From Akkermansiaceae bacterium (GTDB lineage Bacteria > Verrucomicrobiota > Verrucomicrobiia > Verrucomicrobiales > Akkermansiaceae): a DNA stretch of 59,299 nt. Where the stretch lies: positions 1 through 59,299 of the forward strand of contig CAIXKE010000041.1 of assembly GCA_903919975.1 (NCBI GenBank), read 5' to 3'. A program made the translations under genes and the position numbers. Shown here piece by piece: positions 1-59,299 of this stretch (position 1 is its first letter; every line of letters starts with the position of its first letter). Under the pieces are notes generated by a model. That model was not told the DNA's origin, made no database searches, and saw only the letters and a program-made list of their open reading frames with translations.

Positions 1-25
1 CATCCTGCCCGTCGCCATTCTTCAT
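1..25 (-). CDS. 5' end of a further gene, cut by the window edge
   Basis: An ATG lies at 25-23 on the minus strand, one base beyond the ExbD stop codon, and the frame (MKNGDGQD) is open to the window edge. The spacing suggests another member of the tonB-exbB-exbD operon, but eight codons are too few to name a product. It could also be chance. Confidence 0.25.
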
Positions 26-26
26 C

Positions 27-455
27 TCAATCCGGGGCTTTGTCCGGCATCTTGATGCGGGCCGGCACGTCTTTGATCTCGATGCCCGCCTTTGTGAGCG
101 AGTCCCAGATGCCTAACAATAATTCGAGAGGCAGTTTTTTATCGGCTTCGAGTTCGAGTTTGCGGCCGGGATTTTCTTTCTGATAGGCGGCGAGATAGGA
201 TTGCAACAAGCCTTCGGGCACGGAAAGCGAATCGAGCGTGACGCGGCCGGTCGCATCCACGGCGATGACCGAGCGGGCATCCGAAATCTGATCGGACGGA
301 ACTTCGCGCACGGTGGGCAGCTCGATGCGGAGGATGTCCCGGCGTTTTTTGAAGGTGGTTGAAACGATGAAAAATACTAACAAAATGAACAGGATGTCGA
401 TCATCGGAACGATCGGCACCTCGGCGCGTTTGCTGGAAGGGCGGTGGAAATGCAT
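27..455 (-). CDS. exbD: ExbD/TolR-family biopolymer transport protein
   Basis: A 142-aa protein with the ExbD layout. It has a short basic cytoplasmic N-terminus, the sequence VPMIDILFILLVFFIV forming the single membrane helix at about residues 15-32, and a periplasmic domain. The Asp of PMID is the conserved proton-path residue. In this family ExbD sits inside an ExbB pentamer and passes proton-motive force to TonB. It lies 8 bp downstream of exbB and is the last complete gene of a minus-strand tonB-exbB-exbD operon, so a role in energising outer-membrane transport is likely. TolR is the alternative name. Two more ExbD paralogues lie at 12077-12973. Confidence 0.9.
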   Translation of the reverse strand: MHFHRPSSKRAEVPIVPMIDILFILLVFFIVSTTFKKRRDILRIELPTVREVPSDQISDARSVIAVDATGRVTLDSLSVPEGLLQSYLAAYQKENPGRKLELEADKKLPLELLLGIWDSLTKAGIEIKDVPARIKMPDKAPD

Positions 456-463
456 GACCGTGA

Positions 464-1138
464 TCAGCCTTTGTGAGCGGGTTTCTGGCAGACGTGCGCC
501 AGATCGGCGAGGATGGATTCAAGGCGGGCGGTGAGCACCTCGATGCGGCGGGTGAAATAGCCGTGGGCCACCACGCAAGGCACCGCGATGGCGAGGCCGA
601 AGATCGTGGTATTGAGTGCCACGGCGATGCCGCGCGCGATGCCAAGGTGGTCGGCGGAGTCGCTCAACCCTTGGAAAATAGTGACCAAGCCGGACGCGGT
701 GCCTAGCAAACCAAGCAGCGGAGCGACCGTGATGACAATATCGAGCACGCCGATTCCCGCATGCAGGCGGGAGGTTTCCATGCGAGCGGACGCTTCGACT
801 GCTAGAATGATATCGCCCTGAGCTTTTCCGCGATGCCTCACCGCCACAGCCGCAAGGCGGGCCAAGGCGCTTTCACCTTTTTCGAATTCTTTGAGGACTG
901 GCTCGGTTTGATCCACTGCAGTGAGGTCCTCGAAGCGTTCCACCTGACGGGCGAGTTCGTCCGGAATCACGCGACTGGCGGAGAGCGAGAGGAATTTATA
1001 CAGGATCGCGGTCATTCCAACAATCGAGGTGACGGAGAGCGGAATCATGAAAACCCCGCCCTTCAACAGGAAGGCCCATGAAGTTTGAAGCGCATCGTTC
1101 AAGGAATTGGCGGCTAGCAGGCTGATGGTTTCAGTCAT
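464..1138 (-). CDS. exbB: MotA/TolQ/ExbB proton channel family protein
   Basis: A 224-aa inner-membrane protein. Its first helix is near residues 25-50 (GGVFMIPLSVTSIVGMTAILY). The C-terminal MotA_ExbB domain has two further helices including VAPLLGLLGTASGLVTIFQGL and a run of small residues around ALNTTIFGLAIAVP. The family forms a pentameric proton channel with ExbD. The gene starts 11 bp after the tonB stop and is followed 8 bp later by exbD, so the three genes are probably co-transcribed. No signal peptide is needed because the first helix acts as the anchor, unlike the paralogue at 11244. Confidence 0.9.
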   Translation of the reverse strand: MTETISLLAANSLNDALQTSWAFLLKGGVFMIPLSVTSIVGMTAILYKFLSLSASRVIPDELARQVERFEDLTAVDQTEPVLKEFEKGESALARLAAVAVRHRGKAQGDIILAVEASARMETSRLHAGIGVLDIVITVAPLLGLLGTASGLVTIFQGLSDSADHLGIARGIAVALNTTIFGLAIAVPCVVAHGYFTRRIEVLTARLESILADLAHVCQKPAHKG

Positions 1139-1149
1139 AAGAGAGGAGC

Positions 1150-2340
1150 TTAGAAGTAGAATCGGAAGATGAGTTCGAGTGGTTCCTTGTCGTATTCCTT
1201 GCGCAGGGACCGGGACATGGCGGGGATCTCGGCGTTGCGGATGGAATTGAGCGTGAAGCCTTTCTGGACCTCGCCGGTTTCCATGTCACCCACGAACTGC
1301 ACCGAGCGGACTTTCCCGTCCGCCTCGACAAAAAACCGAACGGTGAGAAATCCCGGCGTAATGAAATCACGATGGCGCACGCAGTTGCGCTGCCATTCTT
1401 GCTCGACCGCGCGACTGATGATCGCCTGATAGCGGCCCAGCGGCGAATCCTCAACATCCAACGCGCTTGTGCCCGTGCGCGAGATCGAACCGGTGACAGC
1501 GGTCTTGCGCTGGTTTCCGCTGAATGCGGGATCATCGGACGATTTTGGCCGCAAGGTCTCGGCGGGGATTTCAATTTCGGAAAGCATGGGCGGGGGGGGC
1601 GGGGCCTCTTTGACGATCGGCTTTTCCGGAGCCGGCTTAGGGGCCTCATTGGTAGCGGTTTCTCGCGGCACGGGCATGTCCACGGGATTCGGGCCTTCCA
1701 TTAATTTTTCACGGGGCGGTGGTGGATTCTGATCCACCGCTGGTTTGGGCGTGACCGCCGGTGGGGCCGCGGCGGTTTCTTGCCGAGAAACTGCGGACTC
1801 GGCAACGGGGGGGGACGCTTCTGCCGCGGCAGCTGGCACAGCGGGCGACTTGCTGGACAGGCTGCCGTCCCGATAATCACTCTCGGTGGTTTCGATATCA
1901 TCGGCATCCTTGGGCGTTATGCCGGCCTGCGAAGGCAGCGGTGGCGCGTCGGCATCCGGCGCACGATCGCTCGTGGCGCGGGTGTCCCGCTCGCCGATGA
2001 ACGCTGGCTTGGCCTCCGGTGGCGCCGCTTGTTCCTCGGTCGTTCTCGCAAATCGCGGTTTGGACGGCTCCGCCACTTCCTGTGCCGGGCGGCTTGCCGC
2101 ACGCTCCGCAAAAATCGTCGCCACCGACTCAGGCGGCGGTGGGGCGGGCTCGGCGGCCATGGATTTCCTGCGAAACTCCACCGATTTCAAAGCAGCCATT
2201 CCGATCACCGCCACGACCACCAAGTTGGCCAATAACGACAAGCCGAGGGCGATCATCCACAAATGACCGTCGCCGCGCCGCGAATATGATGCCAACGATT
2301 GCATGGTCAACGAAAGCAACTTTGCCGGGAAACCGGGCAT
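1150..2340 (-). CDS. tonB: TonB-like energy transducer, proline-rich
   Basis: About 396 aa. A short basic N-terminus is followed by one membrane helix (LWMIALGLSLLANLVVVAVIGMAAL, about residues 28-52), a long Pro/Glu/Ala-rich periplasmic spacer (about 70-280), and a C-terminal domain of about 95 residues (GRYQAIISRAVEQEWQ onwards) resembling the TonB/TolA C-terminal fold. This architecture spans the periplasm and couples ExbBD energy to outer-membrane receptors. It heads the operon with exbB and exbD. ATGs at 2340 and 2304 are both possible starts, and neither has a clear Shine-Dalgarno sequence. No TonB-dependent receptor is encoded in the window. Confidence 0.8.
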   Translation of the reverse strand: MPGFPAKLLSLTMQSLASYSRRGDGHLWMIALGLSLLANLVVVAVIGMAALKSVEFRRKSMAAEPAPPPPESVATIFAERAASRPAQEVAEPSKPRFARTTEEQAAPPEAKPAFIGERDTRATSDRAPDADAPPLPSQAGITPKDADDIETTESDYRDGSLSSKSPAVPAAAAEASPPVAESAVSRQETAAAPPAVTPKPAVDQNPPPPREKLMEGPNPVDMPVPRETATNEAPKPAPEKPIVKEAPPPPPMLSEIEIPAETLRPKSSDDPAFSGNQRKTAVTGSISRTGTSALDVEDSPLGRYQAIISRAVEQEWQRNCVRHRDFITPGFLTVRFFVEADGKVRSVQFVGDMETGEVQKGFTLNSIRNAEIPAMSRSLRKEYDKEPLELIFRFYF

Positions 2341-2593
2341 GCGCAATCCGGGAAATCGGGAATGCCGCAGGTTTTTGCTGCTTGTTCACACTCACCAAGC
2401 GCCTGCCCGGAATGCCAACCAGCTGGATTGCATGTTTTTATGAGCAGGACGCGCAAATTGATCAACTTGCCCGAGAATTGGCAATTTTGAGCGAAGTTTT
2501 TTGCCAGAAATCGCCAAATATCCCAAATTTGATCAATTTTGGGTTGCGGCAGACGAGAAAAACACTCAAGTTCCGGCCGCAAAGGTATTTTTT

Positions 2594-4321
2594 ATGAGCA
2601 AGGAGCAATTAGACGGAGCACAAGCACTCATCAAGACACTCGATGATTTGGGGATTGAATACATCTTCGGATATTCCGGCGGTGCGGCCATTCCGATATT
2701 CGACGCGCTGGAGACGATCAAAACCAAGATGAAATTCATCTTGGTGCGCCATGAGCAAGGGGCCGTTCACATGGCAGACGGCTACGCCCGCGCCACCGGC
2801 CGACCGGCAGCCGTTCTAGTGACTTCCGGCCCCGGCGCTGGAAACACGGTTACCGGTCTGATGACCGCGATGATGGACTCAGTGCCCATGTTGGTGATCT
2901 GCGGCCAGACCGTGACCTGGATGCTCGGCAAGGATGCATTCCAAGAAGCCGATATTTTTGGCATCACGATTCCGGTAGTGAAGCACAACTACCTCGTCCG
3001 TGACACCAATGCACTGCCACGCATCGCCCGCGAGGCCTACCACATCGCTACCACCGGCCGGCCTGGGCCAGTGCTCATCGATGTGCCAAAAGACATTTCC
3101 CAAGGATCCTTTAGCGGCGACCTGAATGCGACCTTCGATCTTCCGGGATATCATCCGGAGGAGTGCATGAATATCTGTGAAACGGCTGCCAAACAAGCCG
3201 CCGATCTGATTTCCAAAGCCAAACGCCCCGTGATTCTCGCCGGCCAAGGCTGCATGATTGCCCGCGCGGACAAGGAACTGCTCGAACTCGCAGAAAAACT
3301 CAACGCCCCGGTCACCACCACCTTGCTCGGCAAGGGCGTGTTTCCGGAGTCCCATCCGCTGTCGCTTGGCATGCTCGGCATGCACGGCACCGCTTATGCG
3401 AACAAAGCGATGGTCGAGTGCGACCTGCTCCTCAACGTCGGCTCGCGTTTCGATGACCGGATCATCGGCAAACCTGAAAAATTCTGCCAGGATGCCCAGA
3501 TCATCCACATCGACATCGATCCGGCGGAAATGGGTAAAATGATCGTGCCCAACGTGCAAATTGTCGGCGATGCCAAGGCCGCTCTCGGCGCCATCCTGCC
3601 ACAAGTCGGCAAACTTGAAACCACCGAGTGGCTGTTGAAACTCGATGGATATAAGAAAAAATTCCCGCTCGGCTATAAGAAACAAGGCGGCCTGCGGATG
3701 CAGCAGGTGATCGACGAACTCTATCACCTCACCGAAGGCAAAGCGATCGTCTCCACCGACGTCGGCCAACACCAGATGTGGGCGGCCCAGTTTTACAAGA
3801 ACGACAAATCCTACCACTGGCTCTCATCCGGTGGCGCGGGCACCATGGGCTTCGGTTTTCCGGCGGCCATCGGCGCGCAGTTTGCCTGCCCGGATAGCTT
3901 GGTGATCTCGATCTCCGGTGATGGCGGCTTCCAGATGACACTCTTCGAATTGGCAACCGCGGCACTTCACAAATTACCGATCAAGATCGTGGTGTTGAAT
4001 AACCACTACCTCGGCATGGTCCGCCAATGGCAGGAGTTGTTTTATGATGACCGGACTTCCGGCGTCGATCTCATCGGCAACCCGGATTTCTGCAAACTCG
4101 CCACCGCTTATGGCATTCCGTCCGTCCACATCAAGCGCCCGGCGGATGTGACACGGATGTTGAAAAAAGCCCTCGATTACAACGATGGCCCGATCCTGAT
4201 CCACGCCGAATGCGTCAAGACCGACAATGTTTTCCCGATGATTCCAGCGGGAGCGGCTCTGGAAGACATGATTACCGAGGCCCCCAAACACAAGATGGCC
4301 AAGCCCGTTGGTTCCACGTGA
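2594..4321 (+). CDS. ilvB: Acetolactate synthase large subunit (biosynthetic, ThDP-dependent)
   Basis: A 575-aa enzyme condensing pyruvate with pyruvate or 2-oxobutyrate in valine, leucine and isoleucine synthesis. The N-terminal ThDP domain contains [18 protein letters not shown], with the probable catalytic Glu at residue 54. A central FAD/ubiquinone-oxidase-like domain follows. The C-terminal ThDP domain carries the GDGGFQM...NN motif (about residues 440-470). The frame is open further upstream, but the ATG at 2594 follows an AAAGG ribosome-binding sequence by 8 nt and gives the usual family length. ilvN follows after 46 bp, as in the standard operon. No T-box or leader-peptide attenuator could be recognised in the 250-bp upstream region. 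Confidence 0.95.
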
Positions 4322-4367
4322 ATCGCAACTCCCAAACCTTCATTCCAACCCTCAAATTTTCCAAGCC

Positions 4368-4913
4368 ATGCCACACAACATCGTGACTTCCGAAACCCCG
4401 GTCGCAACTCCCATCGTCGCGCCCGGCCCGACCCACACCTTATCGGTTCTCGTCAACAACCAACCCGGCGTGCTGATGCGCATCTGTCAGGTGTTCTCAC
4501 GGCGTGGATTCAATATCGACTCGCTGGTGGTTTCCGAAGGCCGCAATGCAAATTTCTCCCGCATGACCATCGGCGTCTCTGGAGATCCTGAAGGCCTCAG
4601 CCAGATCATCATGCAAGTGGGCAAGCTCATCGATGTGATCCATTGCTTCGAGCACACTTCAGACAATTCCGTGACGAAGGAAATGGTCCTCGTCAAGATC
4701 CAGTGTTCACCAACCGAGCGCTCGATGGCCCTGCAGATCGCGGAGCATTTCACCGGCAAAACCGTCGATCTAACGCCGACCTCGATGATCGTCATGATCA
4801 ACGGCGACAGTCCGAAGATCGATGCCGCCATCATCATGTTCTCGCAGTTCAACATCATCGAGACCGTGCGCACCGGCAAGGTCGTGATGGCTCGCGGCGA
4901 ACAACCGACGTAA
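4368..4913 (+). CDS. ilvN: Acetolactate synthase small (regulatory) subunit
   Basis: A 181-aa regulatory partner of IlvB. The N-terminal ACT domain begins at HTLSVLVNNQPGVLMRICQVFSRRGFNIDSL (about residues 23-53), the typical valine-binding ACT sequence. A C-terminal ALS_ss_C-type domain with KTVDLTPTSMIVMINGDSPKID follows. The ATG at 4368 was preferred to earlier in-frame starts because those overlap the ilvB stop. The N-terminal tail of about 20 residues before the ACT domain is longer than in E. coli IlvH. Position behind ilvB supports translation as one operon and feedback inhibition by valine (family knowledge). Confidence 0.93.
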   Translation: MPHNIVTSETPVATPIVAPGPTHTLSVLVNNQPGVLMRICQVFSRRGFNIDSLVVSEGRNANFSRMTIGVSGDPEGLSQIIMQVGKLIDVIHCFEHTSDNSVTKEMVLVKIQCSPTERSMALQIAEHFTGKTVDLTPTSMIVMINGDSPKIDAAIIMFSQFNIIETVRTGKVVMARGEQPT

Positions 4914-4926
4914 GCAGGGGGATATG

Positions 4927-4956
4927 TGATGCGGAGTCACCCCGCGCATCTTATGG
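4927..4956. terminator. Possible bidirectional hairpin between convergent ilvN and cvfB
   Basis: GATGCG and CGCATC arms flank a short loop in the 62-bp gap between the convergent ilvN and S1-protein genes. There is no good T-run, so function as a terminator is inferred from position only. Confidence 0.3.
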
Positions 4957-4975
4957 AATCGGGCTTCAGTTTAAA

Positions 4976-5809
4976 TTAGTCCAATAGCCGAATTCCACGC
5001 TCTTCGATGAGGATCTGGCGTTTTCTGAGCAACGCTCCGATCGCCTGTTTGAAGCTGCGTTTGCTGACGCCCAGTTCGTCGTGAATTTCCGCCGCGGTGC
5101 TGTGATCTCCGATCGACCAGTAACCGCCGCGCGCCTGCAATTCTGCTAGAATGGATTCTTCCAGGCTGCCGATTCTCGCGCGGCCGGGAGCATGCAAGGT
5201 GAGATCCAGTTTGCCATCCTCTCGGATGGCCGCGATATAACCTTTGGTTTTTTCCCCCGAATGAAGCGGTTGGAAAACGCCATCGGCAAACAATAGGCCA
5301 CTGTGAGTCCCGTTGATGATCGCTTTGTAACCAAGTGCGGTTTTACCGAAAATGACAAGATCCACTTCATCGCCGGGTTTGAAGGCATGCGGCGTGAGGT
5401 CGAGGTAGCGGCCGATCCGGGTGGAGGCGACAATTCGTCCGGATACCGGATCGACATGGACATGGACCAGGTAACTTTTACCAATCTCCATGCGGTCTTT
5501 TTGTTCGCGGAACGGGACTAACAACTCCTTCGGCAGTCCCCAATCGAGAAAGGCGCCCACACCGGTGACAGCCACGCATTTCAATCGCGCGAATCCACCG
5601 GGCATGACCAAGGGCGTTAAGAGCGTGGCGACCGGCCGATCCTCGGAATCCGTGTAGATGAAGACATCCAGAAAAGCGCCCAGCACGTTGTCCTTCGGGA
5701 CCTCGCGGTGCGGCAACAGGACTTCGCCCAGCTCGCCGCCATCAAGGTAGAGACCGAAGGATTTTTCGTGGAGGATTTTCAGGGATGCGCGTTCGCCGAT
5801 GTTCGCCAT
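4976..5809 (-). CDS. CvfB-like S1 RNA-binding protein
   Basis: A 277-aa protein resembling the CvfB/YitL family. It has tandem S1-like OB domains (about residues 5-60, 65-130 and 140-205; for example GAFLDWGLPKELLVPFREQ and GYKAIINGTHSGLLF) followed by a C-terminal winged-helix segment (GYWSIGDHSTAAEIHDELGVSKRSFKQAIGALLR in part). The family binds RNA; in Staphylococcus CvfB affects virulence gene expression, but its role here is unknown. The gene is convergent with ilvN and lies 55 bp downstream of the phosphofructokinase gene on the same strand. The ATG at 5809 gives the normal family length. Confidence 0.8.
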   Translation of the reverse strand: MANIGERASLKILHEKSFGLYLDGGELGEVLLPHREVPKDNVLGAFLDVFIYTDSEDRPVATLLTPLVMPGGFARLKCVAVTGVGAFLDWGLPKELLVPFREQKDRMEIGKSYLVHVHVDPVSGRIVASTRIGRYLDLTPHAFKPGDEVDLVIFGKTALGYKAIINGTHSGLLFADGVFQPLHSGEKTKGYIAAIREDGKLDLTLHAPGRARIGSLEESILAELQARGGYWSIGDHSTAAEIHDELGVSKRSFKQAIGALLRKRQILIEERGIRLLD

Positions 5810-5864
5810 GCCGGACGATGGACTCTGCAGAGCGGTCCGTCCATGGCGATCTCAACTAGGCGGA

Positions 5865-7091
5865 TCAGTGGGCGGCTTCTACCTTCTTGCCCTTGCTTTG
5901 CCCGATCGTGGCGAGCAAATCCTCGAACCATGGGGTATCGATGTCGAAGGGCTTGCCGCCTTTGATCCGGCTGAACTCGATGGCGCGCAACGTATTGTTG
6001 CGGTCTTCATCGTGACCGATGACTCCACCTTCGCGGCGCATGGCGCATTCCACGGCGAGGTCCACGCAGCCTTTGATCAGGCGTTGGTCGGCATGGTTCG
6101 CGGCGGCGGCGCGGCTGTAATACCCGCTTTTTTGAATCAAGGTTTTTTCCGCACCCATACGAAGAGCGAACTCCTTGGCGAAGTAAGCTCCGGGATTGAT
6201 ACTATCGAGTTTCACGTGGCCGAAGGCATCACGGACGACCGCTTGTCCGGCGGCTTCCATGGCGCGCAGGATATCGTCCACGCCGGCACCTTCGGAAATG
6301 AAGAGGTTCACGTTGTCGTGCTCATCCATGATTTTGGAAAGGCGGGCCACTTCAGTGTCAAAATCAACCGCCATTTCCGGAATATAAACACCATGCACGG
6401 AGAAGCGCTCCTTGGAGAGTCCGATTTCCGGCAGCCACTCGCGTCGCTCCAGCCCGTCCTGATAGTGGCGGGCGGTGGCGGCGGTGAGCCAACCGCAACT
6501 CCGACCCATCACTTCGTGGACAATCAGCATGCGCGGGTTGGCATTATGCTCGGCGACCACATTTGTGAAGTTGATAGATCCATGCTCGGCCGCTGTCCAT
6601 GCGCCAAGACTCTGCCGGATCGGATAGACATCGTTATCGATCGTCTTGGGCAAGCCGATGACCGTGAGATCGTAATTGTTTTTTTCAAGAAATGCGGCTA
6701 GATCGGCGGCTGTGGTGTTCGTGTCGTCGCCACCGATGGTGTGCAGCACGTCCACCCCGTCCTTGATCATCTGGCGCGCCGCGACTTCCTGCGGGTCCTC
6801 GCCTTCCTTGACGAGTCCGCGCTTGATGCAATCGGCGACGTTGGTGAGTTTGACCCGGCTGTTCCCGATCGGACTCCCGCCGTAGCCGTGGAGGATATGG
6901 CAATTCTCACGGATCGCGGGGGAAACCTTGATGCTGTCTCCTAACAGCAGACCTTTGTAGCCGCCACGGTAGCAGATGATTTCAATCGTTGGATCGATCT
7001 CGGTGTAGCGTTCGATGAGTGCGCCGATGGCGCTGGAGAGACATGGGGCAAGGCCCCCGGCGGTGAGAATGGCGACTTTTTTCGGTTGCAT
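5865..7091 (-). CDS. pfp: Pyrophosphate--fructose-6-phosphate 1-phosphotransferase
   Basis: A 408-aa phosphofructokinase-fold enzyme interconverting fructose 6-phosphate and fructose 1,6-bisphosphate. The GGDDT motif (residues about 120-124) has Asp where ATP enzymes have Gly. PKTIDND (148-154) has Lys where ATP enzymes usually have Gly. Both substitutions are the accepted marks of PPi use. MGRSCGWLTAATA further supports the PFP group. The reading frame is open 57 codons upstream, but that part is unlike any PFK and the ATG at 7091 (MQPKKVAIL) begins the first strand directly. A reversible PPi enzyme could serve both glycolysis and gluconeogenesis. Confidence 0.92.
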   Translation of the reverse strand: MQPKKVAILTAGGLAPCLSSAIGALIERYTEIDPTIEIICYRGGYKGLLLGDSIKVSPAIRENCHILHGYGGSPIGNSRVKLTNVADCIKRGLVKEGEDPQEVAARQMIKDGVDVLHTIGGDDTNTTAADLAAFLEKNNYDLTVIGLPKTIDNDVYPIRQSLGAWTAAEHGSINFTNVVAEHNANPRMLIVHEVMGRSCGWLTAATARHYQDGLERREWLPEIGLSKERFSVHGVYIPEMAVDFDTEVARLSKIMDEHDNVNLFISEGAGVDDILRAMEAAGQAVVRDAFGHVKLDSINPGAYFAKEFALRMGAEKTLIQKSGYYSRAAAANHADQRLIKGCVDLAVECAMRREGGVIGHDEDRNNTLRAIEFSRIKGGKPFDIDTPWFEDLLATIGQSKGKKVEAAH

Positions 7092-7474
7092 GGAAATGAA
7101 TGGAGTGGTGCGAAAACGGCCGTCTGGTAGCGCCTGCCGTGCCAGGAGGCAAGTCGTTTCCGATGCAACGCAGAGCCGGAAATGACCGTAGGCAAATCGC
7201 CACGAGCATTGTCCAGCCTCCGCCATCCGGCACCTCTTCCAAGACCTGATCCTGCTGATCACTTGGCACAGCCCTCCAGCCTTGCCTTTAAATCTCCCAT
7301 TCCCACAGCCCTAGCGCATTAACGATCGGAGGCAGATATCGTTATGGCCCGGAGCAAACATGCCCACGCAAAAATCACGGTTTATGATTGCGATCTCGGC
7401 GCGTAGCATGGCTTGGTCTTCGCTTGACAACGGGCGGTTTTCGATCTTTTTTTCAATTTTCTACGCGTAAGAAT

Positions 7475-10360
7475 ATGCACCGCAAGCAGATACATCCCGC
7501 GCTATTCATCACAGCCTTCCTCTGTGTTCATTCGGTATGTCTGCTGCATGCGCAACCCCCCCCGGCGGTTCCGGCCGCGCCCGTGCTCCCGGTCATAGCT
7601 TCCCCAGCCACCCTTAATCGTCTATTCAGCGAAGCCGAGGCGGCTTTCACCGCGAAACAATACCCAGCGGCCATCGCCAAAATCCAAGAACTTCTCAAAT
7701 TGCTCGGGCCCGGCAAGGAAGCTCCTTACGATCTGCTCTATTTCAACATCGGCCTCGCCTACCTGCTCAGTGATAAACTTCCCGAAGCAGAGGCAGCCTT
7801 TCAAGACTGCATTAAACGCTATCCCACGGGCGAATACACCTCCCGCTGCTATCTCGGTCTTGGCCGTGCCAGCATGATGCAAACGAAAAATGAAGAGGCC
7901 CTCAGCGCCTTAAAGGTGGCCGCCCTTGATCCAAAATACCGTTCCGAAGCCGGACTTTGGCTCGGTCAGGTATACACCAAGCTCAACAAGCCCGAGGAGG
8001 CACTCAAGGTGTTCCGCAGTCTAATGGGCTCCGACGTCCGCACCCCGCAGCAAACCACCGCAGCCGTGGAAGCCATCGGCTTGCTCGCCAATACCGGAAA
8101 AATCGAAGATCTCACCGCATATCTCGACCGCTTGTCCTGCCAAGCTGGCGTGCGCGACGCCATCGCTTGGTTCGCAAACCAAATCGTTGTCCGGGGCGAC
8201 GAGCTGCTTTCAGACAATTCCTACAACGCGGCTCTGGCTATTTATCGCTCAGTGCCACCGCGCAGCCGGATTCTAGAAATCCAGGCAGCCGCCCTTGAGG
8301 CGATGCGCAAGGACTGCACGGTGCTCGAAGCCCGCATGGCCGCGGAAAAGGACAAGCCGATCAACCAACGTTCAAATGCGCCTGAATTTCTCAGCGCGCT
8401 CAAACCCGCCATCACGCTGGCCGAAGAAGCTCTCAAGGCCATCGAGGGAAAAACTGACCTCGATGCCGCCCTGCTCATGCGTCGCGGCCGCTGCTTGTTC
8501 TATTTAAACCGCTACGAAGAAGCTCTGCTCTCTTTCCGCACCATACGCACCAAACACACGTCTGCGGCCGACGTGGAATCCGCGGCCTACGCCGAGATCG
8601 TCATTTACCACAAGTTGAAAAAAATCGCCGAAATCCAGGAGATGTGCGACCACTTCATGCGCAAATATCCGGACTCGAAAAACATGGAGCACGTCGCCAC
8701 TCTCGCTGGCGAGCTTCTCGTTCAAAACGGAAAATGGAAAGAAGTCGGAGCCTTCTACAATCGACTGGAAACTAAGTTCCCCCAATCCGAGAGCCTTGAC
8801 CGCTACATCTTTTTCCAAGCCGTCGCGGCGTTCCAAGACGGCAACTTCGCCGAGTCCACGCCGCTGTTAGCAAAGTTCTTCAAACAGTTTCCGACCAGTC
8901 CGTTCGTGGAAAACGCTCTTTACTACACGGCGATGTCCAATTTCCTGAGCAACAAATACAAGGAAACCCTCGCGTCGTGTAATGAATACCTCATGAAGTT
9001 TCCAAAAGGCGAATACGCCGGCGACATGCGCTACCGGCTCTCATTCATCGACTTTAATGATAAGAAGGACGACCAGTCCGCGAAGATCATTCGTGAGCTC
9101 GGCGACTTCATCAAGGAGCATCCGAACGACGCATCCAGCGGCTCAATGCACTGCCTCTTGGCGGACACTTACAAGCGCATGGAGAAGCCGGACGAGGCCC
9201 TCGCCAGTTATATCAAGGCGGTATGGACGGGGAGTCCGGACGACGTCATCCAATACGCTCTCGACGCAGCCACCGCCATCCTGAGAGACCGAAAAGATTG
9301 GACCGCCACCGCCCAGTTGCATACCGATTTCATGCAGCGCAAGCCGGACAGCCAACTCTGGCTACTCTCCGCCACAGTGGTCGCGCAAATGAAAGCTCGC
9401 GAAGGGAAAGCGCCGGAAGCCGCCGAGATCCTCGCAAACTCCCTCAAAGCCCGCATCGCCGACCCGGCTAACGAACAAGTCGAATTGCTCATCGACGAAC
9501 TCGTAAAAACCTTCGTCCCACGTAAAAAACCCAAAGACATCGACGCTGAGGCCATTGACAAGGAACTTACAACCATTCTCGAAAAGATCATTGTCGGCCA
9601 AGAAAACCTGACGACCTTCGCGCGTATTTACTATGCCCGCGCAAGGCTTGCCCAGTTGCTACGCCGCAACGATCGCTCGGACACTTACCTCAAGGGCATC
9701 GCAACCGCCAATGCCAAAGACCCCTCCGCCCTGAGCCCGGCACTGCTTGCCGCCTCAGGTGAGATCCTTCTCAAGATCGGCGACCTCGATGGCGCGCAAG
9801 CCATGTTCAAGCGGCTCAGCGACCGCTATGGCAACTCCATGTTCTCCGACGCCGGCCCAGTCGGCATGGGCTGCGTCTCACTTACCCGCAAACAGCCCGA
9901 GGAAGCCCTTCGCATCTTCGAAAACGTGCTGGAAAAAAACCCGGGCACTTCGCGCTTCAAGGAAGCCACTCTCGGAAAACTGGAGTCGCTCGTCGCGCTC
10001 GAAAAATACGACGATGCCAGCAAGCTCGCCCTTCAACTCGTCGGAGACAAAATGTTCCGCGGTGAATCCGCCGCCAAGGCCTACCTGCTACTGGGCCAAT
10101 CCTATCGCGCGCAGTCCGCCAAGTCCTTTGGTACCGAAGCCACTGAATTTCTCAAAAAAGCGCACGGCACCTACCAGCGGGTATATGTCGCCTATCAGGC
10201 GTTTCCTGACATCTGCGCCGAGGGCTACTGGCAAGCCTATGAGACCGCGAAACAACTTGGTGAGGACAAGCTCGCCGAGGAAACCCTCAAAACCCTCAAA
10301 GACCATCCAAAACTCCAAAATACCGCTCAAGCCCAGAAGGCCGTAACCTTGGTCAACTAA
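7475..10360 (+). CDS. Secreted tetratricopeptide-repeat protein (961 aa)
   Basis: It begins with a signal peptide (MHRKQIHPALFITAFLCVHSVCLLHAQ), followed by a Pro/Ala linker and an almost entirely helical solenoid. TPR-like pairs are recognisable throughout, for example YNIGLAYLLSDKLPEAEAAFQDCIKRYP near residue 90 and PEEALRIFENVLEKNPG near 850. Upstream in-frame starts were rejected because they would bury the signal peptide. The operon behind it encodes a second secreted helical protein, ExbB, two ExbDs and a TonB-like cyclase-fold protein. A periplasmic scaffold role in that energised complex is an inference. No enzymatic motif was seen. Tol-Pal-associated YbgF/CpoB is a distant functional comparison. 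Confidence 0.8.
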   Translation: MHRKQIHPALFITAFLCVHSVCLLHAQPPPAVPAAPVLPVIASPATLNRLFSEAEAAFTAKQYPAAIAKIQELLKLLGPGKEAPYDLLYFNIGLAYLLSDKLPEAEAAFQDCIKRYPTGEYTSRCYLGLGRASMMQTKNEEALSALKVAALDPKYRSEAGLWLGQVYTKLNKPEEALKVFRSLMGSDVRTPQQTTAAVEAIGLLANTGKIEDLTAYLDRLSCQAGVRDAIAWFANQIVVRGDELLSDNSYNAALAIYRSVPPRSRILEIQAAALEAMRKDCTVLEARMAAEKDKPINQRSNAPEFLSALKPAITLAEEALKAIEGKTDLDAALLMRRGRCLFYLNRYEEALLSFRTIRTKHTSAADVESAAYAEIVIYHKLKKIAEIQEMCDHFMRKYPDSKNMEHVATLAGELLVQNGKWKEVGAFYNRLETKFPQSESLDRYIFFQAVAAFQDGNFAESTPLLAKFFKQFPTSPFVENALYYTAMSNFLSNKYKETLASCNEYLMKFPKGEYAGDMRYRLSFIDFNDKKDDQSAKIIRELGDFIKEHPNDASSGSMHCLLADTYKRMEKPDEALASYIKAVWTGSPDDVIQYALDAATAILRDRKDWTATAQLHTDFMQRKPDSQLWLLSATVVAQMKAREGKAPEAAEILANSLKARIADPANEQVELLIDELVKTFVPRKKPKDIDAEAIDKELTTILEKIIVGQENLTTFARIYYARARLAQLLRRNDRSDTYLKGIATANAKDPSALSPALLAASGEILLKIGDLDGAQAMFKRLSDRYGNSMFSDAGPVGMGCVSLTRKQPEEALRIFENVLEKNPGTSRFKEATLGKLESLVALEKYDDASKLALQLVGDKMFRGESAAKAYLLLGQSYRAQSAKSFGTEATEFLKKAHGTYQRVYVAYQAFPDICAEGYWQAYETAKQLGEDKLAEETLKTLKDHPKLQNTAQAQKAVTLVN

Positions 10361-10369
10361 TCCGCTCCG

Positions 10370-11203
10370 ATGTCATATTCCCGCAAAATTCTCCAGGTCT
10401 TGCTGATGGCTCTTCCGCTTCACGGCATCTCCGCTAAAACCGCTTACATGGTGCTTCAGAACGGGCGATCCCTTCCTGCTTCCGCTCTTGCCATGGAGGC
10501 TGATAAACTCGTCGTCAAAACCGCAGCCGAGGGCTACACCCTCGGCCAGTCTTTCCCCCTGACAATGGTCGATCATATTTACGGCGACAAACCCGTCGAA
10601 ATCAACCAAGCCATCGCACTTACCCTTATGGGTAAGCCCAAAGAGGCGCAGGCTCTGCTCCTGCCCATCGTCAAAGAGCACCACATCACTGCAAAATTTC
10701 CGGGCAACTTCTGGCTCGATGCCGCCCGCGCCCTGCTTGTGGCCTATGCCATCAACGGCAATACCGACGATACCACCAAAATCGGCGAGGAAATTTCTGA
10801 TGCCACTCCCGCCCATGGCATTGACTCATATGTCTTGCTAGGCAAGGCGCTGACGATGCCCGCCCTCACCAGCAAATCCGAGGACCGGCTGGCCGCCTTA
10901 CGCGCCCTCACCACCCAGAACCTCCCTGATCTCTGCGCCTACGCGTCGTTCTTTTACGGCAACATGCTCTTCAAGGACAAGAAAAGCACCGAAGCCCTCG
11001 AAGCCTATCTTGCCGTCCCCTGCCTGCACCCTTCCGGCGGCCTCATTCTCAATGCCGCCGCCGAATTACAGGCTGCGGATTTGCTTGCCGCGCTGGGCCG
11101 TCCTGAGGAGGCCCTTGCCCTTGTCGAGTCCGCACTTAGCGTCTCCGCCGGTACCGTGCTCGCCGATGAAGCGAGCAAACGTCTTACAAGCCTCAAGAAA
11201 TAA
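10370..11203 (+). CDS. Secreted helical-repeat protein of unknown function
   Basis: A 277-aa protein with a signal peptide (YSRKILQVLLMALPLHGISAKT). The first part of the mature protein (about residues 25-70) is probably beta-rich (YMVLQNGRSLPASALAMEADKLVVKT). The rest is Ala/Leu-rich helical hairpins reminiscent of degenerate TPRs (KSTEALEAYLAVPCLHP, RPEEALALVESALSV). It starts 9 bp after the preceding TPR gene and 40 bp before exbB, so it is almost certainly in the same operon. Its partner is probably the complex encoded around it. No family name can be given. Confidence 0.75.
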   Translation: MSYSRKILQVLLMALPLHGISAKTAYMVLQNGRSLPASALAMEADKLVVKTAAEGYTLGQSFPLTMVDHIYGDKPVEINQAIALTLMGKPKEAQALLLPIVKEHHITAKFPGNFWLDAARALLVAYAINGNTDDTTKIGEEISDATPAHGIDSYVLLGKALTMPALTSKSEDRLAALRALTTQNLPDLCAYASFFYGNMLFKDKKSTEALEAYLAVPCLHPSGGLILNAAAELQAADLLAALGRPEEALALVESALSVSAGTVLADEASKRLTSLKK

Positions 11204-11243
11204 ACCATTCTCCAACTCAAGCTAAACTATTATCACATCCGCC

Positions 11244-12029
11244 ATGAAAAATACCATCCACAAGGCCGCAATCGCCGCATTGTTACTCCTACCCATGACC
11301 GCCTTCGGATCCACCGCCGGGGGAGTCACTGAAAAAACCTTCATCGATGTTTATAAGGAAGGCGGTTGGTGTATGCACGTCATTCTCCTCTTCTCCATCG
11401 GCACCGTCTGGCTGATTATAGACATCTGGACGCGCACCAATGCCAAGAAGATGACCCCCGCCGACGATGTCCAATCTGCCCAACAACACTTCCTGGTCGG
11501 CGACTACCTCGGTGCCTACGCCGCGATGAAAGCCGCCATCAGCCCCTTCGCTCAAGTCGTGCGCGCGGCACTTGGCTCCGTTGGCTACGGCAAGGACTCC
11601 ACCGAGGAAGCCCTGCTCACCGAAGTGGATAAAATCACCTCGACCCTTCAGACCCGCATCAACTACCTATCGGTCATCGGGGTCTGTACACCGATGGTCG
11701 GTCTGCTCGGCACCGTCTCGGGTATGCGCGGAGCCTTCGCCAGTCTTGGTGCCTCCGGCATCGGCGACCCCACCGCCCTCTCCATGCACATCGGGGAGGT
11801 GCTCATTGCAACCGCCTCCGGCCTGTTCGTCGCCATTCCGGCCTTCATGGGTTTCTATTTCCTGCGCAACAAACTCCAGGCCGCCGTCCATCAACTTCAG
11901 GAAAAAGCAGAGTTGCTCTTCCGCCACGCGCCCTATGATTACCTCAAGGACGTCGATGTCGGCCAGGAAGCTACTTATGCCGCCTTGCCCAACTGGGTAG
12001 TAACCGAAGAAGTCCCAGCGGAAAGCTGA
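11244..12029 (+). CDS. exbB: MotA/TolQ/ExbB family protein with an extra N-terminal segment
   Basis: 261 aa. The N-terminus (MKNTIHKAAIAALLLLPMTAFGS) looks like a cleavable signal, as in many ExbBs of the extended type. A helix MHVILLFSIGTVWLIIDIW (about 45-65) follows. The MotA_ExbB domain has GVCTPMVGLLGTVSGMRGAFASLGASG (about 140-166) and IGEVLIATASGLFVAIPAFMGFYF. It is followed at 12077 and 12521 by two ExbDs, giving a 1 ExbB : 2 ExbD cluster. This set is separate from the 27-2340 operon and has diverged from it strongly, so it probably energises a different task. Confidence 0.9.
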   Translation: MKNTIHKAAIAALLLLPMTAFGSTAGGVTEKTFIDVYKEGGWCMHVILLFSIGTVWLIIDIWTRTNAKKMTPADDVQSAQQHFLVGDYLGAYAAMKAAISPFAQVVRAALGSVGYGKDSTEEALLTEVDKITSTLQTRINYLSVIGVCTPMVGLLGTVSGMRGAFASLGASGIGDPTALSMHIGEVLIATASGLFVAIPAFMGFYFLRNKLQAAVHQLQEKAELLFRHAPYDYLKDVDVGQEATYAALPNWVVTEEVPAES

Positions 12030-12076
12030 ACAGGCTTATCACTTGCCCTAACAAAAAACCTTAACATTACACGACC

Positions 12077-12514
12077 ATGGCTGGAGGCGGAGGCGGAGGA
12101 GAAAGCGGCGAACCGGAGTTCCAAATCGCCCCGATGATTGACGTATTGCTGGTGCTGCTCATTTTCTTCATGAGCATCACCTCGGCGGAAGTGCTCAAGG
12201 TTGACAAAAACATCGTTTTGCCTGTCTCGCCCAACGCGAAGAAACGCGATCCCGAATTTTCCAAACATGAAATGGCGGTCAACATCCGCTGGAATGAAAA
12301 GGAGAGCAAGGCCCACGTGAATGTGGACGACCGTGAATTCCCCGATCTTGCGGAAGCAATCCCCTACTTTCAGGAAAAGAAAAAGAAAGACCCGAAGATC
12401 CGCGCCGTGATCCGCGGTGACAAGTCACTTCCCGCCATCGAAATCCAACGTGTCATGAATATCATCGGCGAGGGCGGCATTGCCGACCTTTCCTTCGCCG
12501 CTTCCAACAAATAA
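12077..12514 (+). CDS. exbD: ExbD/TolR-family protein (first of two)
   Basis: A 145-aa single-pass membrane protein. The Gly-rich start (MAGGGGGGESGEPEFQIAPMIDVLLVLLIFFMSIT) contains the ExbD helix at about residues 18-36 with the conserved Asp of PMID. The periplasmic part ends in the usual ExbD alpha/beta domain (IRAVIRGDKSLPAIEIQRVMNIIGEGGIADLSFAA). It lies 47 bp behind exbB and 6 bp before the second exbD. Different ExbDs can form mixed dimers within ExbB rings (family knowledge). Confidence 0.9.
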   Translation: MAGGGGGGESGEPEFQIAPMIDVLLVLLIFFMSITSAEVLKVDKNIVLPVSPNAKKRDPEFSKHEMAVNIRWNEKESKAHVNVDDREFPDLAEAIPYFQEKKKKDPKIRAVIRGDKSLPAIEIQRVMNIIGEGGIADLSFAASNK

Positions 12515-12520
12515 TCCCTT

Positions 12521-12973
12521 ATGAAACGACACAGGAGAAAACCTTCAGCGGAAGTCAATCTCGGCTTCCAGATCGCGCCGATGATCGACGTTGTGTTTGT
12601 CATCATGCTCTACTTCATGGTCATGGCTGGTGCCGTTCAGGTCGAAAACGCTCACAATACCAAACTCCCCGGCACCGTTCAGGTCGAGAACTCCGATACG
12701 CCGATGCCTGACGAGATCGCCATCCGCATTGAGGACGATGGCCAAGTCTCTCTGAATGAAGATCCGCTCGATAGTCCGGAGATCAAACTCCTGCCCGAGC
12801 TCGCTTCCAATCTCAACCAACTCCGTGAAAGCAGCGCCGCTTCGCGCTCCGAAGTGCTGGTTACGATTTATGCCAACGAACAGGCAAAATACGAACGGGT
12901 AGTCGATGTGCTCGATGCCCTCAGCCGCGCGCAAATCTCCAACGTTACCTTCCAGGCAGGCGCGCCCGAATAA
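12521..12973 (+). CDS. exbD: ExbD/TolR-family protein (second of two)
   Basis: 150 aa. The basic N-terminus MKRHRRKPSAEVNLGFQIAPMIDVVFVIMLYFMVMAG holds the single helix and the conserved Asp. The periplasmic domain finishes with ERVVDVLDALSRAQISNVTFQA, which matches the ExbD end. It is clearly distinct from its neighbour (sharing mainly FQIAPMIDV), so this is an old duplication. The next gene, the TonB-like cyclase-fold protein, starts 25 bp later. Confidence 0.9.
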   Translation: MKRHRRKPSAEVNLGFQIAPMIDVVFVIMLYFMVMAGAVQVENAHNTKLPGTVQVENSDTPMPDEIAIRIEDDGQVSLNEDPLDSPEIKLLPELASNLNQLRESSAASRSEVLVTIYANEQAKYERVVDVLDALSRAQISNVTFQAGAPE

Positions 12974-12998
12974 TTAAACCTCATTGAATACCCATTCC

Positions 12999-14531
12999 AT
13001 GGAAACTTCCCAACAACCTGACGAAAACGAGGCCCCAAAACGGAAAAAAAACACCTTCTGGGCAAAATACGGCGGTGGAGCCTTGTCGATCGCCATTATC
13101 ATCCACGTCATTCTCGCCATCTGCGGCGGCGTCTGGATCGCCCAGCGGATCTTCGAGCCGGAAAAGAAAATCGACTTCCTCCCCGGCGGTGGCACAGCGG
13201 GCGGCGGAGAGCGCAGCGCGGAGTCCCAAGTCAACAAGAAGAAGCTCGCGCAGATCACTCCCACCACCAACGTGAAGCGGGTGTTTGCTGAGGGCGCTGT
13301 CTCCACATTTTCCATTCCAGATCCCGGCGATAATTTTGGTGAAATGTCCACCCTCAGCTCGCTCTCTGGCGGCGGCATGTCCGGCGGTCTCGGTGGTTCC
13401 GGCAGCGGCGGTGGTTTCGGCTCCGGCTCAGGCTCCGGCTCCGGTCTCGGCATGGGCGGCGCTGGCAGCGGCAAGATGTTCGGCCTGATTCCACAAACCA
13501 TGCGCAAACGCTGCTCCAAGGATGACCGACTCTCGCGCCTCAAAGACAACGGCGGCACTCCAGCTTGCGACGAGGCCGTCGTGAAAGGTTTGCAATGGTT
13601 GAAAGCGAATCAAAATCCCAACGGCTCCTGGGGCACGGTCCACCATGCCGCTATGACCGGCCTGGCGTTGCTCGCTTACTTCGGCCACTGCGAGACTCCA
13701 GTATCCGATGAGTTCGGTGAATCCTGCTTGAAGGCTATTGTCTATCTGGTCGGTGTGGGCACTAAAAACGACGGCATGGTGAGCGCTAATGCCAGATCTC
13801 AACCCGGCTGTTACGAGCACGCCATCGCGACCTATGCCCTAGGCGAATCCGCTACTTTCTGCAAAGACCTCAAAATCGACGTGCCCAACCTCATGGAGGT
13901 GACCCAAAAAGCCGGCCAGTTCATCATCGACAACCAGCACGATAGCGGCGGCTGGGCCTACAGTTATGCTAAGACCGACGGGCACCCCGATACCTCGATC
14001 GTCGGCTGGCAACTGCAAGCCCTCAAGGCATGCAGCCACACCAACATCAAATACGAGAAGATGGATAAGGCTGTCGATAAAGGCCTCGACTATCTGGCTC
14101 GCATGCAGTCACCCAACGGCGACTTCGGCTACACCGGCCCGGGTGGCAGACCTGGACTGACCGGAGTCGGTGTCTTGTGCCACCAGATGTGGGGTAAAGA
14201 CAAGTCCAAGGAGGTTCGCAATGGGGTCAGATACATGGATGATAATTTCAAACTGGAATGGGAAAGTGCGGATATTTACAGCCATTATTACGCTTCCCAA
14301 GCCATGATGCAGGCGGGTGGCGCTTATTGGAAAAAATACAACAGTCACTTCCGCGACGAACTTCTCAAGAACCAGAATCCAGATGGCTCATGGAAGATGC
14401 CCGGACATAAAATGCATGGCGCGAATCCGGTTTACGTCAACACGCTCTGCATCCTCATGCTCGAAGTCTATTACCGCTTCCTTAAAACCAGTGGTGGCAG
14501 TGAGCATGGCAGCCGTCTTGACGGCATCTGA
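12999..14531 (+). CDS. TonB-like anchored protein with prenyltransferase/squalene-cyclase-type repeats
   Basis: 510 aa. A basic cytoplasmic tail (residues 1-26) precedes one membrane helix (LSIAIIIHVILAICGGVWIA, about 29-48). Next come a linker ending in a Gly/Ser tract (about 120-155) and a large domain of (alpha/alpha)-type repeats from about residue 187 (ACDEAVVKGLQWLKANQNPNGSWG) to the end. These contain the QNPDGSW-like motifs of the terpenoid cyclase/prenyltransferase fold (also near 300 and 450). The N-terminal half is laid out like TonB, and the gene occupies the TonB position behind exbB-exbD-exbD. The catalytic DXDD motif of hopene cyclases was not seen, so lipid cyclisation is unlikely. 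The ATG at 12999 was preferred to an in-frame TTG at 12984. Confidence 0.8.
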   Translation: METSQQPDENEAPKRKKNTFWAKYGGGALSIAIIIHVILAICGGVWIAQRIFEPEKKIDFLPGGGTAGGGERSAESQVNKKKLAQITPTTNVKRVFAEGAVSTFSIPDPGDNFGEMSTLSSLSGGGMSGGLGGSGSGGGFGSGSGSGSGLGMGGAGSGKMFGLIPQTMRKRCSKDDRLSRLKDNGGTPACDEAVVKGLQWLKANQNPNGSWGTVHHAAMTGLALLAYFGHCETPVSDEFGESCLKAIVYLVGVGTKNDGMVSANARSQPGCYEHAIATYALGESATFCKDLKIDVPNLMEVTQKAGQFIIDNQHDSGGWAYSYAKTDGHPDTSIVGWQLQALKACSHTNIKYEKMDKAVDKGLDYLARMQSPNGDFGYTGPGGRPGLTGVGVLCHQMWGKDKSKEVRNGVRYMDDNFKLEWESADIYSHYYASQAMMQAGGAYWKKYNSHFRDELLKNQNPDGSWKMPGHKMHGANPVYVNTLCILMLEVYYRFLKTSGGSEHGSRLDGI

Positions 14532-14537
14532 TTTTTC

Positions 14538-15725
14538 TTATTGGATCAACATAAAATCCAGTGGCGGAAACACCTGTCCATTCAGTTGCGGCGCGAAGCC
14601 ATGCCGCCCGGAATGATAAACGCGGGTGGTAACCGGCTTCAGCGAATGCTGGCCGGTGATTTCCCAGCGCTCACCCGCTGCGAGCTCACGAGTGCGGCCT
14701 TTGAAAACTTTGGGACTGAGCATGCCGTTCGCCTTCCGGTAATGGATCGCGTAATCAAACATCACCTTGAGCGGATGGCGCGTGCGGTTGCGCACCACAA
14801 GACGGTATGCGAGGAAACCCCCAAGTTTCACCGTGCTATGCGTTAGGCCGCAGCCCTCAAGCGCGAGCGACTTGGCGGAGCCGTAGCCGTGCAGCGCGAG
14901 CGCTCCGGGATGCCCGGCTTTCAAAAGCGTGCGGCAAGCATGACGGGCGAGTTTCCCCACACGCTCGTCCTCCGGCGCATTCTTCAGCCAACGGGTGAGC
15001 GTTTGGATCACGAGCTCCGGGTGATGTTTGCTGAAATCGTTGAGATGATTGGAGACGGATAACCGAACGTAGTTGCTCGGGTCACGATAAAGGCTTTCTA
15101 ACAATCCAAGCGTAGGGTGAGGCGGCACCAGCAATTCCGACAAGTTTCCTCCCCACGGCAGCAATGGCCGACTGCCTTCCGAAACAAGACGTCGCACATG
15201 CTCGTCCGGGTGCCTACACCACGCCTGCAATTGCTTCAGCGTGCGTTCCCGATGGACCCGCAGAAATGGCCGGATCGCAAACTCCGCGGTAAAACATTTC
15301 GTTATTTCGCTAAATAACAACATCGCCTCGTCGAAATGTTCAAGGCCACGGCGGGCGACGATTTCGCTGAGCGGCCAGACGGCAAAGCCGTGCAAGCCGT
15401 GCAAGCCGTGCAAGCCGTGTGAACCACCGTGTGAACCACCGTGTGAACCACCGTGTGAACCACCTTGCGCATCTCCGTGGGGAACGTCTGCATCTTTTGC
15501 CAAGGTTTTCGCAAGGATCGCGAACAAATCTGGCGGGTGAGTTGGAAGGCCGGCTTCGAGACGATCGGCGACGAGGTGCATGCGTTGTTTCAGTTCCAGC
15601 GACTCCAACGCGGCTTCCAGCCCCCGGCAGAAACGTGACACGGAAAACGGCGGATGCGCGCGTTTCACGCATTCGGCGATGCGCCGCACATTGGAATACG
15701 AAAACTGGTTTTTGACTGGTTCCAT
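14538..15725 (-). CDS. AlkC-like DNA alkylation repair protein (HEAT-like repeats)
   Basis: 395 aa. The alpha-helical ARM/HEAT-like part (about 1-290) includes WCRHPDEHVRRLVSEGSRPLLPWG and LESLYRDPSNYVRLSVSNHLNDFSKHHP, both typical of the AlkC/AlkD glycosylase superfamily. The last 90 residues form an Ig-like domain (FLAYRLVVRNRTRHPLKVMFDYAIHY onwards) ending in FAPQLNGQVFPPLDFML, as in AlkC. The family excises alkylated bases. Odd feature: residues near 90-120 contain GGSH repeated four times then LHG repeated three times, encoded by DNA tandem repeats (15385-15468). ATG at 15725 was chosen over an upstream TTG. The gene is convergent with the cyclase-fold gene, 6 bp apart. Confidence 0.83.
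   Translation of the reverse strand: MEPVKNQFSYSNVRRIAECVKRAHPPFSVSRFCRGLEAALESLELKQRMHLVADRLEAGLPTHPPDLFAILAKTLAKDADVPHGDAQGGSHGGSHGGSHGGSHGLHGLHGLHGFAVWPLSEIVARRGLEHFDEAMLLFSEITKCFTAEFAIRPFLRVHRERTLKQLQAWCRHPDEHVRRLVSEGSRPLLPWGGNLSELLVPPHPTLGLLESLYRDPSNYVRLSVSNHLNDFSKHHPELVIQTLTRWLKNAPEDERVGKLARHACRTLLKAGHPGALALHGYGSAKSLALEGCGLTHSTVKLGGFLAYRLVVRNRTRHPLKVMFDYAIHYRKANGMLSPKVFKGRTRELAAGERWEITGQHSLKPVTTRVYHSGRHGFAPQLNGQVFPPLDFMLIQ
15385..15468. repeat. Two adjacent coding minisatellites inside the alkC-like gene
   Basis: On the plus strand, four copies of a 9-bp unit (AAGCCGTGC, the last ending in T) at 15385-15420 are followed by about 3.7 copies of a 12-bp unit (GAACCACCGTGT) from 15421. Both units are multiples of three, so copy-number change keeps the reading frame of the minus-strand gene and only lengthens a Gly/His linker. 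Confidence 0.9.
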
Positions 15726-15749
15726 GATTCTAAAAATCAAGCTGAGAAC

Positions 15750-16205
15750 TCAAGCCCTAGGCAATAGCGGCGGCACGTCCTGAAGTTTTGGGCTAAGTGG
15801 TATCGGTTCGCCGCCACGGCTGATGTAAAGTTGATAGATCTGCTTCTGAAGGTGGTGCCAACTAAAGATGGAAATAGGAGCGGCAAAGAACATCCCCATA
15901 GAACAGGTGATGATGGTAATTATCATCAGACACATCATCAGAGGAATCATAACCACCGATGCCGCCAGATTGACAAGAAACGGCCACAGCCCACGTTCCA
16001 AGTATTTTCCGAAATATTGGAAATCGAATGGGGGGAATTTCGCTGGGTCTTCATCATCTCCACGTGCCCAAAAGCCCGTGACATGCCACCCACCCAGCAC
16101 AAGCGGTCCAATGGCCGGAATCAGCATCGCCACCGCGCCTAACAGCATACTCGTGCCCCATTTCGGGATTTTGAAAAAATCGGTAACAGAGGCATTGTAG
16201 CGCAT
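15750..16205 (-). CDS. Small polytopic membrane protein, DUF4013-like
   Basis: 151 aa with hydrophobic stretches at about residues 15-38 (MLLGAVAMLIPAIGPLVLGGWHV in part) and 70-110 (FLVNLAASVVMIPLMMCLMIITIITCSMGMFF in two runs). Between them is a charged loop with DDEDPAKFPPFD. This layout resembles DUF4013 proteins, whose role is unknown. ATG at 16205 opens on RYNASVTDFFKIPKWG. The frame is open upstream, but that part would overlap the divergent small ORF. It lies 24 bp upstream of alkC on the same strand. Confidence 0.65.
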   Translation of the reverse strand: MRYNASVTDFFKIPKWGTSMLLGAVAMLIPAIGPLVLGGWHVTGFWARGDDEDPAKFPPFDFQYFGKYLERGLWPFLVNLAASVVMIPLMMCLMIITIITCSMGMFFAAPISIFSWHHLQKQIYQLYISRGGEPIPLSPKLQDVPPLLPRA

Positions 16206-16209
16206 GGGA

Positions 16210-16422
16210 ATGGAGAATAAGAATTTCCGAATAGTGCCCGAAGAGGACATTGCTCTTCGTGAAACCAAACCAGTGGAGATTTTCACAAGGAGTCCATTTT
16301 CCAAGACGAAACACTTCAGGCTGGCCTATTCCTCCTCGCCCGGGATTGACCGGCACCGCGAATTGGAAAAACTCGGTCCAAGAAATGCACCAGTTGTGGC
16401 GGACGACTCGAAGGCTCAATGA
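16210..16422 (+). CDS. Small ORF, hypothetical
   Basis: About 70 codons (MENKNFRIVPEEDIALRET...) ending in a 4-nt ATGA overlap with the zinc-ribbon gene at 16419. The overlap suggests translational coupling and is the main reason to list it. Its start nearly coincides with the start of the divergent membrane-protein gene, leaving no promoter space, which argues against it. No family was recognised. Confidence 0.35.
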   Translation: MENKNFRIVPEEDIALRETKPVEIFTRSPFSKTKHFRLAYSSSPGIDRHRELEKLGPRNAPVVADDSKAQ

Positions 16423-17063
16423 GCTTCTGTCCTTTTTGCGGCCTGCGGCAAGACATTGATTTGCGCCAAATCCATTTCCGTGATCTCGGCCAGGATGCGT
16501 CCCTTCCCTGTCCGTCGTGTGAGTCGGCGCTCTCGGTCATCGAGATCGAAACCGAGCCACCAATGCGGGTCGAACGTTGCAACGGCTGCCACGGCATGTT
16601 TTTCAATCCCGGAAAACTTGAAGCGCTGCTCGACTCGCAGACTAATCCACTGGTCTGGCTCGACAAAGCGCAGATGAATCAGATTGGCGAGGATTTCGGC
16701 TTTAGCCATGAAGTCGTCTATCGAAAATACCCGATGTGTTCGGAGCGCATGAGCCATCTCAACTTCGCCGGCCACAGCGGCGTCATTCTCGACCGCTGCG
16801 GCACGCATGGTGTGTGGCTCGAATGCGGCGAATTGCGCCGACTCACCAAGTGGTGGCGCGCAGGCGGAAAATTGGTTTTCCAACAAAATGAGGCGGATAA
16901 AACCAAGCGACTCTATCAGACCAAAGCTCCCATCAAGGAAACCAACAACAGAGAGCCGGATCTATCGCGACCTATAATCTTCGGCGACGCCGGCAGCTCC
17001 TTCGACGCCTCCGTCGTCTTTGCCGTGGTAGTCGATACGATCGTTACCTGCATCACGGACTGA
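16419..17063 (+). CDS. TFIIB-type zinc-ribbon protein
   Basis: 214 aa. A CPFC pair opens the protein. The first TFIIB-like ribbon is CPSC (about residue 31) with CNGCHGMFFNPGKLEAL (about 55-71). The second is degenerate: YPMC (one Cys replaced by Tyr) with CGTHGVWLECGELRRL (about 127-142). Such zf-TFIIB proteins are small, widespread and of unknown function. The last residues (SVVFAVVVDTIVTC) are hydrophobic and run directly into a PIN-domain fragment in another frame (17074-17451). A gene junction or frameshift here cannot be excluded. Confidence 0.7.
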   Translation: MSFCPFCGLRQDIDLRQIHFRDLGQDASLPCPSCESALSVIEIETEPPMRVERCNGCHGMFFNPGKLEALLDSQTNPLVWLDKAQMNQIGEDFGFSHEVVYRKYPMCSERMSHLNFAGHSGVILDRCGTHGVWLECGELRRLTKWWRAGGKLVFQQNEADKTKRLYQTKAPIKETNNREPDLSRPIIFGDAGSSFDASVVFAVVVDTIVTCITD

Positions 17064-17073
17064 TGCCCATTAC

Positions 17074-17451
17074 TTGGATGAATCCGGTGCGGATGAAGTG
17101 GCAAGCTTACTTGCCCAAGGACCAAGCGTCGTGGCCCTTGCGGCCCCTTCTTGGGTCGAACTCAACACAAGACTACGCGAATTGGTGTCCGAAGTGGAAG
17201 CGCGGGAAAATGCCTTCCTGCAATACACCGTCAGCCTGACCACCCTCCTTCCCGTGGACGCCGAATCCTCCCTTTCCGCAATTCGTTTGCGCAATGCCGC
17301 GCCAGGCCGTTTACCCTTGGCCGATGCGCTCATCGCCAGAGTTGCGGTCGCCGCGGGTCTCATTCTCGTGCATCGCGACCCACGCTTCGACAGCATTCCC
17401 GGCATCAAAGTCCTCCGGCTCTCCAGCAAACACTCAGGCCGTTTTCTCTAG
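17074..17451 (+). pseudogene. PIN-domain (VapC-like) toxin lacking its N-terminus
   Basis: From LDESGADEVASLL onward this is a PIN domain. It has E in SWVELNTRL, D in LPLADALIA and D in VHRDPRFD, which are three of the four acidic residues. The first strand with the leading catalytic Asp is missing. The only in-frame start is a TTG at 17074. The preceding gene ends in VVVDTIVTCITD in a different frame, so a single-base slip near 17061 could restore an upstream Asp, though the spacing is a few residues longer than usual. No antitoxin gene precedes it. Most likely an inactive VapC. Confidence 0.6.
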
Positions 17452-17458
17452 AAATAGA

Positions 17459-17475
17459 TTGCAACTCTGATGCAA
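17459..17475. promoter_or_regulatory. Possible VapB operator
   Basis: An inverted repeat TTGCA-N7-TGCAA sits 20 bp before the vapB start. AbrB-type antitoxins usually repress their own operon through such sites. The arms are short, so chance is possible. Confidence 0.3.
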
Positions 17476-17495
17476 CAAGGTAAGATTTTCCCACC

Positions 17496-17732
17496 GTGAC
17501 CACTATTCTTTCTCAAAAAGGACAGATCGTCCTGCCCAGCGCCATACGGGAACAAATGCATCTTGAGCCGGGACAGGATTTTGAAGTCTTCATAGACGAT
17601 GAGGACACCATCACACTCCGTCGGATCAATCGCCCACCCAATCACGGTTTGGTGGATCATCTCCTCGCCTGTCCTTACCCATTCGAGATTCCTCCACGGG
17701 CCAAAGACTTTACAAACGCCCTTTCCTTGTGA
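17496..17732 (+). CDS. vapB: VapB antitoxin, AbrB/SpoVT-type
   Basis: 78 aa from a GTG. The first 48 residues are a swapped-hairpin AbrB DNA-binding domain (ILSQKGQIVLPSAIREQMHLEPG). The C-terminal tail (about 50-78, ending PPRAKDFTNALSL) is the expected toxin-wrapping segment. The stop overlaps the GTG start of the VapC gene (GTGA), the usual antitoxin-first arrangement. It should neutralise the adjacent PIN toxin and repress the operon. Confidence 0.85.
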   Translation: MTTILSQKGQIVLPSAIREQMHLEPGQDFEVFIDDEDTITLRRINRPPNHGLVDHLLACPYPFEIPPRAKDFTNALSL

Positions 17733-18145
17733 GCTACCTCGTGGACACCAATGTCTTCAGCGAACTCGCCAAGACCCAACCAGATGACCAGGTTATCAAG
17801 TGGCTGCGCGATCACGAGGCCGACCTCTACTTGAGCACCGTCACCATCGGCGAACTCCGCCGTGGCATCGAAGCCCTGCCTGCCGGAAAACGGAAAGCCG
17901 CCCTGCAATCCTGGTTGACAGGCCTCTGCAAACGGATGGAAGGCCGCATTCTCAGTTTCAATACCAGCACCGCCCATGTCTGGGGACAACTAATGGCCGC
18001 ATGGAACAAAAAAGGCACGACCGTCCCCTCACTCGATAGCCAACTCGCCGCCACCGCCCATCGCCACAACCTGACAATGGTGACACGAAACGTCTCGGAT
18101 TTCCAAAATACCGGGGTGAAGCACTACAATCCCTTTGCGCCTTAG
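17729..18145 (+). CDS. vapC: VapC toxin (PIN-domain ribonuclease)
   Basis: 138 aa from a GTG overlapping vapB. All PIN acidic positions are present: D in YLVDTNVFSEL, E in IGELRRGIEAL, D in PSLDSQLAATA, and a terminal VTRNVSDF motif. Family members cleave specific tRNAs or rRNA. The YLVDTNVFSEL start is typical of the FitB/VapC subgroup. The gene appears intact and probably functional with the upstream antitoxin. Confidence 0.9.
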   Translation: MSYLVDTNVFSELAKTQPDDQVIKWLRDHEADLYLSTVTIGELRRGIEALPAGKRKAALQSWLTGLCKRMEGRILSFNTSTAHVWGQLMAAWNKKGTTVPSLDSQLAATAHRHNLTMVTRNVSDFQNTGVKHYNPFAP

Positions 18146-18193
18146 CCGCTGGCTATCCGTCGCAAATAAGAGCAACTTTTTCTTTATTTGCCC

Positions 18194-18215
18194 CTTGCTA
18201 TACACGTATGACAAG
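18194..18215. promoter_or_regulatory. Operator-like palindrome upstream of relB
   Basis: The near-palindrome CTTG-N2-ATAC-N2-GTAT-N2-CAAG lies 14 bp before the relB start. Its size and position fit an autoregulatory site for the ribbon-helix-helix antitoxin. Function is inferred. Confidence 0.5.
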
Positions 18216-18229
18216 GCGAGACTGATCAC

Positions 18230-18436
18230 ATGCTTGCCATCAGACTACATCCCGATATCGAGAGCCGACTCGAACGTCTGGCCAAGAAGACCGGACGGAC
18301 CAAGACATTTTATGCACGCGAAGCAATTCTCGAGCACTTGGAAGACTTGGAGGACACCTATTTGGCTTCCCGGCGATTGGAAAGCCCGGCGAAAATCTAC
18401 TCAGCCGAGGAAGTGAAGCATGAACTGGGCCTATAA
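18230..18436 (+). CDS. relB: RelB-type ribbon-helix-helix antitoxin
   Basis: 68 aa. A ribbon strand (MLAIRLHPDIESRLERLA) and helix pair (TKTFYAREAILEHLEDLED) make an RHH DNA-binding domain. The tail with YSAEEVKHELGL is typical of DUF6290/RelB antitoxins. It overlaps the toxin ORF by 17 bp. It should bind RelE and repress its own promoter through the palindrome just upstream. Confidence 0.85.
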   Translation: MLAIRLHPDIESRLERLAKKTGRTKTFYAREAILEHLEDLEDTYLASRRLESPAKIYSAEEVKHELGL

Positions 18437-18686
18437 TTTTGATGAACGGGCATTCAAGGAATTGCGCAAGCTCGGCACTCAGGCGCAACGCGACATTATC
18501 TCCTACCTCGACGAAAGAGTTGCAGCTGAGGGTGATCCCCGCCGTTTCGGCAAAGGCCTCAAGGCGGACTTGGCTGGATTGTGGCGCTACCGAGTCGGCG
18601 ATTACCGCATCCTTTGCCAAATCAGGGATGGGGAGCTTCTAGTGCTGATAGTCGCTGTCGGACATCGCAGGGATGTTTACGAGTGA
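18420..18686 (+). CDS. relE: RelE/ParE-family toxin
   Basis: 88 aa with the RelE fold: FDERAFKELRKLGTQAQRDIISYL, then GLWRYRVGDYRILCQI and VLIVAVGHRRDVYE. The GLWRYRVGDYR and GHRRDVY motifs are those of the RelE mRNA-interferase group. It appears complete and is paired with the upstream RHH antitoxin. Confidence 0.88.
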   Translation: MNWAYNFDERAFKELRKLGTQAQRDIISYLDERVAAEGDPRRFGKGLKADLAGLWRYRVGDYRILCQIRDGELLVLIVAVGHRRDVYE

Positions 18687-18696
18687 GCCGAACACT

Positions 18697-18838
18697 CCGG
18701 ATGCAACAAAGCAAACGCCGCTGCACCCCGGAAAAACGGCGAAGGCTTGTAGCCGTTTTGGACAGGAGCGAACGCGACGTGCTCGATAGGAGTGCCACCG
18801 AGTCTTACGACCACCAGGAAGAAGCGATTGCAGGTTGA
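18697..18838 (+). pseudogene. Mosaic debris: HigA-like piece joined to a helicase N-terminal piece
   Basis: In one frame this region reads QQSKRRCTPEKRRRL, close to KQGKRRCTPEYDLRL of the intact HigA at 19201, and then [12 protein letters not shown], close to [14 protein letters not shown] of the helicase at 29542. The DNA matches too: a 20-nt stretch around 18714 is shared with about 19347, and CTACGACCACCAGGAAGA-like sequence with about 29643. Neither piece has its proper ends, so this is recombination debris. Confidence 0.65.
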
Positions 18839-18909
18839 GAGTTAAGAACGATTTCCCGATCAACATTTCTCCTTGAAATCATTATCAAATTCGGCAACGT
18901 TCACCGCAA

Positions 18910-19191
18910 GTGATCGAAAACTTCACCTGCAAGGATACCTCCAAAGTCTTTCATGGGGAATACTCCCGGAAATTCCCGGGCGATATTCAGCCACGGGCGC
19001 TCATGAGACTTCGTCAGCTTCACCGGATCATTGCCATCGACCAACTCCGCCAACCACCTTCCAACCGCCTCGAATCACTCTCTGGTAATCTCAAGGGATT
19101 CTGGAGCATCCGCATCAACCAACAATGGCGCATCGTCTTCCGCTGGAAAGACGGCACCGCTGCCGACGTGCAAATCACCGACTATCACTGA
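18910..19191 (+). CDS. higB: HigB-type toxin (RelE superfamily)
   Basis: 93 aa from a GTG. The protein begins IENFTCKDTSKVFHGEYSRKFP and ends GNLKGFWSIRINQQWRIVFRWKDGTAADVQITDYH, the hallmark of the HigB/host-killer group. Toxin-first order with the HigA antitoxin 9 bp downstream fits higBA loci. It probably cleaves translated mRNA at the ribosome. Confidence 0.9.
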   Translation: MIENFTCKDTSKVFHGEYSRKFPGDIQPRALMRLRQLHRIIAIDQLRQPPSNRLESLSGNLKGFWSIRINQQWRIVFRWKDGTAADVQITDYH

Positions 19192-19200
19192 GCCACCGCC

Positions 19201-19506
19201 ATGAAAAAGAAACCGCAACTCATCCCGCTGCTCAACTTCTTCGCCGAGACCCTCCGCGAAACGCTTGAGGAATCCGGCTTGTCCCAAGCGGAGGTCGCCC
19301 GCCGCTGCGGCATTCCCGCGCCCCACCTCACCCAGATGAAACAAGGCAAACGCCGCTGCACCCCCGAATATGATCTGCGCCTGAGCGCCTTCTTCGGCAT
19401 CACCCCCGGCCTGTGGATGAACCTCCAACTCGACTACGAATTCATGCGCGCCGACCGCGAAAAAGGCGAGGCCATCCGCAAGGAAGTGCAACCCTGCGCG
19501 GCGTGA
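19201..19506 (+). CDS. higA: HigA antitoxin (XRE-type)
   Basis: 101 aa. A helix-turn-helix is visible at about residues 20-70 (LEESGLSQAEVARRCGIPAPHLTQMKQGKRRCTPEYDLRLSAFFG in part), followed by PGLWMNLQLDYEFMRA, which is characteristic of HigA/VapI proteins. It represses higBA and neutralises HigB. A decayed copy of its middle lies at about 18711. It is convergent with the nuclease gene at 19543. Confidence 0.9.
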   Translation: MKKKPQLIPLLNFFAETLRETLEESGLSQAEVARRCGIPAPHLTQMKQGKRRCTPEYDLRLSAFFGITPGLWMNLQLDYEFMRADREKGEAIRKEVQPCAA

Positions 19507-19542
19507 AAGGCCGGGAATGTTAGGACAATAAAACCAATCACC

Positions 19543-21987
19543 TCACAAGCTCTTCATTGCTCGCAATAATTCCTTCAAACTGAGCACCCGAGGATACGAG
19601 GATTGCCTTCCAATAGAACCTTTTCGATAGGAGCGGCGGTTTTCAAATTCTCCGATTGCCGTCAGGAGCTCTGAATTATTCCAGCTCCGCCCAGCGAAAT
19701 CTGTATCTCGTTCAACCGCAAACACAGCGTAGATTTCTCCCTCGCCTCTGCCAGGGTAATCGGTGCTTTTAAGGTCGTTAGATGTGAAGATTTTGTATCC
19801 TGGAATCTTATCCTGTAGTTTGAAAATCGCGACCTCTCCCTTTTTCACGTAGGTATGCAGTAACACATGACGTGCCGTGGCGAATTCTGGTGGCACGTGC
19901 CAAGCTCCTTCCCTCTTCCCAAGACGGATGTTCGCAAAGCCCGTCTTCAGGGTCCACTCAAGTTGTGCTGGCGAATCATACCACGCCACGACCACATGAT
20001 GCTCTGCGGGTGGAAGCGCTCGATGGCTGTCGCTGAGTTCGCCAGTTTCAGGCCAACTCAACGAGCCATACCTCACAGGATTTTCTTTCAGCGTGTAAGA
20101 CTCCGCCGCATGGAATGTCGCCCGTTCCCGTGCCGTCGTCCGGTTGGATAGATGCTCGATCACCTGATCCAGAAACGTGGCCAAGTTGTCCAGGCCTGCG
20201 GCAGTTCCATCCTTGCGAGGACGGATCGCGAATGCACCCAAGCCCGGAAGCACCTCGTGAAAGCCCGTGAATTGCTCGTAACGCCTGACCTCGCCGGCAT
20301 CACCGGGATATAACACATAAGCACCCGCCGTGCGCCGTATGGCATCGCGGTAGGCGTGCATCTTGAGAAGATCGGCATACTTCGCGGAGCTGGGTTTACT
20401 GCCTGCCGATTCGGCACGGTCCTGAATTACCTCGTCGTCCGTGTCGCTGCCGAGCATCTCCGTCAGATTCTCCACCCGATACTTCGCATCGAAGTGCACA
20501 TGAACCATCGCGTCGCACGCCTCAGCCGAGACTCTGTCGAACTCCGCGGGCCAAATACTGATCGTATAATCCGGCTGCACGCCACGGGTCCAGCTTCCGC
20601 CGTTCTTATGGTTCTGGTCGCGGTTGAACTTCTTGTTGAAGTGAAACTCCGCATTCAATGGACGCCGGGTCTTCTCGGACCACACTCCGCCAATCGGCGT
20701 ATGTAGTTCGATGCCGCGCTCCAGTTTCAGGCGGGGCAATCCAGCATCCTTCTCCACCAGGATCGAGTGCAGCGCTTCCTTGCAGTCGAACTTCGAGCGG
20801 AACAGCGCCTCCAGTTGGAAAAACAACCAATACTCATACAATGTCGCCACATTCCTCGCGCCTCCCTGCCAGATTTCACGGCCTCCATCCCATGCGAGCT
20901 GCGCTCCCACATGAAACTGCAACCAGACATGAAGCAATTCCCGGTAGCCCGCCTTGCGTTGCAACACCGGGCTGCCTAGCGGTAAAAGCTCGGGGCGTGA
21001 AACATCGGGTAGAAAGCCGCGTCCTAGCAATGCATCCAGTCTCCCACGCAAGCGGGCGACGTCGCGCAACAACCTCGCATTGTTCGGTTTTGCCGCATCC
21101 ACCGGGTTCCTGCCCAGCATTCCCGCCACCTCCGCCAGGAAGTCGCGGAAATCCACCAGCACCATCTTGACGAACCGGTTCTCCGCCGTGTCGAGGAAGT
21201 CCGTGCGCTTGGAGACTTGAATCCGGGCTGGCAAGGACGTCAGCTTCGGATGGATTCCCCGCAAGGGATGATCCGCGTGCAAGGCGACACGATCACCCGT
21301 CTTGGAGATTTGTCGGGCGAAATCCTTGCCCGCTTTAAATGGATGGGAAATGGGTTGTTCCCGCCGCTCGTCTTCCATCAGGCGATGGGGATTCCGCAGC
21401 ACCTCGTCCACCGCTCCTCGAAAATTTGAGGATTCCAGCGTGTGGCGGAGAAACTCCAGTTGCTGCTCCAGCACCTCGGGATTTTTCTGCCACGCGGCGG
21501 AAAGCCGCAGGCGGGTGGGTGCCCGACTGTCCAGCAACAGGCCCGCACACTTTCCCGCGATGTGCTCCAGCATTCCCTGATAATGCTCCCGATAGTTCAG
21601 TTTCACCGACCGCACCTCCACCGCGCCTCTGGCCACCGGAGTGGAATCGTCTTCACGCACGACCGTCAGCGGCAGCACGCCGCATTGGTCGCCCGGCTCG
21701 ATGAAACCCTCGCCCGCTTCTGCCGGACTCCGCGAGATGGCGGGAGATTCCTCCAGGGCCAGGCCTTCGCCACCCACGATTTTATAAATATACCGACCGC
21801 GCTCACGCAGTTGCACCGGCTCTTCGCCGCGTGCCTCGGCCTCTGCATCCGGCCAGCGGATCAGGTCCGCCACTTCGCCGTCCCGACCGTTGGGTTTCCG
21901 AGTGCTCCAGATTTGAACCGTCGCGGTCACCCGCCCCTGCCCATCGTGGCAGGGCACTGAGAATGACGGCTGAACTTCCGCAGGCAT
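19543..21987 (-). CDS. DUF2357 / McrC-like PD-(D/E)XK nuclease
   Basis: 814 aa. An N-terminal beta-rich part (about 1-110) precedes a long helical DUF2357-type region (about 120-400) with FLDTAENRFVKMVLVDFRDFL and NVATLYEYWLFFQLEALF (E385). A restriction-endonuclease core follows, in which D473 of PDYTI and D500/K502 of HFDAKYR make a D...DAK active site. The C-terminal 250 residues have no motif I recognise. Proteins of this type act as the McrC-like nuclease partner of McrB-like AAA motors. The gene starts 3 bp after the AAA gene, so the two are surely co-translated. Cleavage of foreign DNA is inferred. Confidence 0.8.
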   Translation of the reverse strand: MPAEVQPSFSVPCHDGQGRVTATVQIWSTRKPNGRDGEVADLIRWPDAEAEARGEEPVQLRERGRYIYKIVGGEGLALEESPAISRSPAEAGEGFIEPGDQCGVLPLTVVREDDSTPVARGAVEVRSVKLNYREHYQGMLEHIAGKCAGLLLDSRAPTRLRLSAAWQKNPEVLEQQLEFLRHTLESSNFRGAVDEVLRNPHRLMEDERREQPISHPFKAGKDFARQISKTGDRVALHADHPLRGIHPKLTSLPARIQVSKRTDFLDTAENRFVKMVLVDFRDFLAEVAGMLGRNPVDAAKPNNARLLRDVARLRGRLDALLGRGFLPDVSRPELLPLGSPVLQRKAGYRELLHVWLQFHVGAQLAWDGGREIWQGGARNVATLYEYWLFFQLEALFRSKFDCKEALHSILVEKDAGLPRLKLERGIELHTPIGGVWSEKTRRPLNAEFHFNKKFNRDQNHKNGGSWTRGVQPDYTISIWPAEFDRVSAEACDAMVHVHFDAKYRVENLTEMLGSDTDDEVIQDRAESAGSKPSSAKYADLLKMHAYRDAIRRTAGAYVLYPGDAGEVRRYEQFTGFHEVLPGLGAFAIRPRKDGTAAGLDNLATFLDQVIEHLSNRTTARERATFHAAESYTLKENPVRYGSLSWPETGELSDSHRALPPAEHHVVVAWYDSPAQLEWTLKTGFANIRLGKREGAWHVPPEFATARHVLLHTYVKKGEVAIFKLQDKIPGYKIFTSNDLKSTDYPGRGEGEIYAVFAVERDTDFAGRSWNNSELLTAIGEFENRRSYRKGSIGRQSSYPRVLSLKELLRAMKSL

Positions 21988-21990
21988 GTA

Positions 21991-23358
21991 TCAGGCCTCG
22001 GAGAAGGTGACGAATTGATCCCGGATGAGCTTGCGATACATCCGCAGGATCTTGTCGAAGCTCAGCTTGTAACGAGCCGCCTCCAGAGGCTTTGCGGAGT
22101 TCTTCAATTTGAGCGACTCAAACACGGCTTCCGGGGAATACGTTTTTTCGTTCTCCGCCTTGCCCGCTTCCTTACAAAGTTTGAGAAACGCTTCCTGGTC
22201 CAACCCGGCGCGATCCGCACCGCAGGCGAAAGCCAGAGCCCACAGCAGCCCTTCCAGCTTGGTTCGGGAACCATGCAACTTCGGTAGTAACTTCTGCACG
22301 ATCACCGCATCCATGGCTTTGTTAAACCAATCGGTGCTTTCCTCTTCCTTGCCGGCGAGTATGCGATAGAAGTGCATGAAGCGTGCAGCCTCATTCGCGA
22401 CCCGGAAGCCAAACTCGGCGTTGTGTTCACCCAACAAATCAAAAAACAACAAGACCTCCTTGGCAAACAGCGCCGCGACGCCGGTTGGAACGGTCAGTTG
22501 TTTGGCGGACTCCGCCACAAATGCGGGGCCGAAAGTCGAATCGTAACGGCTGAACTCTTCAAGCTCCGGTGTTCTTGGCTTAGCCAGAAACTTGATCAGG
22601 TCATCGCGCTCAACCCTGAACTCGATGACGTTCGCCCGATCCAACACTTTAGGAGAAAACATATAAGTCGTTTCATCCACGTTCACCGTGCCGATGATGA
22701 AGAGATTGGAAGGCAGGCGGAAGACAGGATCGACGTCCGACCGCAATCCATCCCATTCCTTCGTGGCAATCTCCCGACGATAGAGTTCGCTTGGATCCCC
22801 GGATTCGATCATTGAAAGCAAATCGGCGAAATAACGTTCGACATGGGAAAGGTTCATCTCATCCAAAATGAGGAAATGAGGGATGCCATTATCTTCCGCC
22901 AGCATAGCCCGTTGAATCAGGTCCAAGGCGGGCCGGGTGACATAGCGTTTCGGATCAAGCCCGTCCGGATAGCCGAGCACCGCATCACTGCCGGTCCAGT
23001 CAGCACCCACGGGAATCACGACATGAACGTCCGATTCACCCTCTTCAGACGCAGGTGCAAGCCAGCGGGCGAAGGCCTGCGCCAGCTTGGTTTTCCCTGA
23101 GCCAGCAAGGCCGCTCAAAATTAAAAAGCGTTTGGAACCCAGAGCCGCTGCGAATCTCAGAAATAGTTCTTTCGCTACATGGAGACCCACGTCCTCACGA
23201 TCTGCCAGTTCAATGAAAGCGGCAACAAAATCAATCAACCCATCATTATCCGCGCCAGGTTGAATCTCTACTTGCTCAATTTTCTGAATTAGCTCGGTGG
23301 CAGACATTTGACGGGCCTTCTCCGCACCACGTTTAGGACTCATGGATAATTTATTCAT
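21991..23358 (-). CDS. McrB-like AAA+ ATPase
   Basis: 455 aa. Walker A is GLAGSGKT (residues 83-90), Walker B LILDEMN (163-169), followed by SHVERYFADLLSMIESG, and the sensor region is GTVNVDETTYMFSPKVLDRANVIEF (about 223-247). This is the MoxR/McrB clade. Classic GTP-using McrB has MNTADRS at the sensor; here it is VNVDETT, so ATP use is more likely (inference). The C-terminal third is helical. It overlaps the upstream 198-aa gene by ATGA and precedes the DUF2357 nuclease by 3 bp. It probably forms the hexameric motor of a restriction complex. Confidence 0.82.
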   Translation of the reverse strand: MNKLSMSPKRGAEKARQMSATELIQKIEQVEIQPGADNDGLIDFVAAFIELADREDVGLHVAKELFLRFAAALGSKRFLILSGLAGSGKTKLAQAFARWLAPASEEGESDVHVVIPVGADWTGSDAVLGYPDGLDPKRYVTRPALDLIQRAMLAEDNGIPHFLILDEMNLSHVERYFADLLSMIESGDPSELYRREIATKEWDGLRSDVDPVFRLPSNLFIIGTVNVDETTYMFSPKVLDRANVIEFRVERDDLIKFLAKPRTPELEEFSRYDSTFGPAFVAESAKQLTVPTGVAALFAKEVLLFFDLLGEHNAEFGFRVANEAARFMHFYRILAGKEEESTDWFNKAMDAVIVQKLLPKLHGSRTKLEGLLWALAFACGADRAGLDQEAFLKLCKEAGKAENEKTYSPEAVFESLKLKNSAKPLEAARYKLSFDKILRMYRKLIRDQFVTFSEA

Positions 23359-23951
23359 ACTGATTCAAGTAATTCGCCATTTAGAATGTCAGGGCGTTCC
23401 TCTGTAAAGAGTGTTTCAAAATCCGAATCTCTTTCTCCCTCCGGTGATTCGTAACCAAATTCGACCGCGAAAATCGAAACCACGTCCTCAATTGTGACTG
23501 TATCACCCACAAGGGGGAAATCACGATAGAGAAAAATGGCCAGATCAAAAACATTTAATGGAACGCTATACAAAAGGTGTTTAAGCGCCATTTTTGAATG
23601 ATTGCGTTTAAGCGAGTATCCACTTGATCCGACACTTACCACTTCATTAAAAGTGCTCCGAATAGAACTTTTGGCGTATGATCCTGCTACGTTGCTATTC
23701 AACCAAATATTATTTAGCGTCGGAGGCTTACTGATGAATGGCTTAATGTATGGATATCCAGCCGGGCATCCAGGAACGCGATAAAACTTCTCGAAAAATT
23801 CGGGGAAGCTCGGCTGAATATTTTTCGTATCTCCGTTTTCTGCGGAACGATACAGCAAGCAAAGATACCCCGCAAAGTGTTCGTGTGTTTTCCGCTGCCT
23901 TAGTCTTTCCAGGCATGAAGCAACCACTTCTTTTTTTACCAAATAACTCAT
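23355..23951 (-). CDS. Hypothetical protein embedded in the restriction block
   Basis: 198 aa with no motif I recognise. It begins SYLVKKEVVASCLERLRQRKTHEHFAGYLCLLYRSAE, continues with aromatic-rich segments (FEKFYRVPGCPAGYPYIKPF), and ends in an acidic tail (TLFTEERPDILNGELLESV). It is joined by 4-nt ATGA overlaps to the methyltransferase upstream and the AAA gene downstream, so it is a fixed member of the operon. Base composition is AT-richer than the AAA and nuclease genes. A DNA-recognition or specificity role, like the small extra subunits of BsuMI-type systems, is a guess. Confidence 0.7.
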   Translation of the reverse strand: MSYLVKKEVVASCLERLRQRKTHEHFAGYLCLLYRSAENGDTKNIQPSFPEFFEKFYRVPGCPAGYPYIKPFISKPPTLNNIWLNSNVAGSYAKSSIRSTFNEVVSVGSSGYSLKRNHSKMALKHLLYSVPLNVFDLAIFLYRDFPLVGDTVTIEDVVSIFAVEFGYESPEGERDSDFETLFTEERPDILNGELLESV

Positions 23952-25123
23952 AATCGTTTAAGTGTGGTTGAGCTTAGATCTATTCCAATCGCGGATCGAC
24001 CTAATTCATTTGCAACATCAAGAGTTGTGCCCGTGCCCATAAAAGGATCAAGCACGACGCCAGGAACAAACTTAGCGTTACATGCACAGGAAGACCACCC
24101 GACTGATCGTTTTTTGGCGAATGTGAACTCTCTAAAATATCCACCCAAGGCGGCCTTCGCCTCTTGCGCGAGTTTTTGCACCTTCTCAGTATTCCGATCA
24201 GTACCGGTTTGAACGTGCCTTGCCTTCCCTGCATCAGAAATTCCAGTCGCTCGAATTGCCGCAAAATGCTCAAGCGTTAAATTATTTAGTTTCGCAAGTT
24301 CAATAGCACGCCGGGCTTGTGGACGAGCCAAATCTAATTCGTGAGTACGTTCAACAATACGTTGTCTTGGCTGAAAGCATTTGGAGCAGACTTCATTAGG
24401 GCAAGCTAGCAAAATGGCTCGCCTCGCGATCTCCGTTGGAAAGGCTGCAAGGTGCTCACCAAGCTCTAGTTCTGCACCTAATTCCCATACGTCACCGGGA
24501 TTTGCGCCTCTTTGATCCACGCTATACCGTTCCGCATAGCCAAACAAGTCGTAGTAATAATCCCCCATGGCAAAATGTAGGACGTATTCATGACGGCTAG
24601 CTAATCGATCTTTTGCAGGATCTGGCATGCCACTTTTTTTGACCCAGATGATTCTATTACGAACTTTCCAACCTGCATTACGCGCAGCAGCTTCAATCAG
24701 GCTTGGAACGCCTTGAAGACTTTTACGCCAATAGGTATCGCCTACATTAATAAATATCGATGCGGCAGGGCGCAATATTCTGCGCCAAGCTTTCATTGCA
24801 TCAATAATTTGGTCGACATACTTTTCCGGCGTGGGCTCTTGCCCTATTTGATTTTCAAAACCATAATCGCGCTTCTTCCAATACGGAGGAGAAGTTACAA
24901 CGAGATCAACGCATGCATCAGGGATGCTCATCAAACCAGCTTGGTGGTTTCCTGAGTCTAGAAGATTTGTCACATTTCGGGCATCGCCACGAAACGTTAT
25001 CCTGTAAGGCTTGCCGACTTTTGAATTTGGAAGGGTGTGCTGCTTGACAGCGTCGGGTATTGGACCGGTCTTCTTGGAAGAAAGCTTCTTCAGGCTGGGA
25101 ACAGAGAGTTTCTTGGAAGTCAT
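23948..25123 (-). CDS. DNA methyltransferase, N4-cytosine/N6-adenine beta class
   Basis: 391 aa. Catalytic motif IV TSPPYW is at residues 77-82, and SAM-binding motif I DPFMGTGTT at 359-367 near the C-terminus. This IV-before-I order is the beta class (SPPY favours N4-methylcytosine). An insertion between them holds CSKC (about 255) and CAC (about 343), a likely zinc site seen in many such enzymes. The start ATG overlaps the stop of the PIN stub, and its stop overlaps the 198-aa gene. It probably protects host DNA from the downstream McrB/McrC-like complex. The gene is AT-richer than the core genes of the window. Confidence 0.88.
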   Translation of the reverse strand: MTSKKLSVPSLKKLSSKKTGPIPDAVKQHTLPNSKVGKPYRITFRGDARNVTNLLDSGNHQAGLMSIPDACVDLVVTSPPYWKKRDYGFENQIGQEPTPEKYVDQIIDAMKAWRRILRPAASIFINVGDTYWRKSLQGVPSLIEAAARNAGWKVRNRIIWVKKSGMPDPAKDRLASRHEYVLHFAMGDYYYDLFGYAERYSVDQRGANPGDVWELGAELELGEHLAAFPTEIARRAILLACPNEVCSKCFQPRQRIVERTHELDLARPQARRAIELAKLNNLTLEHFAAIRATGISDAGKARHVQTGTDRNTEKVQKLAQEAKAALGGYFREFTFAKKRSVGWSSCACNAKFVPGVVLDPFMGTGTTLDVANELGRSAIGIDLSSTTLKRL

Positions 25124-25287
25124 GGTGTCAAAAGTTGCAATCGCAGGCCCGCCTTTTCGAAGTTCTTGAAGTCGCTGTCAATCGTCACCATCTCCAGGTC
25201 GTGGCCGATGGCGAAGGCGGCGAGGTAGGCGTCGGTCCAGACTTTGGGCGAGGCGGAGGAAAGCTGTGACCGCCGGTGGGATCTCAT
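25120..25287 (-). pseudogene. PIN-domain C-terminal stub
   Basis: 55 codons from an ATG that overlaps the VapC stop. From SPKVWTDAYLAAFAIGHDLEMVTIDSDFKNFEKAG it is clearly the C-terminal half of a VapC-type PIN protein (D in TDAYLAAFA, D in DSDF). The first half and its two acidic residues are absent. Its TGA overlaps the methyltransferase ATG. Most likely the tail of a former VapC left when the present vapBC recombined in. Expression as a short peptide is possible because both junctions are translationally coupled. Confidence 0.6.
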
Positions 25288-25688
25288 GGCGTTCCAAGGA
25301 TTGGGTTGAACGCATGACCGGACGCCCAAGGTTTTGCGAGGAGGGCCATGTCCAAGGTGGCGAGCTTGAGACCGTGGCGGACGGCAAGGCGCACCAAGTG
25401 GGCGTCGGTGGAGTCTTTGTAAGAGGATTCGGGCGAATCAGTGGCGCTTAGATCGTCGGCGAGGAAACGGTGGGCCGGGCGCGAATAGAGGCTGATCAGC
25501 GAACGGTGGGCATCCGGCCATGAGGCGGAGTAACCGGGACTGAGGCTCACGCGCATGAATCCGAGTTCCACGATGGGAGTGCTATGAAACTCGGGTTGCT
25601 CATCCAACCATGCGCGCACCGCCGCGTGATCCGCATGAGTGGTCCAACGGCTGGCGAGCAGGAAATTCACATCCAACAGCCAGCTCAT
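25284..25688 (-). CDS. vapC: VapC toxin (PIN domain)
   Basis: 134 aa with WLLDVNFLLASRW (leading Asp), E in TPIVELGFMRVSL, D in DSTDAHLVRLAVRHGLKLATLD and the closing ATLD motif. This is the TTHxxA-R-type VapC subgroup with an N-terminal LDVN. It overlaps vapB upstream and the PIN stub downstream by ATGA. It seems intact. The deleted VapC at 41822 is from the same subgroup (FLADD, TDAHL, ATLD). Confidence 0.85.
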   Translation of the reverse strand: MSWLLDVNFLLASRWTTHADHAAVRAWLDEQPEFHSTPIVELGFMRVSLSPGYSASWPDAHRSLISLYSRPAHRFLADDLSATDSPESSYKDSTDAHLVRLAVRHGLKLATLDMALLAKPWASGHAFNPILGTP

Positions 25689-26050
25689 GGAGTTTCCTCG
25701 AGTATTTGTTTGATCCGTTCAGGAGTCATCGGGGGAGCGCCCGCAGGGGCCGCGAGCAGGCAGTCAGCCAAACCGACACCGCAGGGATCCTCTTGACACC
25801 GGTTTTCCTTTTCGAGCGCGAGCAACTCCGCCGTGCTCAAAAGCGAGGCGGGCGCGGACTTGGGAGATGGAAACAAGGGGAGCTTGATTGCAGTTTTCGA
25901 CGGGGAGGAAACTGACGAGGAGGAATTTTCCTTACCAAGGCCCCGTTTCAGCAAATCCGCCGCAACATCCTTGAGCTTGCGGCCCTCATGAACCGCCAGA
26001 AACTTTATTTCCCTTACCAGATCGGCGGGCAGATCAATCGTGGTTTTCAT
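25685..26050 (-). CDS. vapB: VapB-type ribbon-helix-helix antitoxin
   Basis: 121 aa. The N-terminal RHH is MKTTIDLPADLVREIKFLAVHEGRKLKDVAADLLKRGL (residues 1-38). A Ser/Pro-rich linker and a tail ending APPMTPERIKQILEETP follow, the latter probably binding VapC. The stop overlaps the vapC ATG. It is the first gene of the chain of overlapping genes that reaches the nuclease at 19543, so its autoregulated promoter may drive the entire restriction block (inference). Confidence 0.85.
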   Translation of the reverse strand: MKTTIDLPADLVREIKFLAVHEGRKLKDVAADLLKRGLGKENSSSSVSSPSKTAIKLPLFPSPKSAPASLLSTAELLALEKENRCQEDPCGVGLADCLLAAPAGAPPMTPERIKQILEETP

Positions 26051-26105
26051 GCGGTAAGTTTGCTGGTTAGCTGGCTTGCTGTCAAATTCAGAGTTTTAGT
26101 AAATG

Positions 26106-26222
26106 GGAGTTGGAGAGAAACCACCCGCTTGAGGGCCAGCACTTCCACCTCGGGAAGGATGCCTTCCCCGGCGAGGAATTCGCGGAAGTCACTGCCACGA
26201 TGGGCGTTTTGAGATGCTTTTG
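26106..26222. repeat. Duplicated fragment of a HigA-like antitoxin gene (5' half)
   Basis: This stretch is a close copy of 28591-28707, the 5' half of the HigA-like gene on the minus strand (encoding RDFLAGEGILPEVEVLALKRVVSLQL with small changes). It is frameshifted and has no 3' half attached. Its inner break falls at the 10-mer GGAGTTGGAG, which also ends the other fragment at 26697. Confidence 0.8.
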
Positions 26223-26225
26223 GTG

Positions 26226-26438
26226 TCAGCGGCTCATCAAACGGGCTTGGAGTTCATCCACCGAGAGCCAAGTCGCATTACCGGATTCGATCATTTCAGA
26301 GCGTTCTACCAAAACCTTGCCGTGCCAATCGGGCGATGGGTACTCGATTCCTTCCTTGGAAAAGGATTACCACAAGAGTTCCATGGCTTCGACCCGTTCA
26401 CTGGATGACATTCGGGAAATTTGTTCCATCGCCAACAT
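26226..26438 (-). pseudogene. Addiction-module antitoxin (Unstable_antitox type) with an in-frame stop
   Basis: The minus-strand frame from ATG 26438 reads MLAMEQISRMSSSERVEAME then LLW, a TAA at codon 24, and continues in the same frame SFSKEGIEYPSPDWHGKVLV, SEMIESGNATWLSVDELQARL to a TGA. The SPDWHGKVLVER and WLSVDELQARL parts match the family of RelB-like addiction-module components (usual motif SPAWHxxVLxER). One nonsense change (probably from GAA) inactivates it. No toxin partner lies beside it. Confidence 0.65.
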
Positions 26439-26482
26439 GGGATGAAGCTACTTTGAAGTTTGGTCACAATCAAGCCTCCAAA

Positions 26483-26697
26483 TGAATGGGGTCGTAGCTC
26501 ACGGATTAACATCAAGCAGGCACGAAGCGCAGTTCCACCTTCTTTCCGAGAGCGGCGGTGTCGCCGAGGCTGGCCACGGTGAGTGAGGGGTTTGAGGGAT
26601 CGAGCATCCGGTCGAGCGAGGCCCGGCTGGTTTTCATGCGCGAGGCCAGTTCGGTCTTGGTGACGTGTTCCTGCACGAGGATTTGCTGGAGTTGGAG
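26483..26697. repeat. Duplicated fragment of a HigA-like antitoxin gene (3' half)
   Basis: A close copy of 28383-28600, including the same flanking GGGGTCGTAGCTCACGG and the 3' coding part (KTSRASLDRMLDPSNPSLTV). With its partner at 28383 it forms direct repeats of about 215 bp bracketing the hipBA genes. Confidence 0.85.
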
Positions 26698-26721
26698 TGA
26701 AGCCCGGTGAGCCCCAGGACA

Positions 26722-27987
26722 TTACCATTCCTTTGGATTCAGCTCCTCGCACCCTGAGAAGACATCGGGATTCAAGACGGCCCGGCGGCGCAATTGCGAG
26801 CGGGTGGTCTGAGCCATCCCGATCTCTTCACAGAGGCCGTCGAAGTTTTCTGCAATCCCACGGACCTGAGCCTCCACGATGGATCGTGCCTCGTCTTCTG
26901 AAAGGCCGAACTCCGGCGCGGTCTCGAGGCATAATCGAATTCTCGAGAGATTGCTGCGCTGGGTGATCTTCATCCCGTGGCTTGCCTCTCCGCCCGCCCG
27001 TGGGAAGGGCGTGATGTCATAGGCCGGTGTGAGCCGGATGGTGTTTCCCTCGACGAAGAAGGAGTGATTGCGGGCATGATCGTCGGTGTTTCCGATCAGC
27101 ACGTTGAAAACGAGCCGGGAGAACAACTCCGTGGCGTCCTTCTTGAAGGCGAGGCCGTGGATCCGCAGTTGATCCACCAGATTCGGATAGGTGGCTTCCC
27201 TTGCCCATTTCTCGTCGAGGCCGAGCACGGTCAAGGCAGAGACGATCGAGCGTCGGCACCAGCCGGAAGTGCCGGGTTGTCGATCAAAACGCTTCACCAG
27301 AAGCACATCTTTTTCCGCTGATTTCTCGAGGGAAACCTCCGCCACGTTCATTCCGAGCCGCGCTGCGAGCGTCATGGCGACGTATTCCGCCTTCACGATC
27401 TGGAAGTTGTCCGTGGAGATGGAGAACTTCGCCACATACTTGGCGTTTTCCCCGGTGATGGCGGCCTTGGGTCGGGCTCCGCCGATGCTGGTTCCGTGAT
27501 TCAGCGCCTCTTCAAGCTCTGGAGGAATCGGCTGATGGGTCGCAAGCCGTTCGGCCGCCTCGTGCAGCTCGACCAGCGAGGCGGTGCCCAGCTCTCTGGG
27601 AATGTATTCCGACGCGGATTCCTGGAAGTCCAGGGCACCCGTGCGGTCCGATCCCGAGTGCAGAAGATAGGTCGATTCATCCACGTCTTCTCCGGCAGCC
27701 CTTTCCTTTCTGCCGAAGAGCCGGTTTTCGATCACGCGCCGCCCCCAGGCATCGGGTGCCGCATCGCGCAGACAGGAGAAATGATCCAGGCCATCAATGG
27801 GTTCATGCGCTCCCGGTCGCAGCGGCAGCTCCGGTTCGTAGATGGGCCCGGCATTTCCACGCTCCAGGTAGGAACGTCCGTACACGAAGCTCTGGCGCCC
27901 TTTCGCGTCGAAACGCAGTTCACCGGCCACGACCGGCTCGGTCGCTCCCGGGAGCCATCTCCAGACATAGCACTTAGAAGCGGTCAT
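26722..27987 (-). CDS. hipA: HipA-type serine/threonine kinase toxin
   Basis: 421 aa. An N-terminal HipA_N domain (GELRFDAKGRQSFVYGRSYLE) and the kinase core are present. SIGGARPKAAI is the phosphate-binding loop, KYVAKF the Lys strand, NVLIGNTDDHARNHSFF the catalytic motif (Asp and Asn of NxDDHxxN) and LTPAYDITPFP the DFG-like motif. Family kinases phosphorylate aminoacyl-tRNA synthetases and induce dormancy. ATG at 27987, overlapping hipB by 14 bp, was preferred to one at 28014. The kinase looks intact. Confidence 0.9.
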   Translation of the reverse strand: MTASKCYVWRWLPGATEPVVAGELRFDAKGRQSFVYGRSYLERGNAGPIYEPELPLRPGAHEPIDGLDHFSCLRDAAPDAWGRRVIENRLFGRKERAAGEDVDESTYLLHSGSDRTGALDFQESASEYIPRELGTASLVELHEAAERLATHQPIPPELEEALNHGTSIGGARPKAAITGENAKYVAKFSISTDNFQIVKAEYVAMTLAARLGMNVAEVSLEKSAEKDVLLVKRFDRQPGTSGWCRRSIVSALTVLGLDEKWAREATYPNLVDQLRIHGLAFKKDATELFSRLVFNVLIGNTDDHARNHSFFVEGNTIRLTPAYDITPFPRAGGEASHGMKITQRSNLSRIRLCLETAPEFGLSEDEARSIVEAQVRGIAENFDGLCEEIGMAQTTRSQLRRRAVLNPDVFSGCEELNPKEW

Positions 27988-28309
27988 CGATTTCCTGCTG
28001 GTGGGTTCGGACACGCTTCGGGAGCAAGGACTCGAGTTCGGCGGTTTTTGATGCGGTCACCGCAAAGCGATCCGGGTCGGGATCGAAAAGCGGCACCCCG
28101 AGAATGCGTGCCGCTTCGAAATAGGCACCGATCGCGACGCTGGGGGATCCTTCGAGGATCTTGCGGACGGTAGGCGTGGAAACTCCGAGCCGATCGGCCA
28201 ACTCGCCGAGGGTCAGATTTCTTTCCTTTCTCCGGATACGAAGCAGCGCGGCAAAGTGCGAAAGCGCCGCTTCGGCAACCGTTCCGATGCGGACTGCGGA
28301 CTTGGCCAT
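27974..28309 (-). CDS. hipB: HipB-type XRE antitoxin/repressor
   Basis: 111 aa. The helix-turn-helix is RKERNLTLGELADRLGVSTPTVRKILEG (about residues 28-55), and IGAYFEAARILGVPLFDPDPDRF completes the XRE-like domain. A basic C-terminal tail (KRVRTHQQEIDDRF) may contact HipA. The start codon lies 5 bp from a perfect 13-bp inverted repeat, the probable operator. It overlaps hipA. Confidence 0.85.
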   Translation of the reverse strand: MAKSAVRIGTVAEAALSHFAALLRIRRKERNLTLGELADRLGVSTPTVRKILEGSPSVAIGAYFEAARILGVPLFDPDPDRFAVTASKTAELESLLPKRVRTHQQEIDDRF

Positions 28310-28314
28310 GAATT

Positions 28315-28347
28315 AAAATTGCTTTTAGATGCCTTAAAAGCAATTTT
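28315..28347. promoter_or_regulatory. Perfect palindrome, probable HipB operator
   Basis: Arms AAAATTGCTTTTA and TAAAAGCAATTTT are perfect reverse complements separated by 7 nt, immediately before the hipB ATG. XRE dimers bind sites of this form. Binding here would block ribosome or polymerase access to hipBA. The site is conspicuously AT-rich against its surroundings. Confidence 0.7.
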
Positions 28348-28411
28348 ATTTTTCGGATTATCTGATTGGGAGAGCAGAGCAGTGAATGGGGTCGTAGCTC
28401 ACGGATTAACA

Positions 28412-28713
28412 TCAAGCAGGCACGAAGCGCAGTTCCACCTTCCGGCCGAGAGCAGCGGCGGCTTTTCCGAGGCTGGCCACCGTGAGGGAGGGGTTTGAGG
28501 GATCCAGCATCCGGTCCAGCGAAGCCCGGCTGGTTTTCATGCGCGAAGCCAGTTCGGTTTTGGTGACGTGCTCCCGCTCGAGGATCTGCTGGAGTTGGAG
28601 GGAAACCACGCGCTTGAGGGCGAGGACTTCCACCTCGGGTAGGATGCCTTCCCCGGCGAGGAAATCGCGGAAGTCGCCGCCGTGCGGGCGTTTTGAGATG
28701 CTTTTGTTTTCAT
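28412..28713 (-). pseudogene. HigA-like XRE antitoxin, frameshifted near its start
   Basis: The body reads GDFRDFLAGEGILPEVEVLALKR then LQQILEREHVTKTELASRMKTSRASLDRMLDPSNPSLTV, a standard helix-turn-helix antitoxin. The expected ATG at 28713 overlaps the toxin stop (ATGA), but one A is missing from the run in ATGAAAACAAAAGC, putting it out of frame by one base. Restoring the A gives about 100 aa beginning MKTKSISKRPHGG. Translation could still start at an internal GTG (28633). Alternatives are polymerase slippage or -1 frameshifting at the A-run, or a sequencing error. Confidence 0.65.
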
Positions 28714-29063
28714 CGGTTGGATCGAATCAATTTCTGAATCTCATCGTGGTTGCCGATGAAGAAGAAAACCAGTTCTGCCGGTGACGCGATGAACACGAAG
28801 GACAGCCTATCATCCAGGCCGACACGGCATTCGAAAATCGTCTTGGTGAGGCGACGGATGCCGATCCCGGAATGCCCATGCGGACGGCCCCAGCTTTCAA
28901 AAACCTGATTGATTGCATCACCGATTTCCTGCCGCTTGGACTTCAACTTGGAGCGGATTTGTTCCAGCAATTCCTCAGTGACCCTTGCCTTCAAGGAGGG
29001 CTTCGATGTCTCCAGTGAAGTCGTGGAGTTTACCTTCTTTGCGGGCTTTTTCGATTTGGCCAT
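28710..29063 (-). CDS. RelE/ParE-superfamily toxin
   Basis: Up to 117 aa. The toxin core is AINQVFESWGRPHGHSGIGIRRLTKTIFECRVGLDDRLSFVFIA with LVFFFIGNHDEIQKLIR, typical of the GNHDE-ending RelE-like group. The first 30 residues (Lys/Ser/Thr-rich) overlap the Phd-like antitoxin, so the real start may be an internal TTG near 28972. The stop overlaps the HigA-like ATG. It therefore sits between two potential antitoxins of different families. Confidence 0.75.
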   Translation of the reverse strand: MAKSKKPAKKVNSTTSLETSKPSLKARVTEELLEQIRSKLKSKRQEIGDAINQVFESWGRPHGHSGIGIRRLTKTIFECRVGLDDRLSFVFIASPAELVFFFIGNHDEIQKLIRSNR

Positions 29064-29268
29064 GAGTTCGTTGTTCGAATTGATTCAATTCCATCGCTGT
29101 CGCTCCGTATTCACGCGTCGCGTAGTCCATGGATTCCACCGCGACCGGACGGAGTGCGACGATTTTGCCATCGACCACGATACCGATGTCGTCCCCTTTG
29201 AGCGCCCGGCGCAGTAGCTCGGAAAGATTGCCACGGGCGGCAGTTGGTGTGAGAGTCAGCATGCTCAT
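28975..29268 (-). CDS. Phd/YefM-like antitoxin
   Basis: 97 aa from ATG 29268 (MSMLTLTPTAARGNLSELLRRALKGDDIGIVVDGKIVALRPV is the Phd dimer/DNA-binding fold). The C-terminal helices (REYGATAMELNQFEQRTHGQIEKAR) end in a probable toxin-binding tail. Earlier in-frame sequence derives from an intergenic repeat and was excluded. It is first in a Phd-toxin-HigA-like trio. Confidence 0.75.
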   Translation of the reverse strand: MSMLTLTPTAARGNLSELLRRALKGDDIGIVVDGKIVALRPVAVESMDYATREYGATAMELNQFEQRTHGQIEKARKEGKLHDFTGDIEALLEGKGH

Positions 29269-29317
29269 GGCGGAAAAATGCCGCATTTCCGTCGCAGATG
29301 CGAGCGGTAATTTCAAG

Positions 29318-29541
29318 TTTTTCTCTGCGTCCCTCTCTGCGTCCCTCTCTGCGAACTCCCCGCCTCCGCATTTCGCTTCATCCCAAAAACTTTGCCCGCC
29401 CCGCGCCCTTTGCGCCTTTGCGGTTAACTCCCTGTGAACATCGAACATCGAACGCCCAATATCGAACGTTGAAGTGAAGAGGGGACGGCATCTCTTATTT
29501 CGATGTTCAATGTTTCACGTTCGATGTTCAATGTTCGCACG
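29318..29541. repeat. Intergenic repeat cluster upstream of the helicase
   Basis: First, a CTCTCTGCG(TC)-type stretch and CCTTTGCGCCTTTGCGG (29318-29431), of the kind that yields spurious LTAKAQRARGG peptides. Second, an imperfect inverted repeat made of GAACATCGAAC-like units at 29434-29474 and TTCGATGTTCAATG-like units at 29498-29538. The right arm ends at the helicase ATG. Comparable elements lie at 38839-38947 and 50862-50902. Confidence 0.7.
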
Positions 29542-32109
29542 ATGTCCGCCCCGCTCAGCCGCAAGAATCTCCCCGAAACCCCCTCTCCGGACGACATCCT
29601 CAACGTTTTCCTCGAATACCTCGCCGCCACCGGCACCGAGCCCTACGACCACCAGGAAGAGGCGATCCTCGAGCTCTTTGCCGGCAACAACGTCATCCTC
29701 AACACGCCCACCGGATCCGGGAAATCATTGGTGGCCCTTGCCCTCCAGTTCAAGTCCCTCTGTCAGGGCCGCCGCTCGTATTACACCGTCCCGATCAAGG
29801 CGCTCGCCAATGAGAAATTCCTCTCGCTCTGCCATGTGCTCGGCCCGGAAAATGTCGGCATGATCACCGGCGACGCCACCGTCAACCGCGACGCTCCGGT
29901 CATTTGCTGCACCGCCGAAATCCTCGCCAACATCGCCCTCCGCGACGGCGCGCACGCCCCGGTGGACGACGTGATCATGGATGAGTTCCATTATTACTCA
30001 GACCACTCGCGTGGCGCCGCCTGGCAAATCCCGCTGCTCACCTTGCCGCGTGCCCGCTTCCTCCTGATGTCCGCCACGCTCGGCGATTCTTCTTTTTTCT
30101 CCAAACAACTCACTGATCTAACCGGGGCAACCACCACTCTCGTCCAATCCGACCAACGCCCCGTCCCGTTAGAATTCGAATACTCCACCACCCAGCTTCA
30201 GGAAAAAGTCGCCGAACTCAACGAACAAGGCCGCTCGCCCGTCTATCTCGTCCATTTCACCCAAAACGCCTGCGCCGACACCGCCCGCGACCTGCTTTCC
30301 ACCAACTTCTGCACCAAGGAGGAAAAACAAGCAATCGCCCGCGCGCTCGCCGACGCCGATTTCCGCAGCCCTTATGGCCGCGAACTCTCGAAAATCATCC
30401 GCCACGGCGTGGGTATCCACCATGCCGGGTTGCTGCCGAAATACCGCTTGTTAGTCGAAAAACTCACCGCCCGCGGCTTGCTGAAAGTGGTCTGCGGCAC
30501 TGATACTCTCGGCGTCGGCGTCAATGTCCCGATCCGCACCGTCATGCTAACAAGTCTGTGCAAATACGATGGCCGGGGCACGAAGATTCTAGCAGTCCGC
30601 GACTTCCGCCAGATCGTCGGCCGCGCTGGCCGCCGTGGATTTGATACCACCGGCTACGTGGTCGCCCAAGCGCCCGAGCACATCATCGAAAACATCCGCC
30701 TCGCCGCCAAAGCCGCTGCGAACAAAAAGAAGTCCTTTGAAAAACGCAAGCCGCCGGAAAAAGGCTTTGTGCATTGGGACGAACAAACCTACGCCAAACT
30801 CCAGATTGCCCCGCCCGAGCCGCTGGTTTCAAGTTTCTCCGTTTACCACCATACACTGCTCAACGTCCTCTCCCGCAGCACCGAAGATGGTTGCGCCGCG
30901 CTGAAAAAAATCATCGACGACAGCCATGAGCCGCCAGCCAAAAAGAAAGCTCTCAAAAAACGCGCCTTCCAGCTTTTCCGCGGCCTGATCGGCGCGAAAA
31001 TCCTCCACATCATCCCGCCCGCCAAACGCACGGGGCCGCAGAAAGTCGTGGTCGATGTCGACTTGCCCGAAGATTTTTCCATCAACCACGCCCTCAGCCT
31101 TTTCCTGCTAGACGCTATCCCCCAGCTCGACGCCGAAGCCGAAGACTACGCCTTCAACGTCATTTCGCTCATCGAGTCGATTCTGGAAGACCCCGACATC
31201 GTCCTCCGCAAACAGGTCGATCTGCTAAAATCCGAGCTCATGGGCCGACTCAAAGACGAAGGCATGGAGTTTGATGCCCGCATCGAAATGTTAGATCAAG
31301 TCGAGCACCCCAAGCCCGGAGCCGAATTCATTTACACCGTCTTCAATGCCTTCAAACTCCGCCACCCCTATCTCGGCAGCGAAAACGTCCGGCCCAAGAC
31401 CGTCGCTCGAGAAATGATCGAGAATTACCAATCGTTCGAAGACTACGTCAAAACCTACAAGTTGGAGCGCGCCGAAGCCGTGCTGCTCCGCCACCTCGGC
31501 GAGGTGTATAAAGTCCTCGCCCAAACCGTGCCCGACACCGCCAAAACCGAGCACCTCCACGAAGCCGAGTCGTTCCTAGAACTCATCGTCCGCCACACCG
31601 ACTCCAGCATGCTCGACGAGTGGCAAGCCATGACCTCAAGGAGCGTGGGCGTCTCGCCCACAAGTATTTCTTCCGATCTCAAATCTTCATCTGTTGCATC
31701 CAAAATCCACGATCTACAATCCAAAATCCCTTACACCAAGAATAAGACCGCCTTCACCCGCCATCTCCGCAACCACGTCCTCACCCTCGTCACCGCGCTT
31801 TCACGCTACGATACCGAAGCCGCGCTCAGCCTCATCGCCACCCATGATTCAGACGGCAAACTCTGGTCCAACGAGCGCTTGCTCCAACAGCTCAACACTT
31901 ACCACGCCGCCCGCCACCAGATCCGCCTCGATCCCGAAGCCCGCAACGCCCGCCACACCCACATTTCCGAAGACGGCCTGACGATCCACCAAACCCTCAT
32001 CGATCCCGACGACCTCAATGATTGGGCAATCCACCTCACGCTGGATTTGGAAAAATCCAACGAGGCGAGAACGCCGGTTCTGCATTTGGAATCCATCGCG
32101 CCGATTTAA
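29542..32109 (+). CDS. Ski2-like DEAD/DEAH helicase with DUF3516 C-terminus
   Basis: 855 aa. Q-like YDHQEEAI, Walker A TPTGSGKS (about residue 58), motif II DEFH, motif III SATLGD, then [27 protein letters not shown] and motif [12 protein letters not shown] show a complete superfamily-2 helicase of the Ski2/Mtr4 type. The C-terminal 400 residues match DUF3516 helicases. ATG at 29542 (SAPLSRKN) was preferred because earlier codons are repeat DNA. Residues about 700-732 ([14 protein letters not shown] to DLQSKIP) look like an inserted repeat element and not native protein. Substrate is unknown; RNA is likely for this family. Confidence 0.88.
31640..31735. repeat. Palindromic repeat element inserted in frame in the helicase gene
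   Basis: A hairpin GTGGGCG-TCT-CGCCCAC (31645-31661) is followed by simple AATCCAAAATCC-like text typical of non-coding DNA, yet the reading frame is kept through about 32 codons. The flanking protein resumes normal DUF3516-like sequence at [11 protein letters not shown]. Confidence 0.55.
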
Positions 32110-32118
32110 GAACATGCA

Positions 32119-32230
32119 GGAGCCACGACACTCTTGTCGTGGTGCCAATGGGAAGAGAAAGTGAACGCGCCTAAGGCACCAGGCTTTCTCACCTCATAGG
32201 CAGGTGGACATGAGTGTCCACCCTCCTTAA
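32119..32230. repeat. Dispersed hairpin repeat, copy 1
   Basis: About 112 bp containing the hairpins CCACGACA-N6-TGTCGTGG and GGTGGACA-N4-TGTCCACC. A similar element (copy 2) is at 37761-37872, with the same order of features and spacing. It may act as a terminator for the helicase gene. Confidence 0.8.
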
Positions 32231-32272
32231 CACTCCGTTGACCTGTCGCGACAAATATGGGACTCTTTCGAC

Positions 32273-32521
32273 GTGCCCCAAGCAAAGTCGCCACCCCTTT
32301 CCACATCCGCCGAGGCCCGCGCTGCCCGCCGTCGTGCCGAATGGAAGATCGTCGTCGCTGATAGCTTCGCCGAAGCGGAGGCCGAAACCCGCGCTTACTG
32401 GCGCTCTGCGACACCCGCAGAACGATTGAATGCTCTTGAAAAACTCCGCGAACCTTTTTATGGCAAAGATCAAATTGGCGGCAGACTTCAGCGATTTCTT
32501 GAAGTTGTGCCTGCGGAATGA
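32273..32521 (+). CDS. Small helical partner of the nucleotidyltransferase
   Basis: 82 aa from a GTG. The second half (EAEAETRAYWRSATPAERLNALEKLREPFYG, then RLQRFLEVV) is the pattern of small proteins found directly before DUF6036-like nucleotidyltransferases. It overlaps the nucleotidyltransferase gene by 62 bp. An antitoxin-like role is plausible by analogy with MNT/HEPN-type modules, but unproven. Confidence 0.65.
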   Translation: MPQAKSPPLSTSAEARAARRRAEWKIVVADSFAEAEAETRAYWRSATPAERLNALEKLREPFYGKDQIGGRLQRFLEVVPAE

Positions 32522-32921
32522 AGTCCGCTTCATGGTGATCGGAGGCTATGCCGTGATCCATCATTCCCGTCCTCGCTACACTGGCGATCTGGATCTTTGG
32601 ATCGACGCGTCTCCCAGAAACGCCGAACGAGTCGTCACCGTCCTACAGGAATTCGGATTCCCACCGGATGCGGTTTCCACCGAAATGATTACCGACGGGA
32701 AAAAGATCATCAGGATGGGTTTCGAGCCCATGAGACTGGAGCTGTTCACGAACATTCCGGGCATCGAATTTAGCGGCTGTTATGAACGGCGGGACTTGGT
32801 GAAAGTGGGTCGAATGATGGTGCCCTTTATTTCCCTCAAGGACCTGAAAATCAACAAGCTCGCCAGCGGACGCCCGAAAGATCTTCAGGATCTCGAAGAA
32901 TTGCCGAGAGATGATGGTTGA
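32460..32921 (+). CDS. Nucleotidyltransferase-fold protein (DUF6036-like)
   Basis: 153 aa. FMVIGGYAVIHHSRPRYTGDLDLWID carries the GG and DxD motifs of the DNA-polymerase-beta nucleotidyltransferase fold (about residues 24-49). RLELFTNIPGI and a conserved FISLKDLKINKLASGRPKDLQDLEEL C-terminus follow. The latter is shared with AbiEii-like and MNT-like toxins. ATG at 32460 fits the fold. A second, unrelated-sequence module of the same plan is at 51031-51777. Confidence 0.8.
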   Translation: MAKIKLAADFSDFLKLCLRNEVRFMVIGGYAVIHHSRPRYTGDLDLWIDASPRNAERVVTVLQEFGFPPDAVSTEMITDGKKIIRMGFEPMRLELFTNIPGIEFSGCYERRDLVKVGRMMVPFISLKDLKINKLASGRPKDLQDLEELPRDDG

Positions 32922-32932
32922 ATGCGTTCCTT

Positions 32933-33928
32933 ATGCTCGTTGAGCTCGACACGTTCATCAAGAACCTGGATCCGCCGCTCTCCGAAGAGTTTCGCCGGTT
33001 CCTCAAGGGAGACGCGCCATGGGACGCGGACGCAGCCAAGCGTTTTCTAACTGAGCATGCGGAGCTGGTCGAACGGATCGAGAAAATTGCGGCGCTGGAG
33101 ACCCGATCATCCGAGAACATGCCCGCAAGCTACGAAGGATTTTTCGGTGCACGGGCAGTAATTACCGCCAGCGAAATTCTCCTACTCAAAGCCCGCCTTG
33201 CCGCCGAGACCGGCGATAGCGATGCGTTCTTTCGCTCCGTTTCTGCGGCGTCGAACCTCGGCGCTCATCTCCAAAAAATCGAATCCCCGACCTTGCTGTG
33301 CGAAACAGTCCATCTTGTGATCGATCTCAACATCAAAAGAGCCACGCTAAACATCCTACTGCCGGCGCTCGGGAAAAACGCGGATTTGTCCCGCTGGAAA
33401 TCCACATTCGCTGCCACAAGCCACACCCCTTCGAACCTCGCTCAGGCGATGCGGGGAGAGTGGAACACCGACTCGGAGCACTTGGTGTTTCCGGGTATGA
33501 TCGTCGATGCGAGAAACGGCAATCTACCCGACGCCGACGCCGTGGCGCATGCCTATTCCAGTTTGTTCAATGCGTGGGTGACTCAGCTTCCGACGCTCAG
33601 TTTGGCGCAGATTGAGTCGTTCAGCCCGCAAGTCGATATTTCGCATCTTTCGGACCCGGGGCGGGAATGGGTAGAGGCGCTGCCCGGTTTCGAAGCATGG
33701 AGTAAAAACTACCTCGGAAGTGCCGTCCATAGCAGCCAGCTGCAAGCCGCTCTCGATCTACTCATCCTCGAACAAACGGGAACCCCGCTCAGCGCGATCG
33801 ACGCGGTGTTTGTGACCCAAGATCCTGCGAGTGGGCAGCCTTTCGTTTTTGATCCCATCAAGCGCGAGCTGCACACGCCCGAGGCCTCCTCCAGATTGAA
33901 AATCGATCCCTTGGTTCTTCCGTGGTGA
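32933..33928 (+). CDS. Hypothetical helical protein (331 aa)
   Basis: Starts 12 bp after the nucleotidyltransferase stop (a TTG at 32918 overlapping that stop is an alternative). No signal peptide or membrane helix is apparent. Sequence is mainly helical (FIKNLDPPLSEEFRRFLKGDAPWDADAAKRFLTEHAELVERIEKI), and the C-terminal part mentions GQPFVFDPIKRELHTPEASSRL, a motif seen at the ends of many planctomycete/verrucomicrobial helical proteins (recall, not checked). Function unknown. Confidence 0.65.
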   Translation: MLVELDTFIKNLDPPLSEEFRRFLKGDAPWDADAAKRFLTEHAELVERIEKIAALETRSSENMPASYEGFFGARAVITASEILLLKARLAAETGDSDAFFRSVSAASNLGAHLQKIESPTLLCETVHLVIDLNIKRATLNILLPALGKNADLSRWKSTFAATSHTPSNLAQAMRGEWNTDSEHLVFPGMIVDARNGNLPDADAVAHAYSSLFNAWVTQLPTLSLAQIESFSPQVDISHLSDPGREWVEALPGFEAWSKNYLGSAVHSSQLQAALDLLILEQTGTPLSAIDAVFVTQDPASGQPFVFDPIKRELHTPEASSRLKIDPLVLPW

Positions 33929-34051
33929 GGCACCGGACTGCTTTGGAACCAGGATGGGCGAAACGTGTCCGCCGCTCCTTGAAGCACGGGACTGACTTCG
34001 CGTTTCATCCTGCCGTTGCCATTCGCGGCTGGGTGTTCCATAAACTCCGGC

Positions 34052-35653
34052 ATGACAAGTCACCGTCGTTTGCTTCTTCCATTAGTCGTCTTGCTTGGCA
34101 GCCATGCGGGAACCGCGCTGGCGGCGGATTTTTCCTTTGATCAACTGCGTGAAAAGGCCCGCGCCGTAGCCGCGGCGCCTCATGCGCCATCCAAGTTGGT
34201 GCTCAACGATTTTTGGAAAAACCTGAGTTACGACGAGCATCGCGACATCCGATTCAAGATGGATTCCGGGTTGTGGGCGAAGGAAAAACTGCCGTTTTCC
34301 ATCGATTTCTTCCACCCCGGTTGGACAGCCAAGGAGATGGTAACGATCCATGAGGTCGTGGGCGGCAAGTCCACGCCGCTCAAGTTCGACCTCAACTTGT
34401 TCAATTACGGGAAACAAAAGATTCCCGCCGGGACGCCTCCGCCGCAAGGCTATGCCGGTTGGCGTGCGCGCTGTCACTTGAACACGCCGGACTACATGGA
34501 TGAGTTCCTGGTGTTTCTCGGGGCCAGCTATTTGCGCGCGATCCCAGCCAATGCGCCCTACGGACTTTCCGCGCGTGGGTTGTCGATCAACAGCGGGATT
34601 CCGGGCGTGGCCGAGGAGTTCCCGCACTTCACCGAGTTCCACTTGAATCGTCCGGAAAAGGATTCGAAATCGCTGACCGCTTGGGCGCTGTTAGACGGCG
34701 AGAGCGTGGCAGGCGCCTATCAATTCACCATCACTCCCGGCGTGGAAACCGTGATGGATATCGAAGCGGAAATCACCCTTCGGCGGCCCGTCCAACAACT
34801 CGGAATCGCACCGTTTTCCTCGATGTATTGGTTCGGCGAAGGCACCCACCCGAAACCCTTGGATTTCCGGCCTGAAGTGCATGACAACGATGGCTTGCTG
34901 ATGGAGTTGGATAGCGGAAACCTGCATTATCGACCGCTGGAACACACCGACCACCAATTCCGCCATTGTGTGTTCACGATGGAAAAACCGCGCTCCTGGT
35001 CCTTGCTTCAACGCGACCGCTCGTTTTCCTCATACGAAGACAAGGAGGCGCGTTACCACGACCGCCCGAGCGTGCGCGTCGAGCCGGTGAAAGGATTCGA
35101 TCAAGGGAAACTCCACCTCATCGAGATGCCGACGATCGATGAGACTGGCGATAACGTGGTCCTAGTTTGGGAACCCCAGCCAAGCCTCAAAGTCGGCGTG
35201 CCATCTCGCTTCCACTACCGCCTGCGCTGGATGCGCGATCCCGCGCCATCTGGAATGTTCGCCGTGCGCGCCACCCGCTCCGGCACTCCGGTGCAAAAAC
35301 CCGAGCAGATCCTCATCGCGGTCGATTTTGCCAAACCCCTTCAGCCGCAAGCCAAGGTCGGCGATCCCAAGTGGGATGACATTTCCGGTTTCAAACCCGT
35401 CGTCACCCTCAACCAAAAGCAGGCCAAACTTCTCCACGTCGGCCTGGATGATATGAGCATGGCGAATGTGGATGATTTGCCCGCCGGGCTGGGCCGCAGC
35501 GACAAGCTCCACATGCCGCAGGTGCTGCGTGCGTTTTTTGTCATCGATCCAACGAAAGACCTCAACCAGATCGACATGACCTGCGAACTGCAAGACGCCA
35601 ACGGCAAAGCAGTTTCGGAGCGCTGGGTGTATCTCTGGATGCGGCGGAACTGA
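34052..35653 (+). CDS. opgG: Periplasmic glucan biosynthesis protein, OpgG/MdoG family
   Basis: 533 aa. A signal peptide (TSHRRLLLPLVVLLGSHAGTALA) precedes the MdoG domain (FSFDQLREKARAVAAAPH, NDFWKNLSYDEHRDIRFK, FHPGWTAKEMVTIHEV, APFSSMYWFGEG). The C-terminal Ig-like domain begins near GTPVQKPEQILIAVDF. The family matures beta-glucan backbones in the periplasm. ATG at 34052 begins the signal peptide. No OpgH glycosyltransferase is in the window, so the substrate pathway may be encoded elsewhere or differ. Confidence 0.9.
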   Translation: MTSHRRLLLPLVVLLGSHAGTALAADFSFDQLREKARAVAAAPHAPSKLVLNDFWKNLSYDEHRDIRFKMDSGLWAKEKLPFSIDFFHPGWTAKEMVTIHEVVGGKSTPLKFDLNLFNYGKQKIPAGTPPPQGYAGWRARCHLNTPDYMDEFLVFLGASYLRAIPANAPYGLSARGLSINSGIPGVAEEFPHFTEFHLNRPEKDSKSLTAWALLDGESVAGAYQFTITPGVETVMDIEAEITLRRPVQQLGIAPFSSMYWFGEGTHPKPLDFRPEVHDNDGLLMELDSGNLHYRPLEHTDHQFRHCVFTMEKPRSWSLLQRDRSFSSYEDKEARYHDRPSVRVEPVKGFDQGKLHLIEMPTIDETGDNVVLVWEPQPSLKVGVPSRFHYRLRWMRDPAPSGMFAVRATRSGTPVQKPEQILIAVDFAKPLQPQAKVGDPKWDDISGFKPVVTLNQKQAKLLHVGLDDMSMANVDDLPAGLGRSDKLHMPQVLRAFFVIDPTKDLNQIDMTCELQDANGKAVSERWVYLWMRRN

Positions 35654-35702
35654 GGCTCAAAAAATAGGCATTGCGAAACTCGGCGTGCTGGGTTTGGCTG
35701 CC

Positions 35703-35804
35703 GCTGCTGTCAGGGGCCGTGGAGGTTCGGCAAGCGAACCCCGCCAGGCCTTGATCGGAGCAACGGTAGTTTGTCCGGATTTGCCGCGGATTCCCTGGCA
35801 GCAC
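35703..35804 (+). ncRNA. ffs: Small signal recognition particle RNA (4.5S type)
   Basis: The apical core reads CAGG-CC-TTGA-TC-GGAGCA (35745-35762), matching the helix-8 symmetric/asymmetric loop pattern CAGG...GGAGCA of SRP RNA. Long-range pairing supports it: TGCTGTCAGGG (35705-35715) with CCCTGGCAGCA (35793-35803), then CCGTGG with CCGCGG, GGCAA with TTGCC and CCG with CGG. Seven T residues follow (35805-35811), a good terminator. About 100 nt is the usual bacterial size. The tetraloop would be UUGA instead of the common GGAA. Ends are approximate, and no promoter was clear. Confidence 0.75.
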
Positions 35805-36048
35805 TTTTTTTGAGCCCGCGGCACGAGTGGAAAGCATGCGGAGACGGTTAGCGCAATTGATGCATCATGAATGCAACGCCATGCGCATGAGATCCCCCAA
35901 TTTCGGACAATGCGTCTTGCTAGAAAAGAGCGATTGGACTATCTTCTCTGGTCTGGAACCAGACCATGCTGCCTGCGGATGATGGCGGGCCACGGTGTTG
36001 CCTCTTGCGCACGGCACGGATGGGTTTCCCAACAGGACTGCCATTCCC

Positions 36049-37740
36049 ATGAAATCCTATCTCATCCCATGGTTGTCATTCTTGACCATTTCACTGTCTC
36101 CGCTGCGGGCCGCCGGAGAAACCATCCCGGATGAAACATGCCTTGAATGCCACGAGGACAAGGAACTGACGAAAGACCTGCCTGACGGCCAACCGATGTC
36201 TCTATTTGTCGATGCCTCGAAGTTGAAATTATCGGCTCATGGAAAAACCCAATGCGCCGAGTGTCATCAGGACCTGACGGCGAAACACCCGGACGATGAA
36301 AAGGCGGCGCAAGCGGTGAATTGTGCGGCGTGCCATGAAAAACAATCCAAAAGCTTTGGCGCGAGCGTCCATGGAATCGCCCTCGGCAAGGGCGATGACA
36401 CGGCGGCCACCTGCAAAGATTGTCATGGCACGCACGAGGTGTTCCCAAGGAACTCCGTGAAATCGAGCATTCATCATGCAAACTTGCTGAAAACTTGCGG
36501 CGCATGCCATGGCGAGCAGGCAGACGACGTCGCGGCAAGCGTTCATGGAAAGGCGATGATCGATGGCGAAACCGATGCGCCGACCTGCATCGATTGTCAT
36601 TCCGAACACCAAATCATCGGGCTGGCCGCTCCATCATCGTCATTCAAAACAGCGGAAACCTGTAGCAAATGCCACGCCAATGAGCGGATCAATAGCCGCT
36701 TCGGTTTGCCGACTAACCGAGTGAACACGTTCTTCGAGAGCTACCACGGACTGGCGACCGCCGGCGGCTCTACGCTAGCGGCCAATTGTGCGAGTTGCCA
36801 CGGCTACCACCGGATCTTGTCATCCAAGGATCCGGATTCATCGATTCATTCGAATCATTTGTTAGAAACCTGCGGCAAGTGCCATCCCGGCGCGAGCTCG
36901 GGCTTTGTAGGCGGGCGGATTCATGCCGATGAAGCGGCCAGCGACGAGATTGGTATGGTGGTGAATCATTGGGTGAAGCGGATCTATCTGATGTTGATAG
37001 GGCTGACGGTGGGCATTCTGGGCCTGCACAATGGCGTGGCATGGTGCCGCAAAGTGGCGGCCCGGCGGCGGGCGCAGGGTGAAACAGTCATTCGCATGGA
37101 TCGCTGCCAGCGGGTCCAGCATTTCCTGCTGATGACGAGTTTTATCGTGCTTGCGGTAACGGGGTTTGCCTTGAAGTTTCCGAACACTTGGTTCGCACAC
37201 CTGATGGGCACCGAGGATATCCGCATCTGGATTCACCGCGCTGCCGGCTTGGTGCTGATGGGCAGCGGCGCTTATCATATTTACTACGTGACATTCACCA
37301 CGAAGGGTCGCCGGCTATTGCGTGACTTGTGGCCACGCTGGAGCGATGCGCGTGACGTGGCGACGAATGTCAGTCACTTGGCCATGGGCAAACCGAAGGC
37401 GAAGTTCGGGCGCTTTGGATATCCGGAAAAAATCGAATATTGGGCCGTGGTGTGGGGCACCGTGGTCATGGGCATCACCGGCATGGCGATTTGGCTCAAG
37501 ATCGATGTCACACAATGGGTCCCGCGCTGGGTGATCGATGTGGCGGTGACGATCCATTATTACGAAGCGATCCTTGCCTGTCTCGCGATTGTGATTTGGC
37601 ATTTCTATCATGTCATGTTCGATCCGGACATTTATCCGATGAACTTCGCCTGGTGGGATGGCAGGGTTTCGAAAAAATGGCATGAAGAAGAGCACCCACT
37701 GGAGACCGAGGTGAGCGAACAAGAGAAGGAAAAATCATAG
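36049..37740 (+). CDS. Nine-haem c-type cytochrome fused to a b-type membrane domain (CbcL-like)
   Basis: 563 aa. A signal peptide (KSYLIPWLSFLTISLSPLRAAG) is followed by nine CXXCH haem sites (CLECH, CAECH, CAACH, CKDCH, CGACH, CIDCH, CSKCH, CASCH, CGKCH; about residues 30-300). The C-terminal part has four to five membrane helices (LMLIGLTVGILGLHNGVAW, LMTSFIVLAVTGFALKF and others) with His residues for b-haems, resembling HydC/FdnI or cytochrome b561. Geobacter CbcL, a quinol oxidase used in extracellular electron transfer, has this plan. A respiratory quinol:periplasm role is inferred. The gene stands alone. Confidence 0.85.
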   Translation: MKSYLIPWLSFLTISLSPLRAAGETIPDETCLECHEDKELTKDLPDGQPMSLFVDASKLKLSAHGKTQCAECHQDLTAKHPDDEKAAQAVNCAACHEKQSKSFGASVHGIALGKGDDTAATCKDCHGTHEVFPRNSVKSSIHHANLLKTCGACHGEQADDVAASVHGKAMIDGETDAPTCIDCHSEHQIIGLAAPSSSFKTAETCSKCHANERINSRFGLPTNRVNTFFESYHGLATAGGSTLAANCASCHGYHRILSSKDPDSSIHSNHLLETCGKCHPGASSGFVGGRIHADEAASDEIGMVVNHWVKRIYLMLIGLTVGILGLHNGVAWCRKVAARRRAQGETVIRMDRCQRVQHFLLMTSFIVLAVTGFALKFPNTWFAHLMGTEDIRIWIHRAAGLVLMGSGAYHIYYVTFTTKGRRLLRDLWPRWSDARDVATNVSHLAMGKPKAKFGRFGYPEKIEYWAVVWGTVVMGITGMAIWLKIDVTQWVPRWVIDVAVTIHYYEAILACLAIVIWHFYHVMFDPDIYPMNFAWWDGRVSKKWHEEEHPLETEVSEQEKEKS

Positions 37741-37760
37741 TCAAAGGTGGATTCGAGAGT

Positions 37761-37872
37761 GGAGCTACGACACTCATGTCGTTGGTGACAATGGGTGGAG
37801 AAAGGGACGCGCTGAAGGCACACTTCTTTCGCATCTCATTGGCTTGGTGGACAGGAGTGTCCACCCTCCTTA
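37761..37872. repeat. Dispersed hairpin repeat, copy 2
   Basis: Similar over its length to 32119-32230 (CGACACTCATGTCG hairpin, AATGGGTGGAGAAAG, then GGTGGACAGGAGTGTCCACC). It fills the gap between the convergent cytochrome and thuA genes and includes the thuA stop codon. Likely a two-way terminator. Confidence 0.8.
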
Positions 37873-38784
37873 TTTTACCTCGACTTGGTAATCGCCGAGC
37901 GCCCACTGGATGCCGGCGAGGTAGTGGCGGACGACTTTTTCGTGCCAATAGATCTCGTGATTGTGGCCCAGAGAGCTGTAAAAAATCCGGCCCTTGTCCC
38001 AGTGGCGGGCCCATGAGACGCCGAAGTCGTTATCAGTCCGTTTGATTCCTTTCATCGTCATATCGGTTTTCTCGGTGTCGAGGCGCAACAGCATGTGAAC
38101 GGATTTGGAATCGTAGGGTTCTTTGAATTGATAGATTTCCTCGGGAAATTCGACATTCTTGCCTTCGAACATCGCGACAAGCGGGTGTTTTTCCTGCCCT
38201 GGCTCCACCTTGATGCTGACCATCTGTTTGGCACCCCATGGGTGACCATTGAAATAACCGCCTAACATTTTCCCGTATTCCGGCCATTCGTAACAGGAAT
38301 CGGTCGCGGCGTGGATGCCGACAAATCCGCCACCGGATTTCAGGAAATTCATCAGGCTGTCTTTCAAATCCGCCTCGCGCTTGGTTGCGGCAGCCTTGGC
38401 CTCCTCGGACATGGCTTTTAGTTCATTGGGATGCGGGGCGAAGACGTTCTGAGTCGTGCTGAGGAAACAAACGGCGTCAAACTGCTTGAGATTCTCGGCT
38501 TCGAAGTTGGCGAGATCATCGGAAACCACCGCTTCGAAGGCGCCGGTCTTGCGGCCTAATTCTTCGAGCGCGAGCTTGCCGGTGGCGATGGATTCGTGGC
38601 GGAAACCATTGGTTTTGGAAAACACCAGCATCTTGCGGGCTTTGAGCGGTTTCGCAAACGGCTTGTCCGGCACGGCGGCCGCAATTTTTTCGCCCGCATC
38701 CGCAGGAATTTTTTCGGCTGAGCTGTGGGTCACGACCATCAGGGCGACAGCAGCGGGAAGGACATTTCGGATCAATGATTTCAT
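37870..38784 (-). CDS. ThuA domain-containing protein (secreted)
   Basis: 304 aa with a signal peptide (KSLIRNVLPAAVALMVVTHSSA). The ThuA domain is glutamine-amidotransferase-like: KMLVFSKTNGFRHESIATGKLALEEL, FDAVCFLSTTQNVF, GGGFVGIHAATDSCYEWPEY, and the closing DFGVSWARHWDKGRIFYSSLGHNHEIYW. ThuA proteins are abundant in Verrucomicrobiota and Planctomycetota and are linked to trehalose or glycan use, without proven chemistry. ATG at 38784 begins the signal peptide. Confidence 0.88.
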   Translation of the reverse strand: MKSLIRNVLPAAVALMVVTHSSAEKIPADAGEKIAAAVPDKPFAKPLKARKMLVFSKTNGFRHESIATGKLALEELGRKTGAFEAVVSDDLANFEAENLKQFDAVCFLSTTQNVFAPHPNELKAMSEEAKAAATKREADLKDSLMNFLKSGGGFVGIHAATDSCYEWPEYGKMLGGYFNGHPWGAKQMVSIKVEPGQEKHPLVAMFEGKNVEFPEEIYQFKEPYDSKSVHMLLRLDTEKTDMTMKGIKRTDNDFGVSWARHWDKGRIFYSSLGHNHEIYWHEKVVRHYLAGIQWALGDYQVEVK

Positions 38785-38838
38785 GGTGGTGTGAATGTTT
38801 TTTGCCATTTGTAAGGCAATCAAGCGAGGGATTTTTTA

Positions 38839-38947
38839 ATCGCGAATGAACGCAAATCGACGCGAATGAAGATGTTTTTTCAATCAAATTCCTGATTCTG
38901 AGAATTGAGTTCTGAAAATTCGTGTCCATTGGCGTCCATTCGCGGTT
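38839..38947. repeat. Inverted-repeat element between thuA and uvrA
   Basis: The left arm (TCGCGAATGAACGCAAATCG..., 38839-38870) and right arm (...CGTGTCCATTGGCGTCCATTCGCGG, 38915-38947) are imperfect reverse complements around a 44-nt loop. It is the non-coding GAATGGACGC type of dispersed element and lies in the divergent promoter region. Confidence 0.65.
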
Positions 38948-39058
38948 CAACTCACATGGAAGTCCCCGTGATTTCTCACTACCTTGATCGCCGTGGATGG
39001 ACTTGCGTGATTGGAACTTGGAACCTTCCTCGCTTCGGGCTTTTCTGGGTGGGTGGAC

Positions 39059-41683
39059 ATGATCCGGATTCGCGGCGCGCGGCAACACAACTTGAGGAAT
39101 ATCGACGTCGATATTCCGCGGGGGAAACTTGTCGTGATCACGGGGCCCAGCGGATCGGGAAAATCATCGCTGGCGTTTCACACGCTCTACGCCGAGGGCC
39201 AGCGGCGGTATGTGGAAAGCTTGTCGGTCTATGCGCGGCAGTTTCTTGATCAACTGGAGAAACCGGACGTCGATTCCATCGAAGGGCTGAGCCCGGCCAT
39301 CGCCATCGAGCAACGCAGCGGCGGACTGAACCCGCGCTCGACGGTGGCCACGGCGACTGAAATTCACGATTACTTGCGCGTGTTGTGGGCGGCGGCGGGA
39401 ATTCCGCATGATCCGGAAACCGGCGAGCGGCTCGAACGGATGGGCGCGGCAGACATCGTGAATGCGTTGGCGGCGATGGGGGAGGGGACCAAGGTGATGT
39501 TGCTGGCACCGGTGCCGCAGGAGGAATTGCAGGAGCCGGCACGGTTGTTAGGCGATCTCCAACGCCAAGGTTACATCCGCATCCGCCTGGATGGAGAAGT
39601 TTTGGAAATTGAAGCCGCGGCCAAGGCATGGCCGGATTCGACGCCGGTGGTGGAGATTGTGGTGGACCGCTTCGTCGTCCGGCCGGGTGTGGAATCGCGG
39701 ATGGCGGACTCGGTGGAAACCTCGTTGCGGCTATGCGGCGCGGAAGCCCGTGCGGCAGTCCAGGAGCCGGAAGCGGACACGTGGCGGGACCTGAGTTTCC
39801 AAACATCATATCGGAATCCACGCACTGGCTTCATCGTCGGCGAGCTCTCACCCAAGCATTTTTCCTTCAACTCGCACATCGGTGCCTGCGAGGCTTGCGA
39901 AGGGCTGGGCACCGAGATGTTTTGCGATCCGGATCTGCTGGGAGATGGCGAGGACGCGGATCTAACATTGCAACGGTTTCGCGAGGCAAAATCCGAGATC
40001 ACCCGGCGAAAACTTTCCAAGTTCATGGCGCACCGCGCATGCCGGGTTTGCGGCGGTAAGCGCCTGAAACCGGAATGGCTGGCGGTGAAAATCGAAGGCG
40101 CTGAAAACCGTTGGCTCGGCATTCAGGATTTTTGCGCGCTCGGTGTTTCCGAAGCGCTGCATTGGCTAAGCAGTTTTCAAATGGAGGCTTCCAAACTGGA
40201 AGTTTGCTTCCGCCTCGTCGATGATGTGCGGAAGCGTTTGTCATTTCTTGAGGAAGTGGGCCTCGACTATCTGACACTCGACCGCACGAGCGGCACGCTC
40301 TCCGGCGGCGAGGCTCAGCGCATCCGCCTCGCCACTCAGCTCGGCGCGGGGCTTTCCGGCGTGATTTATGTCCTCGATGAACCGAGCATCGGCTTGCATG
40401 CGGCGGATACCGGAAGGCTCATCGGCGCGCTCACCCGACTGCGGGATTTGGGAAATACGGTGGTGGTCGTCGAGCACGATGAGGCGATCATCCGCGCCGC
40501 TGATTGGGTGATCGATATCGGGCCGGGTGCGGGGCTTGCGGGGGGCTTGGTGCTGGGCAGCGGGCCGCCCGCGGAGTTGGACTCGCCGACGGGTGAGTGG
40601 TTGAAAGGGAATGCCGGGCATGGCGGTTGGAAACCGCCGCCACGTGATGCGGCGGGCGAACTCGTGATCCGCGGCGCGTGTGAGCACAATTTGCAAAACC
40701 TGGATGTGGCGATTCCGTTAGGTCGGCTGGTGACGCTTTGTGGTCCGAGCGGCAGTGGGAAATCCACCTTGGCAGACGACATTTTGCGGCGTGCCTTGGC
40801 GCGGCATTTTCATGGCTCCGGGGAAACTCCGGGAAAGCATGGTGCCATCGAGGGGCTCGAGTTGATCGAAAAATGTGTGGTGGCCGATCAATCGCCGATC
40901 GGCCGCAGCCCGCGCTCAAATCCTGCGACCTTCACCGGAGCTTTCGATCTGATCCGTGAGCTGTTCACCAAACTTCCGCTCTCCAAACAACGCGGCTACG
41001 GAGCCGGGCGTTTCAGTTTCAATGCGGCGGGTGGGCGGTGCGAGCGCTGCCAAGGCAACGGCCGCCTCAAGATCGAGATGCACTTTTTACCGGATGCGTG
41101 GGTGACTTGCCCAGCCTGCGGCGGCCGACGTTTCAACCGTGAAACTCTGGAAGTGACTTACAAGGGCAAGTCGATCGCGGAGATTCTCGCGCTTCAGGTC
41201 AGCGAGGCGCTGATGTTTTTCCGCCCGATTCCGAAACTCCGCAACATCCTGGCGATTTTGGAGGAGCTCGGGCTTGGTTACCTTAAACTCGGCCAGGCGG
41301 CTAACACTTTATCCGGCGGAGAAGCCCAGCGCCTCAAGCTGGCTGTGGAGCTGGCCCGCCCGCAGGCACCGCACACACTCTATCTGTTTGACGAGCCGAC
41401 GACCGGCCTGCACTTCGGTGATGTCGAGCGATTGTTAGCCGCCTTTGTTCGCCTGCGCGATGCCGGCCATAGCGTGCTCGTGGTTGAACACCATTTGGAC
41501 GTGATCGCCGCATCTGACTGGGTGATCGAGCTTGGCCCGGGCGGCGGAAAACACGGTGGAAAATTGGTGGCGGAAGGACCGCCGGGAGTGATTTGTGAGA
41601 ATCTGGATTCGCCCACCGGGCGGGCGTTGGAAGTACGGAGGGACCACACTCCTGTGGTGCGGGAGAATGTGAGGACATTGTGA
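39059..41683 (+). CDS. uvrA: UvrA-like excinuclease ATPase, divergent paralogue
   Basis: 874 aa, somewhat short for UvrA (about 940). Both ABC modules are present: Walker [10 protein letters not shown] (residues about 29-37) and GPSGSGKST (about 562), signatures LSGGEAQRI (about 420) and [11 protein letters not shown] (about 760), and DEPSIGLH / [11 protein letters not shown]. The [12 protein letters not shown] and CERCQGNGR...[14 protein letters not shown] elements remain. However, where E. coli UvrA has a CPxC-type pair in the first zinc module this protein has SYRNPRTG, and an expected CPDH is PHDP. The last codons ([15 protein letters not shown]) lie in repeat DNA. It may be a UvrA2-type protein instead of the main repair UvrA. 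Confidence 0.88.
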
Positions 41684-41745
41684 AGCGCGTAGCTCTTTAC
41701 CAATGACTCACCATTCTCATCCACGACATGAGTGTCGTGGCTCCT
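41637..41745. repeat. Hairpin repeat cluster at the uvrA 3' end
   Basis: Contains ACCACACTCCTGTGGT (inside the last uvrA codons) and CCACGACATGAGTGTCGTGG (41721-41740), the same hairpin motif as copies at 32119 and 37761 but in a shorter, partly inverted arrangement. A degenerate relative lies at 42408-42442. Confidence 0.6.
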
Positions 41746-41763
41746 TATGCCTTCAGTTCATTC

Positions 41764-41815
41764 GCAGAATGTAGCAGCGTGTCTGTGACCGACGCTAATT
41801 TGCCGTGAGGCTGGG
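41764..41815. repeat. Direct repeat left of the vapB remnant locus
   Basis: GCAGAATGTAGC followed by AGCGTGTCTGTGACCGACGCT is repeated at 42316-42367 in the same orientation. Each copy has an internal hairpin (TAGCGGCG...CGCCGCTA in the second copy). Together they bracket about 550 bp holding the antitoxin and deleted toxin. Confidence 0.75.
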
Positions 41816-41821
41816 GCGATT

Positions 41822-41990
41822 AAGGAAATGGCAGGAGATATGCACCTAGGATTCCGGTATCCAAGGTGGCGAGTTCAAAGCTGTGGGCCTGCGCCAGCGT
41901 GAGCAAATGGGCATCAGTGGTTTGCGAAGCGGCAGCACACCAAGCAGGGAAACCTGCGGAAGAGGAACGATCATCAGCCAGGAAGGTATT
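41822..41990 (-). pseudogene. VapC toxin gene with internal deletion
   Basis: Immediately behind the vapB-like gene the minus strand has ATG AAA TAC (the expected MKY start), then jumps one base out of frame into FLADDRSSSAGFPAWCAAASQ, TTDAHLLTLAQAHSFELATLD and a TAA. These are the C-terminal half of the same VapC subgroup as 25284-25688. The first half, with the leading Asp and Glu, has been deleted. The original ATG overlaps the vapB stop, so the locus was once a normal vapBC. Confidence 0.7.
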
Positions 41991-42230
41991 TCATGGGAAT
42001 TCCGCCAGCATTTGACGCACCGTTTCAGTGCTTAGGTTGGAACTTCCGGACAGTGGAGCGAAAATCTCCGCGCCGGTGATGTCGCAGCGGATTTTGCCGA
42101 CCGGAGCGGCCTCGACGGCATCAGTAGCCCGGCGGCGCAAATATTCGGATAAGCTCAAGCGTTGCTGCTTTGCCCTTTTGCGGATGCGCTGCGCCTCATC
42201 CTCACTCACTTTGAAAGAGATGGTGATCAT
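41991..42230 (-). CDS. vapB: Orphan VapB-like antitoxin (ribbon-helix-helix)
   Basis: 79 aa. The RHH domain is MITISFKVSEDEAQRIRKRAKQQRLSLSEYLRRRATDAV (residues 1-39). The tail with STETVRQMLAEFP is like VapB toxin-binding ends. It is intact although its toxin is deleted, as if kept as an anti-addiction gene or not yet decayed. Confidence 0.75.
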   Translation of the reverse strand: MITISFKVSEDEAQRIRKRAKQQRLSLSEYLRRRATDAVEAAPVGKIRCDITGAEIFAPLSGSSNLSTETVRQMLAEFP

Positions 42231-42231
42231 G

Positions 42232-42248
42232 GGTATTACCGGTATTAC
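42232..42248. promoter_or_regulatory. Possible VapB operator
   Basis: GGTATTAC occurs twice in tandem around a TACCGGTA palindrome, directly before the vapB start codon. Repeats of this size suit RHH dimers. Confidence 0.4.
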
Positions 42249-42315
42249 AGGCTAGACGGCAAGGCAAGAAGAATTCCCGCTTTCTGTCGAATCCATCACC
42301 GCAACCGTTGCATTT

Positions 42316-42367
42316 GCAGAATGTAGCGGCGTGTCTGTGACCGCCGCTAACTGGCCTTGAGGCTGGG
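42316..42367. repeat. Direct repeat right of the vapB remnant locus
   Basis: Second copy of the 41764-41815 repeat, with perfect arms TAGCGGCG and CGCCGCTA around a 10-nt loop. The remaining DNA to the gspD stop contains only a degenerate CGACACTC hairpin (42408-42442). Confidence 0.75.
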
Positions 42368-42462
42368 TGGTGCAAGAAATGAGGATGAAGAAGAAGCTTC
42401 GCGCGGTTCATGGGCTACGACACTCATAGAGTGACGCTACAAGCCGCTCATTTGCGTGCTCC

Positions 42463-44979
42463 TCACCGACGGTGGGGGCGGATGGAGGATTTCTTCTTGG
42501 TGGCGGGGACGTCCGCCTTGTGGGAACCGCCCTTGCCTTTTTCCTGAACCGGCGGGATCTCATCCACGCCGGGCAACACGCCATCGCCATCGGCGAAATC
42601 ACGGGCTTTCGGGGAGACTTTGTAACGGCCGTCCATATCCGATTGAACGTCGTTGAGAGTGCGGTCGCTGTTGACGATGGAGGGCTGGATGAAAACCATG
42701 AGTTCGCTGCGGTCGTCAGAATTCACCGTGGAGGAAAACAGTCTGCCGAGATAGGGGATATCGCTAAGGATCGGAATGCCGCTTTTTGTCTCTTTATTCC
42801 TACCGACAATCAAACCGCCGAGCACGATCGTGTTGTTGTTGGGCACAGTGGCGGTGGTCAGGATTTCCCGGGTGGTGATGCGCGGCACAGTGAGAGGTCC
42901 GCCATTGGTGCCAGCGCCTTCGATGGTCTGTGGTGCGCCCTCTTCATCATTCAGCAGGGCGATCTGCATGGTGATTTCGTTATCGGAGTTCACCAGCGGA
43001 ATGACCTCGAGTTTGAGCACGACATCCTGATATTGGATGCGGGTGCCGCTGCTGTAGCTGCCGCTAGTGGTGCCTCCTTCGGTGGGGATGGCGATGCGTT
43101 CACCGCTCGAGATCGTGCCCTTTTGGTTATTGGAGGTGAAAATGCTCGGGCGAGAGAGCACGGTGAAGTCGGACTTCGATTGGAGTGCTTTCAAAAAGAT
43201 GCTGAGATCACCGATTTGTCCGTAAGCCTTCAAACCACCTGCTGCCGTGAGAGTGCCGGGATCAAAAGGTGTTCCTTGAGCAGCTGTGCCGGGCTTAAAT
43301 TCATCTTTATCTATGGTGTCTGGATCATCAGGAATTGCCGGAATTGCCGCAATATATTTCAGAATGGGCAGAACGGGACCAAATCCACCACCGGCCCGGC
43401 CCGCGATATCGCCGCTTCTTACGAGATAGTCTAAGCCGGTTTCTTTGCTCTTTCCGAGCGACAACTGACCAATCACCGTGGAGATCATAACCTGGTCCGG
43501 TTTGACATCGATTTGGTCGAGCAAGCGTTCGATGATTTCGAGGGCGGAGGGCGGGCCTTGGGCGACGACGGAGTTGGTGATGTTGTCGGCGACGAGCAGG
43601 GTGCGGCCGACGAGCAAGGATTCGGGAGCGGAGCTAACCGAAGGATCGCTGAGGCCGGTGCCACCACCGCCGCCGAAGCCACCGCTGGAACCGCCTGATC
43701 CGCCACTGGAACCGCCGAAGCCGGAGGATGAGTTTCCGCCAAAGCCGCTGGATGAGTTGCGGCCACTGGAGCCGGTTTGGCGGGCGCTGGATTGTTGCGT
43801 GCGCGGGGCGGTTTGGCCGCCGCCAGCACCGCCTGCGCCACCGGCGCTGGCACCACCTTCACCGGTGCCGGTGAAGGCGCGGGTGAGCGCATTTCCAGCG
43901 ATGGGTAGAAACTCGGAAACGGTGAGGAAACGGAGTTTGCGGCGCAGGAAGGTTTTATCGCTGGTGGGGACATCGAACTCGCGGACTAGATTCTCGACGA
44001 AGACCAAATCGACTGGCCGGCCCATGGCGAAGATGCGATTGGTGCGGGGTTCCGGGATGATTTGGACGGGCGTATCCTCGCCTGAGGACGTGCCGCTACC
44101 GCCGGGTTGGACAGCGGGCGCGACGCCTGGAGGTGTTCCGGGGAGTGCCGCCCGCTGGACGCCAGCGGTTTTTTGCGCACCTTGCTGGGCGGTGAGCAAC
44201 TCGGTGAGGACGGTGGCGATTTCAGTGACGTCGGCGTATTGGACTTTGATGAAACGGGTGGCTTGCACGGAGCCGGGCACGTCGATGGTTTTCTGGAGAT
44301 CCACGAGGCTCTTGATGAGTGAAGCCTTCTCGGTGATGACCACGGCAGAGGCGTTCGGCACGGCGGAAATGGAGCCATAGGCACCGAATTGGCCGATGAT
44401 TTGGGTGAAGATGTTCACCGCTTGGTCGGGCTTGATGTAGCTGAGGGCCATGACGTAGGTGATGACGACGTCGGTATCCGGCAAGGTGGAGTTTTCGTTG
44501 TAAACATCCACGCTTACGTTCGTCGGGCGCGGGCCTCCGGTGGCGAGCGTGAGGATGTCGAGATTTGAATCCTGCGGGTGTTGGCTGAAAACGAACCCTT
44601 CGAGCACGGCGGCTTTGCGGAGTAATTCCGCAGCCTCGGCGTAGGTGAGCGGGTCTTGTGGGGTGGCTTCTTGGAGGAATTTAAACTCGGCGGTAGCGGC
44701 GGCAGTGGTAACGATGATTCGGCGGCCGGTGTAGCGGCGGTAGAGGACGGCGAGGCCGTCACCGGTGAGTTTTTCCTCGATGATATCCTCGACGATTTTG
44801 GTATTTCCAAGGTCGGCTCCCGGGGCGGGAGCGGCATCTTTACCGGCGGGGCGTCCTGCCGCCGGGACTGGAACCGCCCCCGGAATCAACACTCCGGGAG
44901 GAGCTTCGGCGGGAGGTTGCTGCGCCGAGACGGGCAGCCACGCGAGGAAGAATAATATGAGGGATCGATGGAAGGTCAT
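42463..44979 (-). CDS. gspD: Type II secretion secretin GspD
   Basis: 838 aa with a signal peptide (TFHRSLILFFLAWLPVSAQQ). N-domains (about 60-340) include YIKPDQAVNIFTQIIGQFG and VQYADVTEIATVLTELL. A long Gly/Ser tract (about 395-450) interrupts the N3 region. The secretin core is at about 500-790 (ISTVIGQLSLGKSKETGLDYLV, TVLSRPSIFTSNNQKGTISSGERI, VPNNNTIVLGGLI, IPILSDIPYLGRLF). It forms the outer-membrane channel. Last gene of the minus-strand gsp operon. The basic tail (KKKSSIRPHRR) is unusual. Confidence 0.92.
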   Translation of the reverse strand: MTFHRSLILFFLAWLPVSAQQPPAEAPPGVLIPGAVPVPAAGRPAGKDAAPAPGADLGNTKIVEDIIEEKLTGDGLAVLYRRYTGRRIIVTTAAATAEFKFLQEATPQDPLTYAEAAELLRKAAVLEGFVFSQHPQDSNLDILTLATGGPRPTNVSVDVYNENSTLPDTDVVITYVMALSYIKPDQAVNIFTQIIGQFGAYGSISAVPNASAVVITEKASLIKSLVDLQKTIDVPGSVQATRFIKVQYADVTEIATVLTELLTAQQGAQKTAGVQRAALPGTPPGVAPAVQPGGSGTSSGEDTPVQIIPEPRTNRIFAMGRPVDLVFVENLVREFDVPTSDKTFLRRKLRFLTVSEFLPIAGNALTRAFTGTGEGGASAGGAGGAGGGQTAPRTQQSSARQTGSSGRNSSSGFGGNSSSGFGGSSGGSGGSSGGFGGGGGTGLSDPSVSSAPESLLVGRTLLVADNITNSVVAQGPPSALEIIERLLDQIDVKPDQVMISTVIGQLSLGKSKETGLDYLVRSGDIAGRAGGGFGPVLPILKYIAAIPAIPDDPDTIDKDEFKPGTAAQGTPFDPGTLTAAGGLKAYGQIGDLSIFLKALQSKSDFTVLSRPSIFTSNNQKGTISSGERIAIPTEGGTTSGSYSSGTRIQYQDVVLKLEVIPLVNSDNEITMQIALLNDEEGAPQTIEGAGTNGGPLTVPRITTREILTTATVPNNNTIVLGGLIVGRNKETKSGIPILSDIPYLGRLFSSTVNSDDRSELMVFIQPSIVNSDRTLNDVQSDMDGRYKVSPKARDFADGDGVLPGVDEIPPVQEKGKGGSHKADVPATKKKSSIRPHRR

Positions 44980-45005
44980 GGAGAGAGCGATGATGGATGG
45001 ACGGA

Positions 45006-45635
45006 CTAGCGCGGGGAGCGATGGTCACGACGTAGGGTGGATGATGATGATGATGGGCCGGGGCGAACTGGCTGTGAGGGAGCGACTGGTGGAACGACGC
45101 GCGGACGCGGTTGGCGCGTGGGCTCTTGGCCGGGCTGGCCCACGGGGGCGGCTCCGTGAGCGACGCCCGGAAGAAGCGGTAGTGGGGCCTTGGAGCCGCC
45201 TGGAGCGGCCGGAGCGGCTGGAGCGGCTGGAGCGGCGATCGTTAGGAGTTTTTTGTCGAAAGCGACATTGCCCGAGACCGAACCGGAGCTCATCCGGACC
45301 ACGGTGCCGAGGGGATCGCCGGGTTTGCGGGTGACGCCGAGGATTTTAAAGCCCTCGCTCGGTCGGTCGGACTCGACGATGAGGCGTTTGCTTGGGTCTT
45401 TCTTGTTGAGCATGGTGACGCGGTAGCCACCGGTGACCGGGGAAACACCAAGCAGCGCGTAATCTTCCAGCGGGTCGGCCGCCGGGCCAGCGGCCTCAAC
45501 CAGCGGCTTGGAGGTGAAGGGCGAGTCCATCCAGAGGCGGGTGTATTTGGACTTGGGTGCCTTTTTCGGCAAATCCGCCAAGGCCCAGCCGGTCAGGGCG
45601 AGGGCGATGATTAGGATGCGGGGCGCGGGTTTCAT
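45006..45635 (-). CDS. Secretion-operon accessory protein (GspC position)
   Basis: 209 aa. A signal-like N-terminus (KPAPRILIIALALTGWALA) precedes a beta-rich segment (YALLGVSPVTGGYRVTMLNKKDPSKRLIVES, GFKILGVTRKPGDPLGTVVRM) and a Pro/Ala-rich tail. It lies between gspM and gspD. It could replace the GspC periplasmic link to the secretin, but no PDZ or homology-region motif is clear. Function is inferred from position. Confidence 0.65.
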   Translation of the reverse strand: MKPAPRILIIALALTGWALADLPKKAPKSKYTRLWMDSPFTSKPLVEAAGPAADPLEDYALLGVSPVTGGYRVTMLNKKDPSKRLIVESDRPSEGFKILGVTRKPGDPLGTVVRMSSGSVSGNVAFDKKLLTIAAPAAPAAPAAPGGSKAPLPLLPGVAHGAAPVGQPGQEPTRQPRPRVVPPVAPSQPVRPGPSSSSSTLRRDHRSPR

Positions 45636-45657
45636 GGGATTGGGGATTTGAAATTTT

Positions 45658-46188
45658 TCAAATAGCCGGAACCGGCACGAACCATTGTTCGATGGTGGCG
45701 GTGCAGTCGATTTTCGTGTCGTCTTCTTTATTCGGGGAGATGCGGATGCTGGATGCGATGCGAAATTGCTCGGGGATATTGAGGCGGTCGAACCATTCGT
45801 AGAGATCTTTCTCATCGCCACTGACGGTGAGCTGGATTTTGGCGCGATGGTAATACTGACCGGTGGTATCGGTTTGGAGAGGTTTTTGGGTCTTGATGGT
45901 GAGGCCGGCGGTTCTGGCCTCGCGTTCGCAGAGTTGTTGGAGCTGGGTTTGGATGTCCTGATTGTCGGCGGGCTCTGGCTCGTGTTGTGCGAGCCATTCC
46001 ATTTCATCCATAACTTGCTCACTGCTGGCACGGAACATCTCCGCGGTTTTGAGTTTCTGCCGGGCTTGGTCGCGCTGCAACCCAACTTCGAGCCGCTTGC
46101 TTTTGAACAACCCGATCGCAAGAAAATTGAGTATGAGAAACCCGGCGGCGGCGAAGAAGATCAGGAGTTTTTTTTCCCGGGGTGACAT
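45658..46188 (-). CDS. gspM: GspM/PilO-like inner-membrane assembly protein
   Basis: 176 aa. A short cytoplasmic end, a membrane helix (KKLLIFFAAAGFLILNFLAIGLF), a coiled stretch (LEVGLQRDQARQKLKTAEMFRA) and a ferredoxin-like domain (IQLTVSGDEKDLYEWFDRLNIPEQFRIASSIRISP) match GspM/PilO. It pairs with the GspL-like protein upstream to form the inner-membrane platform. Confidence 0.75.
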   Translation of the reverse strand: MSPREKKLLIFFAAAGFLILNFLAIGLFKSKRLEVGLQRDQARQKLKTAEMFRASSEQVMDEMEWLAQHEPEPADNQDIQTQLQQLCEREARTAGLTIKTQKPLQTDTTGQYYHRAKIQLTVSGDEKDLYEWFDRLNIPEQFRIASSIRISPNKEDDTKIDCTATIEQWFVPVPAI

Positions 46189-46253
46189 GGATGGCGATTT
46201 GAAATTTCAGAGGTCGGCATTGATTAAATGCCATTTGGACAAAGATTTGTCGG

Positions 46254-47498
46254 TCAAGGTTGGGATTCGACGGTTGGAACTTCGCCGCTGAAGACAAATT
46301 CCCAGCCGCGGGTGGATTGTGTGGGCTCGGGAGTCTGCCAGGTGAATTTGCCGAGGTCGCCGTTTTTCGAGAGCCTCAGGCTGAAGGTGTTGACGGCTTG
46401 GAGTTGAGGGGCCTCGCCCATGAGCTTGATTTCCGCTGGGCTGATATCGGCGGTCTTGAGGCGCAGCCCGCTATTGGGTGGGATGCAGGCGGCGATGCGA
46501 CTGAGAATGTCCACTGGCGAATTGTTGAGGTCGACGGCAAAGGCGAGTTCGTCCCATTTCGCAATGTGCTGGGCGTAGGCCTCGCCTTCGGGGGCGGCCT
46601 GCTCCGCTTGGACGAGCAAGGCTTTGGTTTCCGACGACGCTTTCCACAAACCATAGCCGAACCAGCCGATGACACCGACGTAAATAAGGCAAACAGCCGC
46701 GACGCCGAGGATGATGTTCCGGCGGTGGAGCGCGGCGCGGCGGGCGGCGCGCACATCGGCCGGCAGGAGCTTGCTGAGGGGATCGGGCAGCACAGGCGCG
46801 GGGCGCGGCACGACATCAACCGCCACTTTGAATGCGGAGCGCAAGGCGGCCGGATTCAACGATTCGTTGGAACTCCAAATGACGACGCGGGCTGGCTCGA
46901 CGTCCAAGCCCTGCATGGCCAGCTGGATGAGTGAAAGCCGGATTTCACGGGCCAAGGATTCGTCCGGCTGCGCCGCATCCACCGCCGTGGCCTGGCAATA
47001 AAGGAGTTTGCCTTGGTGAAAAACCCCGAACACCCAGCGGCCGATTTCCTTCCAGACCGCGAGGGCATCGCCCGTGATCGGGAAGGCACGAGCGGAGAGA
47101 TCGAAACTTTTCGGCCCGCGCGGTGGCAGGTCGCCCTCGCCGGGGCCGCGCAGGAAGATAGAGAGTAATGCCGTGTTTTGAGCCTCGCGGGCAACGACGA
47201 AAACATCGGTGAGCTGGCCGGCCAATGGATCCGGGCGGAGCCCAAGGCGTTCGGCGTGCAGCGCGGCGAGATCCGGGAAAAGCGCGGAATCGTCACTGGT
47301 GACCCGCAGCGGCACGGCCGTGACGGATTTCACGGGAAACAACATCGTCAGATCACCCGAGGGGATTTCCGCCAGATCGGCGGCCTGCGGGATTTCCGTG
47401 GCGGCATGCAGAGCATACGCGCCACCGCCTTGGCTGGCCCAGATTTCCCACCCGGATTCGCCGGGGACGATAAGGACATGATCGGTGGATTTGCTCAC
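46254..47498 (-). CDS. gspL: GspL-like protein (PilM/PilN-type fusion)
   Basis: 414 aa. The N-terminal 250 residues resemble the degenerate actin-like cytoplasmic domain of GspL. One membrane helix at about 261-283 (NIILGVAAVCLIYVGVIGWFGYG) follows, then a periplasmic part with SPVDILSRIAACIPPNSGLRLKTADI, as in PilN/GspL. ATG overlaps the gspK stop (ATGA). GspL normally recruits the GspE ATPase, which is not encoded nearby. Confidence 0.75.
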   Translation of the reverse strand: MSKSTDHVLIVPGESGWEIWASQGGGAYALHAATEIPQAADLAEIPSGDLTMLFPVKSVTAVPLRVTSDDSALFPDLAALHAERLGLRPDPLAGQLTDVFVVAREAQNTALLSIFLRGPGEGDLPPRGPKSFDLSARAFPITGDALAVWKEIGRWVFGVFHQGKLLYCQATAVDAAQPDESLAREIRLSLIQLAMQGLDVEPARVVIWSSNESLNPAALRSAFKVAVDVVPRPAPVLPDPLSKLLPADVRAARRAALHRRNIILGVAAVCLIYVGVIGWFGYGLWKASSETKALLVQAEQAAPEGEAYAQHIAKWDELAFAVDLNNSPVDILSRIAACIPPNSGLRLKTADISPAEIKLMGEAPQLQAVNTFSLRLSKNGDLGKFTWQTPEPTQSTRGWEFVFSGEVPTVESQP

Positions 47499-48436
47499 GG
47501 AATGATTTCTTCGGTGCGTTCGAGGAGAGCCGGTTTGCCGGCGCGATTGCGGACAATGACGGTGATTTTGCGTTTGGCTCCCTCGGCTTGGCCAATGCTT
47601 TCAATGCGGGTAGTCGAATCGTTCACAGTGAAGCGCTTGGCGAGATCGGGCCGACCATTCACATCGATCCCTAAAAGATCAAGCGCGGCGGCGGGATTTT
47701 GAAAAGGAACGTCGTCCAAGGTATCGCGCATTCCATCGATGCCGCGGACCGTTTCCGGGATGATATCGGCTTGCTCGACCGGACATTCGGCGGCGGCGGC
47801 GATCAACTCGGGGGACGCTTCGTTGAGATCCAAGCCCCCGCCACTCCAAATGGTGAACCAGTCACGCCAATCCGGCCGCACGGCTTCGACGAGATCCATA
47901 CCACGCACCAAGCGGACTTCACTCAGGTCGTAAAACGGCCGGTTGAACGGTTGGTTGATGCGCCCGGCCTTTTCGTAATCTTTCTTTTCCGCACCATTGA
48001 GCGACACGTTGTCATCGGCATCCACCCAGTCGCCAAGAGCGTCCGCCACTTCCTGCGCCTGATCAATATCGAGCCCCCAATCCGCGAAAATCGAGCTCAG
48101 CAAGGCCTTGTCGTCCGAAAGCAGGATGGCATTGATGTTGAAACGTCCACCCTCGGAAACCACCCGCACCTCAAACCCTTCGCCGGAATCTCCACCCATT
48201 TTTCGGAGCAAGGGATCCGAGCGTTTCACCACGGGATTGGAACCGACGGCGATGCCCATTTCGGCGACCTGACGGGCGCGCGAGCCGTGAATTTTGGCGG
48301 TCGCAAGTTCCATATCGAAGGAAATCACGCGCAACGCCGTCATGCAGGCCATCGCGAGAATCGCAATCAACCAAAGCACCGCCATGAGGGCGACGCCTCG
48401 GCGGGATCGATGGATGTTGGGAACGCTGGATCTCAT
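47495..48436 (-). CDS. gspK: Type II secretion minor pseudopilin GspK
   Basis: 313 aa. The prepilin-like N-terminus is RRGVALMAVLWLIAILAMACMTALRV. A large inserted alpha domain contains GRFNINAILLSDDKALLSSIFADWGLD, DALGDWVDADDNVSLNGAEKKDY and GLDLNEASPELIAAA, the canonical GspK pattern (two SAM-like domains). It caps the pseudopilus tip with GspI and GspJ. Overlaps gspL. Confidence 0.88.
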   Translation of the reverse strand: MRSSVPNIHRSRRGVALMAVLWLIAILAMACMTALRVISFDMELATAKIHGSRARQVAEMGIAVGSNPVVKRSDPLLRKMGGDSGEGFEVRVVSEGGRFNINAILLSDDKALLSSIFADWGLDIDQAQEVADALGDWVDADDNVSLNGAEKKDYEKAGRINQPFNRPFYDLSEVRLVRGMDLVEAVRPDWRDWFTIWSGGGLDLNEASPELIAAAAECPVEQADIIPETVRGIDGMRDTLDDVPFQNPAAALDLLGIDVNGRPDLAKRFTVNDSTTRIESIGQAEGAKRKITVIVRNRAGKPALLERTEEIIP

Positions 48437-48450
48437 GAGTTTTTAGAGAA

Positions 48451-49236
48451 TCAAGGTTTCCCACCTTGCGGGACGCCGCCGGGGGTTGGGACTTGGATGC
48501 CTGGAGGCTGGATGGGGATGCCCGGTTGGTCGGATTGGCCGCCTGCCGCTGGATTCACACCTTGCCCGATTTGGCGCATGAAGACTTCCGGGTTTTGCTT
48601 GGGCGGCAGCCAGAAAACATGGCGGATTTCCTCCCCTTTTGCGCCGATCGCCATAGTCAGCTCGATTTGCAACGGCAGCCGACCCTTCACATCCCAATCA
48701 TATTGCCATTCCATCGTCCGCACATCCAACAAGCGCCATTCAAAATACGCCACGTCCTGAAGCAATACGATCTCAGCAAAAGGCTCCTTCGATAAGGCAC
48801 TGCTGCCAAACGTGGACTCGGAGCCCTCTAGAATTTCGTTTTCATAATAGCGCAGCACGATGTCAAGAAATCCGCTGCGCTTCTTCACGGTGGAAATTTG
48901 CACCGCCTTGGCAATCCGCTCCTGCCCGCCCCAGGTGAAACTCATCGGCACGTTCTGCAAGGTCAGATCGGACAAATAACGATTTCCAGAATCCTCCACC
49001 TTCATGTCAAAACGCGTATTGCCCGGCAACGCGGCAAACCTCTGACCCAACAGCTCAAAGAACGCCTGATTCTCCATTTCTTCGTTCTGGGTCTGCACAA
49101 TCGTGTTCCCCAAGGCCAATGAGGTCCGCGCCACTCCGAACACCATGCCCACGATAATCGTCAGCAATAACATCGAAATCACCAGCTCCAACAATGTGAA
49201 ACCGATCGGTCGGTATGATTGGCGGGGGGCTTTCAT
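48451..49236 (-). CDS. gspJ: Minor pseudopilin GspJ
   Basis: 261 aa. The N-terminal methylation motif is GFTLLELVISMLLLTIIVGMVFG (residues about 12-34). The rest is beta-rich with DVAYFEWRLLDVRTMEWQYDWDVKGRLPLQIELTMAIG, as in GspJ. The Pro/Gly-rich tail is an extension. ATG at 49236 overlaps the gspI stop. Confidence 0.85.
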   Translation of the reverse strand: MKAPRQSYRPIGFTLLELVISMLLLTIIVGMVFGVARTSLALGNTIVQTQNEEMENQAFFELLGQRFAALPGNTRFDMKVEDSGNRYLSDLTLQNVPMSFTWGGQERIAKAVQISTVKKRSGFLDIVLRYYENEILEGSESTFGSSALSKEPFAEIVLLQDVAYFEWRLLDVRTMEWQYDWDVKGRLPLQIELTMAIGAKGEEIRHVFWLPPKQNPEVFMRQIGQGVNPAAGGQSDQPGIPIQPPGIQVPTPGGVPQGGKP

Positions 49237-49643
49237 GGTTGATACATGCGGCCGTAGCGCCAGGTTTCCACACTGCGGTCCTGCCAAGCCCCGTTGGCAT
49301 ACCAGCGGGCTTGGACTTCGATGCGGAACATTTCCTGCAGGATCTGCCCCTCTTCATTTTCCATGTCCTCGATCGGGGTGATGGTGGTGAGAAGTTCGAT
49401 GCCGGTTTTGCCAACTTGCGAATCGGTTTTCCCCTCTTCTAAGACCGGCAGCGAGAGCGTTTCATCGAGCGCGCTGTCGAGAATGCGCGTGATCCGGAGT
49501 TCGCTCTGAGTCAACGAGGCGGCGTCCGACATCCGGTGAAGGGCGACAGCGAATCCGGTAGCCGCCATGCCGAAAACCCCCAAGGCCAAGACCATCTCAA
49601 GGAGAAGGAATCCGCGACTTCTGGAATGGACGGTCACTTTCAT
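49233..49643 (-). CDS. gspI: Minor pseudopilin GspI
   Basis: 136 aa. Prepilin motif GFLLLEMVLALGVFGMAATGFAVALHRM (Phe-Leu at the processing site, Glu5 present) and a short C-terminal beta domain. Position between gspH and gspJ with ATGA overlaps on both sides fits GspI. Confidence 0.82.
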   Translation of the reverse strand: MKVTVHSRSRGFLLLEMVLALGVFGMAATGFAVALHRMSDAASLTQSELRITRILDSALDETLSLPVLEEGKTDSQVGKTGIELLTTITPIEDMENEEGQILQEMFRIEVQARWYANGAWQDRSVETWRYGRMYQP

Positions 49644-50209
49644 CGGGCCTCAAGCTGGCTCTCGCGGATCGTCGCGGTGAGCGGGTGGTAAGTGTCCTCG
49701 GACCAACTCTTGTCGATCACCAACCGCACGGAAAGTGGTTCGCAAAGCCCGTTCGGATCGAAGCGCCAAATATGCACCGTATCTTTGAGTGTCGGCAGAA
49801 GTGCTTCGGAATTCCAGCGCCGGATCAACACTTGCATGCCGTTATCAAGCGTCAGCTCCCAGCGGTTTCCTCCGCCATCGTCCACTACCGGTTCCCCGCC
49901 GATGCGGCGTCCGCCCACGGTTCTCTTCTCGCTGCGGCCCGCCTGCGCCAGCGGCATCATGCGCACAATGCCTTCGCGAAACTCCAAGGCGTAGGGGGTT
50001 TGCTGGAGAATCGCCGTAGTCCGGGCCCGCTTGGCAAGCATCTCAATCTCGCCCGAAGCATCGCGCAAAACACGCTCGTCGGACGAATAAATCATCATCC
50101 CCACCGCCCCGCCCACCATCAGCGAGGCGATCAGCAGAACGATCACGATTTCAAGCAGCGTGAAACCGCGAGATCGGTCACTTCGGGTCCTGGCTGCTGA
50201 AGTCGTCAT
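49640..50209 (-). CDS. gspH: Minor pseudopilin GspH
   Basis: 189 aa. Prepilin motif GFTLLEIVIVLLIASLMVGGAVG with Glu5. The globular part includes ARTTAILQQTPYALEFREGIVRMMP, the usual GspH/FimT region. Overlaps gspG by 32 bp and gspI by 4 bp. Confidence 0.82.
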   Translation of the reverse strand: MTTSAARTRSDRSRGFTLLEIVIVLLIASLMVGGAVGMMIYSSDERVLRDASGEIEMLAKRARTTAILQQTPYALEFREGIVRMMPLAQAGRSEKRTVGGRRIGGEPVVDDGGGNRWELTLDNGMQVLIRRWNSEALLPTLKDTVHIWRFDPNGLCEPLSVRLVIDKSWSEDTYHPLTATIRESQLEAR

Positions 50210-50627
50210 CGGTGCCTTCCTGCATGTCTTTGCCCTTGCTGATCAGTTCGAACTCGCTGGCAATCCTCTTGCCCGGAAAACGGTAAATATAATCAACACC
50301 CCAAGGATCCTTCGGCACCGCTTCGGAAAGTTGCGTCCAACGGCGGGGAACTGGCGAGCCGGAGGGCTTCTCCACTAGGGCCTTGAGCCCTTGCTGCGTG
50401 GTCGGGTAATTGCCGGCGTTGAGCTTGTAGGTCTTCAACGCAGCGCCGATGGCATTGAAATCCGCCTCCACCCGCTGCAGCTTGGCTCCCTCGCCCAAGC
50501 CTCCGATCAACGCAATCGAGCCGCCCAGAAGAACGGCGATGATCCCAAGCACAATGACCATTTCAAGGAGCGTGAAGCCGGCTTTGATCCGGCGACGAAG
50601 ATTTGCGGCTGATGCGTTGTTTTTCAT
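50178..50627 (-). CDS. gspG: Major pseudopilin GspG
   Basis: 149 aa. KAGFTLLEMVIVLGIIAVLLGGSIALIGG is the prepilin helix, and LNAGNYPTTQQGLKALVEKP followed by DPWGVDYIYRFPGK and a calcium-site-like end (GTDDDFSSQDP) are diagnostic of GspG. It is first in the operon, and ATG at 50627 gives the proper short leader. No prepilin peptidase is in the window. Confidence 0.93.
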   Translation of the reverse strand: MKNNASAANLRRRIKAGFTLLEMVIVLGIIAVLLGGSIALIGGLGEGAKLQRVEADFNAIGAALKTYKLNAGNYPTTQQGLKALVEKPSGSPVPRRWTQLSEAVPKDPWGVDYIYRFPGKRIASEFELISKGKDMQEGTDDDFSSQDPK

Positions 50628-51030
50628 GAAAAATGGGAAGTGCGCTGCGGCCAAAGGCTTGCAGGGATGAAAACGCCGCGCGATGCAAAAGTTGTCGGGA
50701 AAATTTCAGGGTCCCTATACGCGGGATGGTCGCAAAGGGTCGCAAAGCGGGGTTGATGAAATTGAAAACGGTTGGGCATGGACTGCGTGCAGCCTGCTAC
50801 CGCTTTGGCTTCGCAGCCTGCTGCGGCGAGTTGTTTGGTGGTTCGGGCATTTTTTCTACCGCAGAGACACAGAGAGGAGATGAGGTCACAGAGGAGAGTT
50901 GGGTTTCTTTCTAAAAGCCTGTCTTTTAGAATTGTTGCTTTTTCTTCCGAGCGGGGATGCCCCATGACTAGGTTGCGTTGACGAAAGATCGCGGCTTGCG
51001 CGGGAAAGGGGGTTGGCGCATTCTTTCTGC
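50628..51030. other. Intergenic region with repeat-derived sequence
   Basis: A 403-bp gap. Visible are a tandem GGTCGCAAAG pair near 50730, AGCCTGCT repeats (50799, 50815), and an ACCGCAGAGACACAGAGAGGAGATGAGGTCACAGAGG stretch in two runs (50862-50902) of the widespread non-coding type. A promoter for gspG must be here but was not resolved. No gene was seen. Confidence 0.5.
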
Positions 51031-51219
51031 ATGTCCGGATCTAAAGCATCGATTCACCGTCCCCGCCGCAGCGCGTGCGCGGACTCGGCATTGCGGGCGG
51101 AACTCGGGCGCGTCGCGCAGATGACAATCGAAGAACGTGTCAAAGCGGCGTTATCGATGCGCAAACGTTTCGACTGGCTTCAACCTGCAACAGAAAAGCG
51201 GGATTCCGCAGAAAAGTGA
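51031..51219 (+). CDS. Small partner protein of nucleotidyltransferase
   Basis: 62 aa (SGSKASIHRPRRSACADSALRAELGRVAQMTIEERVKAALSMRKRF). The end MTIEERVKAALSMRKRFDWLQP is a pattern seen before nucleotidyltransferase genes in many bacteria. It lies 3 bp upstream of the nucleotidyltransferase gene. Antitoxin-like function is an inference. Confidence 0.6.
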   Translation: MSGSKASIHRPRRSACADSALRAELGRVAQMTIEERVKAALSMRKRFDWLQPATEKRDSAEK

Positions 51220-51222
51220 AAT

Positions 51223-51777
51223 ATGCAAGACGAGGCGCCAACCAACTTGCAAGTGGCAGACCAAATTGCCGGGATGCTGGCAACCTTGAACGTGCCGGTT
51301 GTGGTGATCGGTGCCGTGGCACTTGCCGCACATCGATACGTCCGCTTCACCGAGGACATTGATTTGGGCGTGATCGCCGATCTGGCACGAATGCGGGGGC
51401 TGGTGGATTCGTTGCGAAAAGCGGGATACTCCGCCATATTTCACGAGCCCGATGGGGATGATCCGCTGGGCGGAGTCATTGATGTTTCAGGAGCCTTCGG
51501 GCTCGTGCAAATCATCAGCTTCGAAGACCGCTTTCCGGCAGTGATCCGCGATGCACTCGATGGTGAGGATACGCGAATTCACCCTGGAAGTATGCTCAGG
51601 ATCATGCCCATCCCGCAGCTTGTAGCCCTAAAACTCTATGCTGGCGGATGGAAATCCCACGCGGACATCGTCGAATTGCTCCGGCGGAACCCCGAGGTGA
51701 ATGTGGACACGATCCGTGAAACTTGCCGGAAGTATCGTCTTCGAGGTTTGGACAAGGTGCTGAAGGATTTACAGTAA
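51223..51777 (+). CDS. Nucleotidyltransferase-fold protein
   Basis: 184 aa. VVVIGAVALAAHRYVRFTEDIDLGV carries the fold's G-A/S and DxD (DID) motifs at about residues 27-51. A hydrophobic strand (VQIISFEDRF) and PIPQLVALKLYAGGWKSHADIVELLRRNP end the domain. The latter matches AbiEii/MNT-like proteins. It forms a two-gene unit with the small ORF before it. Confidence 0.78.
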   Translation: MQDEAPTNLQVADQIAGMLATLNVPVVVIGAVALAAHRYVRFTEDIDLGVIADLARMRGLVDSLRKAGYSAIFHEPDGDDPLGGVIDVSGAFGLVQIISFEDRFPAVIRDALDGEDTRIHPGSMLRIMPIPQLVALKLYAGGWKSHADIVELLRRNPEVNVDTIRETCRKYRLRGLDKVLKDLQ

Positions 51778-52011
51778 AACAGTGAATTCAAAAAACAGGC
51801 TTTTAGTCAGATTTCTCGCGCGACCGATCAGCACTGACGGGAAGAATTTGAACCGCCAACGCGGAGCGAGTATTAGCGAGCTTGGAAAAACATGGCGCAG
51901 CCGAAATCGGCATAGCCGCAGGCAACACGCCAAGAGCGCCAAGGAGCTCTACATGGCAATTCAGCAGATTCTTTATTAATTGCATGGCCCTTTGCATGCT
52001 CAGCTCTCAAC
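51778..52011. other. Intergenic region, nothing recognised
   Basis: 234 bp between the nucleotidyltransferase and a minus-strand RHH gene. Contains CACGCCAAGAGCGCCAAGGAG, a partial match to the common AAAGGCGCAAAG-type non-coding element. No gene or terminator was identified. Confidence 0.4.
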
Positions 52012-52221
52012 TTACAATGGCCTCTTCCTAAAATTTGTGAAATCGAGGGGCAAAATAATCTTACCACCATTGATTTCGACATATTCCGCCAAGGCCTGCA
52101 GAGACCAGCGCAAAATAGTCGCAGAACTCACGTGGTAACGGGCCGCAAGTTGCTCGAGCTTTGCCATTTCATGATCTTCAAAGCGAACCGTGATGCCTTT
52201 TTTGTCTTTTTTGGAATGCAC
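52012..52221 (-). CDS. Small CopG/RHH-like protein
   Basis: 69 aa. KGITVRFEDHEMAKLEQLAARYHVSSATILRWSLQALAEYVE is a ribbon-helix-helix-like DNA-binding segment, followed by a short tail. It has no toxin next to it. Diverges from the gene at 52302. Confidence 0.6.
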   Translation of the reverse strand: MHSKKDKKGITVRFEDHEMAKLEQLAARYHVSSATILRWSLQALAEYVEINGGKIILPLDFTNFRKRPL

Positions 52222-52274
52222 TCCTATATAGTTAATGCGATTTTAAGGAATGCTCAATAATTTTTCTTGCTCGC

Positions 52275-52318
52275 GGTGCAAAACGGTGCAAAACGGTGCG
52301 CATGAAAACGGTGCGCAT
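52275..52318. repeat. Short direct repeats overlapping a start codon
   Basis: GGTGCAAAAC twice in tandem, then GGTGCGCATGAAAAC and GGTGCGCAT, spanning the start of the gene at 52302. They may be binding sites for either neighbouring RHH protein. Confidence 0.55.
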
Positions 52319-52664
52319 AAATTTGGCAGACGATGACATCGTTCTTCTGGAGAAGGCTCGTTCATTGGGCTTCCACTCCGCAAGTGAGGTGGTTCGTTGC
52401 GCGGCGCTCTCGCTGATCCAATCCAGCGGGGGAAATTTCATGACGGACTTTGATCGATGCCCGCCGGCTTCATCCCATCTCCCGATTGAGCCAACAACAG
52501 AACCCCACCGCTTGGAAAATCGAGCAGGGCAGGGGGCTGAGCCAAACCGGCTGCCGGTCGCTTGCACGAGCTACAATCGATCTCCCTCCATTCTCACCCT
52601 ATCTCACCAAGACCACTCTGTTCCTGTGGAAAAAGCCGGAACCATTAACGAAAACAACAAGTAA
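52302..52664 (+). CDS. RHH-like protein with unrelated C-terminal half
   Basis: 120 aa. Residues 1-45 (KTVRINLADDDIVLLEKARSLGFHSASEVVRCAALSLIQ) form an RHH-like domain. The remainder is low in structure and contains no motif, so a frameshift or fusion to non-coding sequence after about residue 45 is possible. It ends 16 bp before the adhesin. Confidence 0.45.
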   Translation: MKTVRINLADDDIVLLEKARSLGFHSASEVVRCAALSLIQSSGGNFMTDFDRCPPASSHLPIEPTTEPHRLENRAGQGAEPNRLPVACTSYNRSPSILTLSHQDHSVPVEKAGTINENNK

Positions 52665-52680
52665 AAACAACTGCATTACC

Positions 52681-54261
52681 ATGAAACCAAAAAAATACAA
52701 CCAGTTCCTGGCTCTCACAGCGGCTGCCATAACACTAAGCGCTATGGCTAATGTTAAGGGCGCGGAAATGACCAATGTGGATACAAGTCACGCACAGAGC
52801 GTCTCTAACTTAACACCTTTCTTAAACGGAGGGCTGCCTACCGCAATCCAAACTGTGATTGACAATATCGCCGGGTATAAAGCGCTAGAGGATGGAAAGC
52901 TCACCACCTTAAGTCAGGCTGAAAAAGAAGCTCAGAAAGCAGTAGATGACAAAAACCAAGAAATAACTGACAAGGGTATACAAATTGGAGACCTCATCGC
53001 AGCCGACCCTTTGGATCCCCAGATTGTGATCGAGCAGGGAAACCTGGAGACCCTTCAAGGCGAACTCCCTGATCTGAACACGACTCTGGCCGGTGCCAAG
53101 GCAGATGTTCAGAACTCGGTAAACAAGGTCACCCTCTACGACCAGTGCCTCAAGTCTCCGATCAAGAGTGCGGAGACTGCCGTCAAGGATGCTAGATCGG
53201 TTCTGGATAACGCAATCAAACAATATGGATCTGGCGGCGACAAGAATGACACGAACTATGCTGCCACGAAAAGCTCGGGCCTTCAGAGTGTTATTGATAA
53301 AATCAATTCAGTAACCGCCGGTAACCAGGACGGTATCACTACGGCCATCACCGATGCCGACAGCGCGTTCACCGCAATCGGTGCCGCCGATGCGACTGTG
53401 GCTGACATTCAGGCATTGGTTGGCGTGATTGATGCGCAGCTTCCCACTCTTCCTCCCATATCGGATGCTGACAAGACCACCGTTCTTGATACGGTTCTCA
53501 ACGGTTCGTATGAGCGCAACGCTATCGATCTCAATACGACCGATATTACAGCGCTTGATGCACAGGTCAACGACGCAAGCACAGGTCTTGCTGCGACCAA
53601 GGCGATTGCAGATGGCACGAAAGCGAAAGTTGACAATGAAACGACAGGTCTTGCTGCGACCAAGGCGATTGCAGATGGCACGAAAGCGAAAGTTGACAAT
53701 GAAACGACAGGTCTTGCTGCGACCAAGAAGATCGCAGATGACGAAGTTGTAGCCCGCACTGCTCTCATCCGCCGTGAGTCAGATGGCATTCATATTGGTG
53801 AGAACTCACTCATTACAAATGAGGTCGGAGGTGTTCAGCAGCTATTCGCTGAAGATGTTTTGGGCGCGGCGATCGACATCAATGTCACCAACGGATCCGA
53901 TCTGCGTGTCAATGGTGTGAGTGTTGCAACCGATGCCGATGTAACGACCGAGCGCAATGCTCGCATTGCCGCGGACAACAGCATTCGCTCGGAATTCGCT
54001 GCTGCGGACAAGAATCTACGCAACGACATCGACACCAACACTCGTGGTATCGCCATGGTTGCGGCTATGACCAACACCACCATTCAGCCCGGCATGACCC
54101 ACGGGGTTGACTTCAACATCTCCCAGTTCGAGAGCGAAACTGGCTTTGCCTTCGGTTATGCGCACCGCATCAACGAGAATGTCCAAGTTCATGGCTCCGC
54201 TGCTTCCACGGCTGATTTTGACGAATCGGTTGGCCGCCTCGGTGTCAGCTTCCAGTGGTAA
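52681..54261 (+). CDS. Trimeric autotransporter adhesin-like protein (YadA anchor)
   Basis: 526 aa. A signal peptide (KPKKYNQFLALTAAAITLSAMANVKGA) precedes a helical, Asp/Ala-rich stalk (about 60-300) and a 21-residue repeat GLAATKAIADGTKAKVDNETT in two perfect and one partial copy (about 302-350). A coiled neck (ERNARIAADNSIRSEFAAADKNLRNDIDTNTRGIAMVAAM) leads to a YadA-like beta anchor (GVDFNISQFESETGFAFGYAHRI to GRLGVSFQW). Such proteins export themselves as trimers. The gene is AT-richer than its surroundings, suggesting transfer. ATG at 52681 begins the signal peptide. Confidence 0.78.
   Translation: MKPKKYNQFLALTAAAITLSAMANVKGAEMTNVDTSHAQSVSNLTPFLNGGLPTAIQTVIDNIAGYKALEDGKLTTLSQAEKEAQKAVDDKNQEITDKGIQIGDLIAADPLDPQIVIEQGNLETLQGELPDLNTTLAGAKADVQNSVNKVTLYDQCLKSPIKSAETAVKDARSVLDNAIKQYGSGGDKNDTNYAATKSSGLQSVIDKINSVTAGNQDGITTAITDADSAFTAIGAADATVADIQALVGVIDAQLPTLPPISDADKTTVLDTVLNGSYERNAIDLNTTDITALDAQVNDASTGLAATKAIADGTKAKVDNETTGLAATKAIADGTKAKVDNETTGLAATKKIADDEVVARTALIRRESDGIHIGENSLITNEVGGVQQLFAEDVLGAAIDINVTNGSDLRVNGVSVATDADVTTERNARIAADNSIRSEFAAADKNLRNDIDTNTRGIAMVAAMTNTTIQPGMTHGVDFNISQFESETGFAFGYAHRINENVQVHGSAASTADFDESVGRLGVSFQW
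53581..53733. repeat. Perfect 63-bp tandem repeats in the adhesin stalk
   Basis: Copies at 53581-53643 and 53644-53706 are identical, with a partial, diverging third to about 53733. The unit is 21 codons, so gain or loss changes stalk length in frame. Identity shows recent duplication or gene conversion. Confidence 0.92.
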
Positions 54262-54294
54262 TTTGAATTTGCAGTAGTATATAAGCAATAAAAT

Positions 54295-54327
54295 CGGGAC
54301 GCAGCACTTTTTCGGAGCTGCGTCCCG
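54295..54327 (+). terminator. Terminator hairpin after the adhesin
   Basis: Perfect 11-bp arms CGGGACGCAGC and GCTGCGTCCCG around an 11-nt loop, followed by AATCTTATT. Placed between the adhesin stop and the lipoprotein gene. Confidence 0.75.
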
Positions 54328-54398
54328 AATCTTATTAGGCCTGAAATATGATGAGAACTAACGCATCAAAATCCGTTCAATTATGGAACCATGAAATC

Positions 54399-55031
54399 AT
54401 GTTGCAAAGGGTTTTCATAGCATTCATCGCCGGTCTTTTTCTGGTGTCATGCTCCACCCAAAGCACTCTCAAAAAAGCGCCTATCGACAGGGCACAATTC
54501 AGTTACACGGCATTATGCCGCACACCGAGATCGGCATTACCCTATCAGATCTATTTTTTCCCACCGCTTCTCTCTGATAACAAGGGTCGTCCAAAGCAGT
54601 CTATGAAACCGATGGTCGACTCCAGCGGCGGGATAACCGGCTGGCAGACTCCCTCCGAAAAGTCCCAGCGCTTTCTAGGGCACCTCACTAGGCAAGCCAC
54701 GAAGTCTGGCTATCAGGTGGTGACTTTCAAGGATGTGCTGGCGATTAAAGATCCGCATTCGATTTTGATCGTGAGCAGTTTTTACTCCGAGCCACAGCAG
54801 ATGAAAAATACCAAGCCGGGACCGCCCGACCAGTTTTTTCTCTGCAAACTCAAGGGCAGTACTTTTGATCTGAACCTGAATCCTGCAACCAGCCGCAACA
54901 TTGCGAATGTGGATGGAGCCACGGTTTTTTACAAGCATCAGGATATTCATTCGATCGAGCAGAAAAGCCTCGAGGCAAGTGCAAGTTGGCTAGGAGACGA
55001 TGTTTCGGGATTGGTTTCCATCATGCCATGA
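54399..55031 (+). CDS. Putative lipoprotein
   Basis: 210 aa. LQRVFIAFIAGLFLVSCSTQ has a lipobox (LVSC) at residues about 15-18, so the mature protein should begin with lipidated Cys. The rest (YQIYFFPPLLSDNKGRP, SGYQVVTFKDVLAIKDPHSILIVSSFYSEP) shows no family I recognise. ATG at 54399 was chosen to place the signal at the N-terminus. A functional link to the adhesin before it is possible but only positional. Confidence 0.7.
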   Translation: MLQRVFIAFIAGLFLVSCSTQSTLKKAPIDRAQFSYTALCRTPRSALPYQIYFFPPLLSDNKGRPKQSMKPMVDSSGGITGWQTPSEKSQRFLGHLTRQATKSGYQVVTFKDVLAIKDPHSILIVSSFYSEPQQMKNTKPGPPDQFFLCKLKGSTFDLNLNPATSRNIANVDGATVFYKHQDIHSIEQKSLEASASWLGDDVSGLVSIMP

Positions 55032-55151
55032 ATGAGTTGTGTCCTATTTCGCTGTTAGCCAAACCCATCATTCTCGACCGCTATCGCCGAGCATAATCAA
55101 TGGCGGAAATGCTTCCGGGATAGGGCCGGCCGGCCGATGTGACTGTGAACG

Positions 55152-56327
55152 TCACCTTTTCAATAGCCTTAGCGTTTCAGGCAGGCCCATCGCCTCGATG
55201 CCGTCGCCCATCGAGAACGCCGTGTCCGTGCCACAGACGACGAGACAGCGCTCGGGATCGAGATCCTCGCGAGCATGATGGAAGCCGCGTTCCAGTTTGG
55301 GCGAGCGCCCGCGCTTGATTTCCAGCGCCCATGGCTTGCGGTGACCCGGCAGCTCGAGAACCAGATCGATTTCCGCACCTGCAGCACTGCGATAGAACGA
55401 GGCGCGGGCCCCTTCCGGAAGGTTGGTGATGATGTTTTCGATGACAAAGCCCTCCCAACTCGCTCCCATTCTAGAGTAACCGAGCAGATTTTCCATGGTT
55501 TCGATCCCCAAGAGGTGATGGAGCAGGCCGCTGTCGCGCAGATAGATCCGTGGTGATTTCACGAGGCGCTTGGAAGTGTTTGCGTGCCATGGATCGAGCC
55601 GCCGGAGCAGGAAAAGGTCCACGAACAGGTCGATGTAAGACGCGAGGGTTTTGCCGGAAACGGCGAGACTGCGGGCGAGTTCGGCCGCGTTGAGCAGTCC
55701 GCCGTGCTCGTGAGCGAGCATCGACCAGAAACGACGCAAGGTTGCCGCCGCGATGCGCGGGCCGAGCTGGGGGATGTCCCGTTCAAGATAACTGCGGATA
55801 AATGCTCCGCGCCAACGGGAGCTGCGCACGTCATTCGGCGCCATAAAACTGTCGGGGAAGCCGCCCCGCAGCCAAAGATCCTCCATCCGCTCCTCCCCCA
55901 CTTCCGCCACGGTCAATCCCGCAAGCTCCACGCGGGCCAGCCGCCCCGCAAGGCTTTCGCTGCTCTGACGAAGAAGATCGATGGATGCCGAGCCGAGCAG
56001 CAGAAATTGCCCTGATCGGCGGCCCTTTCTCTTTGCTTGATCGATCACACTCCGCAACACGGGAAACAGCTCGGGAACGCGGTGAATCTCATCGAGAATC
56101 ACCAGCTTGTCCCCGTGACGGGAAAGGTAGTCAACGGGGTCCGCCAGCTTTGCCAAATCCGCTGGATGTTCCAAATCGAGATAAAGCGCGCCCGTTTTCC
56201 TTGCGATTTCGAGTGCCATGGTGGTTTTCCCCACCTGCCTAGGACCCAGCACCGCAAGAGCCGGAAATTGGTCGAGCAGTTCCTCTGCCTGTGCTTGAAT
56301 CAATCGCGGAAACATCCTTGTAATCAT
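55152..56327 (-). CDS. AAA+ ATPase with DUF4143 nuclease-like domain
   Basis: 391 aa. Walker A is GPRQVGKT (about residues 29-36) and Walker B KLVILDEIHRVPELFPVLR. A winged-helix/DUF4143 part follows (FIRSYLERDIPQLG, LLNAAELARSLAVSGKTLASYIDLF). The C-terminus holds AGAEIDLVLELPGHRKPWALEIK, a PD-(D/E)XK-like E-D...EIK pattern. This family is common, often mobile, and of unclear function. The gene stands alone. Confidence 0.85.
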   Translation of the reverse strand: MITRMFPRLIQAQAEELLDQFPALAVLGPRQVGKTTMALEIARKTGALYLDLEHPADLAKLADPVDYLSRHGDKLVILDEIHRVPELFPVLRSVIDQAKRKGRRSGQFLLLGSASIDLLRQSSESLAGRLARVELAGLTVAEVGEERMEDLWLRGGFPDSFMAPNDVRSSRWRGAFIRSYLERDIPQLGPRIAAATLRRFWSMLAHEHGGLLNAAELARSLAVSGKTLASYIDLFVDLFLLRRLDPWHANTSKRLVKSPRIYLRDSGLLHHLLGIETMENLLGYSRMGASWEGFVIENIITNLPEGARASFYRSAAGAEIDLVLELPGHRKPWALEIKRGRSPKLERGFHHAREDLDPERCLVVCGTDTAFSMGDGIEAMGLPETLRLLKR

Positions 56328-56587
56328 GGATCAAAACTCCATGATTGCAAGGTTAATCCACACAGATATACCAAGGTGCGCTGACAACACTTCGCCCGAC
56401 TGCGGTTCCCACGTGGGATTGGTGGAGCCGTCCTTGGCTGCTGGACGTGTTTCGTGATGAATTGCGGTGAAAAACCTCTTCACTTTCCCTAATGGAGTCA
56501 CCCTAGGGAAAATTTCCGCGCAGCATTGTCCCGCTTCCGCCTTGCCAGCCCGGCCCGTTTCGCCCACCCCTTGTGCCTGCCAATATC

Positions 56588-57811
56588 ATGAACAACGTCC
56601 TTATCATCGGAGCCGGCGGAGTCGGCAATGTCGTCGCCCACAAATGCGCCATGGTTCCCGAAGTCTTCGGCGAAATCACCCTCGCCTCACGCACTGTTTC
56701 CAAGTGCGACGCCATCGCCGCAGCCGTCAAACAACGCACCGGCCGGACCATCGCCACCGCCCAGGTGGATGCCGATAACCCCGAGGAAACCGCCGCCCTC
56801 ATCCGCAAAACCGGCGCGAAACTCCTGATCAACGTCGCCCTGCCCTACCAAGACCTCCACCTCATGGAGGCCTGCCTCGCCGCCGGATGCGACTACCTGG
56901 ACACCGCCAACTACGAACCGAAGGATGTCGCAAAATTTGAATATTCCTGGCAATGGGCTTACCAAGACCGCTTCGAAAAAGCCGGCCTCTCCGCCTTGCT
57001 CGGCTCCGGATTCGACCCCGGCGTGACCAATGTTTACACCGCTTGGGCGCTCAAACACCACTTCGATGAAATCCACACACTCGACATCATCGATGTGAAT
57101 GGCGGCAACCACGGCAAGGCCTTTGCCACCAATTTCAACCCAGAAATCAACATCCGCGAGGTCACCGCCGAGTGCCGCCATTTCGAAAACGGCACTTTCG
57201 TGGAAACCCCGCCGATGTCCCTCCACCAACCCTTCACCTGCCCGCAGGATGTCGGCACCTACGAGATTTACCGCATGTATCATGAGGAACTCGAATCGCT
57301 CGTAAAACACATCCCCACCATCCAACGCGCGCAATTCTGGATGTCGTTCTCGCCCAATTACTTGAAACACCTCGAAGTGCTCGGAAACGTCGGCATGACT
57401 CGCATCGATCCCGTCATTTACAACGGAGTCGAAATCATCCCCCTCCAGTTCCTCAAAGCGGTCCTCCCCGACCCCGGCGACCTCGGAAAATCCACCAAAG
57501 GCCGCACCTGCATCGGCAACGTCATCACCGGCCTCAAGGACGGAAAATTCAAAGCCATCTACGTTTACAACATCTGCGACCACGAAGCCTGCTTCGCCGA
57601 AGTCGGCTCCCAAGCCATTTCCTACACCACCGGCGTCCCCACCATGATCGGTGCCAAACAACTGCTCGCCGGATCCTGGCGGAAACCCGGGGTCTGGAAT
57701 ATCGAGCAACACGATCCGGACTCGTTCATGGCCGATCTCAACACCCACGGCCTCCCATGGCAATGCATCGAGTTGACACGCGAGCAAGCCGGGGCCTTTG
57801 TTGTGGCTTGA
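56588..57811 (+). CDS. Carboxynorspermidine synthase (saccharopine dehydrogenase family)
   Basis: 407 aa. Rossmann motif VLIIGAGGVGNVVAHKCA (residues about 4-21). LINVALPYQDLHLMEACLAAGCDYLDTANYEP and GSGFDPGVTNVYTAWALKHHFDEIHTLDIIDVNGGNHG are characteristic of the carboxynorspermidine/carboxyspermidine dehydrogenase clade. It reductively condenses aspartate semialdehyde with a diamine for spermidine-type polyamine synthesis. The matching decarboxylase is not next to it. ATG at 56588 begins at the first strand. Confidence 0.9.
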   Translation: MNNVLIIGAGGVGNVVAHKCAMVPEVFGEITLASRTVSKCDAIAAAVKQRTGRTIATAQVDADNPEETAALIRKTGAKLLINVALPYQDLHLMEACLAAGCDYLDTANYEPKDVAKFEYSWQWAYQDRFEKAGLSALLGSGFDPGVTNVYTAWALKHHFDEIHTLDIIDVNGGNHGKAFATNFNPEINIREVTAECRHFENGTFVETPPMSLHQPFTCPQDVGTYEIYRMYHEELESLVKHIPTIQRAQFWMSFSPNYLKHLEVLGNVGMTRIDPVIYNGVEIIPLQFLKAVLPDPGDLGKSTKGRTCIGNVITGLKDGKFKAIYVYNICDHEACFAEVGSQAISYTTGVPTMIGAKQLLAGSWRKPGVWNIEQHDPDSFMADLNTHGLPWQCIELTREQAGAFVVA

Positions 57812-57872
57812 TCTCACACCCATTGAAAAACAACACTCCCGCAAGCCGTTACCATGACTTGTCACATCCGAT

Positions 57873-58940
57873 ATGATTGAAACCACCGAGCGCCTGATCC
57901 TGCACCTCGAAAAGAGCAGACAAGGAGCCGAGCCCCCGATCTGTGCCATCGACACCGAGGCGGATAGCCTTCATCGCTACCGGGAATCCCTCTGCCTCGT
58001 TCAATTCGCGGTCCGGGGCGATTCCGTCCTCATCGATCCGCTCGCCATCGAAGACCTCAGCCCACTCGGCGCATACCTCGCCGAGGCCACCGTCTGGATG
58101 CATGGCGCGGATTACGACATGACCATGTTCAAACGCCAATTCGGCGCACTTCCCGCCGTGGTCTATGACACCCAAATCGGCGCCCGATTGCTCGGCGCAC
58201 GCCGCTTCGGCCTCGGCGATCTGGTGAACCAATACTTCGGCATCGAACTCTCGAAATCCTCCCAAAAAGCCGATTGGGGAAAGCGCCCGCTCTCCCCCAA
58301 AATGATCGAATACGCCCTCAATGACGTCGATTATCTGCTCGAAATGGGCGATATGATCGTCGCCAAACTCAAGGACCTCGCCCGCTACGATTGGTTCGAA
58401 GAAAGCTGCAGCGCCGCCCGCCAAAAAGTCCTCGATCGCGATGACTCAAAAGAGGAAGTCTGGCGCATCTCGGGCTCCGGCAAGCTCGACCGCCGCGGCC
58501 TCGCCTTCCTCAAAGCCCTCTGGCAATGGCGCGACGTCGAAGCCGCCGCATGGGACCGCCCCTCGTTCATGGTCGCTCCCAACCGCGAAATTCTCGCCTG
58601 GAGCATCGACCTCGCCGCCGGAAAACGCATTTCACTCCCCCACCATTTCCGCCCGGATCGCATGAAACGCTTCCGCACCGCCCTCGCCGCCGCCGAAGCC
58701 CAAACCGAAACCGAATGGCCGCAACGCCCGCCCAGCAATCGCAGAAAACGCGACAAAGATTTCGAACGCAAGGTCGATGACCTCATCAAACTGCGCGAAA
58801 CCGCCGCCGGAAAACTCGACATCGAGGGCTCCCTCATCGCCCCACGCGCCGTCCTGGAATGCCTAGCTGCAGAAGACGCCAAGCCCTCAGACCTGCTCCT
58901 GAATTGGCAGCTCGAATGCCTCGGGTTCGAAGAATCCTAG
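57873..58940 (+). CDS. rnd: Ribonuclease D
   Basis: 355 aa. DEDD exonuclease motifs: IDTEAD (about residue 26), MHGADYDMTMFKRQFG, and YALNDVDYLLEMGD (Asp and Tyr of motif III). An HRDC-like domain follows (GLAFLKALWQWRDVEAAAWDRPSFMVAPNREILAW). The enzyme trims tRNA and other RNA 3' ends. It lies 61 bp after the polyamine gene. The C-terminal extension has a basic run (NRRKRDKDFERK). Confidence 0.9.
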   Translation: MIETTERLILHLEKSRQGAEPPICAIDTEADSLHRYRESLCLVQFAVRGDSVLIDPLAIEDLSPLGAYLAEATVWMHGADYDMTMFKRQFGALPAVVYDTQIGARLLGARRFGLGDLVNQYFGIELSKSSQKADWGKRPLSPKMIEYALNDVDYLLEMGDMIVAKLKDLARYDWFEESCSAARQKVLDRDDSKEEVWRISGSGKLDRRGLAFLKALWQWRDVEAAAWDRPSFMVAPNREILAWSIDLAAGKRISLPHHFRPDRMKRFRTALAAAEAQTETEWPQRPPSNRRKRDKDFERKVDDLIKLRETAAGKLDIEGSLIAPRAVLECLAAEDAKPSDLLLNWQLECLGFEES

Positions 58941-59036
58941 GGAAGTAAGGACCGCGTTCATTCTAAACGCTATGTATCACGGACATTCTGTCCGCTTCTC
59001 ACGGCCTTGTCACAACGTAGCGCTGGCTAAGCTGTC

Positions 59037-59299
59037 GGAGCGCGTGCATTCTGCGCGCTGTTGGATGACGGACATACTGTCCGGCGCGTCGCTGCGCGGA
59101 AGACGGGTGACAGAATGTCCCCCGTCCGGCAGCCGACAAAATATCGGCGCTCCTTGCCGGAGCGCGTGCATTCTGCGCGCTGTTGGATGACGGACATACT
59201 GTCCGGCGAGTCGCTTCGCGGAAGACGGGTGACAGAATGTCCCCCGTCCGGCAGCCGACAAAATCTCGGCGCTCCTTGCCGGAGCGCGTGCATTCTGCG
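59037..59299. repeat. 122-bp tandem repeat running off the window end
   Basis: Units begin at 59037, 59159 and 59281 (GGAGCGCGTGCATTCTGCG). The first two are nearly identical and the third is cut by the window edge. Each unit holds short palindromes (CGGACATACTGTCCG, and GACGGG...CCCGTC around GTGACAGAATGTC). A degenerate half-unit with CGGACATTCTGTCCG lies at 58961-58996. Reading frames through it are artefacts. Confidence 0.92.

Follow-up and report, generated by a model that had tools for sequence, protein, structure and literature searches.

The window analysed here, a stretch of 59,299 nt (contig CAIXKE010000041.1 of an Akkermansiaceae bacterium, GCA_903919975.1), carries on its minus strand, at 19543-26050, an operon of seven ORFs, all of which (7/7) have an ATG start, a TGA end and a single stop. 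Read 5' to 3' on that strand, its features are:

26051-26089, minus strand: region upstream of vapB, conserved across vapB loci, predicted leaderless VapB-controlled promoter
25685-26050, minus strand: VapB-like antitoxin, 121 aa, so called from its place, predicted model and relatives
25685-25688, minus strand: VapB/VapC junction, ATGA overlap
25284-25688, minus strand: VapC-type PIN ribonuclease toxin, 134 aa (PF01850, 4.4e-05)
25284-25287, minus strand: VapC/PIN stub junction, ATGA overlap
25120-25287, minus strand: PIN stub, 55 codons, C-terminal remnant of a G026-type VapC since displaced
25120-25123, minus strand: PIN stub/methylase junction, ATGA overlap
23948-25123, minus strand: amino DNA methyltransferase, 391 aa (N6_N4_Mtase, 3.3e-39)
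23948-23951, minus strand: methylase/198-aa protein junction, ATGA overlap
23355-23951, minus strand: 198-aa protein, putative subunit for DNA recognition, homologous to the N-terminal domain found in related McrBs
23355-23358, minus strand: 198-aa protein/McrB junction, ATGA overlap
21991-23358, minus strand: McrB-like AAA motor, 455 aa (AAA matches; PADLOC PDC-M26A, 1.5e-41)
19543-21987, minus strand: McrC-like nuclease subunit, 814 aa (DUF2357 and PD-(D/E)XK)

The five consecutive ATGA overlaps, and the 3-nt gap (TAC) between McrB and McrC, lie exactly where a previous sequence-only reading had placed them, and domain searches agreed with its gene identities, giving PIN for VapC, the C-terminal part of a PIN domain for the stub, N6_N4_Mtase, AAA, and DUF2357 with PDDEXK_7. 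Among the 27 co-directional neighbour pairs in the window (ORFs of at least 100 aa), seven have a possible start within a 4-nt NTGA overlap, three of them the operon's own. Outside the operon the count is 4/24; at that rate a run of five would have a probability near 1e-4 for independent junctions, but the junctions of one operon are not independent of each other. The overlap statistics and the junctions themselves argue for a compact operon, presumably read as a single transcript, in which translation is probably coupled via the overlaps. Inspection by eye revealed GAGG-like stretches ahead of the VapC and McrC starts and no Shine-Dalgarno-like stretch upstream of the methylase, 198-aa protein and McrB starts. 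At least four further toxin-antitoxin (TA) pairs lie within approximately 9 kb, at 17496-18145, 18230-18686, 18910-19506 and 26722-28309.

Restriction-modification genes and the 198-aa protein

The operon is a methylase-guarded, McrBC-type (LlaJI/BsuMI-like) restriction-modification (R-M) system with an NxD-type McrB and VapBC at its head. It contains a methyltransferase (67% to that of locus L106), an McrB-like AAA protein with a P-loop and an N-D signature, and a PD-(D/E)XK McrC. The McrB bears the NxD motif GTVNVDE, and its best match to McrB structures by sequence has an E value of 0.002. Residues D473, D500 and K502 of McrC, which we take to be the active site, are invariant in six McrCs, and the McrC profile had no match among PDB sequences. 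The McrB itself lacks an N-terminal recognition domain; a homologous domain sits in a separate ORF, and in that respect the operon is therefore a variant of the McrBC-type Type II R-M systems.

This separate ORF encodes the 198-aa protein, which the sequence-only reading had left as an unknown protein and which is probably remotely homologous to the N-terminal domains of McrBs and detached as a separate recognition subunit. A profile of the 198-aa protein aligned with one of McrB N-domains (hhalign, A3 against A5) over 185 collinear columns (Prob 92.6, E 4.6e-7). With three domains only the same match drops to Prob 5.2 and E 0.0075, and single N-domain members gave E values from 0.00021 (L203) to 0.42. 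The real score of 50.2 compares with at most 23.5 for 200 column shuffles and at most 24.7, over 40 columns, for 62 control regions, one of which (L102) is itself a member of the tested N-domain family and alone aligned over 36 columns. A search of PDB sequences with the 198-aa profile yielded a best E value of 0.53, an AF2 model built from two sequences reached a pLDDT of 40, and two scans of viral contigs gave 47 and 11 pattern matches, none of them a relative. A search for A4 across 387 genomes of the phylum came back empty (0 of 387), an outcome that carries no weight there.

The setting of the 198-aa protein varies. Both in the window and in L106 it adjoins an McrB that has no N-domain of its own, and the set of methylase, 198-aa protein, short McrB and McrC is also present in an Opitutaceae MAG. 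Two haloarchaeal plasmids carry the methylase/198-aa pair with no McrBC recognised nearby, and the 198-aa protein therefore need not partner McrB. Near methylase relatives on Streptomyces, Natrialba, Salinibaculum and Natrinema plasmids (four of the further matches), no 198-aa homologue was found by HMM. Five of the six N-domain plasmid matches were examined, H35 being left out; on a Mycobacteroides plasmid (L203) a free-standing N-domain lies between a methylase and a 402-aa AAA protein, as the 198-aa protein does in the window, although L203 has another domain subfamily, another methylase type, a DUF2357 McrC separated by another gene, and no VapBC seen. McrB recognition domains are thus indicated to occur either fused or free-standing and to be swapped jointly with the methylase, which would offer a simple route to new specificity. 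In our McrC survey, which retained 80 of 310 confirmed McrC loci, McrB was readable in 73 of the 80 (7 were unreadable), and in 8 of these 73 the P-loop starts before residue 110; four of the eight (L104, L122, L125 and L126) have, by eye, an insertion behind the P-loop, and we therefore do not claim a short McrB after a separate recognition gene as a rule.

The recurrence of the pair on the haloarchaeal plasmids could also mean that the 198-aa protein is itself the restriction nuclease, and that it forms with the methylase a complete small Type II system in front of the McrBC pair. The low GC of the two genes (0.470 for the methylase and 0.422 for the 198-aa gene, against 0.566) marks them as imported, and H23, H118, N85 and N87, invariant in four 198-aa members, make an HNH-like site conceivable. 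However, no Asp, Glu or Lys is invariant in these four members, which argues against PD-(D/E)XK, no nuclease family was matched, and both the collinear match to McrB N-domains and the lack of such a domain in the adjoining McrB speak against this possibility, which we consider very doubtful. A recognition role for the 198-aa protein seems the better candidate.

In BsuMI of Bacillus subtilis, methylases accompany a restriction part of three genes, McrB- and McrC-like subunits among them; its methylases are cytosine methylases, whereas the window has an amino methylase and a VapBC head, a head that BsuMI, to our knowledge, does not have. LlaJI of Lactococcus lactis is described as a methylase-guarded system in which an McrB-like NTPase with N-terminal site recognition and an McrC-like subunit restrict unmethylated DNA (PMC1459862, PMC12707154). 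The window shares with it, as judged from the genes alone, the methylase guard, the McrB-like NTPase and the McrC-like subunit, but LlaJI, as described there, carries a pair of methylases and its recognition part is fused to R1, whereas the window has one amino methylase, a separate recognition protein, the NxD motif and the VapBC head. Methyltransferase-associated NxD McrBC systems, with methyltransferase neighbours and a DUF2357 McrC, have been described (PMC11090510); that description lists two-component genes and McrC fusions of a complex kind, and names neither VapBC nor a free-standing recognition protein. According to the same source, CoCoNuT systems have long coiled coils fused to an NxD McrB, together with CnuE/HEPN or similar genes (PMC11090510). 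The NxD motif is present in the window, but membership of this class was rejected, since the 455-aa McrB has no N-terminal extension and McrC possesses the nuclease residues; nor did any operon protein match a HEPN domain.

The VapBC head, the PIN stub and related loci

The first two genes combine a PIN toxin with four acidic residues and a small overlapping antitoxin gene upstream, i.e., a Type II TA pair of the VapBC kind. VapC scores 72.8 bits against TIGR00028, 0.8 bits short of the cutoff of 73.6, and possesses D6, E41, D95 and D113, presumably its active site. The identity of VapB is argued from its position, its predicted model and its relatives: searches of Pfam, PADLOC and NCBIfam (up to E 0.1) gave zero matches, its sequence matched none in the PDB, and the top Foldseek match, VapBC 5x3t, was not significant (E 0.19). 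In an alignment of 14 VapBs it has a ribbon-helix-helix-like N-terminus, modelled by AF2 as helices at 9-22 and 26-36 with a block pLDDT of 91-92 over that stretch, followed by two tails in tandem, tail A of the kind seen in G026 and tail B of the kind seen in G041.

The third ORF had been read as a PIN stub. The C-terminal PIN fragment stands, but the stub proved to be a relic of a displaced VapC: it is 74% to the C-terminus of the G026 VapC, covers positions 99-139 of TIGR00028, retains the ATGA junction with the methylase, and differs from G041 by 7 silent and 11 amino-acid-changing codons, indicating relaxed change. A functional second toxin was ruled out, the stub being a C-terminal portion alone and under relaxed change. 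The present VapC differs from G041 by 13 silent codons and one amino-acid-changing codon, as expected of a gene under purifying change. Tail B and the present VapC would together form a first exchanged block, inserted behind the old VapB, and the two-tailed VapB resembles a frozen intermediate of toxin exchange.

The suggestion that VapBC heads a methylase-guarded McrBC-type block was borne out by a second species of the genus (G026, locus L022), in which VapB, VapC, methylase, McrB and McrC follow in the same order, with the same ATGA at the VapC/methylase junction. DNA homology between the window and G026 falls into three stretches with two exchanged blocks between them. Four loci of the genus (the window, G026, G023 and a relic in G036) belong to this close operon type, and in all four the 3' end of vapC adjoins the methylase start, so that the pair is not confined to one strain, although it is gone from G023, whose McrB is among the nearest two. 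G023 retains the R-M genes and a vapC trace of 13 codons that tblastn missed, and further traces may be overlooked, also because many surveyed loci had a flank of only approximately 1.5 kb. G036 has lost the R-M genes and kept VapBC with a damaged toxin gene. G001, too, has VapBC with a damaged toxin gene and has lost the R-M genes, except for the tail of a more distant McrC (59% to L024, 54% to the window and 52% to G026, with window and G026 at 69% there), and is therefore counted apart. None of the other 79 retained McrC loci has a window-type VapBC. When the regions ahead of other methylases (L023-L027, L105, L106) were scanned for a vapC 3' end, no clear trace emerged: the highest score was 12, with a random-piece rate of 0.012 that is not corrected for the sliding of the search.

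The linkage has thus been broken in either direction, which leaves the suggestion that the pair protects the block against loss without support. Stabilization of the R-M block by VapBC through post-segregational killing would agree with the toxin gene being damaged in both loci that lost R-M and intact in both that hold the two modules (the window and G026), and R-M and TA systems are established ideas as addiction modules (PMC3874152). These cases are few, however, and weigh little either way; VapBC gives no guard against deletions that spare VapBC, as in G036 and G001, G023 kept its R-M genes without it, and R-M is addictive by itself. We regard such a role as improbable.

A chance neighbourhood is less easily dismissed. 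VapBC could be a passenger, a TA pair that came to lie upstream by chance in a recombining island dense in such pairs, with the overlap a by-product of compaction and only the transcript shared. The TA pairs close by would fit this, as would the VapB and VapC families each having matches in 68 of 145 genomes and similar VapBCs occurring without R-M pieces nearby (among 54 TA-anchored loci, only the window, G026, G001 and G036 have any), and G023 lost VapBC while its R-M genes persisted. We give this explanation appreciable weight, clearly short of probable: in at least four loci the junction survived exchange of both methylase and toxin, the present VapC is under purifying change, and small regulators occur at the head of homologous operons elsewhere. 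A functional link between VapBC and the R-M genes remains our preferred reading. The locus makes testable whether a TA pair can regulate or guard a restriction system or is a mere neighbour, and natural comparisons are offered by loci with both modules (the window, G026), R-M only (G023) and a VapBC remnant only (G036, G001).

Control of the operon

DNA homology between the window and G026 begins in the region upstream of vapB. This region consists of TTGACA (26085-26080), 17 nt with CCAG repeats, CAAACT (26062-26057), which is a weak -10-like element, and 6 nt before the ATG. Of the 14 vapB loci compared, 13 have TTGAC and 11 TTGACA, and from this conservation we infer a promoter role for 26051-26089. 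A scan of 19400-26300 found three promoter-like matches, all on the plus strand (3.8 expected from shuffles); the absence of minus-strand matches is a weak test, as the scan also misses the proposed vapB promoter. Terminator-like matches in the same stretch numbered five against 8.8 expected, those on the minus strand all lying within genes.

The R-M genes are most likely under a VapB-controlled promoter. Such control by an antitoxin is plausible given the ribbon-helix-helix-like start of VapB, the conserved upstream sequence and the antitoxin-like regulators that head homologous operons on rhizobial and Thauera plasmids. It would recall the R-M systems in which a small DNA-binding regulator (C protein) at or near the head controls the genes (PMC3874152), although C proteins are HTH activators/repressors, whereas the putative regulator here is a ribbon-helix-helix-like antitoxin with a toxin partner.

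The account that we put forward, and to which we give slightly better than an even chance, is that of an old VapBC-headed R-M operon with VapB repression, coupled translation, a detached recognition subunit and exchange of blocks. An McrBC-type R-M system would already have stood behind VapBC before at least four loci in one Akkermansiaceae genus diverged or were exchanged. Transcription would start at or beside the vapB ATG, from a promoter repressed by VapB, alone or with VapC, and the ATGA junctions would couple translation along the operon. VapB may thus serve as a control protein: when it falls, VapC would be freed and the R-M genes would rise. The 198-aa protein would read the site protected by the methylase and serve the McrB motor, and McrC would cut unmethylated DNA. 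In the second exchanged block, methylase and recognition protein would have replaced an old methylase and an old fused McrB N-domain, the scaffold of the locus being kept.

PrrC is an RNase, as is VapC. Both PrrC and PARIS have been described as R-M guardians that tie a second, cell-stopping layer to restriction (PMC12707154); these sense inhibition of restriction, whereas for the VapBC of the window such a link is hypothetical. An unlikely but conceivable extension of our account is a two-layer defence under one operator, in which a phage that stops VapB synthesis would de-repress the restriction block while VapC, set free, arrests the cell, the toxin being an exchangeable cartridge. The relation of VapBC to this McrBC-type R-M system would then parallel that of PrrC to its Type I system, and the composite VapB, whose two tails would both be neutralising, would take a new VapC and keep the old operator, much like the joint swap of methylase and recognition protein downstream.

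Operon structure and linkage of VapBC to the restriction-modification genes

The stretch 26050-19543 holds seven ORFs on the minus strand; each begins with ATG, ends with TGA and has a single stop. The sequence-only reading had described a chain of ATGA overlaps ending in a 3-nt gap between McrB and McrC, and inspection of the ORFs and junctions bears this out, all five consecutive junctions being ATGA. Pfam and NCBIfam gave the following identities:

25284-25688, minus strand: VapC (PIN/VapC match)
25120-25287, minus strand: PIN stub, a C-terminal PIN fragment (TIGR00028 positions 99-139)
Minus strand: methylase (N6_N4_Mtase)
Minus strand: McrB (AAA)
Minus strand: McrC (DUF2357 and PDDEXK_7)

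The first gene product, VapB, was without any Pfam or NCBIfam match, and the 198-aa protein obtained a chance-level match only. McrB carries GTVNVDE, the NxD motif that marks an McrB branch according to PMC11090510; the PDDEXK_7 count in the window's genome is one. We infer that the operon yields a single transcript controlled by VapB; VapC may also have a role at this restriction-modification (R-M) operon.

The gene-order search proposed by the same reading retrieved VapB-VapC-methylase-McrB-McrC in G026, a genome of the same genus (locus L022, the L102 contig), with identities to the window of 64% over 95 aa for VapB, 76% for McrB and 82% for McrC, and with one ATGA holding both the vapC stop and the methylase start, as in the window. 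The pair is thus not confined to the window's strain, as that reading's refuting condition would have had it, and the VapBC head predates this strain. At the DNA level the two loci align in three stretches. The first, 26087-25801, begins 5' of the vapB ATG and reaches approximately codon 83; the second, 25257-25108, leads from the stub into the start of the methylase; the third extends from 23209 to where McrC ends. Two further relatives hold partial versions. G036 retains VapBC, its toxin gene being frame-damaged, and behind it a G026-type methylase remnant. G023 retains the methylase and McrB, and McrC only as far as a contig edge that leaves its start; immediately 5' of the methylase ATG lie approximately 13 codons of a vapC 3' end (local score 19; none of 5000 random pieces scored as high). 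With the window, G026, G023 and G036 counted, VapBC or its trace thus occurs at the methylase in 4/4 close-type loci. The G026 methylase has some match in 17 of the 73 genomes of the genus, but near full-length, high-identity versions occur only in G026 and G023 (86%); the G036 remnant is among the remaining matches.

The VapC and VapB families each have matches in 68 of 145 genomes, the window's own included. R-M pieces occur at only four of 54 toxin-antitoxin (TA)-anchored loci (window, G026, G001, G036). Only one of 123 R-M-anchored loci carries these VapB/VapC families (L043, again G026), and they are absent from the other 79 of the 80 McrC loci covered (of 310 confirmed). A single linkage event, passed on by descent or carried along and in part lost, suffices to account for the four close-type loci. 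G001 possesses VapB, a VapC whose frame is interrupted by a stop, remains of the stub and the last ~130 residues of an McrC, and since this tail is closer to another McrC lineage (59% to L024, 54% to the window, 52% to G026), it may represent a second VapBC/McrBC-type association or further exchange. Within one genus, the linkage is real and old, but breakable. No description of a VapBC-headed McrBC-type R-M operon was found by title or abstract start in the literature searched, which covered few subscription journals.

The PIN stub and the composite VapB

The C-terminus of the G026 VapC shares 74% identity with the stub. The present VapC is of another type and 99% identical to a VapC of G041, a relative in which the stub also lies 3' of VapC (the whole stretch being 94% identical in DNA) and no methylase was found 3' of it. 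Between window and G041, the 135 codons of VapC show 13 silent changes and 1 replacement, versus 7 silent changes and 11 replacements in the 56 codons of the stub (Fisher p 0.0028), a contrast which shows that the toxin is under selection and the stub apparently not.

An alignment of 14 VapBs, with toxin types assigned separately, gave three classes: N-domain plus tail A (7 loci, G026-type toxin), N-domain plus tail B (3 loci, present toxin type), and N-domain plus both tails (window, two copies in G030, and G001; present toxin type). This makes the window's VapB composite. The two G030 copies (L088, L089) are solo occurrences of the composite VapB alongside the present type of VapC, at 81-82% and 92-95% identity. 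In the VapB model, the first 36 residues begin in an extended conformation and continue as two helices (block pLDDT 91-92 over residues 11-30). A VapBC structure was the best Foldseek match (E 0.19), and the ribbon-helix-helix (RHH) proteins MatP, CdbA, Arc and CopG were also listed, with no match at E <= 0.001.

The 198-aa protein and a proposed exchange of blocks

The 198-aa protein is found in the window's genome only among 145 relatives; among 387 genomes of the phylum there is one additional weak match, with stops. A 42% relative occupies the corresponding position in an Opitutaceae MAG (L106), in the order methylase (67%), 198-aa homologue, 443-aa McrB and McrC, and VapBC had no match there. 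Haloarchaeal plasmids hold two more, each directly 3' of a homologous methylase, one with a 4-nt overlap and one after a 15-nt gap, and McrBC was not recognised near either pair. On these plasmids (L184:5631-8054, L185:5429-8063) a small ORF of 156 and 158 aa, respectively, comes next after the pair; it looks cytidine deaminase-like by eye, with no Pfam match in the one tested.

In G026, G023 and locus L105 McrB instead carries a fused N-domain (A4). Its plasmid relatives come in two forms. On three rhizobial plasmids and in Thauera they are fused to an AAA protein (this part checked in one) and have a DUF2357 gene as their neighbour; the relative in Mycobacteroides is free-standing between the methylase and a 402-aa AAA protein. 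Comparing the profile of four 198-aa proteins with that of eight N-domains gave Prob 92.6, E 4.6e-7 and 185 collinear columns. The score of 50.2 compares with maxima of 23.5 for 200 column shuffles, 15.6 for the reversed profile, and 24.7 (over 40 columns) for 62 pre-P-loop McrB regions from a genome scan. With only three N-domains the result was weak (E 0.0075, Prob 5.2), so that the homology leans on the wider set. As PMC1459862 and PMC12707154 state that the N-termini of McrB and LlaJI bind the site, we infer that the 198-aa protein is a detached recognition subunit, which would make this McrBC-type R-M system a new variant. A PD-(D/E)XK nuclease is disfavoured, the four family members sharing no invariant Asp, Glu or Lys.

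The methylase and 198-aa genes (GC 0.470 and 0.422; window 0.566) fall in the stretch unshared with G026, which lies roughly between codon 5 of the methylase and codon 50 of McrB. The simplest reading is that the methylase and its reader were imported jointly, which would have displaced the resident methylase and fused N-domain.

Operon heads, the putative vapB promoter region and neighbouring TA pairs

On the three rhizobial plasmids, a HigA-family antitoxin gene (L204:2539-2919, L206:2520-2927, L207:2526-2930) directly precedes the methylase of the McrBC-type operon by 39-44 nt; HigB is unannotated there, and inspection by eye of the upstream ORFs revealed none. In Thauera an ORF of 73 aa, whose match is RHH-like but weak, overlaps the methylase start by 4 nt; in two relatives (G037, G066) there are upstream ORFs that match ParD or RHH weakly, and Xre-like HTH genes are seen by eye at further McrC loci. 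Homologous operons thus repeatedly have a small antitoxin-like DNA-binding head, which favours VapB as the putative control protein and VapC as the unusual addition.

Upstream of the 14 vapBs, TTGAC occurs in 13 and TTGACA in 11. By eye, a -10-like hexamer lies ~6 nt 5' of the ATG, with CCAG repeats between it and TTGAC in most; this spacing implies that the vapB transcript would be leaderless. The window's own hexamer, CAAACT, is weak, and a consensus promoter scan did not list TTGACA/CAAACT upstream of vapB.

Further TA pairs flank the operon:

17496-18145: MazE-like/VapC
18230-18686: RHH-like/ParE
18910-19506: HigBA
26722-28309: HipBA

Diverged direct repeats (89-95%; 26106-26704 and 28383-28716) bracket HipBA, and the HTH antitoxin-like gene at 28412-28633 recurs in degenerate form in the copy just 5' of vapB, which points to local shuffling of TA genes. 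The window also holds an extra PIN/VapC coding piece with an internal stop (41844-42005) and a short tandem array (15415-15479) of the 12-nt unit CCGTGTGAACCA.
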